In this document: positions 1-64,000 of the stretch, piece by piece | How the letters are laid out: each line of letters starts with the position of its first letter | Position numbering within the stretch: position 1 is the stretch's first letter | Source: an uncultured Alphaproteobacteria bacterium | GTDB taxonomy: Bacteria; Pseudomonadota; Alphaproteobacteria; VGEJ01 | Reading direction: 5' to 3' | DNA length: 64,000 bases | NCBI GenBank assembly: GCA_913041535.1 | Contig: CAJWJK010000001.1 | Span: 248,001-312,000 of the forward strand | The notes under the pieces: model-generated | The model's database searches: none | Told to the model about the DNA's origin: nothing | The model's input: the letters and a program-made list of their open reading frames with translations, nothing else | Made by a program: the position numbers and the translations under genes

Positions 1-600
1 ACTTTTGGTCGAGGTGATTCAGACACTTTAGGGTGGGTGGGCCGACTGGCTAGGATAGAGGCGGATAGTGGACATGATCCCGGCCTGTATAACCTTGGTA
101 TTCGTGGTGATACCACCGCAGAAGTTCGGAGTCGATGGAGGTCGGAATGTAGTAATCGTATTCCTGCTGGTGTGCCCTCTGCACTGTTGTTTTCCTTTGG
201 GTTGAATGATACTGCAGAGGAGTTAGGAAGCGGCATACGTGCCTCCGTAAGCCAAGCTTTGGCGTCTGCACGGGAGATTCTTGTGGAGGCGAGGCAACTG
301 TATCCAACTCTGTGGATTGGGCCAACGCCAATTGACGAATCAAAAATGCCGCTAACAGCATTCACCGGTGCCGTGTACGACTTCCGCAATGAACGTGTAG
401 CCGAATATAACCGTGCGTATTTTGGGTTGGCCGATAAGATTGGAATTCCATATCTTGACTTGTTTTCCTTGTTGATTGAAGACAAAACTTGGGGGCACAA
501 TTTCTCATTTGGTGATGGAGTTCATCCAACAGCTCAAAACTACGCAATGATGGCTAAACTTATTGCTAATTGGGAGGCTTGGCGTAAGTTACTAGACTGA
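1..600 (+). CDS. SGNH/GDSL-family hydrolase, 5' end cut by window edge
   Basis: The reading frame is open from base 1 to a TGA at 598-600, so the start lies outside the window. The visible part begins just after the nucleophile block and aligns closely with the complete gene at 978-1616: both share an RW-rich stretch after a YNLG motif, a block III NDT (FGLNDT) and a block V DGVHPT holding the catalytic Asp-His pair. These blocks define SGNH serine esterases/lipases, which cleave acyl esters; the substrate cannot be read from sequence. A GTG at 37 is an in-frame candidate start but would discard conserved residues. It looks like a tandem paralogue of the gene at 978. Confidence 0.85.
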   Translation, partial: TFGRGDSDTLGWVGRLARIEADSGHDPGLYNLGIRGDTTAEVRSRWRSECSNRIPAGVPSALLFSFGLNDTAEELGSGIRASVSQALASAREILVEARQLYPTLWIGPTPIDESKMPLTAFTGAVYDFRNERVAEYNRAYFGLADKIGIPYLDLFSLLIEDKTWGHNFSFGDGVHPTAQNYAMMAKLIANWEAWRKLLD

Positions 601-651
601 AATTGATGACAGGAATACCATGTATGTTCTCTATAAGTTCTAGTTTGATAA

Positions 652-900
652 ATGCCAACGTCTACGAAACCTGCATCTTTAGGACAGTTGAAAACCGAGG
701 GTATTGATGTATGGGCCTGGTGTGAAGACTGCAGTCATCATGCTGTTCTACCTATCCGATCACTGGTAGAAAGACTTGGAGAATCCTTTCAGGTACCCAG
801 AATAAAGTCAGTGATTCTGTGTTCACAATGCGGTTCTCGCAATGTTGACGCATTTCCTCGTTGGCGGTCACTTGGCGTAGTTGCGCGACACCAAGTGTAG
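652..900 (+). CDS. Small zinc-ribbon-like protein, function unknown
   Basis: An 82-residue protein with two CxxC pairs: CEDC near residue 24 and CSQCGS near residue 58. They probably form a single zinc ribbon. No catalytic motif is visible. It lies between the two SGNH hydrolase genes on the same strand, 51 bases after the first and 77 before the second. Small ribbon proteins of this kind are common in alphaproteobacteria and mostly uncharacterised. The two cysteine pairs and the coding-like composition support a real gene; I assign no function. Confidence 0.65.
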   Translation: MPTSTKPASLGQLKTEGIDVWAWCEDCSHHAVLPIRSLVERLGESFQVPRIKSVILCSQCGSRNVDAFPRWRSLGVVARHQV

Positions 901-977
901 TTTACTTTCGTAATTGGTAGCTGTGTAGGCGATTTATGTTGATAGTTCTACAGTAAGAACAATAAAGGGGGCATGCT

Positions 978-1616
978 GTGACTACCTTCATCACCTGCTT
1001 CGTTGGCGATTCCATCACTCTGGGGACGGGTGATGATGACTACTTGGGGTGGCCTGCCCGCATATCCACTGACGCACGCTCCTGTGGCCATTCACTAACG
1101 ATCTATAATCTTGGGGTTCGCGCAGAAACCACTGCACAAATTCGGCAGCGTTGGCGTCGGGAAACGGCTCTTCGGCTTCCTGATCATTTGCCGGGCCATT
1201 TGGTCTTCAATTTTGGCACGAATGACACCCGCATGGTTAACGATAAGGTCGAAGTTCCATTACATCAGAGCGCCTCTAATGCTAGAGCAATGATTGAAGA
1301 GGCATTGGCTTGGGGAAAGCCTACGTTATGGATAGGTCAGATTCCGGTGGATGAAACCAACCAACCCCTTGATTCGATAATGGGTATAACATTCTGGTTT
1401 TCGAACAAAAGAATTAGGCAGACAAACGAGGTGTTTAAGGATATTGCAGATGATCTTGGCGTACCGTTTCTTGATCTGTTCTCGGTGCTTCATGGTGATT
1501 CTGTGTGGGAGCGGGAACATAAGCAAGGAGATTCGGTTCATCCAACAACTGAAGGTTACGCCATCATTGCCGAGCTCATTGGGCAGTGGGATGCTTGGCG
1601 CGCGTGGTTGGCCTAA
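978..1616 (+). CDS. SGNH/GDSL-family hydrolase, complete
   Basis: A 212-residue protein with the SGNH blocks in order: GDSITLG at residues 10-16 (nucleophile Ser12), FGTNDT near residue 78 (oxyanion Asn), and DSVHPT near residue 185 (Asp/His of the catalytic machinery). No signal peptide is evident, so a cytoplasmic esterase or lysophospholipase-like role is likely. The start is GTG at 978, preceded by a purine-rich AAAGGGGG; an ATG five bases upstream is out of frame and stops at once. The gene resembles the truncated one at 1-600 and seems to be its tandem duplicate. Its last four bases overlap the end of the convergent aldolase gene. Confidence 0.87.
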   Translation: MTTFITCFVGDSITLGTGDDDYLGWPARISTDARSCGHSLTIYNLGVRAETTAQIRQRWRRETALRLPDHLPGHLVFNFGTNDTRMVNDKVEVPLHQSASNARAMIEEALAWGKPTLWIGQIPVDETNQPLDSIMGITFWFSNKRIRQTNEVFKDIADDLGVPFLDLFSVLHGDSVWEREHKQGDSVHPTTEGYAIIAELIGQWDAWRAWLA

Positions 1617-2401
1617 CGCGAAGGTTTGCGGCAGTTTTTACGGATTTTTTCTACATTGGTTTGCATAAACTCGTGTAATGCCCAAGCATCCACGTGATAG
1701 GCAAGAAATTCAAAGCCGTTGGAATAAGCAGAAGCCCCTAACTTCACATCTTGAACCATACGTCCCAACGATTTTTTATGTTTTTTCGCAGCTGATACCA
1801 CGTTTTCGAACGCACGTTTGACTTGAGGACTTTTGTACTGCCCGGGAACGCCAAGAGATAGACTGAGGTCCATGTGGCCAACCCAGAGACAATCAATTCC
1901 CGTTACTGCCGCAATAGTTTCTGCATTTTCAGCGCCCTCCGCCGTCTCAATCTGAGCCCAAACCGACGTGTGACGGTTTATACGTCTCATTTTAGTTAGG
2001 GCAGGTCCAGGTTGATAACGATCATGAGCTACCTGTGGTGCGAATCCACGTTCTCCTTGTGGAACATATTTTGCACAAGATACGATATGTCGAGCCTGTT
2101 CAGCGCTACCTACCATCGGTACCATTAGCGCATCAGGGCCAAGGTCGAGAGCTCGTGCTATGTGATCATAACGATCTGAAGGAACTCGCACTAATGCTGG
2201 CAGTTCTGCTGATTGGGTGTAGCGCAAGGTCCGTTTTAGATCCGAAAAACTAAACCCGGAATGTTCCATGTCCAAGAATACAAAGTCCAGTCCGGCGGCC
2301 TTCAGAATCTGGCCTATGCCGGGCGTGTCGAATTCAAGTACGACCGTACCAATCTTAGGTCGGTTTGATTTTGCTAAATCTTTAAAGCTTGGGTGACTCA
2401 T
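1613..2401 (-). CDS. HpcH/HpaI-family aldolase
   Basis: A 262-residue TIM-barrel protein of the HpcH/HpaI aldolase family, class II metal-dependent enzymes that cleave 2-keto-3-deoxy or 4-hydroxy-2-oxo acids to pyruvate and an aldehyde. Visible family motifs are FVFLDMEHS near residues 40-48, ALVRVP near 70, WAQIETAEGAEN near 148-159 (metal-binding Glu) and GHMDLSLSLG near 175-184 (metal-binding Asp region). The start ATG at 2401 has a GGGAGA-type ribosome site upstream. It is divergent from the E1 alpha/beta genes that begin 123 bases away, so a shared control region and linked pyruvate metabolism are possible. The exact substrate is not readable. Confidence 0.85.
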   Translation of the reverse strand: MSHPSFKDLAKSNRPKIGTVVLEFDTPGIGQILKAAGLDFVFLDMEHSGFSFSDLKRTLRYTQSAELPALVRVPSDRYDHIARALDLGPDALMVPMVGSAEQARHIVSCAKYVPQGERGFAPQVAHDRYQPGPALTKMRRINRHTSVWAQIETAEGAENAETIAAVTGIDCLWVGHMDLSLSLGVPGQYKSPQVKRAFENVVSAAKKHKKSLGRMVQDVKLGASAYSNGFEFLAYHVDAWALHEFMQTNVEKIRKNCRKPSR

Positions 2402-2524
2402 TATACAAATTCTCCCTCAGGCCATTGTCTCCGTGCTTGACTATGGCAGAATGTAACTCACAGTTTTCGTTAACTTTGAGAAATATTCAATGACTTGTTC
2501 CGATTATGTCGTAAAGGAGTTCGC

Positions 2525-3535
2525 ATGAACATTAAGATAACGCCCGATGCAGCAGTTGAGATGTATCGCACGATGAAGCTAATTAGGCGTTTTGAAGAAT
2601 GGGTTACCGTATTGGTGGAGGCGGACGAGATTGCTGGTGTAACGCATGAATCTGTGGGTCAGGAAGCGGTGCCTGTTGGCGTTTGTAGCGCGCTTCGAGA
2701 TGATGACGTTATGACATCTACACATAGGGGACATGGTCATATAATCGCTAAGGGGGGTGCGGTGCCGTATATGTTCTCTGAGCTGATGGGCAGAGAGTCA
2801 GGCTATAATAAGGGACGGGGAGGCTCAATGCATATAGCGGACGTAAGTCTAGGAATTTATGGAGCAAATGGAATTGTGACAGCCGGTATGCCCATGGCTT
2901 GTGGTGCAGCTTTTGTATTTAAGTCTCGAGGAGAAGATCGTGTGGCTGTAAGTTTTTTTGGTGATGGTGGTGTGAATCATGGATTGTTCCATGAAGCGAT
3001 GAATTTAGCAGCTATATGGGAATTACCCGCGGTATTTATATGTGAGAATAATCAATATGCGATCACGACTCCCATTGAGTCTGTAGTTAAAGTACCTATA
3101 CACACCCGAGCAGATTCATATGGCATGTCAGGTGAATCAGTCGATGGTATGGACGTAGAGGCTGTATACACGGCGACCCGTCGCGCTGTTGAGCGCGCGC
3201 GCGATGGTGGTGGCCCCAGCTTTATAGAGTGCCAGACTTACCGTTATGTTGGCCATTATACAGCGGAGCGTCATATGAAACTGAATTACCGAAGCGAGGA
3301 AGAAATAGAACTGTGGCGGCAACGTGACGCTATTGAGGGATGGGCAGGTCGTCTCATAGGGCAAGGTATTTGGACAGAAGATGAGCGCGCAACGGTTGAT
3401 GCAGCCGTTGAGAGGGAGCTAGATGAAGCAATAGCTATTGCAAGACAGGCACCTTGGCCAGAGACAGGGAGTTACCTTGATTACGTCTACGCTCGGGAAT
3501 ATCCAGGATTTCCTGCTCGAGGCTCAGATTTATGA
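2525..3535 (+). CDS. TPP-dependent 2-oxoacid/acetoin dehydrogenase E1, alpha subunit
   Basis: The alpha subunit of a thiamine-diphosphate E1 component (pyruvate or acetoin dehydrogenase type), about 336 residues. It carries GRGGSMH near residue 98 and the TPP/Mg motif GDGGVNHG near residue 148, followed by ENNQYAI. I chose ATG at 2525 because AAAGGAG lies at 2513-2519, five bases upstream; an upstream TTG at 2495 only adds a non-homologous extension. The stop overlaps the start of the beta subunit by four bases, indicating translational coupling. The enzyme decarboxylates a 2-oxoacid or acetoin and passes the acyl group to a lipoyl carrier, probably the small protein at 4507. Pyruvate versus acetoin cannot be decided. 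Confidence 0.88.
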   Translation: MNIKITPDAAVEMYRTMKLIRRFEEWVTVLVEADEIAGVTHESVGQEAVPVGVCSALRDDDVMTSTHRGHGHIIAKGGAVPYMFSELMGRESGYNKGRGGSMHIADVSLGIYGANGIVTAGMPMACGAAFVFKSRGEDRVAVSFFGDGGVNHGLFHEAMNLAAIWELPAVFICENNQYAITTPIESVVKVPIHTRADSYGMSGESVDGMDVEAVYTATRRAVERARDGGGPSFIECQTYRYVGHYTAERHMKLNYRSEEEIELWRQRDAIEGWAGRLIGQGIWTEDERATVDAAVERELDEAIAIARQAPWPETGSYLDYVYAREYPGFPARGSDL

Positions 3536-4500
3536 GGCGGCTACGTTACCTGCAGGCTATGAATGAGGCCTATCACCAAGAAATGGAAAGAGATGAGGAA
3601 ATCTTTATCCTTGGCGAAGATATTCGCGGTAATTTACGCGGCGAGACGTATGGTTTACTCGATCGCTTTGGACCAAATCGGGTTCTTGATACGCCAATTT
3701 CGGAGGCTGCTTTTGTTGGGTTTGGTACTGGTGCTGCCATGGCCGGTATGCGGCCAATTGTTCAGTTTCAAATTGCCACCTTGATATATTTGGCCTTTGA
3801 TCAGCTGGTGAATAATGCTGCAAAGATGCGATTAATGATGGGAGGGCAGGTTAATATCCCTGTTACTTATACTGTTATGGCTACCGGTGCACGTAATGGT
3901 CTTGCAGGACAGCATGCAGATAATCCCTACCCGTTTTTTCTACATGCCGGTATCAAGACAATCTGTCCGTCTAATGCTTATGATGCTAAAGGGCTGCTTA
4001 TAAGCGCAATTCGCGAGAATGATCCTGTTGGATATTTCGCTCCGGCTGGTTGTCTGTCCCAGCGTGGTGAGGTTCCTGAGGCGCCTTATGCAATACCGTT
4101 AGGTCAGGGACAAATTAAAAGAGAAGGCACCGATGTGACGGTAATAGCAGTTGGACAAATGGTTGGAGAAGCACTAAAGGTTGCGGAATCTATGTCTTCA
4201 GAGGGAATCAGTGTTCAAGTGTGGGATCCGCGTACACTGTTGCCACTGGATAAAGAAGGTGTTTGTTCGGCGGTAGCAAAAACGGGCCGCGCAGTGATCT
4301 ACGATGATGCTAATAGGACCTGCGGTTTTGCCGCTGAGTTGTCATCGCTTCTTGTTGAACGGGTCTATGACGAGTTGGTGTCGCCAATTAAAAGAGTAAC
4401 GAGAGCAGATGTGCCAATTGCTTTTAGTGCGCCGCTCGAACAAGCTGCATTGCCGTCGCAAGTTGGTTTGGCCAATGCAATACGTTCAATCTGTGGTTAG
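3532..4500 (+). CDS. TPP-dependent 2-oxoacid/acetoin dehydrogenase E1, beta subunit
   Basis: A 322-residue transketolase-type beta subunit that completes the E1 heterotetramer with the upstream gene. Recognisable parts are the N-terminal FILGEDI stretch near residue 25, DTPISEAAFVGFG near residues 52-64, the pyrimidine-binding domain, and a C-terminal transketolase domain with VWDPRTLLPLD near residue 232. It starts at ATG 3532, overlapping the alpha subunit stop by four bases. The order alpha-beta-lipoyl carrier matches acetoin-dehydrogenase-like or branched 2-oxoacid complexes. No E2 acyltransferase or E3 dihydrolipoamide dehydrogenase follows, so those must be supplied from elsewhere or replaced. 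Confidence 0.88.
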   Translation: MRRLRYLQAMNEAYHQEMERDEEIFILGEDIRGNLRGETYGLLDRFGPNRVLDTPISEAAFVGFGTGAAMAGMRPIVQFQIATLIYLAFDQLVNNAAKMRLMMGGQVNIPVTYTVMATGARNGLAGQHADNPYPFFLHAGIKTICPSNAYDAKGLLISAIRENDPVGYFAPAGCLSQRGEVPEAPYAIPLGQGQIKREGTDVTVIAVGQMVGEALKVAESMSSEGISVQVWDPRTLLPLDKEGVCSAVAKTGRAVIYDDANRTCGFAAELSSLLVERVYDELVSPIKRVTRADVPIAFSAPLEQAALPSQVGLANAIRSICG

Positions 4501-4506
4501 TGACCG

Positions 4507-4764
4507 ATGATTATTGATATTAAAATACCTAAAATGGGTCAGGCAACTGTAGAGGTCGAAATTATAACTTGGCATGTATCGCCTGGTAGCGTAGTTACAC
4601 CGGGGTCGATCCTTGCGGAGATTGAATCTGAAAAAACCACCATAGAGCTTGAGTCTGAGGTTTCTGGTGTGGTACAGGAGATTCTGGTTGAAGCGGATTG
4701 TGAAACGACTGTTGGAGCTGTTGTGTGTCGTATCAAAACCAATGACTCGTTGGTGGGTGGGTAA
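4507..4764 (+). CDS. Stand-alone lipoyl-domain protein
   Basis: An 85-residue protein that is a single biotinyl/lipoyl attachment domain and nothing more. It opens with IKIPKMGQ, typical of E2 N-termini, and has the modification motif ESEKTT with the acceptor lysine at residue 43, followed by a GVVQEILV hairpin. It begins six bases after the E1 beta stop, so it is surely co-transcribed. It should act as the swinging arm accepting the acyl group from the E1 pair. Unlike an E2 it lacks the peripheral-subunit-binding and acyltransferase domains. The MGQ-type N-terminus and EKTT favour lipoylation over biotinylation. Confidence 0.85.
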   Translation: MIIDIKIPKMGQATVEVEIITWHVSPGSVVTPGSILAEIESEKTTIELESEVSGVVQEILVEADCETTVGAVVCRIKTNDSLVGG

Positions 4765-4934
4765 TATTCAGAACTATTTGTTTGGGCTCGGCCAATTAAG
4801 TCAACGCAAGCTAGAATTACGTCTATTCGAATATCTATATGGCTGCACTTAAACTCTAGTGGACGGGTTATTATAGCAGTGGTCATGACATGTCTGGTAG
4901 ATTTGTTGGCGTTTACGAAAGTGATGGTGACAAT

Positions 4935-5399
4935 ATGGAAAAGGCAACGTTTGCTGCTGGCTGTTTTTGGGGTGTAGAGGCGGCGTTTAGGCGCGTCGAC
5001 GGTGTCTCCGCAACTACTGTTGGTTTTATGGGTGGAACAATAGCAAATCCTAGTTATGAAGACGTTTGTCACGGAAATACCGGTCATGCTGAGGTTGTAC
5101 AAATAGAGTTTGATCCTGACCAAGTGACATATGGGGAGCTTTTGGAGCTTTTCTGGGACATTCACGATCCAACGACACTCAATCGCCAAGGCCCCGATGT
5201 GGGAACTCAGTACCGATCAGAAATTTTTGTTTATGGTTCGGCCCAAGACGCTGCTGCACGTCTTTCGAGAGAATCTCATAGTCAGAATGTACGTGATCCT
5301 ATTGTTACGGAAGTAACGCCTGCCACAACGTTCTATCGGGCTGAAGAGTATCATCAATGTTACTTTGACAAACAGCGAAGTCGTCACAAACGAAGCTAA
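4935..5399 (+). CDS. msrA: Peptide methionine-S-sulfoxide reductase
   Basis: MsrA reduces methionine-S-sulfoxide in proteins. The signature GCFWG is at residues 9-13 with the catalytic Cys10, and the family stretches GHAEVV and DPTTLNRQG follow at the expected distance; AEEYHQ near the C-terminus is also typical, with a cysteine just after it that may resolve the disulfide. I chose ATG 4935 because MsrA proteins usually begin a few residues before the catalytic motif; an in-frame ATG at 4890 would add 15 residues with no family resemblance. Length is 154 residues. The partner activity MsrB is encoded about 9 kb away on the other strand. Confidence 0.92.
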
Positions 5400-5608
5400 A
5401 CTCAAAATATGGAATTAGGGGCTAGCGGCATAAATATTTAATCCCCTATGCGTCAGGAGACTTAAAACGTATCGTTTTTCAAAAGTGCTCCGCTATCCTT
5501 TGATTAGTAATCGGTTTGCCTTTGTAATCTGATCGAGAGACATACTGTAAACTAAGCTATAGTTAAATTAGGTGTTGCGTCTGGATTCTGTGTTTGTGTG
5601 AGGTTGGA

Positions 5609-6226
5609 ATGATTGACCTGTATACTTGGCTAACCTCCAACGGCCGCAAGGCGACAATAATGCTTGAGGAGCTAGGCCTTCCCTACAATCTCCATCCTAT
5701 CAATATCACAAACGGAGAGCAGTTTTCGTCAGAGTTTATGGCTATTAATCCTAATTCTAAAATCCCGGCAATAGTTGATAGGCAGGAGGGTGGACAGAGT
5801 TATTCTGTTTTTGAATCAGGTGCTATCTTGATGTATCTCGGTGACAAGACTGGTTGTTTTTTCCCAACTGGCCACAGAAATCGTTACATGGTCATTCAAT
5901 GGCTTATGTTTCAGATGGGCGGAGTAGGGCCGATGTTTGGCCAACTTCACCACTTTCGCACTAGGCAAGACGAGGCTCCTTACGCGTACGACCGTTACCA
6001 TAAAGAGACTAAGCGCCTTTACGGGGTACTAAATGAGCGCCTTGCTCACCACGAGTATCTTGCGGACGATTACTCAATTGCTGATATTGCAACTTTTCCT
6101 TGGGTATTTCGGAATGAATGGCACGATGTTGATTTCAAGGAATATCCTCATCTTAAGCGTTGGTACGACGATGTATACGAAAGACCCGCTGTGCAACGAG
6201 GACTTTGGCTACCAAAGCTAAAATAG
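5609..6226 (+). CDS. Glutathione S-transferase family protein
   Basis: A 205-residue GST with an N-terminal thioredoxin-like domain beginning IDLYTWLTSNGRK and containing the cis-proline region SKIPAIVD near residue 53 and the ESGAILMYL glutathione-binding segment near residue 70. The helical C-terminal domain has the N-capping-box-type SIADIATFPW motif near residue 150. The TWLTSNGRK start resembles the Nu-class (YfcG/Ure2-like) disulfide-reductase GSTs. ATG 5609 is preferred over an upstream GTG. Upstream bases 5400-5608 hold no gene; a weak TAGGGG/CCCCTA inverted repeat there has no T-run. Confidence 0.87.
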   Translation: MIDLYTWLTSNGRKATIMLEELGLPYNLHPINITNGEQFSSEFMAINPNSKIPAIVDRQEGGQSYSVFESGAILMYLGDKTGCFFPTGHRNRYMVIQWLMFQMGGVGPMFGQLHHFRTRQDEAPYAYDRYHKETKRLYGVLNERLAHHEYLADDYSIADIATFPWVFRNEWHDVDFKEYPHLKRWYDDVYERPAVQRGLWLPKLK

Positions 6227-6298
6227 AGCCCAATTGCTTGGCTCAGTTGCAAAACTGATAACGTTAGTATGAATGAATGTGTGTAGCACTGATGTAGC

Positions 6299-7102
6299 TT
6301 AGTGTAAGCCTGACCAAACTCGCCTTTTTACTGCGTAAAGTAGTCCTGTTAATATTATAAGAAATATCATGACCTTTAATCCAAGGCGTTTACGTTCTTC
6401 AAGTTTACTCTCAGCCGCCCAACTTAAGAATTGGGTGATATCTTGTGACATTTGTGGAATCGTCGCATTTGTCCCATCTATGTAGATCACCGCATCAGAC
6501 ACCAGAGGAGGCGGCATTGCGATCTGGTGACCTGGAAATGCTGAATTATAGCTCATGCCCTCTAGAAGACTTTCCCCCTCGGGTGGGTCAGAATACCCTG
6601 TTAACAACGAATAAAGATAATCAGGACCACCGGTTCGTGCTTTTGTAATAAGAGATAGATCGGGGGGAAGGGACCCATTATTGGATGCCCTTGCAGCGTT
6701 ATCGTTAGGGAATGGTGAAACAAAATAATCTGAAAGTCGGCCAGGGCGCATGTACATATCGCCCTCTTCATTGGGCCCGTCCGAGACATCGTAGCTGGCT
6801 GCGATGGCCTTAGCTTCTTCCTCAGTAAAGCCAAGGTCAAGAAGATTACGAAATGCGACACGTTTGAGGCCATGGCAAGCGGCACAGACTTCTGTGTAGA
6901 CTTGGAGCCCGCGCTGTAGGGAAGCGCGATCATATGTTCCTAGGACTCCGTAGAACGACCAACTGCGTTTTTCATATTTTGCGCTCTCTGTGGCAATGCT
7001 GGGCGAAGCGATGCTTGCTCCCAGCACTATTACTATAAGTGTTGCTCCAAGACCGACCGCGCGCCTGCTAACTTTCGTCAATATGTCTGTTAATGAGCAC
7101 AT
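6299..7102 (-). CDS. petC: Cytochrome c1 of the bc1 complex
   Basis: The 267-residue haem-c subunit of ubiquinol-cytochrome c reductase. The haem attachment site CAACH lies about 85 residues into the protein, and a distal Met ligand is expected in the GMSYNSAF/MPPPL region. An N-terminal hydrophobic stretch after basic residues acts as signal peptide, and a C-terminal transmembrane helix ends in an Arg-rich tail, anchoring it in the periplasmic face of the membrane. I chose ATG 7102, four bases after the cytochrome b stop; the frame is open further upstream but that part overlaps petB. It takes electrons from the Rieske protein and passes them to cytochrome c. Confidence 0.95.
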   Translation of the reverse strand: MCSLTDILTKVSRRAVGLGATLIVIVLGASIASPSIATESAKYEKRSWSFYGVLGTYDRASLQRGLQVYTEVCAACHGLKRVAFRNLLDLGFTEEEAKAIAASYDVSDGPNEEGDMYMRPGRLSDYFVSPFPNDNAARASNNGSLPPDLSLITKARTGGPDYLYSLLTGYSDPPEGESLLEGMSYNSAFPGHQIAMPPPLVSDAVIYIDGTNATIPQMSQDITQFLSWAAESKLEERKRLGLKVMIFLIILTGLLYAVKRRVWSGLH

Positions 7103-7106
7103 TTTA

Positions 7107-8363
7107 TCAAGTCCCCGTCTCGGAGCGCCCACTTGCTTCTTGGGTTGTACCAGCTTCCGATTCTGAAATTGAGCTCGGGATTGGCTTTGGCCGCTCCAGC
7201 CAGCCAACTATTGGGAGGATCAAAAGAAAATGTACGAAATAGTAGGCCGTTGCAATTCGCCCTAGGTGAATAAATATGCCCTCTGGTGGCTGGGAGCCCA
7301 CGTAACCGAGAACGAGAACGTCCGCAACAAGAAGCCAGTAGAACTGTTTAAAGATAGGTCGGAAAGTGCCAGAACGTATACGTGAGGTGTCAAGCCATGG
7401 CACCAAGAAAAGAATTGCGAGAGAGGCTCCCATAGCGATGACACCCCCAAGTTTCGAGGGTATAGCTCGCAAAATTGCATAAAATGGGAGGAGGTACCAT
7501 TCAGGAACAATATGCGGGGGAGTTTGTAATGGGTTGGCCGGAATATAGTTATCGGGATGGCCAAGGTAGTTGGGAAAATAGAACACCCAAAAACCGAAAA
7601 TGGCGAGGAAGATTCCGAGGCTGAATAAGTCTTTAATAGTGTAGTAAGGATGGAAGGCAATAGTATCCTTCGGCCCCTTAACCTCTACCCCGAGAGGATT
7701 ATTAGATTTGTGCACATGCAAAGCCCAGATATGAAGTATCACAAGGCCCGCTATGACAAACGGAATTAGGTAGTGAAGGCTATAGAACCTTGTAAGAGTT
7801 GGTGTGCCGACAACAAAGCCACCCCACAGCCACTCAGTGAGTGACTGACCTGCCCATGGTATTGCTGAAAATAGATTAGTTATTACTGTTGCAGCCCAAT
7901 AACTCATCTGTCCCCACGGTAATACGTACCCCATGAATGCAGTTGCCATCATTAACACGAAGATGACCAGACCGAGCATCCACAGAAGTTCGCGTGGAAA
8001 CTTATATGACCCATAATATAAACCACGGAATATATGAATATAGACTGCTGCAAAGAACATAGAGGCGCCATTTGCGTGAATATAGCGGATAAGCCATCCA
8101 TAGTTCACATCACGCATAATCCTCTCAACACTATCGAAAGCCATATCGCCATGCGGAACATAGTGCATCGCAAGAACAATGCCGGTAACGATTTGAATAA
8201 TAAGGGCTATTCCAGCTAGTGATCCAAAGTTCCAAAGATAATTGAGGTTTTTCGGTGCCTGGTATTGAGTTCCAACCTGTTGGTCAAGAAAACTGAATAT
8301 AGGTAACCGGTACTCAATCCACTGGACGATTCTGTTACTTGATTTGAAGCCATTGTGTTGCAT
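7107..8363 (-). CDS. petB: Cytochrome b of the bc1 complex
   Basis: A 418-residue multi-pass membrane protein that binds two b-type haems and forms the Qo and Qi quinone sites. Conserved features include [10 protein letters not shown] near residue 42, the helix with [16 protein letters not shown], and the PEWY motif of the Qo site ([11 protein letters not shown]) near residue 288. The C-terminus has an extra Ser/Glu-rich tail of about 25 residues. It is the middle gene of the petABC operon, 9 bases after the Rieske gene and 4 before cytochrome c1. It shows the window belongs to an organism with a standard aerobic bc1 respiratory chain. Confidence 0.96.
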
Positions 8364-8372
8364 GGCAGTGCC

Positions 8373-8921
8373 CTAGCCAATTCTTATGGTCGTATCAGTA
8401 ATGAATTTATATGGTGGCACGCTAAGGTTTTGAGGTGCCGGACCTTTACGAACGCGGCCTGATGTATCGTAGTGGGAGCCGTGGCAGGGACAGAACCACC
8501 CACCCCACTCGCCGCGCGGATGGGTGCCCTTTTGCCCAAGCGGAATGCACCCAAGATGTGTGCATATGCCTACGAGAACAAGCCATTCAGCTCTTTGGAC
8601 CCGTTCAGAATCTAACTGTGGGTCGGGAAGTTCTTCCAGATCAGTATGAGCGGCTAACGCAATTTCTTCAGATGTTCGTCGTCTGACAAATACCGGTTTT
8701 CCGCGCCACACGATGGTTATTGCTTGGCCGATAGCAATTGAGGTTAAATCAATCTCTGTTGATGCTAGTGCAAGTACATCCTCGGATGGATTCATCTGAT
8801 CGATCAAAGGCCATACGGCGAGCGCAGAGCCAACCGTTGCCGCTGTACCGGTAGCTACATAGAGAAAATCACGGCGGGATCCGTTACTCGTGTGGTTTTT
8901 GTCTGCAGCCAAAGTCGTCAT
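8373..8921 (-). CDS. petA: Rieske iron-sulfur protein of the bc1 complex
   Basis: The 182-residue Rieske subunit. A twin-arginine SRRDFLY motif precedes a hydrophobic segment that is both Tat signal and membrane anchor. The 2Fe-2S ligands lie in CTHLGC and CPCHGSHYD, and the proline loop GPAPQNL follows. ATG 8921 is preferred with an AGGG element upstream; a TTG at 8957 is in frame but only adds residues before the Tat region. First gene of petABC, divergent from trmL across 131 bases, which should hold the operon promoter. Confidence 0.95.
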   Translation of the reverse strand: MTTLAADKNHTSNGSRRDFLYVATGTAATVGSALAVWPLIDQMNPSEDVLALASTEIDLTSIAIGQAITIVWRGKPVFVRRRTSEEIALAAHTDLEELPDPQLDSERVQRAEWLVLVGICTHLGCIPLGQKGTHPRGEWGGWFCPCHGSHYDTSGRVRKGPAPQNLSVPPYKFITDTTIRIG

Positions 8922-9052
8922 ATAGTATCCCTGCAGGGTTACATTAGTCCTGCTCAACGTAGCGTCGTGAACATTTTCCTCATAATCTAGGCTATGTCCA
9001 GTGTTCGAAATAAAATCTAGGCTAAAAGTTGTGTAAAGTTTCGGTGAATGTC

Positions 9053-9523
9053 ATGAGATTAGTACTATATCAACCGGATATACCACCCAATACAGGAACT
9101 CTAATCCGACTTGGATCATGCTTTAACGTGCCGATCGATGTGATTGAACCATGCGGATTTCCATGGCAGGAACGCTCATTCCACCGTGCTGGTCTCGATT
9201 ATTTAGAAATGGCGGAAATAACTCGGCATACCTCATGGAAGCTTTATCATCAGCATCATAGAATGCAGCCCGGTCGCTTAATTTTGATGACTACTAAGGC
9301 TGCACATGATTTTCAGTCATTTAAGTTCAGACCAGACGATTCAATAGTTTTGGGCCGTGAATCAGCTGGTGTTCCTGATGAATGCCACGATGCTGCTGAT
9401 ATGCGTCTTCGTATTCCTATGGCGGTGGGGCGGCGCTCTCTTAATGTGGCATTGGCAGGTGCAATTGCACTAAGCGAAGCTTTGCGACAGACATCGATGT
9501 TTCCCATGGATCCTGCACCATGA
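9053..9523 (+). CDS. trmL: tRNA (cytidine(34)-2'-O)-methyltransferase
   Basis: A 156-residue SPOUT-family methyltransferase that modifies the wobble nucleotide of tRNA-Leu isoacceptors. It has the N-terminal [11 protein letters not shown] box, the knot motifs LGRESAGVP near residue 102 and [10 protein letters not shown] near residue 128, all matching the TrmL/YibK subfamily in size and order. ATG 9053 follows GGTGA by five bases; an upstream TTG is less likely. It overlaps the start of hemF by four bases (ATGA), so the two are translationally coupled. Confidence 0.92.
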
Positions 9524-10374
9524 CCAAAGACATGAGTAATGAACAGAAGATGGCAAGGCAATGGTTTGTCGAGCTAAGAGACTTGCTTTGTAACGTGTTT
9601 GAGAAAATTGAAGATGAGTGTACTCACCCAGAATTTTTAGGAGCGAGACCTGGTCGGTTTGAGCCCAAGAAGTGGGAACGTTCCGGAGGGGGTGGGGGTG
9701 TGATGTCTCTCATGCGAGGCCGTGTATTTGAAAAAGTGGGTGTTAATGTTTCCACCGTGAGTGGTGAGTTTTCTCCTGAATTTAGAACCCGTATTCCTGG
9801 AGCTGATAGAGATCCAAGTTTTTGGGCAAGCGGAATTTCGGTTGTGGCGCACATGCAGTCGCCATTTGTTCCTGCTGTTCACATGAATACTCGTTATATT
9901 TGCACTACTAAGGAGTGGTTTGGTGGTGGAAGTGATCTAACGCCGACCTATCCAGATGATGATGATACTAATACTTTCCACGATGCTCTCCGAGCAACAT
10001 GTGATCGATACGATGCGAGTTATTACCCACGTTTTAAGAAATGGTGTGATGATTACTTTTTTTTACCCCATCGTGAAGAGTGTCGAGGCGTAGGCGGTAT
10101 ATTTTTTGATAACCTGAATACTGGTGACTGGGACAGCGATTTCTCTTTTACTCGCGATGTTGGGGTCGCTTTTCTACAAGTATTCCCTGAAATAGTTCGT
10201 CGTCATATGAACAACGTGTGGACCCAACAACAACGTGCAGAACAACTGAGAAAGCGCGGTCGTTATGTGGAGTTTAATTTGCTTTATGATCGAGGTACCC
10301 AGTTTGGGTTGCAAACCGGTGGCAATTCGGAGGCCATCCTGATGTCTATGCCACCGTTGGTAACGTGGCCCTAA
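9520..10374 (+). CDS. hemF: Oxygen-dependent coproporphyrinogen III oxidase
   Basis: A 284-residue HemF, which converts coproporphyrinogen III to protoporphyrinogen IX with O2. Signatures include VHMNTRY near residue 118, [10 protein letters not shown] near residue 132, [14 protein letters not shown] near residue 186 and the C-terminal [14 protein letters not shown]. Its start overlaps trmL. Presence of the O2-dependent enzyme fits an aerobic cell and the nearby bc1 operon, which needs haem. Slightly shorter than the usual 300 residues, but all core motifs are present. Confidence 0.94.
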
Positions 10375-10459
10375 TGTAGTCATCACTAGAAAAAGGTGCG
10401 ATCGATTCGTGCGATGGAATGTGTTAAGTATGGCAAATAGCTAGTAATGTGAGGGCAGA

Positions 10460-11374
10460 ATGCGAATTGTGTTGCATGGACAGCAGGCATTTGGGAAAGC
10501 GGTGTTGGAGGCGCTTAAAGCACGTGGTGAAGAGGTTGTAGCGGTATATGTCGCTCCAGACAAAGGAGAACGATCGGATCCACTTAAAGAGGCTGCAAAC
10601 GCTCACGGTATCCCAGTTTACCAACCTGATTCATATCGACAATCAGCAGTATGGGATCAGTTTAAGTCACTTGCGCCCGATCTTTGCGTTATGGCATTTG
10701 TCACTCTGATCGTTCCAGAGGAATTCTTAAACATCCCTACTAAAGGCTCCATTCAATATCACCCCTCGCTGCTTCCCAGGCATCGGGGTCCTAGCTCTAT
10801 CAATTGGCCAATAATTCAAGGTGAGACTACAACGGGTTTGTCTATTTTTTGGCCTGACAACGGTCTAGACACTGGGCCAAACCTTCTTCAGAAAACTGTT
10901 AGTATTGACGCTGACGATACATTAGGCACGTTGTATTTTGATAAATTATTTCCCATGGGGGTTAAGGCAATAGAAGAGGCAGTTGACCTTGTTCGAGATG
11001 GTAAGGCTCCGAGAATTGCTCAAGATGAAAGCCAGGCGACATACGAAGGGTGGTGTAGAAGTGAAGATGTGGAGATTGATTGGACTCGTCCTGCAACCGA
11101 TGTATATAACTTGATTCGGGGCGCCGATCCGCAGCCCGGTGCATGGACAACGTTCCAGGGTGAGAAGTTGCAGATATTTTCTGCGTCTAAAGACGTGAAT
11201 GACAGTGAGGGTGTGCCGGGAGAGGTGATTCTCCTGAGCGATGAAGGGTTTTCGGTCTCAGTCAAAGATGGATCCATAACGGTAAAGCGAGTGCGCAGAG
11301 CTAGTGGCAGGAAGGTCTCAGCTCATGAATTTATGGAAGAGGCGGGACTCTTGCGGGGCGCTCAACTTGGATAA
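10460..11374 (+). CDS. Formyltransferase-fold protein resembling the 10-formyl-THF hydrolase domain of ALDH1L
   Basis: A 304-residue formyl-transferase-fold protein. The core HPSLLPRHRGPSSINW near residue 107, then SIFWPDNGLDTG, and the C-terminal subdomain with ATYEGW and NLIRGADPQPGAWT read closer to the N-terminal hydrolase domain of 10-formyltetrahydrofolate dehydrogenase than to methionyl-tRNA formyltransferase, which usually has SLLPRWRGAAP and GLDTGDM. It may hydrolyse or transfer the formyl group of 10-formyl-THF, linking it to one-carbon metabolism. No aldehyde dehydrogenase domain is fused. Start ATG 10460 has AGGG ten bases upstream. The Fmt alternative remains possible. Confidence 0.75.
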   Translation: MRIVLHGQQAFGKAVLEALKARGEEVVAVYVAPDKGERSDPLKEAANAHGIPVYQPDSYRQSAVWDQFKSLAPDLCVMAFVTLIVPEEFLNIPTKGSIQYHPSLLPRHRGPSSINWPIIQGETTTGLSIFWPDNGLDTGPNLLQKTVSIDADDTLGTLYFDKLFPMGVKAIEEAVDLVRDGKAPRIAQDESQATYEGWCRSEDVEIDWTRPATDVYNLIRGADPQPGAWTTFQGEKLQIFSASKDVNDSEGVPGEVILLSDEGFSVSVKDGSITVKRVRRASGRKVSAHEFMEEAGLLRGAQLG

Positions 11375-11515
11375 GGAAAGTCTAAATCTAGCTTAAACTA
11401 AACTGAAAGTGCGATCCTCAGCCAAATTGCAGTGTGAGGCCGTGTCGGTCGGTATTCGCTTATGGTTGCCGTATTATCGCAGAGTAACCCTCTAAGACTC
11501 GAAAGGTAGTTTTAT

Positions 11516-12685
11516 ATGTCACAACTTATTGCTCCTCACAGTGGCGGCAACTTGGTTTCCCGCTTACTTAATGAACGCCTCTCCGTTGATGCCAGAGAGA
11601 AAGCAAAGGATCTGCGTTGTATTCCGATGATGAGTCGTGAGGTCTCAGATTTGATTATGTTAGGAATAGGAGCTTATACGCCTCTTGAAGGTTTTATGGG
11701 TGAGGAGGCTTGGCGTCGAACTTGTATAGAGATGAGGTTGCCCGACGGAACATTTTGGCCCATCCCAATAACACTCTCATGCGCAATTGATCTTGCTGAT
11801 AGTATATCTATGGGGGAAGAGGTTGCACTGACTGATAAGAATGGCGTCATCATGGGTACGCTTAATGTTGAAGAGAAATATCAAATAGATGTTGAACTTG
11901 AGTGTAGCTCTGTATTTTTGACTAATGAAATAACACACCCTGGTGTGGCCAAGGTTCATGCTCAAGGTCAAGTTAATCTTGCTGGGGCTATTCAGCTATT
12001 TGATGAGGGCATATATCCGATTCGTTACCCGAATCTCTACCAACGCCCCTTTGAAACTCGAGCTAAGTTCTCTGAGTTGGGTTGGAGCACAGTTGCAGCT
12101 TTTCAAACGCGTAATCCAATGCACCGAAGCCATGAATACCTTGTCAAAGTGGCGTCTGAAGTGTGTGATGGAGCATTAATCCATCAGGTGCTTGGTGAAC
12201 TTAAACCAGGCGATATCCCGGCAGAGGTTCGAACGGAAGCTATTGATGCTCTTGTCAAAAATTACTTTGTTCCAGGGTCGTGTATACAAGCTGGATATCC
12301 TATCGAAATGCGGTATGCAGGACCCAGAGAGGCACTATTGCACGGCGTGATACGTCAGAACTTTGGTTGTACCCACTTAATTGTTGGTCGAGATCACGCG
12401 GGCGTTGGAGACTATTATGGGCCTTTTGATGCGCATAAGATATTTGACACACTTTGGCAGGATAGCTTGCTTCTTAAACCTCTTAAGCTTGATCTTACAT
12501 TCTACTGTTACCGATGTGGTGGTATGGCAAGTACAAGAACGTGTCCGCACGATGAGGATGTAAGGCTCAACATTTCTGGTACGCGTCTGCGTGAAATGCT
12601 GTGTGACAATGAGGAGATTCCTTCGGAGTTTAGTCGACCTGAGGTATTGAGTGTACTGAGGGCGTACTATGCAAGTCTTACCTAA
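11516..12685 (+). CDS. sat: Sulfate adenylyltransferase (ATP sulfurylase), Sat type
   Basis: A 389-residue single-chain ATP sulfurylase that interconverts ATP plus sulfate with APS plus pyrophosphate. The nucleotide-binding [11 protein letters not shown] is near residue 200 and VGRDHAGVG near residue 290. A likely zinc site is formed by C331, C334, C343 and H345. This zinc-containing homo-oligomeric form occurs in sulfur oxidisers, sulfate reducers and some marine alphaproteobacteria; it is not the CysDN type. No aprAB, cysC or cysH neighbours it here, so assimilation versus sulfite oxidation cannot be decided. Confidence 0.92.
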
Positions 12686-12714
12686 GACAATCATTCAGGC
12701 AGACTGAGGCTATC

Positions 12715-13629
12715 ATGGTGCTGCCAATCGTTTTTCATCCATCCTACACTGTACAGCTTCCCAGCCAATACCGTTTTCCGATGGCGAAGTTTGGCCGAAT
12801 ATTTGAGCATTTAGTTTCTGAAGGTATCGTAACAACTGAAGCTGCAATCAAGCCAATTCCTGTGCCGCGTAAATGGTTAGAGTTAGTTCATTCGTCAACC
12901 TACGTGAGTAAGGTTTTTGGTTTTTGTCGTGAGTCAGAATCAGTTCGTCGGATCGGCCTGCCGCTTAGTAAATCTCTTGTATACCGATCCAGATTAGCGG
13001 TAGCGGGCACGATTCAGGCTGGGCGCCTAGCCTTGGATTCTAGCATTGCTTGCAATATCGCGGGCGGTAGTCATCACGCGTTTCGTGATCACGGGTCAGG
13101 ATTTTGTATCTTTAACGATGTAGCGGTTGCAATAAAAGTGTTGCAAAGTGAAAGTTTGATCGAACGAGCACTTGTCCTTGATCTAGATGTTCACCAAGGA
13201 GATGGAACAGCAACAATTTTTTCTGATGATCCGAGCGTCTTTACTTTCTCGATGCACTGTTCTTCTAACTTTCCCCCTCGAAAGAAAAAGAGCGACCGTG
13301 ATATTGGCCTTCCTCGTGGCACTGGGGACCATAAATATCTGGCAGTACTTAGGGCAGAGCTAGACTCAATAATCTCAAAGTGGACGCCGGACATTGTATT
13401 CTATAATGCCGGGGTGGATAGTCATGTGGAGGACAAGCTTGGCCGACTTTCTTTAACGGATAATGGCCTTGCCGACCGAGACCTTATGGTGCTTTCGACC
13501 TGTCACTCAGAAAATATTCCAATCGCTGCTGTCGTTGGAGGAGGGTATTCAGATGATATTGATCAACTTGCATACCGACATGCTATTCTTCAACGTACGG
13601 CATCCGCGCTCTTTGCGGCTAGTTGGTAG
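12715..13629 (+). CDS. Histone-deacetylase-fold protein
   Basis: A 304-residue member of the arginase/deacetylase superfamily, closest in feel to the short class IV-like bacterial HDAC proteins. Zinc and charge-relay residues are visible: GGSHHAF (catalytic His pair) near residue 117, DLDVHQGDGT near residue 158 giving Asp and His zinc ligands, and AGVDSH near residue 231 giving the third. GGGYSDD lies near the C-terminus. Bacterial relatives deacetylate small molecules such as polyamines or acetylated lysine; the substrate here is unknown. It starts 29 bases after sat and its end overlaps the convergent denD-like gene by 11 bases. Confidence 0.87.
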   Translation: MVLPIVFHPSYTVQLPSQYRFPMAKFGRIFEHLVSEGIVTTEAAIKPIPVPRKWLELVHSSTYVSKVFGFCRESESVRRIGLPLSKSLVYRSRLAVAGTIQAGRLALDSSIACNIAGGSHHAFRDHGSGFCIFNDVAVAIKVLQSESLIERALVLDLDVHQGDGTATIFSDDPSVFTFSMHCSSNFPPRKKKSDRDIGLPRGTGDHKYLAVLRAELDSIISKWTPDIVFYNAGVDSHVEDKLGRLSLTDNGLADRDLMVLSTCHSENIPIAAVVGGGYSDDIDQLAYRHAILQRTASALFAASW

Positions 13630-14617
13630 CAACAAGTTTTATCTGGTCGTCTAGGTAATCTTCTACGAAGCCTGAAACAATTTCGTCAATACTTGTGTCA
13701 GCAGCAATACCAAGGGCCTGTGCTTTGGTTGCGCACACACCTTTGGGCCATCCATCAACTAGGCTTTGGATCAGTGGGTCTTGTGCCCATTTTATAACCC
13801 CAAAGGGCCTATCTCCTTTGTGCCGTTCAGCCGATTCCGCCATTTCAGCAGCTGTGACTGTAAGGCCTGGCAATAGAACTGTCCGATAGGCCTCAAACGC
13901 TTCCGATTCGGCATCATGTAGCTTAATCAGAGCATCTATTACACGACGCGGAGAGAGACAGGGAAGTTGGGTATCTTGTGAAACAGGGCACTTTGACTCA
14001 ACTCCTGCGAGTGGCTCACGAATGATACCAGAGCACCAAGAGGAGGCAGCCGTATTAGGTAGGCCAGGACGGACGACAATAACTGGCAGTCTGGCCGATC
14101 TGCCGTCGATAAATCCTTTTCGGGTGTAGTCGTTTATAAGGAGTTCTCCAATAACCTTGTGAACACCGTACGAAGATTCCGGCCATGCGGGCGTCTCATC
14201 TGAAACTATTGCTGGAAGTTTTCCACCGTAGGCAGCAATAGAACTTGTAAAAACCACCCTCGGATTGTGAGACAATCGACGACATGCTTCTAGTATAGAA
14301 CGAGTGCCGTCAAGATTTGACTTGTATCCTATTTCGAATTGAGCCTCCGCACCACCACTGACAAGGGCTCCCAGGTGAAAGACGGTATCGGTCGTATCGC
14401 CGATCACGTCAAAAGCTTGAGCTTGTTCGCTCAGATCACCTTTAGTTAGAGTGACTTTCTTATCGATTGGTGCTGTTGGATTTACGATGTCGAATAGCAC
14501 AATCTCATCTACTATTTCAGAATCGCCAGAACGACCGACAAGTTCGCCTCGGTGTAGGATCTCTTTACATAGTCTTTGCCCCAGGAACCCAGCACCGCCA
14601 GTTATTACTACCTTCAT
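13619..14617 (-). CDS. denD: NAD-dependent epimerase/dehydratase, D-erythronate dehydrogenase-like
   Basis: A 332-residue extended SDR protein. The Rossmann GGAGFLG is at residues 7-13 and the active-site SSYGVHK (YxxxK) near residue 148. TSSIAAYGG, VRPGLPNTAASS and SGIIREPLAG match the DenD subgroup, which oxidises D-erythronate or related sugar acids at C2. Start ATG 14617 has CTGGAG upstream. The usual partners (OtnK/OtnC/OtnI types) are not in the window, so the physiological substrate is inferred only from subgroup motifs. Confidence 0.78.
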   Translation of the reverse strand: MKVVITGGAGFLGQRLCKEILHRGELVGRSGDSEIVDEIVLFDIVNPTAPIDKKVTLTKGDLSEQAQAFDVIGDTTDTVFHLGALVSGGAEAQFEIGYKSNLDGTRSILEACRRLSHNPRVVFTSSIAAYGGKLPAIVSDETPAWPESSYGVHKVIGELLINDYTRKGFIDGRSARLPVIVVRPGLPNTAASSWCSGIIREPLAGVESKCPVSQDTQLPCLSPRRVIDALIKLHDAESEAFEAYRTVLLPGLTVTAAEMAESAERHKGDRPFGVIKWAQDPLIQSLVDGWPKGVCATKAQALGIAADTSIDEIVSGFVEDYLDDQIKLVATN

Positions 14618-14711
14618 TCTGAAACTCCAGTTGTTAAGCTATTTGAGCACAGATTGTCATCGTAGTCTCTGCTAGATAGCGGAGCAATCTGCTATGAGAA
14701 TCTTGCCCTAA

Positions 14712-15107
14712 TTACTCAGAATCCTTCGTTTTAAGATTTAATGATGCAGAATTCATACAATAACGTAGGCCACTTGGGTCAGGGCCATCGGAGAAAACAT
14801 GACCAAGGTGGGAACCGCAGTTTGAACAGAGTGCCTCTGTGCGAATCATACCGAGGCTTGTATCAGTTTCGGTATCAATTTTGTCCATTGCTAAAGGTTT
14901 GTAAAAACTTGGCCATCCAGTTCCTGAGTCATATTTTGTCTCTGAGCTGAACAGTGCCGTGCCGCAACAGATACAGTTGTATATGCCTGGAGTTTTGCAA
15001 TCCCAATATTTTCCTGTGAACGGGGCTTCAGTACCCTTCTCTCTTGTTATGTTATATTGCTCAGGCGTCAGTATTTTGCGGTACTCTGCATCCGACTTTA
15101 GTTTCAT
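14712..15107 (-). CDS. msrB: Peptide methionine-R-sulfoxide reductase
   Basis: A 131-residue MsrB, complementary to MsrA at 4935. It has the zinc-binding CxxC pairs (CICCG near residue 45 and CSNCGSHLGHVF near residue 93), SGTGWPSF, and the catalytic RYCMNSASL near the C-terminus where the family usually has RYCINSASL. A strong AGGAGG ribosome site precedes ATG 15107. It reduces the R epimer of methionine sulfoxide in proteins. Confidence 0.95.
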   Translation of the reverse strand: MKLKSDAEYRKILTPEQYNITREKGTEAPFTGKYWDCKTPGIYNCICCGTALFSSETKYDSGTGWPSFYKPLAMDKIDTETDTSLGMIRTEALCSNCGSHLGHVFSDGPDPSGLRYCMNSASLNLKTKDSE

Positions 15108-15190
15108 TTACAATCCTCCTCACTTGCCGTATTCGTTCGGGCTCAAGACTTCTTGATGCGCCAATGATAGCATTGGGTCAAAATTAAGTC

Positions 15191-16165
15191 CTATTTCTGC
15201 CCCAGAACTTCTGGATTAACTACATAAGTGTAATCTAAGCAGCCATCAATAGCTGCAATGGCATGATTAGCGCAAATAATCCCCATGCGCGAAATGCATT
15301 CTTCCGTCAATCCAGCAGTATGCGGGGAAATAACGACATTATTGAAGGAAAAAAGACGCTCTTGATGACATGGGGGCTCGGTGGTGAAAACATCGATTCC
15401 AGCGCCAGCAAGTTGGCCTGCATGGAGCGCGTCGCAAAGTGCTGTCTCGTCGACAAGACTTCCCCGAGCTGTGTTTATCAGCAATGCACTATTTTTAAAA
15501 AGCTGAAGCCGTGAATTGTTGATAATTTGGTATGTGTCAGATGTAGCGGGAGCATGAAGACTAACTATATCAGACTTTGCTATTGCGTTATTTAGGTCTT
15601 CAACTGGGTTCGCTCCACGTCGAATTATCTCATCTGACGAGATATATGGGTCATATGCTAGTATATGCATTCCAAACGCTGCACATCTTTCTGCGACTTT
15701 CCGTCCTATCCGACCAAGGCCCACAATGAGAAGTGTCTTTTTCCAAAGCTCAAAAGTGTTAAGGTTTTCGCGGTATTTCCAATTTCCCGTGCGGCTAGCT
15801 TGATCGCAATTGATGCCCTTCTTTGCTAGCGCAAGCATCAGATATAGGGTGTGTTCTGCAACGGTTGTGGAGTTTGCATCTCCGACCGTAGCAAGTGGAA
15901 TGCCCCTTTCTGTTAGGGCATCTACATCGATGTTATCAAAGCCAACGCCAACACGCACAACTACCTTAAGATGTTGTGCTAGTTTTATCGTCTCGCGGTC
16001 GAAAGGCAGGTAGCGTGCGATGACTGCTTGGGCTGATGCTACCTCGTGGTGTAGAGCGTTAAGATCTGCAACTGCAACCGTTACTAACTCTATGTCGCTA
16101 CGCAGCTCAAGTACTTGAGTTCCTGGGGTGCCCAAAGGACCATAAGCTAATACTTTTGCCATCAT
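15191..16165 (-). CDS. D-isomer-specific 2-hydroxyacid dehydrogenase (phosphoglycerate dehydrogenase-like)
   Basis: A 324-residue NAD-dependent dehydrogenase. It has the Rossmann motif GLGRIGRKVAE near residue 148 with NAD-ribose Asp about 20 residues on, NTARGSLVDE near residue 231 (catalytic Arg), and a catalytic HTAG near residue 281. Domain order matches the catalytic shell plus nucleotide-binding core of SerA-like proteins without the C-terminal ACT domain. It may be a hydroxypyruvate, glyoxylate or 3-phosphoglycerate dehydrogenase; the substrate is unresolved. The start has two adjacent ATGs (16165, 16162) behind GGGAGA. Confidence 0.85.
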   Translation of the reverse strand: MMAKVLAYGPLGTPGTQVLELRSDIELVTVAVADLNALHHEVASAQAVIARYLPFDRETIKLAQHLKVVVRVGVGFDNIDVDALTERGIPLATVGDANSTTVAEHTLYLMLALAKKGINCDQASRTGNWKYRENLNTFELWKKTLLIVGLGRIGRKVAERCAAFGMHILAYDPYISSDEIIRRGANPVEDLNNAIAKSDIVSLHAPATSDTYQIINNSRLQLFKNSALLINTARGSLVDETALCDALHAGQLAGAGIDVFTTEPPCHQERLFSFNNVVISPHTAGLTEECISRMGIICANHAIAAIDGCLDYTYVVNPEVLGQK

Positions 16166-16277
16166 GTATCTCCCAAGTTACTACTGCGCATAATGTCGTA
16201 TAAGTTTCATCTATGATTTAACCATTTTAATTATGGCTTACCCTTAATTTATGGGGACATAGCTCCCAATAAATCAA

Positions 16278-17612
16278 TTAACGTGGAAGGCGTATGTGCA
16301 CCCGTAGTCCCCCGAGTGGCGAGTCGGTGAGGGTGATTTCACCCCCATGTCCGCGAACTATATCTCTGGCAATGGTGAGGCCAAGGCCGTAACTTTCTTG
16401 GTCAGGGCTACGTGCAGTGTCTAGGCGATGAAAGGCTTTGAATACTGTTTCCCGCTCTTTGAGTGGGATTCCGGGGCCATCATCATCAATAGTGACTTCC
16501 ACGGAATCAGCGGATAGTTGGGCTATAATTGCTATTCGACTTGATACCCGTAGTGCATTATCGAGAAGGTTCTGGATACATCGTCGAAAAGCATTGGGTT
16601 TAATTATTGCGGGCAAAATGTCTGGGACGGTGAGGTCGATGTAAGAAATGCCATTCTTCTTTGTATCTGTCACTACCTGTTGTAGAAGATTTGCAACGTT
16701 GGTATTTGTTGCAACTTCACCGGCGTCGCCACGAGCAAAATTGAGATAGGTTTCCACCATTCGTTCCATGGCTGTAACGTCTTTCTCTAGCTCGTCTAGC
16801 TGGAGGTTCTTATCAAGTGAGTTATCTCTTAGCAGGGCAATCTGAAGTTTCATGCGCGTTAGCGGGGTTCGCAGGTCGTGTGAGACTCCAGCAAGCATTT
16901 CCGTACGTTGCTCCAATTGGCGATGAATGCGTTCCCGCATTGCTATAAACGCAGAAGTCGCTTGGCGGACTTCACTAGCCCCAGAAGGTTTAATTGGGTC
17001 GGTTTGGCGACTTTTTCCATATGCATCTGCCATCTCCGCCAATCGGCGGATCGGTCGCATCTGGTTACGCAAGAATATGATGGAGACAGACAAAACTATT
17101 AGGGATGAACCCACTAACCATAATATAAACACAACCGTCGTTGTGCTAGTTATGCGTTTACGTGACGTTAGTATCCGTAATACGGAGTTATCCATTTCCA
17201 CCAATACTTCAATCTGATTCGTATGGTTTCTTGTGTTGACAAGAAAGGGTTTCGAAATGCGCTCGCGAAGGGCCTTTCCCAAGACTCTTTCATGATGTCG
17301 ATCTTTGATACTTTTTGAATTGGGTATGTCTGCTAGTTTGGTTTCTAATAGCACCTCTATTGACAGGTTGTGGTTTTCGCGAACTGCGGAAAGGTAGTTA
17401 TTGCGCTGTAAAGGAGTTATGTATTGCGGCAGCAGGTGGATGACCATGGATATATCACCAGCGACGCCTAGGGCGAGTCTCCGACTCACGGTTTCCCAGT
17501 GGTTTTCAAAGAAGACGTAAGTTGCTATTAGTTCAACTAGAACGAGGGGCGTTACAATCATTAATAGCGCCCGTCCAAATAGTGTGTTCGGCAACAGTCG
17601 CTTCAGAACCAT
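16278..17612 (-). CDS. EnvZ-type sensor histidine kinase
   Basis: A 444-residue membrane kinase. An N-terminal transmembrane helix (residues ~12-32), a periplasmic loop of about 130 residues, a second helix near residues 158-180, a HAMP segment, the HisKA box GVSHDLRTPLTRMK near residue 242 with phosphoacceptor His, and an ATPase domain with NLLDNALR and DDGPGIP. It follows the response regulator by 29 bases in a MarR-OmpR-EnvZ operon. It should sense an envelope signal and phosphorylate that regulator. The signal is unknown; EnvZ homology does not prove osmosensing. Confidence 0.9.
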   Translation of the reverse strand: MVLKRLLPNTLFGRALLMIVTPLVLVELIATYVFFENHWETVSRRLALGVAGDISMVIHLLPQYITPLQRNNYLSAVRENHNLSIEVLLETKLADIPNSKSIKDRHHERVLGKALRERISKPFLVNTRNHTNQIEVLVEMDNSVLRILTSRKRITSTTTVVFILWLVGSSLIVLSVSIIFLRNQMRPIRRLAEMADAYGKSRQTDPIKPSGASEVRQATSAFIAMRERIHRQLEQRTEMLAGVSHDLRTPLTRMKLQIALLRDNSLDKNLQLDELEKDVTAMERMVETYLNFARGDAGEVATNTNVANLLQQVVTDTKKNGISYIDLTVPDILPAIIKPNAFRRCIQNLLDNALRVSSRIAIIAQLSADSVEVTIDDDGPGIPLKERETVFKAFHRLDTARSPDQESYGLGLTIARDIVRGHGGEITLTDSPLGGLRVHIRLPR

Positions 17613-17641
17613 AACAATATTTCGCTCATTTTGAGTAAACG

Positions 17642-18349
17642 TCAGTCAGCCCGAAGCATATATCCTTCACCCCAAACTGTAATGAGGTGACGGGGCATCC
17701 TCGGATCAGACTCTATCTTTCGTCTTAGTCGAGCAACATGTACATCAGTCGCTCGATCACTGGCGCCACTTTGAGATCTGAGTTGGTCTCGTGACATAGC
17801 TATTCCAGGATTTCGAGCAAAAATGCTGAGCATGGCTGCCTCTGCTGAAGTCAGGTGGATTCGTTCACCTCGACGTCGCAGTTCGTGGCGACCAATGTCG
17901 AAATGGAATTGGCCAAACGTAACTGTTGAATGTCTAGGTGCGGTTTGAAGTGTTCGACGTAAAATACTTTGTACCCGTAGGAGCAGTTCGCGTGGTTCGA
18001 AAGGTTTAGCTAAATAATCGTCTGCACCGTGTTCTAAACCGATTATTCGCTTATCGACTGTGTCCATTGCTGTTAGCATTAAGATGGGTATTTGACTGCG
18101 TTTGCGAACCCAAGTGGCGAACTCAAAGCCATCCTCTTTGGGCATCATGACGTCCAGAATTAAAAGATCAAATTCAATACCAGCCATCCTCGCGCGAGCA
18201 TCCTCTGCACTTGATGCTGTTGTAACTCGCAATTCTTTCTCTGTAAGAAATCTAGAGATCAGCTTGCGCAAACGTTCATCATCATCAACGACCAGGAGGT
18301 GTGCACGACCCATTGGCAGCGATTGCTCACTTTTCTGTGTGGTTGACAC
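17642..18349 (-). CDS. OmpR/PhoB-family response regulator (PetR-like)
   Basis: A 235-residue two-domain regulator. The receiver domain has VVDDDERL near residue 20, the phosphoacceptor Asp in LLILDVMMPKEDG near residue 66, and a Lys in YLAKPFEPREL near residue 118. The C-terminal winged helix ends with TVWGEGYML. The start GTG 18349 lies six bases after the MarR-type gene; an ATG at 18313 is an alternative. The MarR-then-OmpR pairing beside ilvE is a conserved alphaproteobacterial arrangement and recalls petP-petR of Rhodobacter capsulatus, linked to cytochrome production. Confidence 0.9.
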   Translation of the reverse strand: MSTTQKSEQSLPMGRAHLLVVDDDERLRKLISRFLTEKELRVTTASSAEDARARMAGIEFDLLILDVMMPKEDGFEFATWVRKRSQIPILMLTAMDTVDKRIIGLEHGADDYLAKPFEPRELLLRVQSILRRTLQTAPRHSTVTFGQFHFDIGRHELRRRGERIHLTSAEAAMLSIFARNPGIAMSRDQLRSQSGASDRATDVHVARLRRKIESDPRMPRHLITVWGEGYMLRAD

Positions 18350-18355
18350 TGTAAG

Positions 18356-18853
18356 TCAGGCGCCCAGAATAGAGCGAATTATTGTATGCCGATCTACCTC
18401 TTTTACGAGGTTAAGACGAATTTGACGGTATTCATAAGCGGCATTGGGTCCAGCTTTAAGGTATGTGTACGACACTCTTTCCCGATAAGGCTGAGACAGA
18501 TGGTGTTCGAGTTTCTCTCCCGCTTTCCGTAGAGACAGAGAACGCTGCGGCCGATTGGCTCGGCCTCTATTTTGTTTAACAGATTTGTCCGAAACAAGCT
18601 GGTTGAAAATACGTGCTAGACTTTGCTTTGTAATACGCAAATTTGATAGTAATTGGGCTAATGACAGTTTTGGTTTGCGGAAGATGCAATAGGTAATTCT
18701 ACGATGTGTAAAACCAAGGCCATACTTTTTAGCGCAAATGTCTGAATGACTGGTGAAGTTGCCATAGGCACAAAATAGAAGTTCTATGCCCTTACGGTTT
18801 ACTTCGCCTGGAAGAAACAAAGTATTGGCACCGCTGCATGTTGCGTCAGCCAT
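18356..18853 (-). CDS. MarR-family winged-helix regulator (PetP-like)
   Basis: A 165-residue MarR-type protein. The DNA-binding helix-turn-helix is visible as LLSNLRITKQSLARIFNQL near residues 68-86, followed by a basic wing rich in Arg (NRGRANRPQRS). It heads the marR-ompR-envZ operon and is divergent from ilvE. Its first codons form one arm of a perfect 11-bp inverted repeat whose other arm lies upstream, a possible autoregulatory operator. By resemblance to PetP it could influence respiratory or haem-protein genes, but that is inference. Confidence 0.82.
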   Translation of the reverse strand: MADATCSGANTLFLPGEVNRKGIELLFCAYGNFTSHSDICAKKYGLGFTHRRITYCIFRKPKLSLAQLLSNLRITKQSLARIFNQLVSDKSVKQNRGRANRPQRSLSLRKAGEKLEHHLSQPYRERVSYTYLKAGPNAAYEYRQIRLNLVKEVDRHTIIRSILGA

Positions 18854-18890
18854 ATTGACATATATGACCTACTATGTAAGCTGACGCAAC
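18840..18890. promoter_or_regulatory. Perfect 11-bp inverted repeat between marR and ilvE, candidate operator
   Basis: GTTGCGTCAGC at 18840-18850 is repeated in inverse orientation as GCTGACGCAAC at 18880-18890, with 29 bases between. The left arm overlaps codons 2-5 of the MarR-type gene and the right arm sits in the divergent intergenic region, 35 bases before ilvE. The 40-bp centre-to-centre distance, about four helical turns, would suit cooperative binding or a DNA loop by the MarR dimer or the OmpR-type regulator. An RNA hairpin is an alternative. No footprint evidence exists. Confidence 0.5.
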
Positions 18891-18924
18891 AAAAAGGATA
18901 GAGTCGCGGTAGGGACGGACCCAT

Positions 18925-19806
18925 ATGTCTCTCATGCCCTTCGATGATCGGGAGGGGGTGATCTGGTACAACGGATCCCTTGTTCCGTGGCGGGATGCTA
19001 AATTCCATGTTTTGAGCCATGGCATGCACTATGCAAGTTGTGTGTTTGAAGGTGAGCGGGCTTATTCTGGAGAAATTTTCAAGATCAGGGAACATAGTGA
19101 GCGGTTGATACATTCAGCGCGCTGCCTTGACTTTGAGCTGCCATATACAGCAACAGATATTGATAAGGCGAAACGTGATCTTGTTGCGACTATGAAAATC
19201 TCAGATGGTTATGTTCGAGCTGTCGCATGGCGTGGTAGCGAAATGATGGGTATTTCAGCGCAAACGACAGCAATTAATGTGGCGATTGCAGCTTGGGCTT
19301 GGCCCTCCTATTTCTCTCCAGAGGCTCGGTTGAAGGGTATACGCCTAAAAACTGCCCCATGGAAACGGCCATCTCCCGAAACAGCTCCAGTAATGGCAAA
19401 AGCGGCGGGCCTATACATGATCTGTACGCTTAGCAAACACTCTGTCGAGCGGGAGGGTTACGACGATGCTCTTATGTTAGACTGGAAAGGTCGAATCGCA
19501 GAGGCTACGGGCGCCAATATTTTTTTTGTTATTGATGGGGTTTTACATACACCTACGCCCGATTGCTTCCTCAATGGAATAACACGCCGTACCGTAGTCG
19601 ATCTAGCGCGTGCGCGTGGATTTAAAATCGTTGAGCGGCGAATTTTTCCAGATGAACTAGCAGGCGTGGATGAGGTTTTCCTGACTGGTACTGCAGCGGA
19701 AGTAACTCCTATTGGTGAAATTGATGCGCGTAATTTTCAGGTCGGTCCGATTACACGTGCTTTAATGGAAGACTATGAGGCTTTGGTTCGGCGGCAAGCG
19801 ACCTAA
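18925..19806 (+). CDS. ilvE: Branched-chain amino acid aminotransferase
   Basis: A 293-residue fold-type IV PLP enzyme that transaminates leucine, isoleucine and valine with 2-oxoglutarate. The N-terminal GVIWYNGSLVPW, FEGERAY near residue 47, the probable PLP lysine in PVMAKAAGLYM near residue 160, EATGANIFFV near residue 194 and the C-terminal FLTGTAAEVTPI all match IlvE. An AGGGACGG stretch precedes ATG 18925; ATG 18934 is an alternative. Divergent from the regulator operon. Confidence 0.92.
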   Translation: MSLMPFDDREGVIWYNGSLVPWRDAKFHVLSHGMHYASCVFEGERAYSGEIFKIREHSERLIHSARCLDFELPYTATDIDKAKRDLVATMKISDGYVRAVAWRGSEMMGISAQTTAINVAIAAWAWPSYFSPEARLKGIRLKTAPWKRPSPETAPVMAKAAGLYMICTLSKHSVEREGYDDALMLDWKGRIAEATGANIFFVIDGVLHTPTPDCFLNGITRRTVVDLARARGFKIVERRIFPDELAGVDEVFLTGTAAEVTPIGEIDARNFQVGPITRALMEDYEALVRRQAT

Positions 19807-19840
19807 AAATAATTATTAGCATATTAAAGAGGAAAGTTTG

Positions 19841-20137
19841 ATGCCCTTTCTCATACTTACAACGGATAAGCCAGACTCCCTTGATCTCCGTAATGATTTG
19901 AGGCCAACTCATCTTGATTATCTTACCTCGCATCAGGATAAACTGTTAGCTGCGGGTGCCCTGTTGAATGATGACGGGTCTGGAGGCCACGGCGGCTGTA
20001 TCATACTGGATACGGAAGATCGTACTGTGGCAGAGAGCTTCATAGAAAATGATCCGTTTACGATAAATGGCTTGTTCTCTGAGATAAAGTTGACGCGTTG
20101 GCGAAAAGGGTTCTTTGATAGCAAGAAATGTATCTGA
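19841..20137 (+). CDS. YciI-like protein
   Basis: A 98-residue protein of the YciI/YCII ferredoxin-like fold family. The family features are an N-terminal beta strand (MPFLILTTD), a RPTHLDYL segment with conserved His near residue 24, a GGCIILDT strand and an ENDPFTINGLF segment near residue 65. These small dimers are mostly uncharacterised; some act in dehalogenation or aromatic degradation. Start ATG 19841 with AGAGGAAAG upstream; a TTG just before is less likely. It lies 34 bases after ilvE and could be in the same transcript. Confidence 0.82.
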   Translation: MPFLILTTDKPDSLDLRNDLRPTHLDYLTSHQDKLLAAGALLNDDGSGGHGGCIILDTEDRTVAESFIENDPFTINGLFSEIKLTRWRKGFFDSKKCI

Positions 20138-20182
20138 ATTAGTTTTCACTAATGATAATGGCACTCAGATGATGTAACCTTG

Positions 20183-20734
20183 ATGAACCCAATTGCTAGA
20201 ATTCTCGTTGAAGTAGGTCCGCTTGGCATTTTTTTCATTGTTAATGGAATCTATGGAATATTCGAGGCAACAGCTGCTTTTATGGTAGCAGTGATTGCTT
20301 CTCTCATTTGTTCATGGCTTTGGGAACGTCGTATTCCCCCAATGCCTTTGGTTAGCGGTTTAGTTGTGCTCGTGTTTGGTGGGCTAACGCTATATCTGCA
20401 AGATGAAACTTTTATCAAGGTAAAGCCAACAATCGTAAACGCAATGTTCGGGATTATTATTCTCGGAGGTTACGCATTAGGAAGATCGGTTCTAAAGCCC
20501 TTATTTGGGCACGCGTTTCAATTGACAGACGAGGGATGGACTAGGCTGTCTGTACGTTGGGGTGTGTTCTTCCTATTTCTTGCAGCACTTAATGAGCTTG
20601 TTTGGCGGAGTGTTGATACGGACACATGGGTAAGCTTCAAGGTTTTTGGCATATTACCTTTGACTCTAATTTTTGCTATTTCCCAGACGCCATTGCTGAA
20701 TCGGTATCGGGTGGACAATAAGCAGCACGAGTAA
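20183..20734 (+). CDS. yciB: Inner-membrane protein YciB (septation protein A family)
   Basis: A 183-residue protein with about five hydrophobic helices. It opens with a cytoplasmic tail then GPLGIFFIVNGIYGIFEAT, and contains KVKPTIVNAMFG near residue 82, the WTRLSVRWGVFF segment near residue 119, and LNELVWRSVDTDTWVSFK, all hallmarks of the YciB/IspZ family that affects cell envelope integrity and division. ATG 20183 is preferred over the preceding TTG. It lies 45 bases after the YciI-like gene on the same strand, so the ilvE-YciI-yciB run may be an operon. Confidence 0.9.
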   Translation: MNPIARILVEVGPLGIFFIVNGIYGIFEATAAFMVAVIASLICSWLWERRIPPMPLVSGLVVLVFGGLTLYLQDETFIKVKPTIVNAMFGIIILGGYALGRSVLKPLFGHAFQLTDEGWTRLSVRWGVFFLFLAALNELVWRSVDTDTWVSFKVFGILPLTLIFAISQTPLLNRYRVDNKQHE

Positions 20735-20905
20735 TACTGGGGTTTGGGATGGTGGTAGCGAATACAGAGAGTCCGACCCTACCCCAAAAGACACGAGATC
20801 CACTTTAATTAATGCCAACGTGTAAGTAACGATGGATCGATGATTATCAGTAATTCATTGGGAGGACCGATGTAGTATTGGTATTTGGCGGTGTTTGCCA
20901 AAGGG

Positions 20906-21454
20906 TCAGGTGTTTTCACGATTAATTATCGCAGAGGTGTCATCTGGTTGGGTAGCGGGTACAAGGATGGTCTGGTCTCGCACTTCGTTATGGCGGTTTA
21001 GTGCCCAAGTAACGCTTGGAAAAGCGATAGAACTCCAAGGGATCTGTGACCACTCCACTAGGCGTGCCTCTGAGCTTTCGGGGCCAGGATTAAGGTAAGG
21101 GTCTTTAAGGTAAGCTCGAAAAATGAGCTGGATCTGGCTTATGTGGCTCAAGGAGTACACGGCAAGAAGGCCGTCGATCGTGATGCGAACTCCTGCCTCT
21201 TCTAGGGCTTCGCGAGCTGCGCCTTGTTCTGCTCCTTCATAAAGCTCTAGATAGCCAGCAGGAACTGTCCAGTACCCCATACGTGGCTCAATAGCGCGAC
21301 GACATAGAAGGATCTTATCGTGCCAGGTGCATACTGCACCTACGATTACCTTTGGGTTCACGTAGTTGATAAACCCGCAGTCACGGCAAACAAGCCGCTT
21401 CCGATTGTCACCTTCCGGCGTGTCTTCGTGGATGGGGCCGAGAGCGCTCGCCAT
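20906..21454 (-). CDS. NUDIX hydrolase with N-terminal ribbon-like segment
   Basis: A 182-residue protein. Near residue 22 a CRDCGFINYVNPK segment resembles half of a zinc ribbon seen in NADH-pyrophosphatase-like NUDIX proteins. The NUDIX box spans GYLELYEGAEQGAAREALEEAG near residues 82-103, with the REALEE core that binds Mg. It should hydrolyse a nucleoside-diphosphate-linked substrate, perhaps ADP-ribose or NADH. ATG 21454 is preferred to a TTG at 21490. It converges on yciB; bases 20735-20905 hold no gene. Confidence 0.85.
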   Translation of the reverse strand: MASALGPIHEDTPEGDNRKRLVCRDCGFINYVNPKVIVGAVCTWHDKILLCRRAIEPRMGYWTVPAGYLELYEGAEQGAAREALEEAGVRITIDGLLAVYSLSHISQIQLIFRAYLKDPYLNPGPESSEARLVEWSQIPWSSIAFPSVTWALNRHNEVRDQTILVPATQPDDTSAIINRENT

Positions 21455-21839
21455 ATAGCAACTTATACTCGCCAACTGGAGTATCAACAACGTAATTTAA
21501 ACAGATTCTAACAAGTCAACTATTCGGCATACGACAGGTAACGAGTAGACATATGAAACAGGCAATAGCACACTATACTATGGAGGGAAGAGGTTTCATT
21601 ATTTTTTTGATTACTATTACCTGTTCCGCGGGCTAATTGATTCCATATATAATAGTATTGGCAATTGGATATGGTGATTATCTATGGGAATGGGCAATCA
21701 TAATGGTTGACAAACTGGCCCGCTCTTTCTGTCTACTGTATGGATTTCGGATTCCTCAAAAGAGTCCTGGTTTTTCTGGAGGTTGGTGCATATCGAGTCG
21801 CCGGTGGGGGGCTCTAGTTTGTGTGGAACGGATTTTGTG
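21455..21839. other. Intergenic region upstream of thrS
   Basis: About 385 bases with no convincing gene. It holds a TATAAT at 21648-21653 and a TTGACA at 21707-21712, each a possible promoter element but neither with a good partner at 16-18 bases. No T-box or attenuator-like structure was recognised. It probably carries the divergent promoters of the NUDIX gene and thrS, with a leader of unknown length before thrS. Confidence 0.4.
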
Positions 21840-23771
21840 ATGTCAGACATAACCTCGCATAAAGTCAATATTAGGCTCCCGGACTCTAGTATCCGAACGT
21901 ATGATGGACCGGTAACTGGTCACTCTATTGCAGCTGACATTGGTGCAGGACTTGCTAGGGCCGCACTTGCAGCAAAAGTGGACGGAAAAATTGTGGACCT
22001 CCAACTGCCAATAGAAAAGGACGCTTCGGTTTCTATAGTTACTCTTAAAGATCCTGATGTGCTTGAGCTTTTACGGCATGATGCTGCTCATGCACTTGCC
22101 GAGGCAGCTAAGGAACTATTTCCCAACATACAGGTGACGATTGGACCTGCAATCGACGACGGTTTTTATTACGACTTTTCACGAGAGGACCCCTTCACTC
22201 CCGACGATCTTGAGTCGATGGAAACGCGGATGAGAGAAATTGTGGATCGTGATGAGGTGATCAGCCGTGAGGTGTGGGAGAAAGATCAAGCCATTCAATA
22301 CTTTGAATCGGTAGGTGAATATTATAAAGCTAAGATAGTGGCTGATCTTCCCAATAACGAACCAATTACTATTTATCGTCAGGGTGAATTCACTGACCTT
22401 TGTAGAGGGCCCCACCTTCCTTCCACTGGGCGATTAGGGAAAGCTTTCAAGTTGTTGAAGGTTTCAGGTGCGTATTGGAGAGGTGATTCTCGCAATGAGA
22501 TGCTGCAACGGGTCTACGGCACGGCTTGGCGCGACAAAAAAGAGCTAGATGGTTATTTGCATCGTATCGCTGAAGCTGAACGTCGGGATCATCGGCGTTT
22601 GGGTCGAGAGATGGGCTTGTTTCATCAACAGGAAGAAGCGGCAGGCATGGTGTTTTGGCACCCCAATGGGTGGCAGCTGTACAGGACTATAGAAGCGTTT
22701 GTCCGGACGCGTCTTGAAGAAGGGGGGTACATAGAGGTTAAGACCCCACAATTAATTGACCGAAGCCTGTGGGAGGCATCAGGGCATTGGGATAAATTTC
22801 GAGAGAACATGTACAGTATGGAATCCGAGGAGAAGACGTTCGCTTTGAAGCCAATGAATTGTCCTGGTCACGTTCAGGTTTTTCGCCAGGAGTTAAAAAG
22901 CTACAGAGATTTGCCGTTGCGGATGGCGGAGTTTGGTTCATGTCATAGATATGAGCCGTCAGGGGCATTGCACGGGCTAATGCGTGTTAGAAACTTTAAC
23001 CAAGATGATGCCCACATTTTCTGCACTGAAGATCAAATAAATGTTGAAACTGAGAAGTTTGTGCGGTTGCTGTTGAGAATATACAGCGACTTTGGATTTG
23101 ATGATGTTAAGGCAAAATTTTCTGATCGGCCACAAGTCCGAGCTGGGACTGACGAAATATGGGATAGGGCGGAGAAGGCCTTGAAAGGAGCAATTGAGTC
23201 TATAGGACTTGATTGCGAATTGAATCCCGGTGATGGCGCGTTCTATGGTCCCAAGCTTGATTTTGTTCTTACGGACGCCATTGGTCGCCAATGGCAATGC
23301 GGAACACTTCAAGTGGACTTTGTTCTGCCGGAACGCTTAAATGCGAATTATATTGGTCAGGATGGTGATAAACACCGTCCGGTAATGCTGCACCGAACAG
23401 TGCTGGGATCATTTGAAAGGTTTATCGGTATCCTTATTGAACAGTATGCTGGTCACTTCCCACTTTGGCTTGGACCAGTTCAGGCCGTTGTGGCGACAAT
23501 TACAAAAGAGGGTGATCAGTACGCTGAAATCGTTGCGGATCAGTTATCGAATGCGGGTTTGCGCGTGCGTACTGATCTTCGGAACGAAAAAATTGGCTAC
23601 AAAGTGAGAGAACATTCTCTCGCAAAAATTCCGATTATTCTTGCGATTGGGAAGAAGGAAGCAGAAAACGGTACAGTCTCTTTGCGCCGACTTGGTTATA
23701 AAGAGCAAGAAAGCCTTGTTCTGGCGGACGCAGTGACTAGACTAAGGGCTGAAGCAAGCATACCTGTGTAA
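21840..23771 (+). CDS. thrS: Threonyl-tRNA synthetase
   Basis: A 643-residue class II synthetase. Domains in order: TGS (residues ~5-60), the editing/SAD domain with [16 protein letters not shown] near residue 80, the catalytic core with motif 2 ([15 protein letters not shown]) and motif 3 ([11 protein letters not shown]), and a C-terminal anticodon-binding domain. Start ATG 21840 is chosen because upstream residues do not match the family; weak GGAACGGA precedes it. It lies 63 bases ahead of infC in the same direction, a common bacterial order. Confidence 0.95.
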
Positions 23772-23834
23772 TGGACCTTGTCCTACAGGGGGTGTATTTT
23801 GAAATGGGAAGATTAAGTTAAGGGAGCGGACTAC

Positions 23835-24374
23835 ATAGCACGACGACCATTTGCGGCACCGCCGCCAACTTTAAAGGGACCACGCGTAAACGAGACGATA
23901 GACGCGCCAGAGGTTCGCCTGATTGATAGTGAGGGTGAGCCTGTGGGAGTCGTCAGCGTTGACGAAGGGTTGAGGCGTGCTGAGGCTGTTGGGCTTGACC
24001 TTGTGGAGGTTGCCCCTAATTCCAGTCCTCCTGTGTGTAAGATTCTTGATTACGGAAAATACAAGTATGAGGCTCAAAAGAAGGCAAATATTGCACGAAA
24101 AAGGCAGAAGACGTTTGAAGTTAAAGAAATAAAGGTGCGGCCAAGTATCGACGTCCATGATTACGATGTAAAAATGCGATCGATGATCCGTTTTTTGAAT
24201 GATGGTGATAAGGTTAAGGTAACTGTACGATTCAGAGGACGCGAGTTAGCCCATCAGAATTTAGGTCAGAGGGTATTAGAACGAATACGTGATGATCTTG
24301 ATGAACTTGCTAAAGTTGAGCAATTTCCAAAAATGGAGGGGCGGTTGATGACAATGGTCATCTCTCCCCGCTAA
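23835..24374 (+). CDS. infC: Translation initiation factor IF-3, apparent ATA start
   Basis: A 179-residue IF-3 that binds the 30S subunit and checks start codons. I start it at ATA 23835, because the conserved N-terminus ([10 protein letters not shown], then GPRVN) lies upstream of the first GTG at 23943, no ATG, GTG or TTG occurs in frame between the stop at 23814 and that GTG, and AAGGGAG at 23820-23826 is eight bases before the ATA. IF-3 genes often use rare AUU/AUA starts so that IF-3 represses its own translation. The C-terminal domain has [16 protein letters not shown] and RFRGRE. It is separated from rpmI-rplT by 13 kb. Confidence 0.93.
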
Positions 24375-24514
24375 AATTGCAGATCGATTAGGCCATTAGA
24401 GTGCCTAAATTACAGCCATACGATACGTCACACTTGCGCGCTAAACATCAAAGTAGCGCTGCCGTGTGCAGAGCTAGAATTGTTCAAGTGTAGGCTATTG
24501 TCACAGTATTCTGT

Positions 24515-25495
<981 letters not shown>

Positions 25496-25612
25496 CTACA
25501 ACTCCCAGTGCATATTACTCTTGATCGCAATTATCTATCCAATATTGTGTAACTAGACCTATTTGCATCATGCTGCAAGTTTGGGTTTTAGTAATTGGGA
25601 TAGCAAACTCCT

Positions 25613-25641
25613 CTTGAATGGGCGGAGCAAATGTCACATAT
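25613..25641 (+). promoter_or_regulatory. Candidate heat-shock (RpoH-type) promoter of htpG
   Basis: CTTG at 25613-25616 is followed, 18 bases later, by CACATAT at 25635-25641. This resembles the alphaproteobacterial sigma-32 pattern CTTG-N17/18-CYTATNT (five of seven in the second box) and lies 35 bases before the htpG start, where a heat-shock promoter would be expected. The match is imperfect and unsupported by transcription data. Confidence 0.4.
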
Positions 25642-25675
25642 GGTGTGATAGAGTTAACAAACAGGATACATAAAC

Positions 25676-27526
25676 ATGACCGAGGAAAGACATGAGTTTC
25701 AGGCTGAGGTCGGTCGTCTGCTTCAAATCGTTGCTAATTCCCTATACAGCGAGCAAGACATATTTCTTAGGGAGTTAATTTCAAATGCGTCTGACGCGTG
25801 TGAGCGACTCCGTTATGCAGCAATCACTCATCCTGATCTGATCGCTGAAGATCCAGAACTGTCTATTGTCATTAGTCTTGATAAGAAAAAGCGTAAGCTT
25901 GTGATAGCCGATAATGGCATTGGGATGAATCACGATGACCTGGTGGAGAGTTTGGGCACAATTGCTCGGTCCGGAACGATGGCTTTTCTTGACCAACTGC
26001 AAGATAAGACTGGCGTAAGTCAAATTGGCCAATTCGGTGTGGGTTTCTACTCTGCTTTTATGGTTGCGGACCAGGTGGAGGTGATGTCACGTAAAGCGGG
26101 TGATTCTAAGGCTTGGCGGTGGGTGTCAGATGGTGAAGGTGGCTATACGATAGCGGGAACGGAGGGACAAAATCGGGGTACGAGTGTTGTTCTGACTCTC
26201 AAGAAATCTGCAACAGAATTTCTCGAAGAGGATCGTTTAAGAAGTATTATTAAAACTTACTCTGACCATATTGCACTTCCAATCGTACTCGAAGGTAAAG
26301 AAGGTGGAATGGTCAATACTGCCTCAGCTCTGTGGACTCGGCCTAAGAAAGATATTGATTCTGAACAATATACTGAATTTTACCGTCACGTTGGCCATTC
26401 CTTTGATGACCCTTGGTTGACTATTCACCATCACGTAGAAGGAAAAATTGAGTACACACTTCTTTTGTTCATACCATCTACACCACCATTTGATTTGTTT
26501 GACCCGCAGAGACAACACCGTATTAAGCTCTATGTTAAGCGTGTTTTTATTACGGATCAGTGTGAAGAATTAGTTCCCCCGTACCTGCGGTTTCTGCGTG
26601 GAGTTGTTGATTCTGAGGATCTTTCGCTCAATGTCAGTCGCGAGATGTTGCAGAACAACCCCCTTTTAACAAAAATTCGAGCGGCGATTGTTAAGAGGGT
26701 ATTTAGAGAGTTAACCAAGAGGGCAGATAAATCACCAGAGGAGTATTCTACTTTTTGGGGTAATTTTGGTGCGGTGCTAAAAGAAGCATTATACGAGGGT
26801 GGGGAACAAAGTGCGGATATTCTTAAGTTGGCCCGTTTTTACTCTACTGCCTCGACGGAAAAACTTGTTTCACTTGAAGAGTATCTCGACCGCGCGAAGG
26901 AGGGTCAGAAGGCAATTTATACCGCCAGCGGAGATGATTTAGGAAAATTAAGACAAAGTCCTCAACTTGAGGGGTTTATGGCACGAGGTATCGAGGTGAT
27001 ACTATTTACCGATCCGATCGACGATTTTTGGCCGGCCAGGGTGGGTAACTATAATGAGATACCGTTTCAGTCTGTTACCCATGGGATAGCTGACCTAGAG
27101 TCAGTTGCCAAGAACTCTGATGATGAAAAATTGGAAAGTGTGGATGATGTTGACCTAGACACATTGATCGCATTACTCAAACTTAATCTTGGGGACGCGG
27201 TAAAAGACGTTAGGTCTTCCTCTCGTTTGACTGACAGTCCGGTTTGCTTAGTTGCTGATGAAAGCCAACTTGATATCCATCTAGAAAGAGTGCTCAAGCA
27301 GCATAAGCATATTGATAACACTGCGGCAAGAATATTAGAAATTAATCCTAGACACCCCCTTATCGTAGCACTAGACAAGCGGGCGAAATTGGAGGGAGCC
27401 GCAACCGACTTAGAGGATGTCGCACATCTTTTACTTGACCAAGCCTGTATACTAGAGGGCGATCCTGTGACGAGTCCGGGCGATTTTGCTCGTCGTTTAT
27501 CCTCAGTCATTTCCAAGTGTTTATAG
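25676..27526 (+). CDS. htpG: Chaperone HtpG (Hsp90)
   Basis: A 616-residue bacterial Hsp90. The N-terminal ATPase domain shows LISNASDA near residue 36, DNGIGM near residue 80 and GQFGVGFYSAFM near residue 118. The middle domain has LYVKRVFI and the catalytic-Arg loop LNVSREMLQ near residue 327. The C-terminal dimerisation domain follows with no extra tail. It folds client proteins during stress. AGGATAC precedes ATG 25676. A RpoH-like promoter lies upstream. Confidence 0.96.
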   Translation: MTEERHEFQAEVGRLLQIVANSLYSEQDIFLRELISNASDACERLRYAAITHPDLIAEDPELSIVISLDKKKRKLVIADNGIGMNHDDLVESLGTIARSGTMAFLDQLQDKTGVSQIGQFGVGFYSAFMVADQVEVMSRKAGDSKAWRWVSDGEGGYTIAGTEGQNRGTSVVLTLKKSATEFLEEDRLRSIIKTYSDHIALPIVLEGKEGGMVNTASALWTRPKKDIDSEQYTEFYRHVGHSFDDPWLTIHHHVEGKIEYTLLLFIPSTPPFDLFDPQRQHRIKLYVKRVFITDQCEELVPPYLRFLRGVVDSEDLSLNVSREMLQNNPLLTKIRAAIVKRVFRELTKRADKSPEEYSTFWGNFGAVLKEALYEGGEQSADILKLARFYSTASTEKLVSLEEYLDRAKEGQKAIYTASGDDLGKLRQSPQLEGFMARGIEVILFTDPIDDFWPARVGNYNEIPFQSVTHGIADLESVAKNSDDEKLESVDDVDLDTLIALLKLNLGDAVKDVRSSSRLTDSPVCLVADESQLDIHLERVLKQHKHIDNTAARILEINPRHPLIVALDKRAKLEGAATDLEDVAHLLLDQACILEGDPVTSPGDFARRLSSVISKCL

Positions 27527-27737
27527 CAACCTGTGGAAGACTGTGCTTGATTCAACACTTATTGTACTGAAAAGGGGCCATTCGTAGATTAATGATTAGT
27601 TTTCGCCATTAGGTTTCCTTGTCCATATGGCTAATGTCCTGACTTCTAACAATTGTACGCTTCTGGCAACACAAGGGGCGTGTTCCGAGTGGTGCGCAGC
27701 ATCTTTCTCGTGACATGATTGCATGAAAACGTAACTA

Positions 27738-27826
27738 GGAGGGGTGCCGGAGTGGTCGAACGGGGCGGTCTCGAAAACCGTTGTGCGTTTTTCGCACCGT
27801 GGGTTCGAATCCCACCCCCTCCGCCA
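27738..27826 (+). tRNA. tRNA-Ser (anticodon CGA)
   Basis: An 89-base class II tRNA. The acceptor GGAGGGG pairs with CCCCTCC, the anticodon stem GCGGT/ACCGT frames a loop with CGA at 27772-27774, the long variable arm forms a GTGCG/CGCAC hairpin, and the T arm is GTGGG-TTCGAAT-CCCAC. The 3' CCA is encoded. It reads UCG codons. The last 28 bases are nearly identical to those of the second tRNA-Ser at 30883, on the other strand. Confidence 0.96.
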
Positions 27827-28152
27827 TTCTTGGATAACTGATGGTTCCAGCACTCCCGACCGGACTTCAATTCCAACACTGGTGAATCACACCTGCAAGG
27901 CTCGTAGGTGGAGAAGGATGAAACCAGTTCTTGCCTGTACACTTTGATACGGGAAGCAGATATGTTGGTGCAACTAATCTTTGGTGGGGCGGACTAGTTT
28001 CTTCTAATCAGGATTCGGTGGGAGACTTGGTTTGGGATAAGACCCAGTCATGGATGCGTGCGGAAGATAACTGAGACGGTTTGAGTTTTGTCTGACAACG
28101 CCGCCAATCTAGTGTTAGTAGAATTTCTGGCCTTATTATCATTTATCTGTAT
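27827..28152. other. Intergenic region after tRNA-Ser(CGA)
   Basis: A 326-base stretch between the tRNA 3' end and the arsC stop codon. I see no coding sequence with family resemblance, no clear terminator, and no recognised RNA. It directly abuts a tRNA 3' end, so remnants of an old integration event are conceivable but nothing here shows one. Confidence 0.35.
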
Positions 28153-28500
28153 TTACACAAGGTCCAAAATACTTTCAGGAGGACGCCCGATTACAGCTAT
28201 GCCGTTAGCTAGTATGATTGGTCGTTGAATAAGTATTGGGTTGTCAACCATTGCGGAAATTAATTGTTCATCGCTGAGAGTTTTAGATCCAAGGTTAAGG
28301 TTGCTGTACGGTTCTTCATTAGTACGTATCACATCTCTAGGGGTCATATTTAGCTGTGTAATAATATCTTTCAGCTCGCCGTAGGTGGGCGGTGTTTGGA
28401 GGTATTCAATAATGGTTGGTTGGATGCCTGCGTTTAGCAATATTTCTAAACATCTCGTAGATTTACTACAGCTGGGATTGTGAAAAATCGTAATAGTCAT
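28153..28500 (-). CDS. arsC: Glutaredoxin-dependent arsenate reductase family protein
   Basis: A 115-residue ArsC-type protein. Its active-site motif HNPSCSKS at residues 7-14 has the catalytic Cys11, and the anion-binding Arg lies in the IQRPII segment near residue 92. It would reduce arsenate to arsenite with glutathione/glutaredoxin, or be a Spx/YffB-like relative. GGGGGT precedes ATG 28500. No arsenite exporter or ArsR is nearby; it lies 51 bases after egtD on the same strand. Confidence 0.88.
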   Translation of the reverse strand: MTITIFHNPSCSKSTRCLEILLNAGIQPTIIEYLQTPPTYGELKDIITQLNMTPRDVIRTNEEPYSNLNLGSKTLSDEQLISAMVDNPILIQRPIILANGIAVIGRPPESILDLV

Positions 28501-28551
28501 GAAATACCCCCGAATGGTATTTGGTTGAGTTGGCGTGACCTAAGGTTTGTA

Positions 28552-29496
28552 TTACGCCCGCGTTAGTAGGTGTACAGAAAATAATTGGTTTTCATCAACC
28601 CAAACGGCTGTCGGTGCAAAGGAGGCAGATTTAGCGAGCGCCTGAAACTCTTCCACGGTATATTTGTACGAATTTTCGGTATGTATGGTTTCATTAGGCT
28701 TTAAAGGAAAATGGTAATTGGATACCGTCAGCATTTGTTCACAAAGACTTACTAAATGCATTTCTATACGCCCTTTGTCCTCATTGTAAGGAGCGATGTG
28801 TTTAAACTGATCTAGCTGTGCATTACCTTTTAATTCTCTATTAATTCGATCCAATAAGTTCTTGTTGAACTTCTCTGAAATACCAGAAGCGTCATTGTAG
28901 GCTGCTTCAAGAACTGACTTATCCTTTTTTAAATCAACTCCAATTATGGCGGCACCGCCGTGACCAACTACATTATGCATGCTGCGGAGTAGTACCTCAG
29001 CATCATCGGGTTCAAAATTACCAATAGTCGAACCAGGAAAAAAGGCACATAGCCTTTTTCCAGCTGATGCCCATAAAGGTAGATCAAATGAGCTTGTGAA
29101 GTCTCCAACGATTGGGTGTACAGTGAGGTCGCTATACTCGACACCAAGCGTATCTGATGCTTGAAGAAGTTGTTCGTCCGCAACGTCTATTGCAATAAGT
29201 GCTTGAGGTTTATCTAAACTGTCCAGCAAGGTTCGTACTTTTGACATGGCTCCCGAACCGTACTCGATAAGTATTACCTCGGGCCCAAGGTATTCCGAAA
29301 TTTCTACAGCTGCAGTTTCCAGTATGCTAGATTCGCTTCTAGTAAGGTAATACTCAGGCAGGTCGCAGATTTGTTCAAAAAGCTTCGCTCCTCTTTTGTC
29401 GTAGAACCACTTAGGCGTTAGCCTTTTAGGCCTGTTTGATAGACCTAATACAACTTCTTGAAGAAATGATGTCTTCTCTGCAGGAATAAAATTCAA
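28552..29496 (-). CDS. egtD: L-histidine N-alpha-methyltransferase (ergothioneine synthesis)
   Basis: A 314-residue SAM-dependent methyltransferase that trimethylates histidine to hercynine. Family marks are KWFYDKRGAKLFEQICDLPE near residues 24-43, the SAM-binding IEYGSGAMSK near residue 78, and FFPGSTIGNFEP near residue 150. The start is TTG at 29496: conserved residues begin directly after it, GGGGG lies six bases upstream, and no ATG is available. It follows egtB by 38 bases, making an egtB-egtD operon. Confidence 0.93.
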   Translation of the reverse strand: MNFIPAEKTSFLQEVVLGLSNRPKRLTPKWFYDKRGAKLFEQICDLPEYYLTRSESSILETAAVEISEYLGPEVILIEYGSGAMSKVRTLLDSLDKPQALIAIDVADEQLLQASDTLGVEYSDLTVHPIVGDFTSSFDLPLWASAGKRLCAFFPGSTIGNFEPDDAEVLLRSMHNVVGHGGAAIIGVDLKKDKSVLEAAYNDASGISEKFNKNLLDRINRELKGNAQLDQFKHIAPYNEDKGRIEMHLVSLCEQMLTVSNYHFPLKPNETIHTENSYKYTVEEFQALAKSASFAPTAVWVDENQLFSVHLLTRA

Positions 29497-29534
29497 TTTT
29501 GGCCCCCTGTTTCTTTCCCACCTGAAGATAGTGA

Positions 29535-30830
29535 TTAGCCATTAGGTATAGAATCGGCAAGTCGAACACCACTAAATTGCCAACGATTCTGGGGATAGAA
29601 AAAATTTCTATATGTCGAGCGTATATGGCCTTCCGGAGTTACACAGGATCCCCCTCTTAGGACCATCTGATTTGACATAAATTTACCATTATATTCCCCA
29701 ACCGCTCCTTGTTCCGGAGAGTAACCTGGATAAGGGCGATAGGCACTTGCGGTCCACTCCCAAACGTCACCAAAGACTTGTTGTATTCCGTCTTTATAGG
29801 AGGACTCTGGATGGTACATACCGTTTCCAGAAAAATTGCCAGATCTTTTTAAAGGTGCTGCGATGACTTCCCACTCTTCTTCAGTAGGCAAACGTTTTCC
29901 GGCCCAACGAGCGTACGCGTCGGCCTCGAAAAAACTGATATGGCAGACAGATGAATGTGGATCGAGGGGGTAAAGACCTGAAAGCGTGAAGGCATTCCAA
30001 TGTCTTCCATCGCTTGATTCCCAGTATAAGGGCGCTTGCCAATCGTTTTTCTGACATGCTGCCCAGCCATCAGAAAGCCATAGTTCTGGTCGCTTGTAAC
30101 CACCGGCGAGTATGAACTCCAAAAATTCTTTGTTAGTTACGGGTCGGGTGGCGAGTTGGAAAGGTTCAAGCCACACGTTATGGCGCGGCTTTTCACAGTC
30201 AAACGCAAAGCTATTGCCCGAATGCCCTATTTCTTGGAGCCCGCCTTCATCCGTTACCCAGTCCAGCTTGGAGGCATTCTTGCTGCTACATAGCTCATAT
30301 TCGTGGTATTGAGGTTTTAGGGGATTGCACGAAAAAACATGTTTGATATCTGTTAGAAGTAGTTCCTGATGTTGCTGTTCGTGATGGATTCCAAGTTCAA
30401 TAAGGTCAAGAGCTTGTGGAAGATTAAGGCTCTGGGTCTTCAGAAACTTCTTTAACGCATCCTCAACATGTTGCCGATATCTATACACGTCACTAAGTGA
30501 TGGTCGAGATAGAAGTCCGCGCTTCGAACGTTCGTGTCGGGGGCCCATTTGTTCGTAGTAGGAGTTGAATAAATATCCGTAATCTTCGTTAAACGCCGTA
30601 TAGTCAAACACAAGGGGTTTTAAGACAAATGTTTCAAAGAACCAAGTGGTATGCGCTAAGTGCCATTTAGTGGGGCTTGCATCAGACATTGACTGAATGC
30701 ATTGATCTTCCGCACTGAGAGGTTTTGAAAGTTCGTTGGTGATATTTCGAACTGCCCACAGATGATTGGAGATTGTTTCCATTCTTTCGCAAGAGTTTCG
30801 TGTTGACTGAATTGAATTATCACTCTTCAT
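29535..30830 (-). CDS. egtB: Ergothioneine synthase EgtB (hercynine sulfoxide synthase)
   Basis: A 431-residue non-haem iron enzyme that joins hercynine and a thiol (gamma-glutamylcysteine or cysteine) with O2. The N-terminal DinB-like domain has WHLAHTTWFFE near residue 55 and the iron-binding HEQQHQE (HxxxHxE) near residue 133. The C-terminal FGE-sulfatase domain shows RLPTEEEWE and FGDVWEWTASAYRPYPG. ATG 30830 is chosen; the open frame runs further up but into the tRNA-Ser gene. Together with egtD it makes an ergothioneine precursor; no egtC or egtE is present nearby. Confidence 0.92.
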   Translation of the reverse strand: MKSDNSIQSTRNSCERMETISNHLWAVRNITNELSKPLSAEDQCIQSMSDASPTKWHLAHTTWFFETFVLKPLVFDYTAFNEDYGYLFNSYYEQMGPRHERSKRGLLSRPSLSDVYRYRQHVEDALKKFLKTQSLNLPQALDLIELGIHHEQQHQELLLTDIKHVFSCNPLKPQYHEYELCSSKNASKLDWVTDEGGLQEIGHSGNSFAFDCEKPRHNVWLEPFQLATRPVTNKEFLEFILAGGYKRPELWLSDGWAACQKNDWQAPLYWESSDGRHWNAFTLSGLYPLDPHSSVCHISFFEADAYARWAGKRLPTEEEWEVIAAPLKRSGNFSGNGMYHPESSYKDGIQQVFGDVWEWTASAYRPYPGYSPEQGAVGEYNGKFMSNQMVLRGGSCVTPEGHIRSTYRNFFYPQNRWQFSGVRLADSIPNG

Positions 30831-30882
30831 TGTTTCGATACCTGGTGGCAGATGGTGGTCATCGGCTAGTTGATCTCCAAAT

Positions 30883-30973
30883 TGGCGGAGGGAGTGGGAT
30901 TCGAACCCACGGGACGCTTGCGGCGCCCACACGCTTTCCAAGCGTGCGCCTTAAGCCACTCGGCCATCCCTCC
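30883..30973 (-). tRNA. tRNA-Ser (anticodon GGA)
   Basis: A 91-base class II tRNA on the minus strand. Acceptor GGAGGGA pairs with TCCCTCC, the anticodon stem CACGC/GCGTG frames the loop TTGGAAA giving anticodon GGA, and a long variable arm and GTGGG-TTCGAAT-CCCAC T arm follow. CCA is encoded at 30883-30885. It reads UCC and UCU. Its 3' end points toward egtB and mirrors the 3' end of tRNA-Ser(CGA) at 27738. Confidence 0.96.
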
Positions 30974-31064
30974 TTCTCCATCAAAACGCTGCCAACTATA
31001 ATGATAGGTGCGCCCACGAGCCAGCTCTGCAAGCACTCCATTTTGTAATAGATGAAATTGAATT

Positions 31065-31382
31065 ATGACCGACATTAATTTCATAGCTTGGTGTTTTAGA
31101 ACTGTGTCTGCTTCTATAGCTGTGGCGGATATAATATTTTTGGTGCTTGCTTACGACTTTGCAGTATCGCCCATTGGATTCTGCTGGTATCAAATTAATC
31201 CCGATAGCCTTGTATTGGCCCAAGCGCTAATTCAGCGTCATTTGTGGCCGTATTTGTGGGATCCCATTATTACCACTGTCCTAATATGGCCCTTTTGGGT
31301 TCTTCTCGCTTTACTGTCAGTACTGAGCTTCGCCGTTTCAATGTTAGTGGTGTTATGTTGGGGTCGAAATGTCAAACTATAG
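31065..31382 (+). CDS. Small membrane protein, function unknown
   Basis: A 105-residue protein with two hydrophobic segments, near residues 12-35 and 70-98. The central loop contains INPDSLVLAQALIQRHLWPYLWDPIIT, a pattern I associate with a conserved alphaproteobacterial family of unknown function. It starts 91 bases after the tRNA-Ser(GGA) gene and ends 22 bases before the convergent lepA stop. No catalytic motif is visible. A small inner-membrane protein is likely. Confidence 0.65.
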   Translation: MTDINFIAWCFRTVSASIAVADIIFLVLAYDFAVSPIGFCWYQINPDSLVLAQALIQRHLWPYLWDPIITTVLIWPFWVLLALLSVLSFAVSMLVVLCWGRNVKL

Positions 31383-31404
31383 ATAACCACGTTACGAAGA
31401 ATGA

Positions 31405-33198
31405 TTAGGAATCTACCCTTAGGGCTGCTATGAAGGCTTCCTGAGGAATACTCACAGTACCCACCGTACGCATACGCTTCTTTCCCGCTTTTTGTTTTTC
31501 TAACAGCTTGCGCTTTCGGGTTGCATCACCACCATAACACTTCGCAGTGACGTCTTTTCTGAGCGCTTTAACTGTTTCACGCGCAATAATTCGCCCTCCT
31601 AGAGTGGCTTGAATAGCGATTTGGAAAAGCTGTCGCGGAATTAGCATTTTGAGTCGTTCACATAGGGCACGCCCTCTAATCTCGGCTCGGTCGCGGTGAA
31701 CAATGGCGGCGAGAGCGTCAACGGGTTCGCCATTAACCAAGATTGTCAATTTGACAAGATCGCCGGGTTCGTATCCGTCGATCTGGTAATCAAAACTTGC
31801 GTAGCCGCGGCTTATGGACTTAAGCCGATCATAAAAGTCATACACTACTTCACTAAGGGGAAGCCTATAGATAAGGAGTGCGCGCTTACCTACATACGAA
31901 AGTTCAAGCTGAGTGCCTCGACGCTCTTCACATAAACCAAGCACAGAACCAAGATGTTCATCAGGCATTAATATTGTTGCTCGAATCCAAGGCTCAGAGA
32001 TGTAATCTATGCGCGTTATATCGGGCATATCGGCAGGGTTGTGAAGTTCTATATTATCTCCATTGGTTAGTACGATATGGTATACAACGCTAGGTGCCGT
32101 GGTAATGAGATCAAGATTGAATTCTCGTGAAAGGCGTTCCTGAATTATTTCCAAGTGTAAAAGACCTAAAAAACCGCACCTAAATCCCAGACCGATAGCG
32201 GCAGACGTTTCTGTCTCATAATGAAAACTTGAATCGTTCAGTCGTAACTTGGCCAAACTATCTTTCAGTCGCGGAAATTCATCTGCATCCTCTGGAAAGA
32301 GTCCACAAAACACGACGGGAACGCTTGGTTTAAATCCTGGTAGCGGCTCACCTGTGGGTTGCAGGTGATCTGTAATAGTGTCACCGATATTGGTTTCTGA
32401 AACGGTCTTGATCCCAGCAGTGATAAAACCAATTTCTCCCGGTCCAAGTTGTTCAATTAAATCAGGCTTAGGTGTGAAAACCCCAACACGTTCTACAGAA
32501 TGCGTAGCGCCTGAGGACATCATCTGAATTTTGGTGTTCTTTTTTAAACTTCCGTCGTGAATTCGCACTAAAATGACTACACCGAGATATGCGTCATACC
32601 AGCTGTCTATTAACAACGCTTTCAGAGGTGCCTCAACTTGTCCTTGTGGACACGGGAGTTTGTCAACTACCTTTTCAAGCACCTCATCAATGCCAACGCC
32701 CATCTTTGCTGACACAGGGGTGCTTTCTGAGGTATCTAGTCCAATAACGTCCTCTATTTGTTGACACACGCGTTTAGGCTCAGAGGCGGGGAGATCGATT
32801 TTGTTGAGAACAATTACTATTTCGTGATTTACATCTACGGCATGGTAAACATTGGCAAGGGTCTGGGCCTCCACTCCCTGACTTGCGTCGACAATTAGCA
32901 CTGACCCTTCACAAGCTGCGAGAGAGCGGTTGACTTCGTACGAAAAGTCCACATGGCCCGGCGTATCCATTAGGTTAAGTTGATACGTTCTTCCATCTTT
33001 GGCTGTGTAATTAAGGCGCACAGTTTGTGCTTTAATGGTTATGCCACGTTCACGCTCAAGATCCATAGAGTCAAGAATTTGCTCACGCATCTCTCGTGAC
33101 GACATGCCACCGCATCGTTCAATGAGTCGATCGGCGAGAGTTGATTTGCCATGATCAATATGAGCAATAATAGCAAAGTTTCTAATATGGGAGAGCAT
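31405..33198 (-). CDS. lepA: Elongation factor 4 (LepA)
   Basis: A 597-residue translational GTPase that back-translocates stalled ribosomes. G1 is AHIDHGKST at residues 13-21, G3 DTPGHVDF near residue 79 and G4 NKID near residue 133; the LepA-specific C-terminal domain ends with [21 protein letters not shown] 33198 is chosen because the family begins shortly before the P-loop; the frame is open 63 bases upstream into the pheT end. It lies 19 bases after pheT in the same direction. Confidence 0.95.
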
Positions 33199-33217
33199 CT
33201 CTACTTCGTTTTCTGCC

Positions 33218-35623
33218 CTATTCTCGCAGGTGTCCACCAGTTGCTTTGCAAACTGCAGCAACGATGTTGTCTACTATGTGGGCAATTTCTGCATCTGTTA
33301 ATGTTTTGTCGTGCGGCTGCAGGCGAACAGATAGAGCAACAGACTTCATATTTTTACCTACAGATTCTCCAACAAACACATCAAACACTTGAACTGAATC
33401 TATAAGTTGTCGTTCGGCACTCTTGGCAGCGTGCTCCAGTGCGGTGGCTGGAAGACTATTGTCGACAACGAAAGCAAGATCTCGACTGACCGAGGGTAAA
33501 TCGGATGCTGATAGGGGTGGTTTGGTAGTCCTTGCGCGAGCCTTTAATTCTGGCAGCGAATCGAGAAATAATTCAAATGCGGCTACAGGGCCATCAATTT
33601 TTAACTCATCTAGCAAAGTCGGGTGTACGGTCCCAAAAGAACCTAATGTTCTTTTGGGTCCTAATTTAACAATGCCTGAAAGGCCAGGATGATACCATTG
33701 TGGTGCTGAGTTTATAATTTCTAGCCTGTCAGTAGGTATGCCGCAGGAGTCTAGGGCTCGCAATATGTCTGCTTTTGCATCAAACGTATCCACTCTTCGC
33801 GGTTCTGTTAGCCAGTGGCGTTCCCCATTGTTGTTCCAACGGATTCCAGCAGCCACGTTGGCTTGACCAGTGGATGAGGTATCTCTGTAGACAGGACCGA
33901 GTTCGAAGAGTCGAATACTGTCGTGGCCGCGGTCAATATTCTGCCGACAAGCTGCTAGGAGATTTGGCAGCAAACTGGGTCTCATGTTTTCAAAGCCAGC
34001 GCTTATTGGGTTGGAAATTATAAGAGTCGGGTCAGCGCCACCAAAAAATTCTGCCATTTGGTGAGGTATAAATGACCATGTTACCGTTTCAATTAAACCG
34101 TTGGCAGCTAATACTCTTCTAACTAAGTTGATTCGGCGCTGCGTAGCTGTGATTGCTGGGTGTGCTATTGAAGTTGTTCGAGTAAGAGGGATAGGGTCAA
34201 TTTTATCGTAACCGTGGACTCGCGTGATCTCTTCAACAATATCTGCTGCACCAAAGATATCACTTCGCCAGGAAGGCGGCGAAATCTGCATGGTTTTCCC
34301 GTTATTTTGGAACTCAAAACCAAGGGATTTAAGCGTCTGGCATATTTTAGGCTTGGTTGCCTTTAGACCGCCAAGGCTAAAGACCTGAGAAGGGCTGAAG
34401 TCTATGGTGCGCTGCCACCGTGGCGGTTCTCCGGAAATTACGAGATCACTTGGCTCTCCACCGCAAAGGTCAAGCACTAGTTTGGTGCCGACTTCTAGAC
34501 CCTCTATAACTGACTCTGGATCCACTCCACGCTCAAATCGGTAGCGAGCATCGCTCTCAATGTTCAGTTCGCGCCCCGATTTAGCTGTGCGTACTGGATC
34601 GAAAAGTGCTGATTCAATGAAAACATTAACTGTGTCGGGGGTGCAACTTGATGCAACACCCCCAACAATACCTCCGAGCGCTAGTGGGCCATTCTCATCT
34701 GCAACCACCGTAGTATAGTTTTCCAGCTTATGTGTTCGTCCATCTAGGGCGGGTAGAACTTCACCGACCTGAGATAAGCGCACTAGGATATTGCCGGACA
34801 GAGCGTCTGCATCAAACACGTGTAGTGGACGAGCGATATCGTGTGTTACAAGGTTAGTCATATCAACGAGCGCTGATATTGGCCGCAAGCCAATGGCACG
34901 TAATCGATTCTGGAGCCATCTTGGGCTTGGACCGTTATGGACATTTCTTATAAGACGGCCGCCAAACATTGGGCATGCGTCACTGGTCTCAGGCGAAAAC
35001 TCTAAGTTAACTTTAATTGGGCATTCGTATCGACCAGGGATGGGAGTAATCGAATTTTTCCTAAATTTTCCGAAACCAGCTGCAGATAGATCGCGAGCAA
35101 TTCCTCGAACTCCCAGACAGTCTTGGCGGTTTGGAGTAATGGCAATTTCGATTATCGGGTCATCAAGTCCCATCACCGTCGCATACGGAACTCCTATTTG
35201 AGTGTTCTGGTCGAGTTCGATAATACCAGTATGATCTTCCCCCACACCTAGTTCGAGTTCAGAAACCAGCATCCCGTTGCTCTCAATACCGCGAATCTTC
35301 GCAGTTTTCAGTTGTATACCAGTGCCTGGTATCTTCGATCCTGTTGGAGCAAAAACCCCGATCATACCAGAGTGTGCGTTGGGTGCCCCACACACCACTT
35401 GGTACGCTCCGGATAAAGTCTCTACATTACATACCTTTAGATGATCGGCGTTTGGGTGGGGAGAAGTGTCAATTACTTTTGCCGTAGTGAAAGCGTTTAG
35501 GGTCTTGGCGGAGTCAGTGACGCTCTCTACTTCGAGGCCAAGCGCTGTTAAGGCAGAACTTAACTCGTCGATACTTATATTCGTTTCGAGGTGTTCGTGG
35601 AGCCAGTTTTCAGTGAATTTCAT
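33218..35623 (-). CDS. pheT: Phenylalanyl-tRNA synthetase, beta subunit
   Basis: An 801-residue beta chain. Domains in order: tRNA-binding OB fold (EMAP-like; residues ~40-150), B3/B4 editing domain, B5 DNA-binding-like domain, catalytic-like core, and a C-terminal ferredoxin-fold anticodon-binding domain. Recognisable stretches include [12 protein letters not shown] near residue 78 and [11 protein letters not shown] near residue 358. It pairs with the alpha subunit from the adjacent upstream pheS. Normal length. Confidence 0.95.
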
Positions 35624-35653
35624 ACCGACTGATCCGCCAGAAATTTGTGGAAA

Positions 35654-36730
35654 TTAAAGAGCTAAACCACTCGCAAGATTTGGCATGTTAAATGGCCTAA
35701 ATCCATAGTGTCGAAGCCATCGCAAGTCAGAATCGAAAAATGCTCTTAGGTCGGGTATTCCATATTTTAACATTGCCGCCCGATCAATTCCCAGTCCAAA
35801 CGCAAATCCTTGATATTTTTCGGAATCTAGACCGACGTGCTGCAGAACACGAGGGTTTACCATCCCACATCCGAGAATCTCCAACCAGTCGTTTCCCTCA
35901 CCAATCACTATGGAATCCTTACCGCGGGAACAACCAATATCCATTTCAGCTGACGGCTCAGTGAACGGAAAGTAACTTGGTCGGAAACGCATTCGCAACG
36001 AACTACTCTCAAAAAACGTGCGAGCAAATGTCTCAAGACACCCCTTTAAATGCCCCATATGAACAGCAGTATCAATGGCTAGGCCTTCCACCTGATGAAA
36101 CATTGGCGTGTGCGTTTGGTCCGAATCACAGCGGTAGGTGCGACCTGGTGCAATAATTCGATACGGCGGTTTAGTTGATAGCATGTGACGAATCTGAACA
36201 GGGGATGTATGAGTCCTTAGCAGCATCCTTTCATCGTTATTCATGGGAGCAAAATAAAATGTGTCATGCATTTGTCGAGCAGGATGTTCGGCTGGGATAT
36301 TGAGAGCAGTAAAATTGTGAAAATCATCTTCAATATCTGGTCCAGTGGCAACTGTGAACCCCATATCCGCAAATATGGCAATTATTTCCTCAGTTACTTG
36401 GCTGACTGGGTGAATACGCCCCTCTTGCATCGGTCTCGGTGCTAACGTCACGTCAACCGATTCTCCAGAGACTTGGCCAGCAACAGATTCATGGCGCAAC
36501 TCACGCTCTTTTGTCCCTATTGCCGCGACAACCACAGTTTTGAGTTTATTCAGTATAGGCCCTGTTCGTTTTCGATCTTCCGGCGCCATGGGTCCAAGAG
36601 TGCGCATCAATCCAGTAATTTGGCCTTTGCGACCGATTGCTGAGACCCGCAATCTGTCGAGTTCCTCTTTATCTTTGGCCGATGCGATATCAGACAAAAG
36701 CCTTTCTTGAAGATTCTCTAGATCCGGCAT
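35654..36730 (-). CDS. pheS: Phenylalanyl-tRNA synthetase, alpha subunit
   Basis: A 358-residue class II catalytic subunit. An N-terminal coiled-coil arm is followed by the core with HPARQMHDTFYF near residue 147, RTHTSPVQIR near residue 173, and the motif 3 region FGLGIDRAAMLKYGI near residue 314. GGGGGGTGA lies just ahead of ATG 36730. It charges tRNA-Phe together with PheT. The order rpmI-rplT-pheS-pheT-lepA on the minus strand keeps the classical run except that infC is missing from its head. Confidence 0.95.
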   Translation of the reverse strand: MPDLENLQERLLSDIASAKDKEELDRLRVSAIGRKGQITGLMRTLGPMAPEDRKRTGPILNKLKTVVVAAIGTKERELRHESVAGQVSGESVDVTLAPRPMQEGRIHPVSQVTEEIIAIFADMGFTVATGPDIEDDFHNFTALNIPAEHPARQMHDTFYFAPMNNDERMLLRTHTSPVQIRHMLSTKPPYRIIAPGRTYRCDSDQTHTPMFHQVEGLAIDTAVHMGHLKGCLETFARTFFESSSLRMRFRPSYFPFTEPSAEMDIGCSRGKDSIVIGEGNDWLEILGCGMVNPRVLQHVGLDSEKYQGFAFGLGIDRAAMLKYGIPDLRAFFDSDLRWLRHYGFRPFNMPNLASGLAL

Positions 36731-36785
36731 TAGTCACCCCCCACAGGGGCCAAGCCATTGTTTGTCGTCACAAAATTACCTGTAG

Positions 36786-37154
36786 TCAGGTCGATTCGGC
36801 ATCTAGGGCCGCTTTTGCTTGCTTTACTAACGCATCAAAAGCTGCGGGTTCACGTACTGCTAAGTCGGCCAGGACTTTGCGGTCAACATTAATGTTAGCA
36901 AGTCGTAAGCCATTCATGAAGCGACCATATGTCATACCAGCTTGGCGTGCAGCTGCGTTAATACGTTGTATCCACAGAGATCGAAAATTACGTTTGCGAT
37001 TACGGCGATCACGATACGAGTATTGAAGCCCTTTTTCGACTTTTTCAAGTGCAATACGAAACGCTGTATGATTGCGACCGCGATAACCGCGAGCCAATTT
37101 TAAGACTTTCTTATGGCGCGAGTGTGCTGTAACTCCACGTCTGACGCGTGCCAT
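36786..37154 (-). CDS. rplT: 50S ribosomal protein L20
   Basis: A 122-residue L20. The N-terminal basic arm ([17 protein letters not shown]) and the globular part with [19 protein letters not shown] near residues 53-71 match the family. It binds 23S rRNA early in assembly and represses its own operon in many bacteria. AAGGATT precedes ATG 37154; it starts 11 bases after rpmI. Confidence 0.97.
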
Positions 37155-37165
37155 ACTTTTAATCC

Positions 37166-37363
37166 TTATCCGTAGGGCATAAACGGCTTAACAATCTTGG
37201 CATCCGAACTTGCCATAATCGTTGAGCCTCGTTTGTCGCGGATCTGTTTCTGAGTTCGCTTCATCATCCCATGCCGCTTACCGGCGTAGTGTCTACGCAC
37301 CTTACCTTTAGCGGTTAGGCTGAACCGTCCCTTGGTGCTACTTTTTGTCTTCAACTTTGGCAT
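37166..37363 (-). CDS. rpmI: 50S ribosomal protein L35
   Basis: A 65-residue highly basic protein beginning [13 protein letters not shown] and carrying [16 protein letters not shown], typical of L35. A good AGGTGAG ribosome site precedes ATG 37363. It heads the rpmI-rplT-pheS-pheT-lepA run. The 123 bases ahead of it, up to the dioxygenase stop, hold no gene; a GC-rich stretch there could fold and might serve as an L20 autoregulation leader, though I could not define a structure. Confidence 0.97.
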
Positions 37364-37486
37364 AGTGGCTCACCTGCACCTGCCCGACTTGTTCAGGCTG
37401 AGGCGCGGTTATAGCGACCACTAGCCCGGAACGCAAGTAATCGGTGAGTACTTGGTACTATGTTAAATGCAGTTAAGTCTAAAAAA

Positions 37487-38356
37487 TTATTGTGATGGGG
37501 TTTCGGCGATGACTGTTGTACGGTGAAGGTAACGGGAATCTTCGTAGTCCACTACTGCATAATGCATAAGCGACCTGTTATCCCATACAGTCAAATCACC
37601 TACTTCCCAGCGATGTCGATAAATGAATTCATGACGTAGCGCATGATTATATAACATATTCAATAGGGGCTCACTCTCGGCTGAGGCAAAGCCGTCTATC
37701 GCAGCAGTGAATCCCGGATTGACATATAGTGCTTGGCGTTTCGTTTCAGGGTGTGTAATGACCACTGGGTGTATGTGCCTATTTTGTCCATCGAAGTCCG
37801 TTTGTAGCAATTGGTCTGCTGTGTAGGTGCCGCTGTTTTCAGCGGCGACAGCAAAGTCGTGGATAGCACGCAGATTTCCGATCATATCTTTCATTCCGGA
37901 AGATAGTTCGGAATATGCTGCGTACATGTTGACAAATAGTGTATCACCTCCGCTTGCTGGCACTTCGATGGCGTAGAGAAGAGAGGCTTGGGCAGGTTTT
38001 GCGCGAAATGAAACGTCTGAATGCCAGTAGTTACCCGCTTTAGGTCGACCTTGGGGCTCGCCATCCTTTAACTTATTGGACACACGAAATATTGCTGGTT
38101 GTCCTGGTAGCAGATACTTCAGAACAGTTTCCTGAAACTGATCCGCTTCACCAAAGAGAGGTCCGAAGCGACGGCTGAAAGCCACTTGCTGATCAGGAGT
38201 TAAGCATTGGTTCTTAAATACTAAAAGGCCATCGTTATCGAGCCAAGCTTTGTACAAGGATGCGAACGTTTCGTCGTCTATGGAATTAGAAAGGTCTATA
38301 CCGTGCACCTCAGCTCCAAGAATCGGGCAAAGCTTCTGAATATGGAATTGTGTCAA
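37487..38356 (-). CDS. TauD/TfdA-family dioxygenase
   Basis: A 289-residue Fe(II)/2-oxoglutarate oxygenase. The iron-binding HxD is in YWHSDVSF near residue 111 and the distal His in WDNRSLMHYAV near residue 266; the 2-oxoglutarate Arg lies near LHRTTV at residue 279. Relatives oxidise taurine, other sulfonates, herbicides or quaternary amines; the substrate is not readable. The start is TTG 38356 with AAGGATAG upstream; no ATG fits. It lies 123 bases before rpmI and 14 bases after the glycosyltransferase stop on the same strand. Confidence 0.87.
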   Translation of the reverse strand: MTQFHIQKLCPILGAEVHGIDLSNSIDDETFASLYKAWLDNDGLLVFKNQCLTPDQQVAFSRRFGPLFGEADQFQETVLKYLLPGQPAIFRVSNKLKDGEPQGRPKAGNYWHSDVSFRAKPAQASLLYAIEVPASGGDTLFVNMYAAYSELSSGMKDMIGNLRAIHDFAVAAENSGTYTADQLLQTDFDGQNRHIHPVVITHPETKRQALYVNPGFTAAIDGFASAESEPLLNMLYNHALRHEFIYRHRWEVGDLTVWDNRSLMHYAVVDYEDSRYLHRTTVIAETPSQ

Positions 38357-38370
38357 TGTTCTATCCTTGT

Positions 38371-39543
38371 TTATAAGAGTTCACGGTAGACATCTAGGGT
38401 GCTTGAGCACATCTGGCTTATGGAGAAATTCATTTCAATATGGGCTCGGGCATTAGCTGCAATATCGGAGCGAGCAGTGGCGTCAAGCGCAAGAGCCTCT
38501 TTAAGGGCTTTTGCTAAAGCTGGTGGATTGTTCGGAGGCACCAACCAACCAGTGCGGCCGGGGAGCACAGTTTCTCTTGCACCTCCATGATCGGTAGCTA
38601 TGACGGGGCGCCCCATGGCTTGGGCTTCAGCTGCAATGCGCCCGAATGCTTCTGGTTCAACGGATGCCGAGACGACGACATCAGCCATCATATATGCGGC
38701 AGCCATGTCATCGCATTGATCTATCACGGCAACTTGTGAATCAACCCCCCGGGTTACAATATGCCTTTTTAATTCTGAGCTGTAGCGTCTGTCCTTTGCG
38801 CTGGCACCTACTAGCAAACACCTCAAGTTGGGAATACTCAGTTGTGCAATAGCATCAATCAACACTTTGTGGCCCTTCCATCTGGCCATTCGTCCGGGAA
38901 GCATGACAACTGGCATTCCATCGGGCAGGCGCCACTTTTCTGCTAAGCGAATCATTCGAGCAGAAGTAACTAAGTTTGCGTCGTAAGCATCAAGGTCTAT
39001 ACCGCGACGAACCGTTCTTAATTTATGATCTTGAACCTTATAATTTCTCTGGGCGTAGTTGGCCATAAATTCGGAGATAGCGATTACGCGGTCCCCCTTC
39101 GCCATGATGTTGTTATACCAGAGTTTGGCTGAATTTGAGGCACCATAGGCGCCGTGAAATCCGGTTACCAACCTCTTGCCGGTAAGGCTTACTGCTGCAC
39201 GAGCACACCACGCCGGTGCGCGACTGCTGGCATGTACTATGTCTACATCCTGTGTCCGTATAAGAGATGCCATCTTTTGGACGTTATAGAGCATCACCAT
39301 TGGGTTTTTGCTGTGCATTGGCAGTGTAATATGTGTTGCGCCAGCCCGCTCTATGTCCCTAACCATCGGGCCGCCGCTTGAGGCAACAAGAGATGTCCAG
39401 CCGGCGGAGCTTATGGCCGCGGCGATATCTACGGTGCCACGCTCTACGCCACCGGTAAACAATGCTGGAATAACCTGAAGCACCACAGGGTGCCGTCTAG
39501 GCGGATTCGATGTAGAGGTGATAGAGTAATCAAGTTTGCTCAT
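38371..39543 (-). CDS. GT4-family glycosyltransferase
   Basis: A 390-residue GT-B protein. The acceptor domain has the Gly-rich VIPALFTGGVERG near residue 24; the donor domain has MLPGRMARWKGHK near residue 214 and EPEAFGRIAAEAQAMGRPVIATDHGG near residues 298-323, the E-x7-E motif of retaining GT4 enzymes. It probably adds a sugar to LPS, exopolysaccharide or lipid. No other cell-surface sugar genes adjoin it. Start ATG 39543 lacks a strong ribosome site. It is divergent from the hydrolase at 39588. Confidence 0.87.
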   Translation of the reverse strand: MSKLDYSITSTSNPPRRHPVVLQVIPALFTGGVERGTVDIAAAISSAGWTSLVASSGGPMVRDIERAGATHITLPMHSKNPMVMLYNVQKMASLIRTQDVDIVHASSRAPAWCARAAVSLTGKRLVTGFHGAYGASNSAKLWYNNIMAKGDRVIAISEFMANYAQRNYKVQDHKLRTVRRGIDLDAYDANLVTSARMIRLAEKWRLPDGMPVVMLPGRMARWKGHKVLIDAIAQLSIPNLRCLLVGASAKDRRYSSELKRHIVTRGVDSQVAVIDQCDDMAAAYMMADVVVSASVEPEAFGRIAAEAQAMGRPVIATDHGGARETVLPGRTGWLVPPNNPPALAKALKEALALDATARSDIAANARAHIEMNFSISQMCSSTLDVYRELL

Positions 39544-39587
39544 ACAGATTCTTTTTGGTCAATATAATACTATCAAGTTTTAGCATA

Positions 39588-40355
39588 GTGACTCAGTTGA
39601 ATAACATAACGGGACAAATTAAGCGCCCCGATGGTGAAACCATCGCTTATTGTGCTTCACCAGGCAACACCCCCGGTGTCATCTTCTGTGGTGGATTTGC
39701 ATCGGACATGTCAGGCACTAAAGCAAATGCGCTCGATATCGAGTGTCGGAAAACCGGGCGTGCGTTTGTACGTTTTGATTACAGAGGCCATGGTGCATCA
39801 TCTGGTGAATTCGTGGATGGAACTATTGGCGCGTGGGTAGAGGATGCGATTGCGGTTTTTGATTCTGTAACAGACGGACCACAATTAGTTGTGGGTTCTA
39901 GCATGGGCGGATGGATTATGGTTTTGCTTGCTCTTGCCCGTCCGTCTCGGATTAAAGGCCTTATTGGTTTGGCGGCAGCACCTGATTTTACGGAAGAGCT
40001 ACTGTGGGGTCGTTATGATGAGGTAAAGCGCAATGCTATTCAAAGTCAGGGCTTCGTTATCGAACCGTCAGATTATGGAGATTCGCCATACATAGTTACT
40101 AAACAATTGATTGAAGAGGGAAGAAATCATCTTGTTCTGCAGAAGTATATTTCTTTGAATTGTCCCGTGAGGCTAATTCATGGCATGCAAGATCAGGACG
40201 TGCCATTTGAATATTCAATTCGTTTAGCCGAGCGACTGCAAAGCACAGATGTAAACGTCACGCTTGTAAAAGATGGAAATCACCGATTGTCAGATCCTAG
40301 TGACATCCAACGAATGACAAAAACCTTGAATACGCTGTGTCAGGAAGTGTCTTGA
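39588..40355 (+). CDS. Alpha/beta hydrolase
   Basis: A 255-residue alpha/beta hydrolase. The oxyanion-side GGFAS near residue 35, RFDYRGHGASSG near residue 61, the nucleophile elbow VGSSMGGW with Ser near residue 105, a late Asp in MQDQDVPFE and the catalytic His in DGNHRLSD near residue 232 are visible. The pattern resembles ABHD10-like thioesterases. I chose GTG 39588; a TTG at 39555 is an alternative and neither has a strong ribosome site. Its end overlaps the convergent SDR gene by 16 bases. Confidence 0.83.
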   Translation: MTQLNNITGQIKRPDGETIAYCASPGNTPGVIFCGGFASDMSGTKANALDIECRKTGRAFVRFDYRGHGASSGEFVDGTIGAWVEDAIAVFDSVTDGPQLVVGSSMGGWIMVLLALARPSRIKGLIGLAAAPDFTEELLWGRYDEVKRNAIQSQGFVIEPSDYGDSPYIVTKQLIEEGRNHLVLQKYISLNCPVRLIHGMQDQDVPFEYSIRLAERLQSTDVNVTLVKDGNHRLSDPSDIQRMTKTLNTLCQEVS

Positions 40356-41212
40356 TGTTTATGCAGGGCATCAAGGCCAGCGCGGTAGTTAGGGTACCGA
40401 AGGTTTACACCAAGTCTTTTCTTTATTCGATCGTTACGTACCCGTTTATTGTCATTGTAGAAACTGCGGGCCATTGGAGATAGTTCAGCACTTTCTATCG
40501 GCAAGAGGGGTGGAGGAGTTACGTCCAATAGGTTGCATGCGTATTCAGTTACTTCCGTTGGAGAGGTAGGCTCATCATCGCAAACGTTGTAGGTGGTACC
40601 GGGGGCCGGCTGTAGCATTGATGCAAATAATACTTCCACAATGTCATCGATGTGAATTCGTGAAAATACCTGGCCTGGTTTGTCGATACGCCGAGCAGTA
40701 TGACGTTGGATGGCCAACAGTTGATTGCGATTCGGGCCATAAATACCCGCAAGCCTGAATACATGAACCGGCACATCGTTCTTATCCCATAACTCTAACC
40801 AGGCATCTTCTGCTTCTGCTCGACGGTGTCCGCGATTGCTTGTGGGGCGCCTTTCGGATTCCTCATCTACCCAGTCACCGGAGCGGTTCCCATATACTGC
40901 GGTAGTTGAAAGGTATCCAACCCAAACAAGGTTGGGCATCTGTGTAATGTATTTTCTATAGTGCCTTAGAACAGGATCTCCTTTTTCGCTGGGCGGCACC
41001 GAAGTTAATAGGTGGGTGATATTGGACAGGATCTCTAACCCAAATGATGCGGTGCTGCCGTCGAATATATAAGCTTGTATTCCACGCTTAAGCAGCTCTT
41101 CATGCTTATCCTGATTTCGGCAAGTGCCTGCTATTGACCAGTTAAGGGAGACGATCTTTTCTGCAAGTGCTGTTGCTGAGTAACCCATACCAAAACAAAA
41201 TAAACTCTTCAT
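40340..41212 (-). CDS. SDR-family NAD(P)-dependent epimerase-like protein
   Basis: A 290-residue atypical/extended SDR. The N-terminal FCFGMGYSATALAEK replaces the classical GxxGxxG, giving GMGYSA, a variant seen in YeeZ-like proteins. STTAVYGNRSGDWVDE near residue 105 and RLAGIYGPNRNQL near residue 158 are family marks; the usual YxxxK tyrosine region reads SNRGHRRAEAE, so the catalytic Tyr seems absent. ATG 41212 overlaps the queG stop as ATGA. The function is unknown; non-enzymatic or sugar-modifying roles are possible. Confidence 0.78.
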   Translation of the reverse strand: MKSLFCFGMGYSATALAEKIVSLNWSIAGTCRNQDKHEELLKRGIQAYIFDGSTASFGLEILSNITHLLTSVPPSEKGDPVLRHYRKYITQMPNLVWVGYLSTTAVYGNRSGDWVDEESERRPTSNRGHRRAEAEDAWLELWDKNDVPVHVFRLAGIYGPNRNQLLAIQRHTARRIDKPGQVFSRIHIDDIVEVLFASMLQPAPGTTYNVCDDEPTSPTEVTEYACNLLDVTPPPLLPIESAELSPMARSFYNDNKRVRNDRIKKRLGVNLRYPNYRAGLDALHKHQDTS

Positions 41213-42351
41213 TCCAGCCACTCCGCGCGGACCGATTCCTCATTTTCTTCAAGTAAATGGTCTTGTCGATGACGGGTGATCGTTTCTTTATCAGCAAGTT
41301 GTTTTAAGGCCCAAACTGCCATGGCACGTACCAGATGGGAAGGATCTGATAATAGTTTTTCTATTAATGGCAGGGCGTTCAAATCGCCAGAGTTACCAAG
41401 AGCAATAAGAACGTTACGAACAAACCGATTGCGACCGGTTCGTTTGATTGCTGTTCCAGAAAAGAGTTGACGAAAGCTATTGTCGTCTAGGCTCGCAAGT
41501 TCTATCAAGCGAGGTCCAACCAGAGAATCTCGTGGTTCAAAAGCAGACTCACGTGCCGTGTGAGCAAATTTGTTCCAAGGACATACAGCAAGGCAATCAT
41601 CACATCCATAGATCCTGTTTGCCATTGGCCGCCGAAATTCCCTAGGAATATGATCTTTGTGTTCAATTGTTAGGTACGAGAGACATCTATTTGCGTCTAA
41701 TTTGTATGGCTCTGGAAATGCCTTGGTAGGGCATGCGTCAAGACATGCATGGCAGGAGCCGCAATAGTCATTATGCCCATTACCGTCCGACACTAGATCA
41801 AGAGTTGTAAATAGTGCGCCAAGGAAAAGCCAGGACCCGTGCTTTCGCGAGACGAGGTTTGTATGTTTACCTTGCCAGCCAAGGCTAGCGCTCATAGCCA
41901 AAGGTTTTTCCATTACAGGAGCAGTATCCACGAAGACTTTGACTTGACATTCCATCGTGTCGACTATCCATTGCCCTAGCATTTTCAGCCGATCCTTTAT
42001 TACGGTATGGTAGTCTTTTCCTTGTGCATATATAGATATTGCTCCCTGTGTTTGGGACTTAAGCAGCTCAAGTGGATCACTACGGGGGCCATAGTTCATG
42101 CTAACCATTACTATGCTGCGAACCTCTGGCCAAAGATTGTTGGGGTTAGATCGTCTTTCTGGATTGGATGCTAGCCATTCCATGTTTGCGTGCCAGCCAT
42201 TTGATATATAGCTCTTGAAGGATTCTTGATCAGATTTAGCTATTATTGGTTTGGTGAAACCGAGGTCGTCGAAGCCCAAGGCTTTAGCCTTGTTTCGTAT
42301 CTGCACTTCAGTGGAGGGCTTATCTGTAGTGTTAGAAATCAAGGTTTGCAT
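41209..42351 (-). CDS. queG: Epoxyqueuosine reductase
   Basis: A 380-residue cobalamin- and Fe-S-dependent enzyme for the last step of queuosine synthesis in tRNA. Two 4Fe-4S motifs are CGSCHACLDACPTKAF near residue 190 and CDDCLAVCPWNKF near residue 244. The N-terminal catalytic part has a DTAPVMEKPLA motif near residue 144, and a HEAT-like C-terminal segment follows. ATG 42351 is chosen; the frame is open further up, but that part lies inside the GST gene. It overlaps the GST end by 20 bases and the SDR start by four, suggesting an operon. Confidence 0.92.
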   Translation of the reverse strand: MQTLISNTTDKPSTEVQIRNKAKALGFDDLGFTKPIIAKSDQESFKSYISNGWHANMEWLASNPERRSNPNNLWPEVRSIVMVSMNYGPRSDPLELLKSQTQGAISIYAQGKDYHTVIKDRLKMLGQWIVDTMECQVKVFVDTAPVMEKPLAMSASLGWQGKHTNLVSRKHGSWLFLGALFTTLDLVSDGNGHNDYCGSCHACLDACPTKAFPEPYKLDANRCLSYLTIEHKDHIPREFRRPMANRIYGCDDCLAVCPWNKFAHTARESAFEPRDSLVGPRLIELASLDDNSFRQLFSGTAIKRTGRNRFVRNVLIALGNSGDLNALPLIEKLLSDPSHLVRAMAVWALKQLADKETITRHRQDHLLEENEESVRAEWLE

Positions 42352-43000
42352 AGGATTTAGGTGGTGGTAACCCAGGTATGTGATCCGCAAGGATCGGGCG
42401 TAAACTGGGCCGAGATTTGATGCGAGCATACCAATCTCGCGCTCCTGGATGATCGTCCCAAGGCACATCGCCAAGGTAGTCAAGTGCAGAGAGGTGAGCA
42501 GCTGCGGTGATATCGGCAAGACTTATATTATCGCCACTAAGCCAACGCCGGCGCTCACATAAATAGCCAATATATTCGAGGTGGTAGCCAATATTTGTCT
42601 TGCCGGCACGAATAGCGTGTGTGTTTGGGGAGCCTCTGCCAAGAAATCGCTTATCAAATTTCTCACTGAGCAAATTTTCTGTCACCTCTACATTAAATTT
42701 TGTGCTGAACCACATTATTAATCGTCGCGTTTCGGCACGAGCTAGAGCTGTATCACCCAGTAAACTTGGTTCAGGGTATGCCTCATCGAGATATTCACAG
42801 ATGACAGTACTGCCGGGTAATACTGTGCCGTCAGCCTCCAGCAATACCGGTACTTCTCCCGCAGGATTTAGTTTGAGGAAACTCTCACGTCGTTCCCATT
42901 CCTTTTCGATAATTAGTTCAAACTCGAGTTGTTTCTCAGCAAGCATTATTCGAACTTGACGGCAAGCCGGTGATAACCACAAATGATATAACTCACGCAT
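42332..43000 (-). CDS. Glutathione S-transferase family protein
   Basis: A 222-residue GST. The N-terminal thioredoxin fold begins ELYHLWLSPACRQVR with Ser/Cys near the active site, has GEVPVLLEADG near residue 46 and the TVICEYLDE glutathione-binding segment near residue 64. The C-terminal domain has ISLADITAAAHLSALD near residue 165. ATG 43000 is chosen over an upstream start at 43036. It differs from the Nu-like GST at 5609 and may act in maleylpyruvate- or beta-etherase-like chemistry; the substrate is unknown. Confidence 0.84.
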   Translation of the reverse strand: MRELYHLWLSPACRQVRIMLAEKQLEFELIIEKEWERRESFLKLNPAGEVPVLLEADGTVLPGSTVICEYLDEAYPEPSLLGDTALARAETRRLIMWFSTKFNVEVTENLLSEKFDKRFLGRGSPNTHAIRAGKTNIGYHLEYIGYLCERRRWLSGDNISLADITAAAHLSALDYLGDVPWDDHPGARDWYARIKSRPSLRPILADHIPGLPPPKSYANLDF

Positions 43001-43115
43001 AACACGGCACTCTACACGAATGACCCGAACGCCCACCAGGTGTTGATATCTGAAATGTGAAGTTTTTCTGTAATGCTGTACGGTTAGGGGCCAAATATTG
43101 TAATTTGTTTATTCT

Positions 43116-43916
43116 ATGAGCTTTATTCATCTCATTGTCTTGGCGGTGATCCAAGGTATCACCGAATTTCTGCCCATAAGTTCATCGGGGCATCTTGTTC
43201 TTGTTCCTAGAGTAATAGGTTGGCCGGATCAGGGTTTAGCAATAGATGTGGCTGTGCACGTTGGCAGTTTATTGGCTGTGATGACCTATTTCTTTCGAGA
43301 CATTCTTTCCATATTGAAAGGTGTGCCTATCCTTTTTGTAGACGTCCATCACAAGGATTCGCGTCTCGTTCTGAATTTGCTCATTGCGACTGCTCCTATC
43401 CTTGTGGTCGGTGGCGCGTTCCAACTGATTGGAATAATGGATGCGTTTCGAAGTATTTCTGTCATTGGGGCGACAATGCTTGGTTTCGGGATACTACTTT
43501 ATGTGGCAGATAAATTTGGAATGACCGTAAATAAACTTGAAAACATGAGGTATCGAACTTCAGTACTTATTGGTTTGAGCCAAGTTCTAGCACTTATACC
43601 TGGAACCAGCCGTGCGGGTATATCTATCACAGCTGCAAGGCTGCTGGGTTATGAGCGCTATGATGCCGCCCGTTTTTCTATGTTGATGGCTATACCGGCA
43701 ATAACTGGTGCTGGAACAGTGCAGGGCTATGCTCTTTGGCAGAGCGGCGACACAATACTGGGTTATCAGGCCGCGATTGCCGCATTGTTGGCGTTTGTGT
43801 CAGCTTTGGTGGCTATATCGGCGATGATGGCATGGTTGCGTCGCGCAAGTTTTACACCTTTTGCAATTTATCGAGTTATTCTGGGGAGTATACTTCTTGT
43901 GTGGGCATGCTGTTAA
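43116..43916 (+). CDS. uppP: Undecaprenyl-diphosphatase
   Basis: A 266-residue polytopic membrane protein (BacA/UppP) that recycles the undecaprenyl carrier of cell-wall synthesis. The two catalytic blocks are GITEFLPISSSGHL near residues 14-27 and PGTSRAGISITAARLLG near residues 164-180. It affects bacitracin tolerance. Divergent to the GST gene and convergent with the NDUFA9-like gene, 18 bases from its stop; this uppP/NDUFA9-like pairing occurs in other alphaproteobacteria to my knowledge. Confidence 0.95.
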   Translation: MSFIHLIVLAVIQGITEFLPISSSGHLVLVPRVIGWPDQGLAIDVAVHVGSLLAVMTYFFRDILSILKGVPILFVDVHHKDSRLVLNLLIATAPILVVGGAFQLIGIMDAFRSISVIGATMLGFGILLYVADKFGMTVNKLENMRYRTSVLIGLSQVLALIPGTSRAGISITAARLLGYERYDAARFSMLMAIPAITGAGTVQGYALWQSGDTILGYQAAIAALLAFVSALVAISAMMAWLRRASFTPFAIYRVILGSILLVWACC

Positions 43917-43934
43917 TTGTTACGCCATGGCAAT

Positions 43935-44870
43935 TTATCCGGCGTTTCCAGGTTGGCAGAATCGGCTTATATACGTAGGCAATATGCCTTCGACTGGGGT
44001 AGATAAGATGCCTAAATCATCGAGCGTGTGAGAAGTTATTGATGCAATATTGTCGAACTCTAGAGACCGCACTTGGTCGTCAGTAAGAGGAGGTACAGGC
44101 AAAAACTTACATAATTGTCCAATGATTCGCGCTTGCCAAAAGGGCAACGGCACAAGAAGCCTTTGTCGTTTAGTCGTTATCAGGACTAATTGCATCAGTT
44201 CCCTGAAGGTGTATACGCGTGGGCCACCCAATTCGTATATATGCTCCGATTGCGTGTCACGGTAAAGGCAGTGAAATATTGCATCTGCAACATCACCTAC
44301 ATAAACAGGTTGGATGCGAGTTTTACCGCCACCAATTAGCGGTATAAATGGTGAAATTCGAGCAAGCGCGGCAAACCGGTTAAAGAAGTTGTCTTCAGGT
44401 CCAAACACAATACTAGGACGAACAACTATTGCGTTTTGATAAATATTTTTAACAGCCTGCTCACCTAAAGCCTTAGAACGTAAGTATTTTGATGTCGAAT
44501 GTCTTGTTGCTCCCATTGCAGAGATGTGAATTAATCGAGATACTCCTGCCTTGTGGGCGGCGGTCGCAATATTTGCAGCACCTTCCACATGGACGGATTG
44601 GAATGTTTGACGTCTTTTTTCGTAAAGAATGCCAACTAGATTGACCACGCTATCAGCACCATTGATAGCATGTTCTACAGAACGCTGGTCTCGGATGTTT
44701 GTGAGAATTGGGGCAATCTGCCCCACATTACCCATAGTTTGTAAATGGCGTATCGACTCAGGGTGCCGTGTTGCTACGCGAATGCGGGCATGAGCTTGGG
44801 CAAGTCGTTGAATCAGATGTCGACCGATAAAACCATGGCCACCAAATACAGTAATTGTGTGTGTCGACAT
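43935..44870 (-). CDS. NDUFA9-like NAD(P)H-binding protein (complex I 39-kDa type)
   Basis: A 311-residue atypical SDR. The nucleotide motif GGHGFIGRHL is at residues 10-19; HISAMGA near residue 116, a YLRSKALGE segment in place of YxxxK, and VRPSIVFGPEDNFFNRFA near residue 151 match the NDUFA9 group, a nuclear-encoded accessory subunit of mitochondrial complex I with alphaproteobacterial relatives. It may stabilise complex I or handle quinone-related chemistry. GAGGTG lies four bases before ATG 44870. Confidence 0.85.
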   Translation of the reverse strand: MSTHTITVFGGHGFIGRHLIQRLAQAHARIRVATRHPESIRHLQTMGNVGQIAPILTNIRDQRSVEHAINGADSVVNLVGILYEKRRQTFQSVHVEGAANIATAAHKAGVSRLIHISAMGATRHSTSKYLRSKALGEQAVKNIYQNAIVVRPSIVFGPEDNFFNRFAALARISPFIPLIGGGKTRIQPVYVGDVADAIFHCLYRDTQSEHIYELGGPRVYTFRELMQLVLITTKRQRLLVPLPFWQARIIGQLCKFLPVPPLTDDQVRSLEFDNIASITSHTLDDLGILSTPVEGILPTYISRFCQPGNAG

Positions 44871-45083
44871 TGGCACCTCAAACTGAAAGATATTTTACGA
44901 TTTTCCGAAGATTTTTCATATGCAACTATTGATAAACTAGTACCATGATAGAGTGTTGTTCGAGGACAGCAAGCGGGGATTGAGTGAGTAACCAGCTATA
45001 TGGCCGTTGACACAGGACTGATACCACCGTACCAGTTTTGGGAAAATTATGGAGTTCTGAAATCGTACCTATCGTTAGTCGAA

Positions 45084-45170
45084 GCCCAGGTGGCGGAATT
45101 GGTAGACGCGCTAGCTTCAGGTGCTAGTGACCTTTTGGTCGTGGAAGTTCGAGTCTTCTCCTGGGCACCA
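45084..45170 (+). tRNA. tRNA-Leu (anticodon CAG)
   Basis: An 87-base class II tRNA. Acceptor GCCCAGG pairs with CCTGGGC, the anticodon stem CTAGC/GCTAG frames TTCAGGT with CAG at 45118-45120, a long variable arm and a T loop TTCGAGT follow, and CCA is encoded. It reads CUG codons. A TTGACA at 45007-45012 may be part of its promoter. Bases 44871-45083 hold no other gene. Confidence 0.95.
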
Positions 45171-45231
45171 GTGCTTCGATTTGAGTGCTATAATAGGATA
45201 GAGAACAATAGAATACACTACAGGTTGAAAT

Positions 45232-45858
45232 ATGAACGTAGAACTACATAAAGGAGACTTGAGTAGCGGGGTTAACTTTGGTGACTCTGTGGCAGTAGAT
45301 ACTGAAACAATGGGGCTTAATCCGCTTCGTGATCGTCTGTGCCTTGTTCAATTATCGGATTCCCGAGGAAATTGTCATATTGTGCAATTCATTCGCAGTT
45401 CTGCGCACGAATCCAATTACACAGCGCCTAATTTGAAAGCACTTCTTGGTAATCAAAACGTAGTGAAACTCTTTCACTATGCACGCTTTGACGTAGCTAC
45501 CATCGCGCATCATTTGGGTGTTTGGTGTGAACCAATATACTGTACCAAGATTGCATCAAAAATAGCGCGCACTAATTCCGATAGTCACGGTCTTAAGGAT
45601 CTATGCAAGAATCTCCTGGGCGTGGAGCTTTCAAAAAGGATGCAGTTGTCGGACTGGGGTAACGATATATTAACAGAAGAACAGATTGATTATGCAGCAG
45701 ATGATGTGCTCTATCTTCACAGTTTGCGTGAGAAATTGGATGCTTTACTTCTAAGAGAAGGACGTGTGGATCTGGCACGGTTTTGTATGGACTTTGTTCC
45801 GACTAGGGCGCGATTAGACCTCGAGGGATGGCAGGGGATAGATATACTTGGGCACTGA
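45232..45858 (+). CDS. nrnC: NrnC-type nanoRNase (RNase D-like 3'-5' exonuclease)
   Basis: A 208-residue DEDDy exonuclease. Exo I is AVDTETMGL at residues 21-29, exo II is FHYARFD near residue 82, and exo III is YAADDVLYLH near residue 161 with the catalytic Tyr. The size, lack of an HRDC domain and the alphaproteobacterial context point to NrnC, which degrades two- to five-nucleotide RNAs, replacing oligoribonuclease. RNase D is the alternative, but that is usually longer. It runs into kdsD with an 11-base overlap. Confidence 0.88.
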   Translation: MNVELHKGDLSSGVNFGDSVAVDTETMGLNPLRDRLCLVQLSDSRGNCHIVQFIRSSAHESNYTAPNLKALLGNQNVVKLFHYARFDVATIAHHLGVWCEPIYCTKIASKIARTNSDSHGLKDLCKNLLGVELSKRMQLSDWGNDILTEEQIDYAADDVLYLHSLREKLDALLLREGRVDLARFCMDFVPTRARLDLEGWQGIDILGH

Positions 45859-46852
45859 CTCAATAAACAAGTCGTTGCATGGAGAGCAACAGGGGACCGT
45901 TCCACCGGATATTGGTGTGGCGCGCACGGTGTTGGCTATTGAATCGGAAGGCCTAAGAAAACTAGCAGTGGCATTGGATCAACGGTTTGTTGATGCTGTA
46001 GACACTCTTTTTCGCGCCGAAGGGCGGGTAGTGGTGAGCGGCATGGGTAAGAGCGGTCATGTGGCTCGAAAAATAGCAGCTACAATGGCGTCAACAGGAA
46101 CGCCAGCGTTTTATCTGCATCCCGCTGAAGCGAGCCACGGCGATCTCGGCATGATCGACCGAGTTGATGATGTGGTGCTGATTCTTTCTAATTCTGGTGA
46201 AACTCCCGAACTGGCGGCGGTTGTCTCTCATTGTAAACGTTTCGGACGCCCTTTGGTCGCCATTGTAGGTAAGTCGCATAGTACCCTCGCTGATGCAGCA
46301 ACTACTGCTCTGGTTATTCCATCGACACCGGAAGCAGGTCCTATTGGTCTCGCTCCCACTACTTCAACGACGGTGATGATCGCCCTGGGCGACTGTCTGG
46401 CACTGGCATTAATGCGTCGCCGTGGTTTTACTGCTGATGATTTTCGACAGTTACACCCAGGAGGGCGTATTGGGAGTTCTCTAATCAGGGTTACTGATAT
46501 TATGCATACTGGTGGCGCATTGCCTCTAGTGGATTCAGATGCAGTCGTGTCGGATGCACTTCTTATCATGACTGCCAAGGCATTTGGGTGCGTCGGGGTC
46601 ATAGGTGATGGACGGCTTGTAGGAGTTATTACTGATGGTGATCTGCGTAGGCATATGAATGATGCGCTTCTAGAAAAGTTAGTAGTAGATATTATGACGC
46701 CAACACCAAAAACAATCATGCCCCAAGCACTTGCTGTAGAGGCACTTGGCATGATGAATAAGAACTCCATTACTAGTTTGTTCGCTTGTGAAAACGGTGA
46801 GGTAAAGGGGATTCTACACATCCATGATTGCCTTCGGGCAGGTTTGGTGTGA
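45848..46852 (+). CDS. kdsD: Arabinose-5-phosphate isomerase (KpsF/GutQ family)
   Basis: A 334-residue protein with an SIS sugar-isomerase domain and two C-terminal CBS domains. SGMGKSGHVARKIAATMAST near residues 64-83 and HGDLGMI near residue 98 are family marks; ILSNSGETPE near residue 115 binds phosphate. It makes arabinose-5-phosphate, the first step to Kdo of LPS. The start is uncertain: TTG 45848 has AGGGGAT about eight bases upstream and is preferred; TTG 45875 and GTG 45917 or 45929 are alternatives. Its end overlaps lptC, fitting the conserved Kdo-LPS transport run. Confidence 0.9.
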   Translation: MGTDSINKSLHGEQQGTVPPDIGVARTVLAIESEGLRKLAVALDQRFVDAVDTLFRAEGRVVVSGMGKSGHVARKIAATMASTGTPAFYLHPAEASHGDLGMIDRVDDVVLILSNSGETPELAAVVSHCKRFGRPLVAIVGKSHSTLADAATTALVIPSTPEAGPIGLAPTTSTTVMIALGDCLALALMRRRGFTADDFRQLHPGGRIGSSLIRVTDIMHTGGALPLVDSDAVVSDALLIMTAKAFGCVGVIGDGRLVGVITDGDLRRHMNDALLEKLVVDIMTPTPKTIMPQALAVEALGMMNKNSITSLFACENGEVKGILHIHDCLRAGLV

Positions 46853-47520
46853 GGTCCACTAGTTCTTTTCGTACAGTAAGGTTTTCAGAACCACATGGAC
46901 GCCAGTCGTTTAGTGAACTGAGCAACTACAGCCGATTTGTTGGTTTAATGAAATTTGGGCTTGTTACACTGGCCGTTGCGCTTTTGGGAGTATTCGTGGC
47001 TTGGCCAGGCGCTAACGATGATCCGCACGAATTTCGGCTCTCGTATGCAAAAATTGATGCTAGTGATTTAAACCAACTTGGTATGGTAAATGCACGTTAC
47101 GTTGGGACCGATGAGGAGAATAGGCAATACATGGTAACCGCTGATTCTGCTAGGGCGGACCCCGGGGATCAAACCCTTGTTCGTCTCAAGACTCTTCAAG
47201 CCGAAATGACACAGGTTGATCAAACATGGGTTACTTTACTTGCAGACCATGGCATTTATGACATTGATGATAAAACGTTGGTTCTTTCTAAGAAGGTAAA
47301 TTTATTCTCAGATAGTGGTTATGAATTTCATACGCAAGATACACGCGTTGATCTAGAGTCGGGTAGTGCTTCAAGTGATTCTCCCATTACAGGGCAGGGA
47401 CCGTTTGGTACTCTTCGTGCCGATAGTTTTCGTTTGGCAGATAGAGGCTCAAGGATGTTTTTTGAGGGTGGTGTCCACGTAACTATTTATATCAAATCTG
47501 AGCGAACAGATGGAAGTTAG
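46849..47520 (+). CDS. lptC: LPS export protein LptC
   Basis: A 223-residue single-pass membrane protein. After a basic N-terminus of about 35 residues a hydrophobic helix (FGLVTLAVALLGVFVAW) anchors it, followed by a periplasmic beta-jellyroll with repeated YDIDDKTLVL and GYEFHTQDTRVDL strands. It hands LPS from LptBFG to LptA. The start GTG 46849 overlaps the kdsD stop as GTGA with AGG just upstream. The next gene begins directly after its stop codon. Confidence 0.87.
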   Translation: MRSTSSFRTVRFSEPHGRQSFSELSNYSRFVGLMKFGLVTLAVALLGVFVAWPGANDDPHEFRLSYAKIDASDLNQLGMVNARYVGTDEENRQYMVTADSARADPGDQTLVRLKTLQAEMTQVDQTWVTLLADHGIYDIDDKTLVLSKKVNLFSDSGYEFHTQDTRVDLESGSASSDSPITGQGPFGTLRADSFRLADRGSRMFFEGGVHVTIYIKSERTDGS

Positions 47521-48066
47521 GTGGTCGGCTTGGGTCTAAAAAAGGCTATGTTAGTCGCTGTTCCAGCTTTGGTAATGAGTACCTATGTTGTTCACATGCC
47601 AACTCAAGCGGATTCATTTACTGCAGTAGACTCGTCTGAGCCTATAGAAATAACCTCTGATGCTTTGGAGATAGAACAGAAGAGAGGATTAGCTATTTTT
47701 ACGGGAAGCGTTGTGGCTTCTCAGGGAAATTTAATTCTGCGTGCCGAAGTCGTTACAGTATACTATGGAGACCATCTTGATAATCAAACAGGAGAGCCTC
47801 TCCAAGGGCAAATTTCAAAAATTGAGGCAAGTGGTGATGTGTTCTTTTCAACTCTTGAGGAGACGGCGAGGAGCGAAAAAGGTATCTATAATGTAGAAGG
47901 GGAAAAAATAACCTTGTCTGGTGGGGTTGTGCTAACGCGAAGAGACAATGTGCTGCGTGGCGAACTCTTGGAGCTAGACCTCAAGACGGGGCGAAGCAGG
48001 CTCTATGGCGGTCAAAAGAAATCTGATCGTGTTAAGGCTTTGTTTTCGTCGGACGAATCAGAATGA
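47521..48066 (+). CDS. lptA: LPS export periplasmic protein LptA
   Basis: A 181-residue OstA-like protein. An N-terminal signal peptide (hydrophobic residues ~8-25, cleavage probably after the TQADS region) precedes beta strands typical of the periplasmic LPS bridge: ITSDALEIEQKRGLAIFTGSV, then SGDVFFSTLEETARSEKG and GGVVLTRRDNVLRGELLELDL. It links the inner and outer membrane. GTG 47521 follows the lptC stop with no gap. Residues 145-181 are basic and may be disordered. Confidence 0.87.
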   Translation: MVGLGLKKAMLVAVPALVMSTYVVHMPTQADSFTAVDSSEPIEITSDALEIEQKRGLAIFTGSVVASQGNLILRAEVVTVYYGDHLDNQTGEPLQGQISKIEASGDVFFSTLEETARSEKGIYNVEGEKITLSGGVVLTRRDNVLRGELLELDLKTGRSRLYGGQKKSDRVKALFSSDESE

Positions 48067-48108
48067 TAACGGTGACTATTCTGTAATTTTCGGTGATATA
48101 GTGATTCT

Positions 48109-48930
48109 ATGGGGACGACGAAGGCAATGCCAAAAGACGATGTAGACCATAGACACGTGCAGCCTGAAGAGAGTGACCTCGCTGGAGGTCCGCGTTTGGT
48201 TTCCGAGAACAATGGGCTGGCAGTGCACCAAGTCAGTAAGCAGTTCAAGAGGCGGCCCGTACTAAGGGGAATTAGTTTATCAGTACAGCGAGGAGAGGTG
48301 GTAGGTTTATTAGGCCCCAATGGGGCTGGAAAAACTACATGCTTCTGCATCATGTCTGGACTGGTGTCGCCTGATTCCGGTGAGATTGTTCTTGATGGGC
48401 GTGATATCACTGAACTACCAATGTATCGACGGGCTCGTCTTGGCGTTGGTTATCTTCCACAGGAAGCTTCAATTTTTAGAGGTCTTTCGGTAGAAAATAA
48501 TCTAAGGGCAGTGCTCGAAATTACAGAATCAGCTCATGACCGCCGCGAAGCTCTGTTGGAAGAACTTCTGGCTGAGTTCTCAATATCTCATCTTCGCCGT
48601 GCACCCGCACTCGCTCTGTCGGGTGGTGAGAGGAGGAGAGTGGAGATAGCTCGTGCATTGGCGTCAAACCCTAGTTTTATGCTATTGGATGAGCCTTTAG
48701 CTGGCATTGATCCAATAGCAGTGAGCGAGATTCGTGAGCTTGTATTGCATCTAAAGGACCGGGGTATCGGCGTGCTTATCACAGATCATAACGTGCAAGC
48801 GACGCTTGATATTGTTGATCGAGCATCTATCTTGCATGATGGAGCTGTGATGATGGAGGGCTCTCCGTCTGAGATCGTTGCTCATGAGGATGTACGGCGG
48901 GTTTACCTCGGCGAAAAATTTAGTCTTTGA
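48109..48930 (+). CDS. lptB: LPS export ABC transporter ATP-binding protein LptB
   Basis: A 273-residue ATPase driving LPS extraction. Walker A is GPNGAGKTT near residue 71, the Q-loop and YLPQEASIFRGLSVENNL region follow, the signature is LSGGERRRVEIARAL and Walker B is FMLLDEPLAGID. It has about 35 extra N-terminal residues of low conservation compared with typical LptB. Last of kdsD-lptC-lptA-lptB; in many proteobacteria rpoN and hpf follow, but here the methylamine genes begin 179 bases on. Confidence 0.93.
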   Translation: MGTTKAMPKDDVDHRHVQPEESDLAGGPRLVSENNGLAVHQVSKQFKRRPVLRGISLSVQRGEVVGLLGPNGAGKTTCFCIMSGLVSPDSGEIVLDGRDITELPMYRRARLGVGYLPQEASIFRGLSVENNLRAVLEITESAHDRREALLEELLAEFSISHLRRAPALALSGGERRRVEIARALASNPSFMLLDEPLAGIDPIAVSEIRELVLHLKDRGIGVLITDHNVQATLDIVDRASILHDGAVMMEGSPSEIVAHEDVRRVYLGEKFSL

Positions 48931-49109
48931 GCATGGCTAGAAAGTTTCTGTAAAGTTTTGGGTCAACGTGTCATAAAACGGTTGATCGATAGGTGAATTC
49001 AAGTGGTGCTAACATTAACACCTTGCGAGCTTTAATAGATTGCAGATTGGGTTTACCTAACGGATGGTGAATCTTCATATAAGTTGCGGATTAGGATGAG
49101 GTATTAGAA

Positions 49110-50351
49110 GTGCCTTTTGGACTAATTAAACATGGATTAGCAAAGACATACCCATTTCGGCGTGACATTCCAGCGCCACATGAACTTAAGGATTCATATG
49201 ATGTCGTTATTATTGGCGGTGGCGGGCACGGTCTTGCGACGGCATATTATCTTGCCCAGAAGTTCGGGATAGACAATGTCGCAGTCCTTGAGAAGGGTTA
49301 TTTAGGGGGAGGTAATACTGGCCGAAATACGGCTATTATTCGCTCGAATTATCTGACTACCGAAGGTGTCCGATTTTATGATGAGTCGGTTCGTCTGTAC
49401 CGAGAGCTAAGCAATGAACTCGATTTTAATATCCTTTATTCGGAGCGTGGGCACCTAACTTTAGCACACACAGATTCAGCACTGCGAAGCATGCGTTGGC
49501 GTGCTGAGGTTAACAAGCATCTGGGAGTGGAATCTGAATTGGTTTTTCCGGATGATATCGCCAAATTGTGTTCCTGTCTTAATCTTTCTGACGATGTCCG
49601 ATACCCCATTCTTGGGGCACTTTACCATGCACCGGGTGCGATTGCTCGACACGACGCTGTAGCTTGGGGGTATGCCGCTGGAGCTTCGCGTCACGGAGTG
49701 GAACTTCATCAAGAGACAGAAGTTCTATCAATGGACATTTCAGACAATGCAGTGACAGGCATTGTTACCAATCGCGGGCGAATTAAGTGCGGGTATATTG
49801 TTCAGGCTGTCGCGGGCTTCAGTTCCTTACTTTCTAAGATGGCAGGGTTTCAGCTTCCAATAAGAACAATTCCATTGCAGGCATGCGTCTCTCAGCCGCT
49901 CAAACCTATTCTTGACCCGATCGTGGTTTCGGGCAGTCTTCACGTATATGTATCCCAAAGTGACCGTGGCGAATTTGTGATGGGAGGGTCCACTGACCCA
50001 TACCCACTTTATTCAACTCGTTCAAGCCTGGAGTTTATGGAAGGACTGATGGCGCACATTCTGGAATTGTTTCCTTTTCTGTCCGAAACAAAGGTTTTAA
50101 GGCAATGGGCTGGCATGGCAGATATGACGCCGGACTTTGCACCCATAATGGGGCTGAGTCCGGTTAGCAATTACTACATAGATGCGGGTTGGGGGACGTG
50201 GGGATTCAAGGCAACTCCCGTGTGTGGTTTGAGGATGGCAGAGTTGGTAGCGACCGGCATAGTTCCTGATGTATTGCGTCCTTTTGCCCTTGGTAGGTTT
50301 TCCGCGTTTGACCTCGTTGGAGAGAAGGGTGCGGCATCAGTTGGGCATTAA
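49110..50351 (+). CDS. mgdA: N-methylglutamate dehydrogenase, FAD subunit (sarcosine oxidase beta-like)
   Basis: A 413-residue FAD-dependent amine oxidoreductase of the DadA/SoxB group. The Rossmann motif VVIIGGGGHGLATAYYLA spans residues 32-49 and GGGNTGRNTAIIRSNY near residues 66-81 is typical of SoxB proteins; H181 in ARHDAVAW may hold a covalent FMN by homology with sarcosine oxidase. GTG 49110 has GAGG about nine bases ahead. By itself it would be called sarcosine oxidase beta; the downstream mgs-gmaS genes make N-methylglutamate the likely substrate. First gene of a four-gene operon. Confidence 0.82.
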   Translation: MPFGLIKHGLAKTYPFRRDIPAPHELKDSYDVVIIGGGGHGLATAYYLAQKFGIDNVAVLEKGYLGGGNTGRNTAIIRSNYLTTEGVRFYDESVRLYRELSNELDFNILYSERGHLTLAHTDSALRSMRWRAEVNKHLGVESELVFPDDIAKLCSCLNLSDDVRYPILGALYHAPGAIARHDAVAWGYAAGASRHGVELHQETEVLSMDISDNAVTGIVTNRGRIKCGYIVQAVAGFSSLLSKMAGFQLPIRTIPLQACVSQPLKPILDPIVVSGSLHVYVSQSDRGEFVMGGSTDPYPLYSTRSSLEFMEGLMAHILELFPFLSETKVLRQWAGMADMTPDFAPIMGLSPVSNYYIDAGWGTWGFKATPVCGLRMAELVATGIVPDVLRPFALGRFSAFDLVGEKGAASVGH

Positions 50352-50367
50352 GTAAGAGATATAGACG

Positions 50368-50649
50368 ATGAAGATTATGAATTGCCCTCTTAATGGGCCG
50401 AGAAATATTTCAGAGTTTATCTTTGGAGGTGAGGTAATAAATGAACCGGATCCTACTGCTTGTTCCGATGAAGATTGGGCCAATTATGTATTTATTGAAA
50501 ATAATACGGCTGGCGTTGTACAGGAATGGTGGTTCCATGTAGCAACGGCTTTCTGGTTTATAGCAGAACGTGACACACGAACTGACGAAATTATTTGTAC
50601 CTATTCTCCAAAACGGGTTCATGATAAACAGGAAGAGAGGGGTGTCTGA
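50368..50649 (+). CDS. mgdB: N-methylglutamate dehydrogenase, delta-type small subunit
   Basis: A 93-residue protein homologous to sarcosine oxidase delta. In sarcosine oxidase this subunit binds zinc with Cys6, Cys9, His59 and Cys63. Here Cys6 and a His at 57 remain, but the second Cys is Asn9 (CPLNGPRN) and the last Cys position is Ala61 (HVATAFWF), so the zinc site is incomplete. SDEDWANYVF and ERDTRTDEI are otherwise typical. It lies 16 bases after mgdA and two before mgdC. The change probably marks the N-methylglutamate rather than the sarcosine branch. Confidence 0.8.
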   Translation: MKIMNCPLNGPRNISEFIFGGEVINEPDPTACSDEDWANYVFIENNTAGVVQEWWFHVATAFWFIAERDTRTDEIICTYSPKRVHDKQEERGV

Positions 50650-50651
50650 CC

Positions 50652-53552
50652 GTGACCGGGGTTAATCGTTTGGATGCGCCCGTTGGTCTTTTGATAGATC
50701 GGACTCAGCAAATTAATTTTCGATTTGAGGGTCAAGACTACCAGGGGTTTAAAGGTGACAGCATTGCTAGTGCTTTGTGCGCGAATGATCGTTGGGTGAT
50801 CTCGCGATCATTTAAGTACCATCGGCCACGCGGTGTTCTAACAATGGCGGGTTATGATAGTAACACGCTTGTCCAATTGGATCATGAGCCTAATGTTCAT
50901 GCGGACAAGATGATGCTCAGTGAAGGGTTGAATGTCTTAGGGCAGAACTACAGTGGTAGTCTTGACCAGGATCGGCGATCTTGGCTCGGTCATCTTAGTG
51001 CGTTCTTACCAGTAGGTTTTTACTACAAAGCTTTTTATAAGCCGCGGGGTGCGTGGCGTCTTTGGTCATCTCTTATACGGAACTATGCGGGGCTTGGAAA
51101 GGTATCGCTGGCTACTACACAGGAATACAGCGACAAATCATATGCATTCTGTGATGTTGCTGTAATAGGAGGTGGCTGTGCCGGCTTGAGGGCAGCGATC
51201 CAGGCGGCGAATCAGGGCGCAGAGGTCACTTTGATCGATGAGAACACTGCGCTGGGGGGAGCATTATGTTACGCGCGTACTAACTCTGCCGAGTCGGAGA
51301 GCAAAGAGATACGACAAACTCTTCTGGCAAAGGTTGCTGAGCAAGAGAATATTTTGGTTCTAACGAATGCAGTAGCCAACGGGATTTATTCTGACAACTG
51401 GGTTGCCGTAATTCATGGTCGCCGTCTTGTAAAATTAAGGGCAAAGGCAATTGTCGTTGCAACTGGTGCGATGGAACAGCCTGCAGTCTTTCGGAACAAC
51501 GATTTGCCTGGTGTAATGATGGGGAGTGCAGCGCAGCGTCTTATCCGACTTTATGGCGTACGTCCCGGCCGCAGTGCTGTCGTATTTACTTCGAATAATT
51601 TTGGTTATGGCGTTGCTTTAGATTTGCTGGAGTGTGGAACAACAGTTGAAGCTGTGGTTGATACAAGAGAAAATCCAACTAATTCACTGACTCCACTACT
51701 TAAGGAATATGATGTAAAACTTGTTACGGGTGCCAACGTTATAGCAGGAATTTCTACACCCAAGGGTGATCACGTTATGGGTGTTGAAGTGGTGGCGCAA
51801 AACAGGCCTCTAACTGAGGCTTTTCGGATAAGTTGCGATCTTTTATGCGTTAGCACTGGATTTGTTCCATCTTCGCAGCTTCTTAGTCACGTAGGGGCTA
51901 ATGTAGCTTATGATCGAAGTCTTGCAACATTTGCTGTTTCAGATATTCCGTCGGGTATTTTTGCTGCGGGCTCCGTACTTAATCGTCATAACCTGCGCAC
52001 AGTAGGGGACGATGGAACTTACGCTGGTTCAGCGGCAGCTACTTTTGCTGGGTACAAGGCCGCTGGGAATATTCAGCCGCCGGATCCACCGGACGCTGCG
52101 GAATACAATCACCGATCTCCTATTTTTGAGCATCCCAGCGGTAGAGAGTTTGTTGATTTTGACGAAGATCTTGAAGTGCATGATTTGCGCGATGCAGTCT
52201 CAGACGGGTACGAGCAAATAGAGTTATTGAAACGTTACTCTACTTTGGGCATGGGGCCTTCTCAGGGCCGACATTCATCTCTTCCTGGTGTGTTGATCGC
52301 TTCAGAATCTACTGGTCGCGATCCATCGATACTGGGGCGTACAACTGTTCGTCCACCATACACCGGGGTAAAATTTGGAACCTTAGCTGGGCGTAGCTTT
52401 GAGCCAGTGCGACTTTCTCCAATGCACTATCGGCATCTCGAAGCGGGAGCCAAGATGATGCCTGCAGGCCTATGGATGCGTCCTGCATACTATGGGTCAG
52501 GTAATAGAGATTCAATCATTAGAGAAGAAGCATTGAGTGTGCGAAATGGTGTGGGTTTGATCGATGTTTCAACTCTAGGGGGCCTAGAGATTAGAGGGCC
52601 CGATTCAGTTGAATTTCTTAATCGCATGTATACGTTCTCTTACGCCAAGCAGCAAGTGGGCCGATCGCGATATGTTCTGATGACCGATCGTTCCGGTGTT
52701 ATTGTGGATGATGGTGTTGCTTGCCGACTTAGTGATAATCACTTCTACGTAACTGCTACAACTTCGGGAGTGCAAGGCGTTTATCAGGAGATGCTTTGGT
52801 ATAATGCGCAATGGCAGCTTTCGGTGGATGTAACGAACGTAACTGCTGCGTGGTGTGGCGTTAATATAGCTGGTCCACTATCTCGAGATGTTATTAAAGC
52901 GCTTACCAACGTAGATGTGTCTTCCAGTTCATTTCCGTACATGGCCGTTAGGGAAGGTTTTATAGCCGACATACCGGCGCGTTTCATGCGCGTGGGGTTT
53001 GTTGGAGAACTAGGATTCGAAATTCATGTTCCATCGACTTATGGAGAGGCGTTGTGGGATGTGCTCATGGATGCGGGAAAAGCCATTGGCATAACACCGT
53101 TTGGTGTGGAGGCCCAGAGACTGCTGCGGCTAGAGAAAGGTCATATTATCATAGGTCAAGATACAGACGGTCTTACACACCCTTATGAGGCAGATATGGC
53201 CTGGGCGATTTCACGCAAAAAGCCGTATTTTGTAGGGTCACGATCCATAGAGATCCAGGCTAAACGAAGTACTGCGCGAAAGCTTGTAGGTTTCGTCATG
53301 CCAGATGCTGACAAAGATTCGGTTCCTGAAGAATGTCAGTTGGTTGTGCGAGATGGAGATATCTCTGGGCGAGTGACGTCAGCAGCTTTTTCTCCAATAT
53401 TGGAGAAGGTGATAGGCCTCGCTTATGTAGAGTTCGATCAAGCTAAGGTTGAAAATACTTTCACTATCAAGTTTGCGGATGGCCGATTTGGTATTGCGCA
53501 TGTAACGGCGTTACCCTTTTTCGACCCTGAGGGGAAGAGGCAGGAGGTTTAG
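50652..53552 (+). CDS. mgdC: N-methylglutamate dehydrogenase, alpha-type large subunit
   Basis: A 966-residue protein. It begins with a SoxA-type 2Fe-2S-ferredoxin-like domain (residues ~15-100, GDSIASALCAN and SFKYHRPRG), then an NAD/FAD-binding region with VAVIGGGCAGLRAA near residue 170 and GAMEQPAVFRN near residue 275, and a C-terminal GcvT-like folate-binding domain (residues ~590-960). In the sarcosine oxidase family the oxidised methyl group is captured by tetrahydrofolate at this domain, giving 5,10-methylene-THF. GTG 50652 lies two bases after mgdB. Normal family length. Confidence 0.84.
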   Translation: MTGVNRLDAPVGLLIDRTQQINFRFEGQDYQGFKGDSIASALCANDRWVISRSFKYHRPRGVLTMAGYDSNTLVQLDHEPNVHADKMMLSEGLNVLGQNYSGSLDQDRRSWLGHLSAFLPVGFYYKAFYKPRGAWRLWSSLIRNYAGLGKVSLATTQEYSDKSYAFCDVAVIGGGCAGLRAAIQAANQGAEVTLIDENTALGGALCYARTNSAESESKEIRQTLLAKVAEQENILVLTNAVANGIYSDNWVAVIHGRRLVKLRAKAIVVATGAMEQPAVFRNNDLPGVMMGSAAQRLIRLYGVRPGRSAVVFTSNNFGYGVALDLLECGTTVEAVVDTRENPTNSLTPLLKEYDVKLVTGANVIAGISTPKGDHVMGVEVVAQNRPLTEAFRISCDLLCVSTGFVPSSQLLSHVGANVAYDRSLATFAVSDIPSGIFAAGSVLNRHNLRTVGDDGTYAGSAAATFAGYKAAGNIQPPDPPDAAEYNHRSPIFEHPSGREFVDFDEDLEVHDLRDAVSDGYEQIELLKRYSTLGMGPSQGRHSSLPGVLIASESTGRDPSILGRTTVRPPYTGVKFGTLAGRSFEPVRLSPMHYRHLEAGAKMMPAGLWMRPAYYGSGNRDSIIREEALSVRNGVGLIDVSTLGGLEIRGPDSVEFLNRMYTFSYAKQQVGRSRYVLMTDRSGVIVDDGVACRLSDNHFYVTATTSGVQGVYQEMLWYNAQWQLSVDVTNVTAAWCGVNIAGPLSRDVIKALTNVDVSSSSFPYMAVREGFIADIPARFMRVGFVGELGFEIHVPSTYGEALWDVLMDAGKAIGITPFGVEAQRLLRLEKGHIIIGQDTDGLTHPYEADMAWAISRKKPYFVGSRSIEIQAKRSTARKLVGFVMPDADKDSVPEECQLVVRDGDISGRVTSAAFSPILEKVIGLAYVEFDQAKVENTFTIKFADGRFGIAHVTALPFFDPEGKRQEV

Positions 53553-53553
53553 G

Positions 53554-54255
53554 ATGACCGACTTAGACCCTGCAATGCACATTCGTCGAAGCCCCATTTA
53601 CAGAAAACTGTTGGAAATTGGAGCTTGCTTTGTTGAGACTGAGTCAGGTGTTGTAGCCACACGTACGTCTGAGACAGCTACGATAGAGGCTGAGCAGGCA
53701 AGACACCTTGGCTTGAGCGACCTTACCTTGTGCCCACGTGCGGGGTATAAAGGTTGGGCGGCAATCGATTGGGCTCGGGAACTTGGTATAATAATTGGTG
53801 AGCAGAATAATCGAACATATTCGCAATCGGACAGTACGCGCGTTGTGCGTTTATCAGACAACGAGTTTCTGATTCCAGGGGAGCTTTCTGGGTCTTCACC
53901 AGCAATTGATATGCTGTCTTCTGCTCGTCGACTGGAGGGTGTGTATTCGGTTCCGAGGGCCGATAATAACTGTCGTTTTGTAATCTGTGGAAATCAAACA
54001 CCAGCAATGGTTGCTAAGCTTTGCGGTGTGGATTTAAGAGTACATCGATTCCATGAGGGGAATGTTGCCCAGACATCAGTCGCGCGCCTAAACGCGATTA
54101 TTATTCGTAGTGACTTTCGTGATGTGCCAGCTTACGAGTTGATAGCTGACATTGCATCAGCAGGTTATATGTGGAATTGCTTGATGGACGCAATGTCAGA
54201 ATTTGGGGGCTGTATTGTTGGAACGTCCGCCCTCTGTGTGTTGAAGGGTACCTGA
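53554..54255 (+). CDS. mgdD: N-methylglutamate dehydrogenase, gamma-type subunit
   Basis: A 233-residue sarcosine oxidase gamma-like protein with a folate-binding aminomethyltransferase fold. The sequence carries GWAAIDWARELG near residue 69 and the typical QTSVARLNAIIIRSD near residue 172. AGGAGG precedes ATG 53554, one base after the mgdC stop. Last gene of the mgdABCD operon; a rho-independent terminator follows at 54407. Confidence 0.82.
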   Translation: MTDLDPAMHIRRSPIYRKLLEIGACFVETESGVVATRTSETATIEAEQARHLGLSDLTLCPRAGYKGWAAIDWARELGIIIGEQNNRTYSQSDSTRVVRLSDNEFLIPGELSGSSPAIDMLSSARRLEGVYSVPRADNNCRFVICGNQTPAMVAKLCGVDLRVHRFHEGNVAQTSVARLNAIIIRSDFRDVPAYELIADIASAGYMWNCLMDAMSEFGGCIVGTSALCVLKGT

Positions 54256-54406
54256 TGAGACCGCCTTCGGGTAAACACCCGTGAATCTGACATCGCTATT
54301 ACAGAACGATTATTCTGGCGATTTTACGTGAATACTACATTTAATTAGAATGAATTATATCTCAGGATCTCAAGTGGCCTTTATGTCATATTGCCTGCTT
54401 GAGCGA

Positions 54407-54445
54407 AAAAACGGCCCCATCTGATTGTGTCTAGGGGCCGTTTTT
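54407..54445. terminator. Bidirectional rho-independent terminator after mgdD
   Basis: A perfect 12-bp inverted repeat, AAAAACGGCCCC at 54407-54418 and GGGGCCGTTTTT at 54434-54445, separated by 15 bases. The GC-rich stem core ends in a T-run on both strands. It lies 152 bases after mgdD and 27 bases before the end of the convergent amidohydrolase, so it can serve both transcripts. Bases 54256-54406 hold nothing else I recognise. Confidence 0.85.
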
Positions 54446-54471
54446 AGCATTCCAAGGATTCCTCGAGAGCG

Positions 54472-55764
54472 CTATTCAGCTGCCACTGACCTCCGCCGCT
54501 GCGCAAGCTTACGAGCGTCCGGTGCCCGATGCATCTCTCCATTTTTCATTACCATCAATATCTTATCGATATCCTGCAATATGCTGACGTCCTTTATCGG
54601 GTCGCCATCGATCATGAGGATATCTGCCAGGTACCCTGCCTTAATCTGGCCGAGCTCGTCGCCCATACCCATCAGTTGGCCACCATACATAGTTCCAGCC
54701 CGTAGCGTATCGGCTACAGGTATGCCATAAAAATCACGGAATAGTTCGTAATCGCGCGAGTTCTGTCCGTGGGGTGTCCACGCAAATCCCCAGTCGCCGC
54801 CAGGCAATGTCTTTATGCCGCGGCGATGAATTTCCTTAATTGTTTTTTTGCTGATTGCCATTTTTCGCGGCAAATTCATGTATTCTACAACGTCAGGGGT
54901 GAATCCCCATTCCTCAGATTCCGTTGCTGTGATATATGTGCTTGATGGAGTGGGGACAACAAAAATTTCTTTTTTCTTTGCCTCCAGCATATCAAGTGCT
55001 TCTTCATCAGCAAAATCACAGTGGTAAAAAACACGAACACCATGCTTGAGTCCAATCTTGATAGCTTCAGCGGCTCGTGCGTGCGCTACTACTTCCTTGC
55101 CACGACTGTGAGCTACCGCGCACGCCTCGCGGACTTCGTCTTCAAAAGTTGTTAGCATTTCTGCACGGGCGTGAGGTGTGCCAAACTCATCGCCTGAAAT
55201 TGTCAACTTAATATGGTCTACACCTTCTCGAATCATCTCGCGACATCTACGGCGCATCTCAATCGGACCGTCAACAAATATTGTAACTGAGTCATGGTAC
55301 ATATGCATTTGGCGGGCATCGGTAAAATCTCCAGTTACCGCCATTATAGGTGAACTTGCTAGCAATCGCGGACCAGGTATGCGACCTGCCTCGATCTCAT
55401 TTCGGATAACGACATCTACCCTTGGTTTCGAGGAAAAACCAGAATAGACGCTGGTATATCCATAATCGAGAACGGTCTTCGCATTGTGCATCGTTCCGTA
55501 AATCATTTCCTCGACAGGAGTATCTCCGGGGTGCGTTAATGTCGTAGCACCCATGAGACTTAGATGAGCATGTGCGTCCGTAAGCCCTGGCATAATAGTT
55601 GCGCCACCACAGTCTATCACTTTAGCGTTTGATGCTCTTATTTTGGCTCCTTTACCATTCCAAACCTTTTTAATTCGGTTTCCCTGAAGCAGCACTTCCC
55701 CAGCGTAAGTCCGTTTCTTGGAACCATCAAAAATTCTACAATTTGAAAAGAGTGTCTGAGCCAT
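54472..55764 (-). CDS. Metal-dependent amidohydrolase (imidazolonepropionase/prolidase-like)
   Basis: A 430-residue amidohydrolase. The first metal pair is in GLTDAHAHLS near residue 64, HIKLTISGDEFG near residue 185 may hold a bridging Lys, and a later His lies in EVVAHARAAE near residue 224; GGDWGF near residue 318 probably carries the terminal metal-binding Asp. The C-terminal IKAGYLADILMIDGDP is typical of the composite domain of cytosolic amidohydrolases. The substrate is unknown. It lies on the opposite strand between mgdD and mgsA, within the methylamine cluster. Confidence 0.83.
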   Translation of the reverse strand: MAQTLFSNCRIFDGSKKRTYAGEVLLQGNRIKKVWNGKGAKIRASNAKVIDCGGATIMPGLTDAHAHLSLMGATTLTHPGDTPVEEMIYGTMHNAKTVLDYGYTSVYSGFSSKPRVDVVIRNEIEAGRIPGPRLLASSPIMAVTGDFTDARQMHMYHDSVTIFVDGPIEMRRRCREMIREGVDHIKLTISGDEFGTPHARAEMLTTFEDEVREACAVAHSRGKEVVAHARAAEAIKIGLKHGVRVFYHCDFADEEALDMLEAKKKEIFVVPTPSSTYITATESEEWGFTPDVVEYMNLPRKMAISKKTIKEIHRRGIKTLPGGDWGFAWTPHGQNSRDYELFRDFYGIPVADTLRAGTMYGGQLMGMGDELGQIKAGYLADILMIDGDPIKDVSILQDIDKILMVMKNGEMHRAPDARKLAQRRRSVAAE

Positions 55765-55886
55765 TATTGCCTCCGCTCAATTAGCTATGTTCACACATCA
55801 CCCTTACTAGGGCTATAAATTCTATCACAAGAGTTCATGCTACGGCTTTGATAGGATTGGGTCAACCTAGCGCGGTCTTAGCCAAT

Positions 55887-56468
55887 TTAACGCTTTGGTG
55901 GTGGTGGCACGCGAACAACCAAATTATCTTTAAGTCTCTCTGGTCTCATGTCACTTGTAACATCACCCGTTTTGCTGTCGTAGTACATTTCAGCAAAATC
56001 GAGTAACGCCTGGGCATCATCAGGGGTTAACTTGTTAAATCTCAGGAAGAATTTGCCGGGCGACCGAAACCCTACGTCGCACGGGTTCTTGCATCCTCCA
56101 AGACAATACACGATACGCATTGTAACTTTGTCACTGTAAGACCATTTTTTCAGGCGCTTTTTCATCTCATCGATTAAGAAAACCCCTTGACGTTTACCAT
56201 CGATCTCCCGTTGGGCTTCAGTCCAAACACAAGAACGACAGACATACATGGTATGCTGGAGTTTGTGCTCAGCACCGGCGCCGACTCGGCGGCTTGTTCT
56301 TTTTGACTTTGCAGTGGCACGTTGCTTTGCTGCTTGTTTGGGTTTTTGTACACGAGAGCTAGTCATCTCTTTTAACGTTCCTTTGCGGGCTACACTTTCA
56401 GTGCGCCGTCGGTTCCCGCTGTTGGATTGCGGATTGCGCTTGCTTCGCTTTGTAGTCGCACGTGCCAT
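55887..56468 (-). CDS. DUF1636-like Cys-rich protein with long basic N-terminal tail
   Basis: A 193-residue protein in two parts. Residues 1-62 are a Lys/Arg/Ser/Thr tail (about 21 of 62 are Lys or Arg, with two acidic residues), probably disordered. The rest is a small domain with Cys77, Cys80, Cys122, Cys126 and Cys130 (CRSC and CLGGCKNPC), matching the DUF1636 metal-binding or thioredoxin-like ferredoxin pattern. A 2Fe-2S cluster or zinc is plausible. GGAG precedes ATG 56468. It is 122 bases ahead of the amidohydrolase on the same strand. Function unknown. Confidence 0.75.
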   Translation of the reverse strand: MARATTKRSKRNPQSNSGNRRRTESVARKGTLKEMTSSRVQKPKQAAKQRATAKSKRTSRRVGAGAEHKLQHTMYVCRSCVWTEAQREIDGKRQGVFLIDEMKKRLKKWSYSDKVTMRIVYCLGGCKNPCDVGFRSPGKFFLRFNKLTPDDAQALLDFAEMYYDSKTGDVTSDMRPERLKDNLVVRVPPPPKR

Positions 56469-56686
56469 GAGCTGCTCCAGGGTTACAATCGTTGCAGCGG
56501 AAAAAACATTACTAGTACAGAAATCATGGCGAAGCCTTGGAATAGTGTCAATGTACAGTTAGCCTATTTGAGTTTTTAAATCTGTTGTGTAACGTTATGT
56601 GATGGCAGTGACGAGTAGATTCTGTCTGTTTTTATTACACTGCGCAGTGACTTGAACGGGAGAACGTTGGTTAGGCTGGGTTGATA

Positions 56687-57628
56687 ATGTGTGGAATTGC
56701 AGGGCTTCTTTTTAAGAATTCGGATTATCACAGCGGTTTGGGCCGGTCTTTGATTGATATGCTCGATGGTTGTCAGCACCGTGGACCAGACTCAACAGGA
56801 TTTGCCCTATATGGGCCTTCTCAGAGGGGGCGCCTTGTCCTGCGGTTCCTAGTGGGAGAAGGTAGAGGCGCTGAAAAGGCCATCTCGCGCATTCGTTCGG
56901 TGTTGTCTGAACAGCAAGCACGCATAGATGAAGAGTACAATGTGGGGGGGCATTTTCGTGTTAAAGTTAGTGTTGACCACGATATTCGTGCTTTCTCTTA
57001 TGCTATGGAACAAGCAGCTCAAGTGTTTTCGATTGGTGAGAGTCTTGAAATTATAAAAGATGTGGGCGGAGCTCACGATGTTGACGCGCTTTACAGAGTC
57101 CATGAATTTGAGGGAACTCATGGCTTAGGCCATGTTCGCCTTGCCACAGAATCAGACGTCAAGCCGGAGGCCGCACATCCGTTTTGGGCGACAGGTTTCA
57201 GTGATGTAGCTATTGTACACAATGGTCAGATTACGAACTACTGGAAGATGCGCAGGCGTTTAGAGAGACGCGATTTTGAATTCCGTACCGACAATGATAG
57301 TGAGTTAATAGCAGTCTATCTTGCTGAGAAATTGTCCGAGGGGGTTTCCTTAGATGAAGCGTTAGAGACTTCTATTCAAGATCTAGATGGTACATTTTCA
57401 TTTCTTGTCTCTACCATGGATGAGATTGGATATGCCAAGGATAAATTGGCGGCGAAACCAATGATTATGTATGAGACCGAGAATCTGGTTGCTATTGCTT
57501 CTGAAGAGGTTTCGCTCAATCGTCTTTTTCCCGGGCGTGCTCTTGATACGCACGAGCCACCTCCTGGTACTTATGCCACGTGGCGCAGAGATAATCGACC
57601 GGTTGGCCCCAATCGCAGAGCTGCCTAG
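56687..57628 (+). CDS. mgsA: N-methylglutamate synthase amidotransferase subunit (GlxB-like)
   Basis: A 313-residue class II (Ntn) glutamine amidotransferase domain. The nucleophile Cys2 follows the initiator Met in MCGIAGLLF, which fixes the start at ATG 56687 rather than the frame opening six bases earlier. QHRGPDSTGFALYG near residue 30, VRLATES near residue 146 and VHNGQITNYW near residue 174 are family marks. It corresponds to the N-terminal domain of GltB. In the N-methylglutamate pathway it would release methylamine or a methylamino group from gamma-glutamylmethylamide. First gene of the synthase run. Confidence 0.84.
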   Translation: MCGIAGLLFKNSDYHSGLGRSLIDMLDGCQHRGPDSTGFALYGPSQRGRLVLRFLVGEGRGAEKAISRIRSVLSEQQARIDEEYNVGGHFRVKVSVDHDIRAFSYAMEQAAQVFSIGESLEIIKDVGGAHDVDALYRVHEFEGTHGLGHVRLATESDVKPEAAHPFWATGFSDVAIVHNGQITNYWKMRRRLERRDFEFRTDNDSELIAVYLAEKLSEGVSLDEALETSIQDLDGTFSFLVSTMDEIGYAKDKLAAKPMIMYETENLVAIASEEVSLNRLFPGRALDTHEPPPGTYATWRRDNRPVGPNRRAA

Positions 57629-57650
57629 CGTTTTTTATGAAGCCTTTCCA

Positions 57651-59618
57651 ATGGCACTTATAGATCTAAAGGAAACCCCTGTTCGTGAAGCGAACGAGCT
57701 GATTCGCCAATATGGAGCTGTTGGTGAAGACGTCGAAATTGTGAACCCGGATGCGCGTCACCACTTAGGTGTTGGCCTTACGGAGGAGATATCAGTTCGT
57801 ATCAGAGGTTCTGCCGGGTATTTCTGTGCTGGCTTGACTGACGGAGCATATTTCGAAGTCGATAATAATGTTGGTTGGGGTGTTGGAGACAACATTTATC
57901 GGGGAACGGTTGTGGTGCGTGGCAATGCTGGGGCAATACCAGGAGTTGCAATACGCGGCGCTGAAATAATCATACATGGTAACATGGGCTCCCGTGCGGG
58001 TCAGGTCATGAAGTCTGGAACCTTATGTTGTGCTGGTAATGCAAACTTTATGGCTGGGTACATGATGTATGGCGGTCGCATTATCATTCTTGGGGATTCG
58101 GGTGAAAATGTAGGCGAGGACATGAGTGCTGGCGATATTTATGTAGCTGGTAAATTGCTGTCGGTTGGGTCAGATGCGGTTCAGGTCGATGTCTTGCCTT
58201 CGGAACTGGATAGTATCATGGAGTTTCTGGATAGGTATGAGCTTAAGGCAAAAAGAGGAGACTTTAAGAAGGTCAACAACGCTGGAAAGAAACTGCGATA
58301 TGGTAAGACAGAGCAACAGGTGCGAAGCATCCCTTTCCATACTTTCTCCGGTAAGTGCGATTATTGGGGGCCAAAGGTGCAGGAGGATGTATGGGTCAAA
58401 TCACAGATTGGCCGATATCGTATTCGTGGTTACGGTGGTGCTCGCACCTTACCACACCTATCCGATTTAGCATTTCGTAGTGATCTTTCTACTATTGGGG
58501 ATGATCCTCACGTTGTGTCTAAGGTGAGTATGAACACGCGAATTGGGGGCAAACATGGCGCTAACCCGCTTGACTTGTCGATGCCAGTATTGATAGCCCC
58601 AATGAGCTACGGAGCGTTAAGTCGCTCCACTAAACAGGCCATTGGCATTGCTTCAAGCCTCTCGGGTATTGCGGAGAATACGGGAGAGGGTGGCATGAGT
58701 GATGCTCAACGTGATGCCGCTGACCAACTTATTTTTCAATGTTTAGGGGGGCGTTTAGGCTGGAATATTCATGACATGAAACGAGCAAATGCTCTTGAAA
58801 TATATATTTCTCAAGGTGCGAAACCAGGCTTTGGCGGCCAACTAATGGCTAAGAAGGTGACTAAGGAGTTGGCGGAAATTCGCGGTATCCCAGAAGGGAT
58901 TGATCTCCGTTCTCCTTCTCGTCATCCTGATATTCTCGGTGCAGATGATCTTGTCATTAAGGTCCAGGAATTCCGAGAAGCTACTGGATATCGGCTTCCG
59001 ATAAGCATCAAGCTTGGCGCAGGTCGTATTCACGATGACATCAAGATTGCGCTTAAGGATGGATTTGATTTTGTCGAGCTGGATGGCATGCAGGGCTCGA
59101 CAGGCGCGGGTGGTGCAGAGGTCATGGAATATGTCGGTATACCCACAATTTCTGCTATAGTTGGTGCCCTCGATGGGCTCGCTGAGATTGACTGTGCAGG
59201 GGAAATTCAGATTGTATTAATGGGTGGGTTACGAGACGGTATCGATGCCGTAAAGGCACTATGCCTTGGTGCGGATGCTGTCGCATTTGGCACCTCAGCA
59301 ATCATTGCTGGCGGGTGTATTGCTTGTATGCAGTGTCATGTTGGACAGTGTGTAACGGGCATCGCGACTCAGGACCCTGATCATGAGAAGCGCTATAATG
59401 TTTCAGTGGAAGCACGGAACATTCATCGTTTTCTTGAGGTTGTGCGTTGGCAGATTGCAGCAATAACAAATGCACTAGGCTATAAGAATGTTACTAGTTT
59501 GTGCAGAGATGACCTTGTAGCTTTGACTCCTGAGGCAGCAGAAATCACTCGGTTGGCATATGAGCCTGGTTATCGTGATAGTGACCGGAATTTTTCTGAA
59601 AGTGTGGGCCTAGGATGA
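57651..59618 (+). CDS. mgsBC: Fused N-methylglutamate synthase: GXGXG domain plus FMN-binding synthase domain
   Basis: A 655-residue protein joining two parts that are normally separate subunits. Residues 1-225 form a GXGXG beta-helix (DNNVGWGVGDNIYRG, GAIPGVAIRG, GRIIILGDSGENVG), as in MgsB/GlxC. Residues ~235-655 form the FMN TIM barrel of glutamate synthases, with VLIAPMSYGALSR, SGTGEGG-like GEGGMSDAQRD and Cys556, Cys562, Cys567 for the 3Fe-4S cluster, as in MgsC/GlxD. The order is reversed compared with GltB. Start ATG 57651 is chosen; the frame is open upstream inside mgsA. It should transfer the methylamino group to 2-oxoglutarate. Confidence 0.85.
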   Translation: MALIDLKETPVREANELIRQYGAVGEDVEIVNPDARHHLGVGLTEEISVRIRGSAGYFCAGLTDGAYFEVDNNVGWGVGDNIYRGTVVVRGNAGAIPGVAIRGAEIIIHGNMGSRAGQVMKSGTLCCAGNANFMAGYMMYGGRIIILGDSGENVGEDMSAGDIYVAGKLLSVGSDAVQVDVLPSELDSIMEFLDRYELKAKRGDFKKVNNAGKKLRYGKTEQQVRSIPFHTFSGKCDYWGPKVQEDVWVKSQIGRYRIRGYGGARTLPHLSDLAFRSDLSTIGDDPHVVSKVSMNTRIGGKHGANPLDLSMPVLIAPMSYGALSRSTKQAIGIASSLSGIAENTGEGGMSDAQRDAADQLIFQCLGGRLGWNIHDMKRANALEIYISQGAKPGFGGQLMAKKVTKELAEIRGIPEGIDLRSPSRHPDILGADDLVIKVQEFREATGYRLPISIKLGAGRIHDDIKIALKDGFDFVELDGMQGSTGAGGAEVMEYVGIPTISAIVGALDGLAEIDCAGEIQIVLMGGLRDGIDAVKALCLGADAVAFGTSAIIAGGCIACMQCHVGQCVTGIATQDPDHEKRYNVSVEARNIHRFLEVVRWQIAAITNALGYKNVTSLCRDDLVALTPEAAEITRLAYEPGYRDSDRNFSESVGLG

Positions 59619-62128
59619 ATAAGGTCGATGGTGCTGCAGTATTGCCGCCTGATCTCAGGGACGATACTGATGATACTCACTTTGTACCAGCACCGTGTCA
59701 GATTGCCTGTCCTGTAGGTACTGACGCACCATCATACATTGCTCACATTTGGGAAGGGGACTTTAAGGCAGCATTTGAAGCCATTTATGCCACCAATCCG
59801 TTTAGCTCAATCTGCGGGAGAGTGTGTGATGCCCCGTGTGAGCCAGCCTGTCGCCGCACTTCGAGCGATGGACCAATAGCTATCCGCAATCTCAAGCGTT
59901 TTGTCATGGATGAGCTTGGCCGCGATATGCATTTGCCGGTAGTTAAAGTTACCCGTTCACAAACCATAGCAATCGTTGGCTCGGGTCCAGCCGGCCTGAC
60001 CGCGGCGCAAGATCTGGCTGAGGCAGGATTTGAGGTGCACGTATACGAAATGACTGATCGCTTGGGTGGGATGATGGTATGGGGCATTCCGGCATTCCGA
60101 TTGCCGCCTGGTATCATACATGAAGATATCGATCGTATGCTCAAACACTGTCCTGGAATAAAGATTCACTTTAACACCGAGCTGGGTCGCGACATAACGC
60201 TTGAAGAACTCAAAGCACGTCATAATGCAGTCCTGCTAACTATAGGAGCATGGTGGGGAAAACCAATGAATATCCCTGGAGAGGACGACGAGCGGGTAGT
60301 TGATGGGGTCAGTTTTTTACGCCGAATCAATGAAGGTGCCAGGCCGAATCTTCCTGAAACAGTAGTTGTTGTAGGCGGCGGCGATGTGGCAATGGATGCG
60401 TGCCGGGTGGCTAAACGTTTGTCGGGGTGTAAGGAAGTTAAGGTAATTTACCGACGCGGCCCCGATGAAATTCCCGCGCGCCGCGATGAGTTGGAGGGTG
60501 CCCTTAAGGAGGGCATAGAATTTCTCTACTACACACAGCAAGTGTCGATAAAACCAACTTACAACGGCTTGGCGGTTGGTTGTATTCAAACTAGCTTGGG
60601 AGAGCGAGAGGATGATGGTCGGCTAGCGCCAGTTGCTCTCCCGGGAACCGAACATGACATTAATTGCGGAATGGTTATAGCTGCTGTCGGTCAAGTTGGG
60701 GCCTGTGAAGAACTTCAACGATGCGGGATGATGGCGGGTGATCGAGTGCGTGCCGAATACTCAAACATGCGTACAGATGACCATCGGGTTTTCGCTGCGG
60801 GGGATGGGGCGTTTGGGGGCTCTACGATAGTCATCGCCATGCAACATGGGCATCGCGCCGCGTATTATGTTAAAGCTTTTCTCGAAGGGCAGCAGAGTCC
60901 TATGCCCTATAGGACTCCATTTCGCACGCGTCGTGTGCCTGTCGCGCAAGATTTGATGTGGGAAAAATTAGCTCGATTTGAACATGTTTTTCACGGATTA
61001 GGTCATGATCCGATAGCTTTTCCTGAGATAGAAAGCACATATGACTACGAGACGGCTCGGCAGGAGGCGGCACGGTGTTATAGGTGTGACGCGGAGACAG
61101 GCTCCGCTGATTATGGGGTGCAGCATCGTGAAGATATTTTTGCAATGGCGCGCACTGACACCAAGGATCACGTTGGTAATCAGTTTATGCTGAAAAAGAG
61201 ACTTGGTCCCCGAGAAAATCCATTTCCAGAGGGTCGTCCAGGATGTTTAGATGATCTGGTTTTTCTACCAGCCAACCTGTCCCGTTTAGTTATTGACCCG
61301 TATCGAGAGGCATGTTCAGTAAACACTGATCTTGCAGGGAGGCTTTCTCTCCAACAATCTATTATTTCAACCGGTTTTGATGAGGTTCATGAAGTTGTGC
61401 GGCACGCAGTTTCACTCGGCCTTGAGGACCGTAACTGTCCTTATCTTGGAGTTAGTCCCATTGGGAATAGAATAGATTGGCTACAAGTTTTATCCGAAGA
61501 CAGTGACTGTCCCAGTGCCGAAGCCGCTGGATTTTTTCGGTTATTTGGGGACAACTGCCAGGAAGTATCAGCTAAACCGGCGTACGAAAATCAAATATCC
61601 GGAATTATTTTATCCTCTACCCGTGTTTTGCATGATTCAATTCCATTTGCTCTACGTGCAGGGTTTGATGCGCTCTTGCTTGATGGGAGCGGGGCATTTG
61701 GACTGCCCTGGTCTGAGATTGGGCGTGCACCGGATCTCACAATGTTGCGTGATACGGTTAATATTTTGCGGGACCTTGGCGCAGAGGAACAAATTGAGCT
61801 GATCTATTTTGGTGGTATTCGATCCGGTACCGATGTGGCCAAAATAATTGGTTTAGGCGCAAATGCTGTCGTTCTAGGAGTTCCAATAGGGCTCGCAGCG
61901 GGTGGTGAAATCATTGACAACAATACATTAGGTTTTGTCGCTGATCGTGACACTGAAGATCGTAGGCAGGCAGTGTCAAATATTTTAGACGCCACGGCTG
62001 GCGAAGCATCAATGATGGCACGTTGCACAGGGAAGACTAATTTGCATAACGTGGAACCTGAGGATTTGAGCGCATTGACTCTAGCTACTCGTGACGCCAC
62101 TGGAGTGGCGTTGGTAGGTACAGATTAG
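59615..62128 (+). CDS. GltD-like flavoprotein fused to a degenerate FMN-barrel-like domain
   Basis: An 837-residue protein. Residues ~25-115 have a GltD-type Fe-S domain (CQIACPVGTDAPSY and a CGRVCDAPCEPACRR cluster), residues ~120-480 an FAD/NADPH-binding pair (VGSGPAGLTAAQDLAEAGF near 123; VVVGGGDVAMDACR near 251), and CYRCDAE near 488. Residues ~530-837 resemble a second glutamate-synthase FMN domain: LDDLVF at its start and LIYFGGIRSGTDVAK and LGANAVVLGVP near its end, but the cluster cysteines are missing. It overlaps mgsBC by four bases and could feed NADPH electrons to the synthase. Confidence 0.8.
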   Translation: MNKVDGAAVLPPDLRDDTDDTHFVPAPCQIACPVGTDAPSYIAHIWEGDFKAAFEAIYATNPFSSICGRVCDAPCEPACRRTSSDGPIAIRNLKRFVMDELGRDMHLPVVKVTRSQTIAIVGSGPAGLTAAQDLAEAGFEVHVYEMTDRLGGMMVWGIPAFRLPPGIIHEDIDRMLKHCPGIKIHFNTELGRDITLEELKARHNAVLLTIGAWWGKPMNIPGEDDERVVDGVSFLRRINEGARPNLPETVVVVGGGDVAMDACRVAKRLSGCKEVKVIYRRGPDEIPARRDELEGALKEGIEFLYYTQQVSIKPTYNGLAVGCIQTSLGEREDDGRLAPVALPGTEHDINCGMVIAAVGQVGACEELQRCGMMAGDRVRAEYSNMRTDDHRVFAAGDGAFGGSTIVIAMQHGHRAAYYVKAFLEGQQSPMPYRTPFRTRRVPVAQDLMWEKLARFEHVFHGLGHDPIAFPEIESTYDYETARQEAARCYRCDAETGSADYGVQHREDIFAMARTDTKDHVGNQFMLKKRLGPRENPFPEGRPGCLDDLVFLPANLSRLVIDPYREACSVNTDLAGRLSLQQSIISTGFDEVHEVVRHAVSLGLEDRNCPYLGVSPIGNRIDWLQVLSEDSDCPSAEAAGFFRLFGDNCQEVSAKPAYENQISGIILSSTRVLHDSIPFALRAGFDALLLDGSGAFGLPWSEIGRAPDLTMLRDTVNILRDLGAEEQIELIYFGGIRSGTDVAKIIGLGANAVVLGVPIGLAAGGEIIDNNTLGFVADRDTEDRRQAVSNILDATAGEASMMARCTGKTNLHNVEPEDLSALTLATRDATGVALVGTD

Positions 62129-62360
62129 AAGAGGTAGCTAGGCACGCAACTCGTTCGCATATCTGATTTTGACGTTGGCACGACAGGTTGGCCGAATGTG
62201 GAATCGGTAATTGCCTCAAGTCGACACTTTCTGTCATGCCTCGTCTAGTGTGACACGTCTTGATAGTACTTCTCATTGTTGGAGCTAGCGACGTTGCACC
62301 GTACGGCAGGCAAGGTCATACTAGGTGACCATTCCCTGTTTGATCTCTACGGAGGATCGG

Positions 62361-63668
62361 ATGGCAGTAGACCTTGCCGACGTCGCGAAGCGACAAAAAA
62401 TCAAGTATTTTCTTATCAGTTTTGTAGATTTGTTTGGCGTTTTGCGCTCTAAGCTAGTACCAGCACGAGCAATTTCTGATATGCAGAAAGAAGGTGCTGG
62501 CTTTGCAGGTTTTGCCGCTTGGTTGGATATGACACCGGCACACCCTGACATGTTTGCAATCCCAGATTCGGGTAGCTTAATTCAATTGCCGTGGCAGCGT
62601 GAAGTTGGCTGGCTGGCTGGGGACCTTTGGATGGATGGTGCCCCAGTACAACAGGCACCTCGTGTCGCGCTAAAACGTCAAATAGAGTCTGCGGCAACTG
62701 CTGGGTTTAGAATGAAGAGTGGTGTGGAATGTGAATACTTCCTCATTAGCGCAGATGGTTCAGGTATCTCAGATTCTCGAGATACTCAGACAAAGCCTTG
62801 TTATGACCAGTCTGCCCTTATGCGACGTTATGATGTCATCAGTGAGATCTGCGATTCAATGATCGAGTTGGGCTGGAATCCATATCAAAACGATCACGAA
62901 GACGCCAATGGTCAGTTTGAGATGAACTGGGACTATGCGGATTGTTTGGTTACTGCTGATCGACACACATTTTTCAAATTTATGGTTAAGGCGATTGCTG
63001 AAAAACATGGGTTTAGGGCGACTTTTATGCCTAAGCCGTTTGCGAATTTGACAGGAAATGGCTGTCATGCGCACGTGTCGATGTGGAACATGTCGGGACG
63101 TCGCAATTTGTTTAATGACTCCAAGGGTGACCTTGGTCTTTCTAAGCTGGCCTACGACTTTCTAGGTGGTATTATCCACTCTGCTGACAGTTTAGCAGCT
63201 CTCTTCAATCCGAGTGTTAATAGTTATAAGAGGTTAGACGCCCCAATCACCCGTTCCGGTGCCACATGGTCTCCGAACGCTATCACCTACGGGGGAAATA
63301 ATCGTACTCATATGGTGAGGATTCCTGATAAGGGGCGTTTTGAACTTCGACTTATGGATGGATCTGCCAATCCCTATCTTCTACAGGCTGGCATATTAGC
63401 GGCTGGGCTTGATGGAATTGCCAACACTCGTGATCCGGGACGTCGGCTTGATGTTAATATGTATGAAGAAGGTCACCGATTACGGGGTGTTCGACGCTTG
63501 CCTCTGAATCTTTTGGACGCTGTAAGGTTATTTGACAAGAGTAAGGTTTTAAGAACTGCTTTTGGCGATGAGTTGGTTGGCGCATACGTAAAGCTGAAGC
63601 TTGATCAGTGGAGAGAGTACACAGGAACGCTTTCTCAGTGGGAACTCGATAACACTCTGGACTGTTAA
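62361..63668 (+). CDS. gmaS: Gamma-glutamylmethylamide synthetase (type III glutamine synthetase-like)
   Basis: A 435-residue glutamine synthetase fold enzyme that ligates methylamine to glutamate with ATP. The N-terminal [18 protein letters not shown] near residue 14 and [13 protein letters not shown] near residue 52 match GmaS/GlnT rather than GlnA; the catalytic domain has ECEYFL near residue 120, NGQFEMNW near residue 185 and [10 protein letters not shown] near residue 232. GGAGGA lies just before ATG 62361. The 232 bases ahead hold no gene and may contain its promoter. With mgs and mgd it completes the N-methylglutamate pathway. Confidence 0.86.
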
Positions 63669-63678
63669 GGAGATTAAG

Positions 63679-64000
63679 ATGCAGTTAGCTGCATTTCCGC
63701 GAGCACCACTCGCGCATTTACCTACTCCACTCGAGCCAATGGCGTCTCTTAGCAAACATTTGGGTGGTCCCAATTTATATATCAAGAGGGATGACTGCAC
63801 CGGACTTGCGACTGGGGGCAACAAGACCAGAAAGCTTGAGTTTCTGATTGGAGATGCACTGGAGGCTGGAGCTGATACCGTTATTACTGCTGGAGCAATC
63901 CAGTCCAATCATACCCGTCAGACAGCAGCTGCTGCTGCAAAAATGAGATTAAAGTGTGAGCACATTTTGGTGCATCCGGAAAAGGAGCATGGCTCGGAAT
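63679..64000 (+). CDS. PLP-dependent D-cysteine desulfhydrase/ACC deaminase family, 3' end cut by window
   Basis: The first 107 residues of a fold-type II PLP enzyme. [24 protein letters not shown] near residues 31-54 carries the PLP lysine in GGNKTRK, and [17 protein letters not shown] near residue 74 is the phosphate/substrate region, both typical of D-cysteine desulfhydrase and ACC deaminase. AAGGAG precedes ATG 63679, ten bases after gmaS, so it is likely in the same operon. Which of the two activities it has cannot be told from the visible part. Confidence 0.82.

Follow-up and report, generated by a model that had tools for sequence, protein, structure and literature searches.

A probable N-methylglutamate synthase locus with a GltD-type gene

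The window, as we call the whole 64,000-nucleotide stretch of DNA that was analysed, carries on its forward strand a row of four genes, mgsA, mgsBC, a GltD/barrel gene and gmaS, with mgdABCD-like genes upstream. The first (56687..57628) encodes MgsA, a class II glutamine amidotransferase subunit that starts MCGIAG and matches the Pfam models GATase_6/GATase_7. The second (57651..59618) encodes a 655 aa synthase subunit in which MgsB and MgsC are fused; Pfam recognizes both its GXGXG part (4e-15) and its FMN/[3Fe-4S] part (Glu_synthase, 7e-91), and the FMN domain and Cys loop (loop at 59310-59351) are retained. The last (62325..63668) encodes a GlnT-type gamma-glutamylmethylamide synthetase, GmaS, which scores 663 bits against TIGR03105, where the cut-off is 470. 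The amidotransferase, GXGXG and FMN/[3Fe-4S] parts and gmaS are all encoded here, as expected of N-methylglutamate synthase genes. A second gmaS-like gene, 67% identical, is found elsewhere in the same genome (G000:C11:52889-54211).

The upstream block of mgdABCD-like (soxBDAG-like) N-methylglutamate dehydrogenase genes (49110..54255, forward strand) consists of open reading frames at 49110-50351, 50652-53552 and 53554-54255, with an mgdB-size frame near 50368-50649. Classical N-methylglutamate loci hold relatives of the soxB/A/G genes seen in this block. Between the mgd and mgs genes, on the opposite strand, lie an amidohydrolase-like gene (54472-55764) and a gene for a small cysteine-containing protein (55887-56468). 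Farther away in the window, neighbouring EgtD-like and EgtB-like genes (28552-30941, reverse strand) suggest ergothioneine synthesis, and two similar genes that resemble SGNH/GDSL hydrolases stand side by side (1-600 and 978-1616, forward strand).

The third gene of the row, at 59615..62128 on the forward strand, is an intact open frame for a GltD-type FAD/NADPH protein of 837 aa, so recognized by Pfam, with a degenerate FMN-domain barrel at its C-terminus. Its ATG overlaps the TGA of mgsBC (ATGA), as the original prediction had noted in describing an overlapping gene.

The GltD-type N-terminal module

The GltD-like module spans residues 26-495, with Pfam matches to Fer4_20 at 26-100 (8e-24) and to Pyr_redox_2 at 117-412 (5e-26). 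These correspond to an N-terminal iron-sulfur domain (59690..59944) and to an FAD/NAD(P)H double Rossmann module (59945..60904) that resembles GltS beta and Nfn in structure. Fer4_20 and Rossmann folds, together with conserved cluster cysteines, identify this part as a GltD-like oxidoreductase domain, and its nearest solved structures are chains of Nfn/Stn transhydrogenase, GltS beta and dihydropyrimidine dehydrogenase (DPD). Conservation was read from an alignment of 46 family sequences, in all of which eight cysteines of the module are invariant: C28, C32, C67, C71, C75 and C79 in the Fer4_20 domain, and C488 and C491 in a CYRC motif (61076..61087). By number, these would be enough for two 4Fe-4S clusters.

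Classical GltD has an N-terminal CxxC. This first CxxC is absent from the module encoded in the window, and because it is missing, the RCYRC motif, which aligns with RCLEC of 9bov_A, probably completes a 4Fe-4S cluster by supplying the missing ligands. A YRR sequence after the second GGG nucleotide motif suggests, by comparison with GltD enzymes, a preference for NADPH. Residues 496-545 form a conserved linker to the barrel.

The closest solved relatives of the module, subunits of the NfnABC/StnABC transhydrogenases (9n5u, 9bov, 8oh5), include one, 9bov, that aligns in the RCxxC region as well, but they differ in their other attached domains and partners, and bifurcation is unsupported for the window protein. 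NADPH-dependent glutamate synthase (GltB + GltD) has the same functional modules, with a GltD-type beta subunit as electron input. Unlike that enzyme, the window set is divided into a GATase, a GXGXG-FMN and a GltD-barrel protein, with an extra barrel on a GltD part that is without the N-terminal CxxC and has RCxxC at residues 487-491.

A degenerate FMN-type barrel at the C-terminus

Residues ~546-837 (61250..62125) form a degenerate FMN barrel of the MgsC/GltB type, as found by hhalign, AlphaFold and Foldseek; the barrel that had been predicted is real but begins near residue 546, not 520. In a profile-profile comparison by hhalign, it matches catalytic MgsC domains with a probability of 99.9% (E 1.3e-31), and in a second comparison, with GltB also included, it matches MgsC at 99.8% (E 8e-30). 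By itself the barrel gives weak Pfam matches to FMN_dh and Glu_synthase (PF01645), the latter above its cut-off, and these models match 49 and 43, respectively, of 52 relatives. AlphaFold models the isolated barrel at pLDDT 88.9, and its best solved matches by Foldseek are flavocytochrome b2, mandelate oxidase and hydroxyacid oxidase, with E down to 5e-12. It is an FMN-type TIM barrel, homologous to the GltS/MgsC FMN domain of PF01645, though its relation to the FMN domains of MgsC and GltB is remote. The profile comparison and the fold search rule out an unrelated C-terminal fold, the outcome that would have overturned the original prediction. A model of all 837 residues has a mean pLDDT of 85, with a pTM of 0.62 that leaves the arrangement of domains uncertain.

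Of 94 columns that are invariant in catalytic MgsC domains, the barrel keeps 20 and loses 62; among the 55 of these columns shared with the organism's own GltB, it keeps 13 and loses 35. The [3Fe-4S] loop, KPGxGG, IDLRSPSRHPD and the VKLG lysine are absent or replaced, leaving the barrel with neither the [3Fe-4S] cysteine loop nor the 2-oxoglutarate/FMN catalytic residues. Because these catalytic elements are lost, it is very likely inactive in glutamate-synthase chemistry. What is kept of the FMN site is the phosphate-type loop, GGIRSGTDVAKIIGLGANAVVLG (61811..61879, forward strand), which aligns with the MgsC loop in a GG-x3-G-x-D...G...G pattern; G733, G738, D740 and G748 occur in 100% of the family and G755 in 92%. 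The barrel had been described as cysteine-less, and while the MgsC cysteine loop is indeed gone, all 46 relatives have the two cysteines C567 and C804. C567 lies in the largely invariant segment DDLVFLPANLSRLVIDPYREAC (residues 546-567; 61250..61315), and C804 in the nearly invariant segment EASMMARCTGKTNLHNVEPED (residues 797-817; 62003-62065), both on the forward strand. Residues 554-563, within DDLVFLPANLSRLVIDPYREAC, have pLDDT <50 in the full AlphaFold model. The segment is a possible contact for a partner or cofactor, and its low-confidence part might resemble a surface that orders on binding.

Mean pairwise identity is 49% in the barrel and 65% in the FAD/NADPH part, so the barrel evolves faster. 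Its differences by codon position (349/235/1015) show purifying selection, and this bias and the conservation rule out a decaying reading frame. The barrel may retain FMN or a different phosphate ligand. That it thereby serves as a working redox or sensing site, with electrons or a signal going through it and not past it, is improbable, given that KPGxGG, the VKLG lysine and the GEGG motif are lost or changed and that the domain evolves faster than the remaining protein. Such a site would nevertheless fit the almost fully conserved phosphate-type loop and the two invariant cysteines, and in DPD a single chain does hold a GltD module and an FMN barrel that works (PMC8097209).

Pairing with fused MgsBC

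A scan of genome contigs with the barrel as query found 80 loci, mostly in metagenome-assembled genomes of marine alpha- and gammaproteobacteria. MgsBC is the gene immediately before the GltD/barrel gene in every one of the 62 loci whose upstream sequence reaches 2.1 kb or more; it is a single full-length fused frame in 61 of them, and in the other (L111) is broken into two frames. These 80 loci are unable to show a fused MgsBC without the barrel, because the barrel was the query. In a class search of 385 genomes with MgsBC as query, fused MgsBC (at least 68% identity) and the barrel occur in exactly the same 13 genomes, and no fused MgsBC was found without the barrel. All 13 have gmaS, at an identity of at least 66%. 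An mgdC-type gene is present at 52% identity or more in 11 of the 13, and the other two have only distant mgdC relatives. Among 399 genomes drawn from across the phylum, 14 others have split MgsB-MgsC pairs, and none of these 14 carries the barrel. One genome (G080) holds both a fused-type and a split-type set.

The fused set is a genuine and conserved variant of an enzyme system that is already known. The tie of the GltD/barrel gene to the synthase is strong; the function of the gene we infer. In the open-access literature we found no published description of the gene in an N-methylglutamate context, and the literature searched holds no fused-type synthase that has been characterised.

Classical and type III synthase sets

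Classical MgsABC, known from Methyloversatilis, Methylobacterium and Aminobacter aminovorans pAA01, has the same amidotransferase, GXGXG and FMN/[3Fe-4S] parts and likewise lies beside gmaS and soxBDAG-like mgd genes. It differs in that MgsB and MgsC are separate genes, in that its FMN part belongs to another clade, and in that a GltD gene is absent from the loci read. On plasmids of A. aminovorans (pAA01), Paracoccus aminovorans, Rhizobium and Ruegeria, mgsA, mgsB, mgsC and glnT/gmaS are consecutive, and neither these four annotated plasmid regions nor ~20 further split loci of types II and III showed a GltD gene near the clusters. The original prediction took the protein for an extra subunit of the classical synthase; the extra GltD gene is real, but it belongs to a separate form of the enzyme with a fused GXGXG-FMN subunit.

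A third MgsABC-like set occurs at eight loci (L160, L161, L162, L164, L165, L167, L182 and L184), with MgsC-like proteins 49-52% identical to the classical ones. In nearly all eight, a distant glutamine-synthetase-like gene (~30% to GmaS) adjoins the set.

In trees, the barrel and the fused-type, classical and type III FMN domains form four separate groups on long branches. Approximately unbiased (AU) tests reject neither a grouping of the barrel with the fused type (p 0.30) nor one with the classical type (p 0.21). The trees do not show that the barrel arose as a copy of the FMN domain in the adjacent MgsBC.

Proposed role of the GltD/barrel protein

N-methylglutamate synthase was viewed in older work as acting on glutamate and methylamine (cited in PMC5023235), and may instead act like GOGAT on gamma-glutamylmethylamide and 2-oxoglutarate; its redox cofactor is stated as unknown (PMC6237917). 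The mgsABC genes of M. extorquens yield N-methylglutamate in P. putida without a GltD/barrel gene (PMC6237917). The gene is therefore not generally required for the chemistry of the synthase, and the classical three-gene enzyme would draw on another donor, a partner encoded elsewhere or a host protein. GltD-like modules are established as donors of electrons from NAD(P)H to a partner by way of low-potential clusters (PMC8097209).

The explanation we favour, and consider reasonably probable, makes the GltD/barrel protein the subunit that oxidises NADPH and brings electrons into a self-contained, GOGAT-like N-methylglutamate synthase, with its very likely inactive barrel used for assembly or docking. 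The original prediction's reading of the C-terminus as a degenerate FMN domain, and its suggestion of a possible NADPH input, both gain support from homology, the predicted structure, the lost residues and the strict pairing of the genes. Its suggestion that the barrel acts as a docking or structural mimic is compatible with these data. We infer the following route. NADPH would reduce the FAD of the GltD module, as in NADPH-GltS (PMC8097209), and fused MgsBC would receive the electrons at its [3Fe-4S] cluster and FMN, one at a time by way of the module's two 4Fe-4S clusters. GmaS would make gamma-glutamylmethylamide, from which MgsA would free methylamine; at the MgsC site methylamine and 2-oxoglutarate would condense, the imine would be reduced by FMNH2 to N-methylglutamate, and MgdABCD would then oxidise the product. 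The barrel would pack where a second FMN-type barrel could sit, and its role is most likely assembly or docking. Counting against this explanation are the lack of GltD beside classical clusters, the N-methylglutamate made in P. putida with no such gene (so that the chemistry can draw electrons from other sources), the two of 13 genomes without a close mgdC, and the pTM of 0.62.

The set could also form a GOGAT-like synthase for a different substrate, another N-alkylamine or glutamine, with the GltD/barrel protein still as NADPH input: all parts are GltS-related, sequence cannot tell specificity, two of the 13 genomes have only distant mgdC relatives, and the related type III sets adjoin distant glutamine-synthetase-like genes. 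We regard this as unlikely, given gmaS in all 13 genomes, the mgd and gmaS genes that surround the window set, and the separate gltBD that the window's own genome has besides its mgs set. The GltD-then-barrel order is that of DPD, whose chains are among the structural matches, but it is very improbable that the protein works apart from the synthase, as an NADPH-dependent reductase with two domains in the manner of DPD that merely shares the operon, since the barrel of DPD is DHODH-like, active and followed by an 8Fe (2x[4Fe-4S]) ferredoxin domain, whereas the window barrel is of the MgsC/GltB type, has lost its active site and is C-terminal with no ferredoxin domain after it, and the pairing with fused MgsBC is strictly one-to-one.

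Under the favoured explanation, electron input to a GOGAT-like synthase, the GltD/barrel protein is a concrete candidate for the donor that reduces N-methylglutamate synthase: in a group of mostly marine and uncultured bacteria, the synthase is strictly accompanied by a module of a kind that, where characterised, exchanges electrons with NAD(P)H. A bolder reading, which we hold less likely than not, is that the fused sets represent a second architectural class of N-methylglutamate synthase that depends on NADPH and is self-sufficient: a pseudo-enzyme copy of the catalytic barrel, joined to the electron-input subunit, would occupy the position of a catalytic barrel in the complex and fix the donor beside the active site. 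Retention of a catalytic barrel as a fused pseudo-enzyme would be unusual. A named, cultured strain, Pinisolibacter aquiterrae B13, carries the fused set (locus L115), and the donor role can therefore be approached in a cultured organism.
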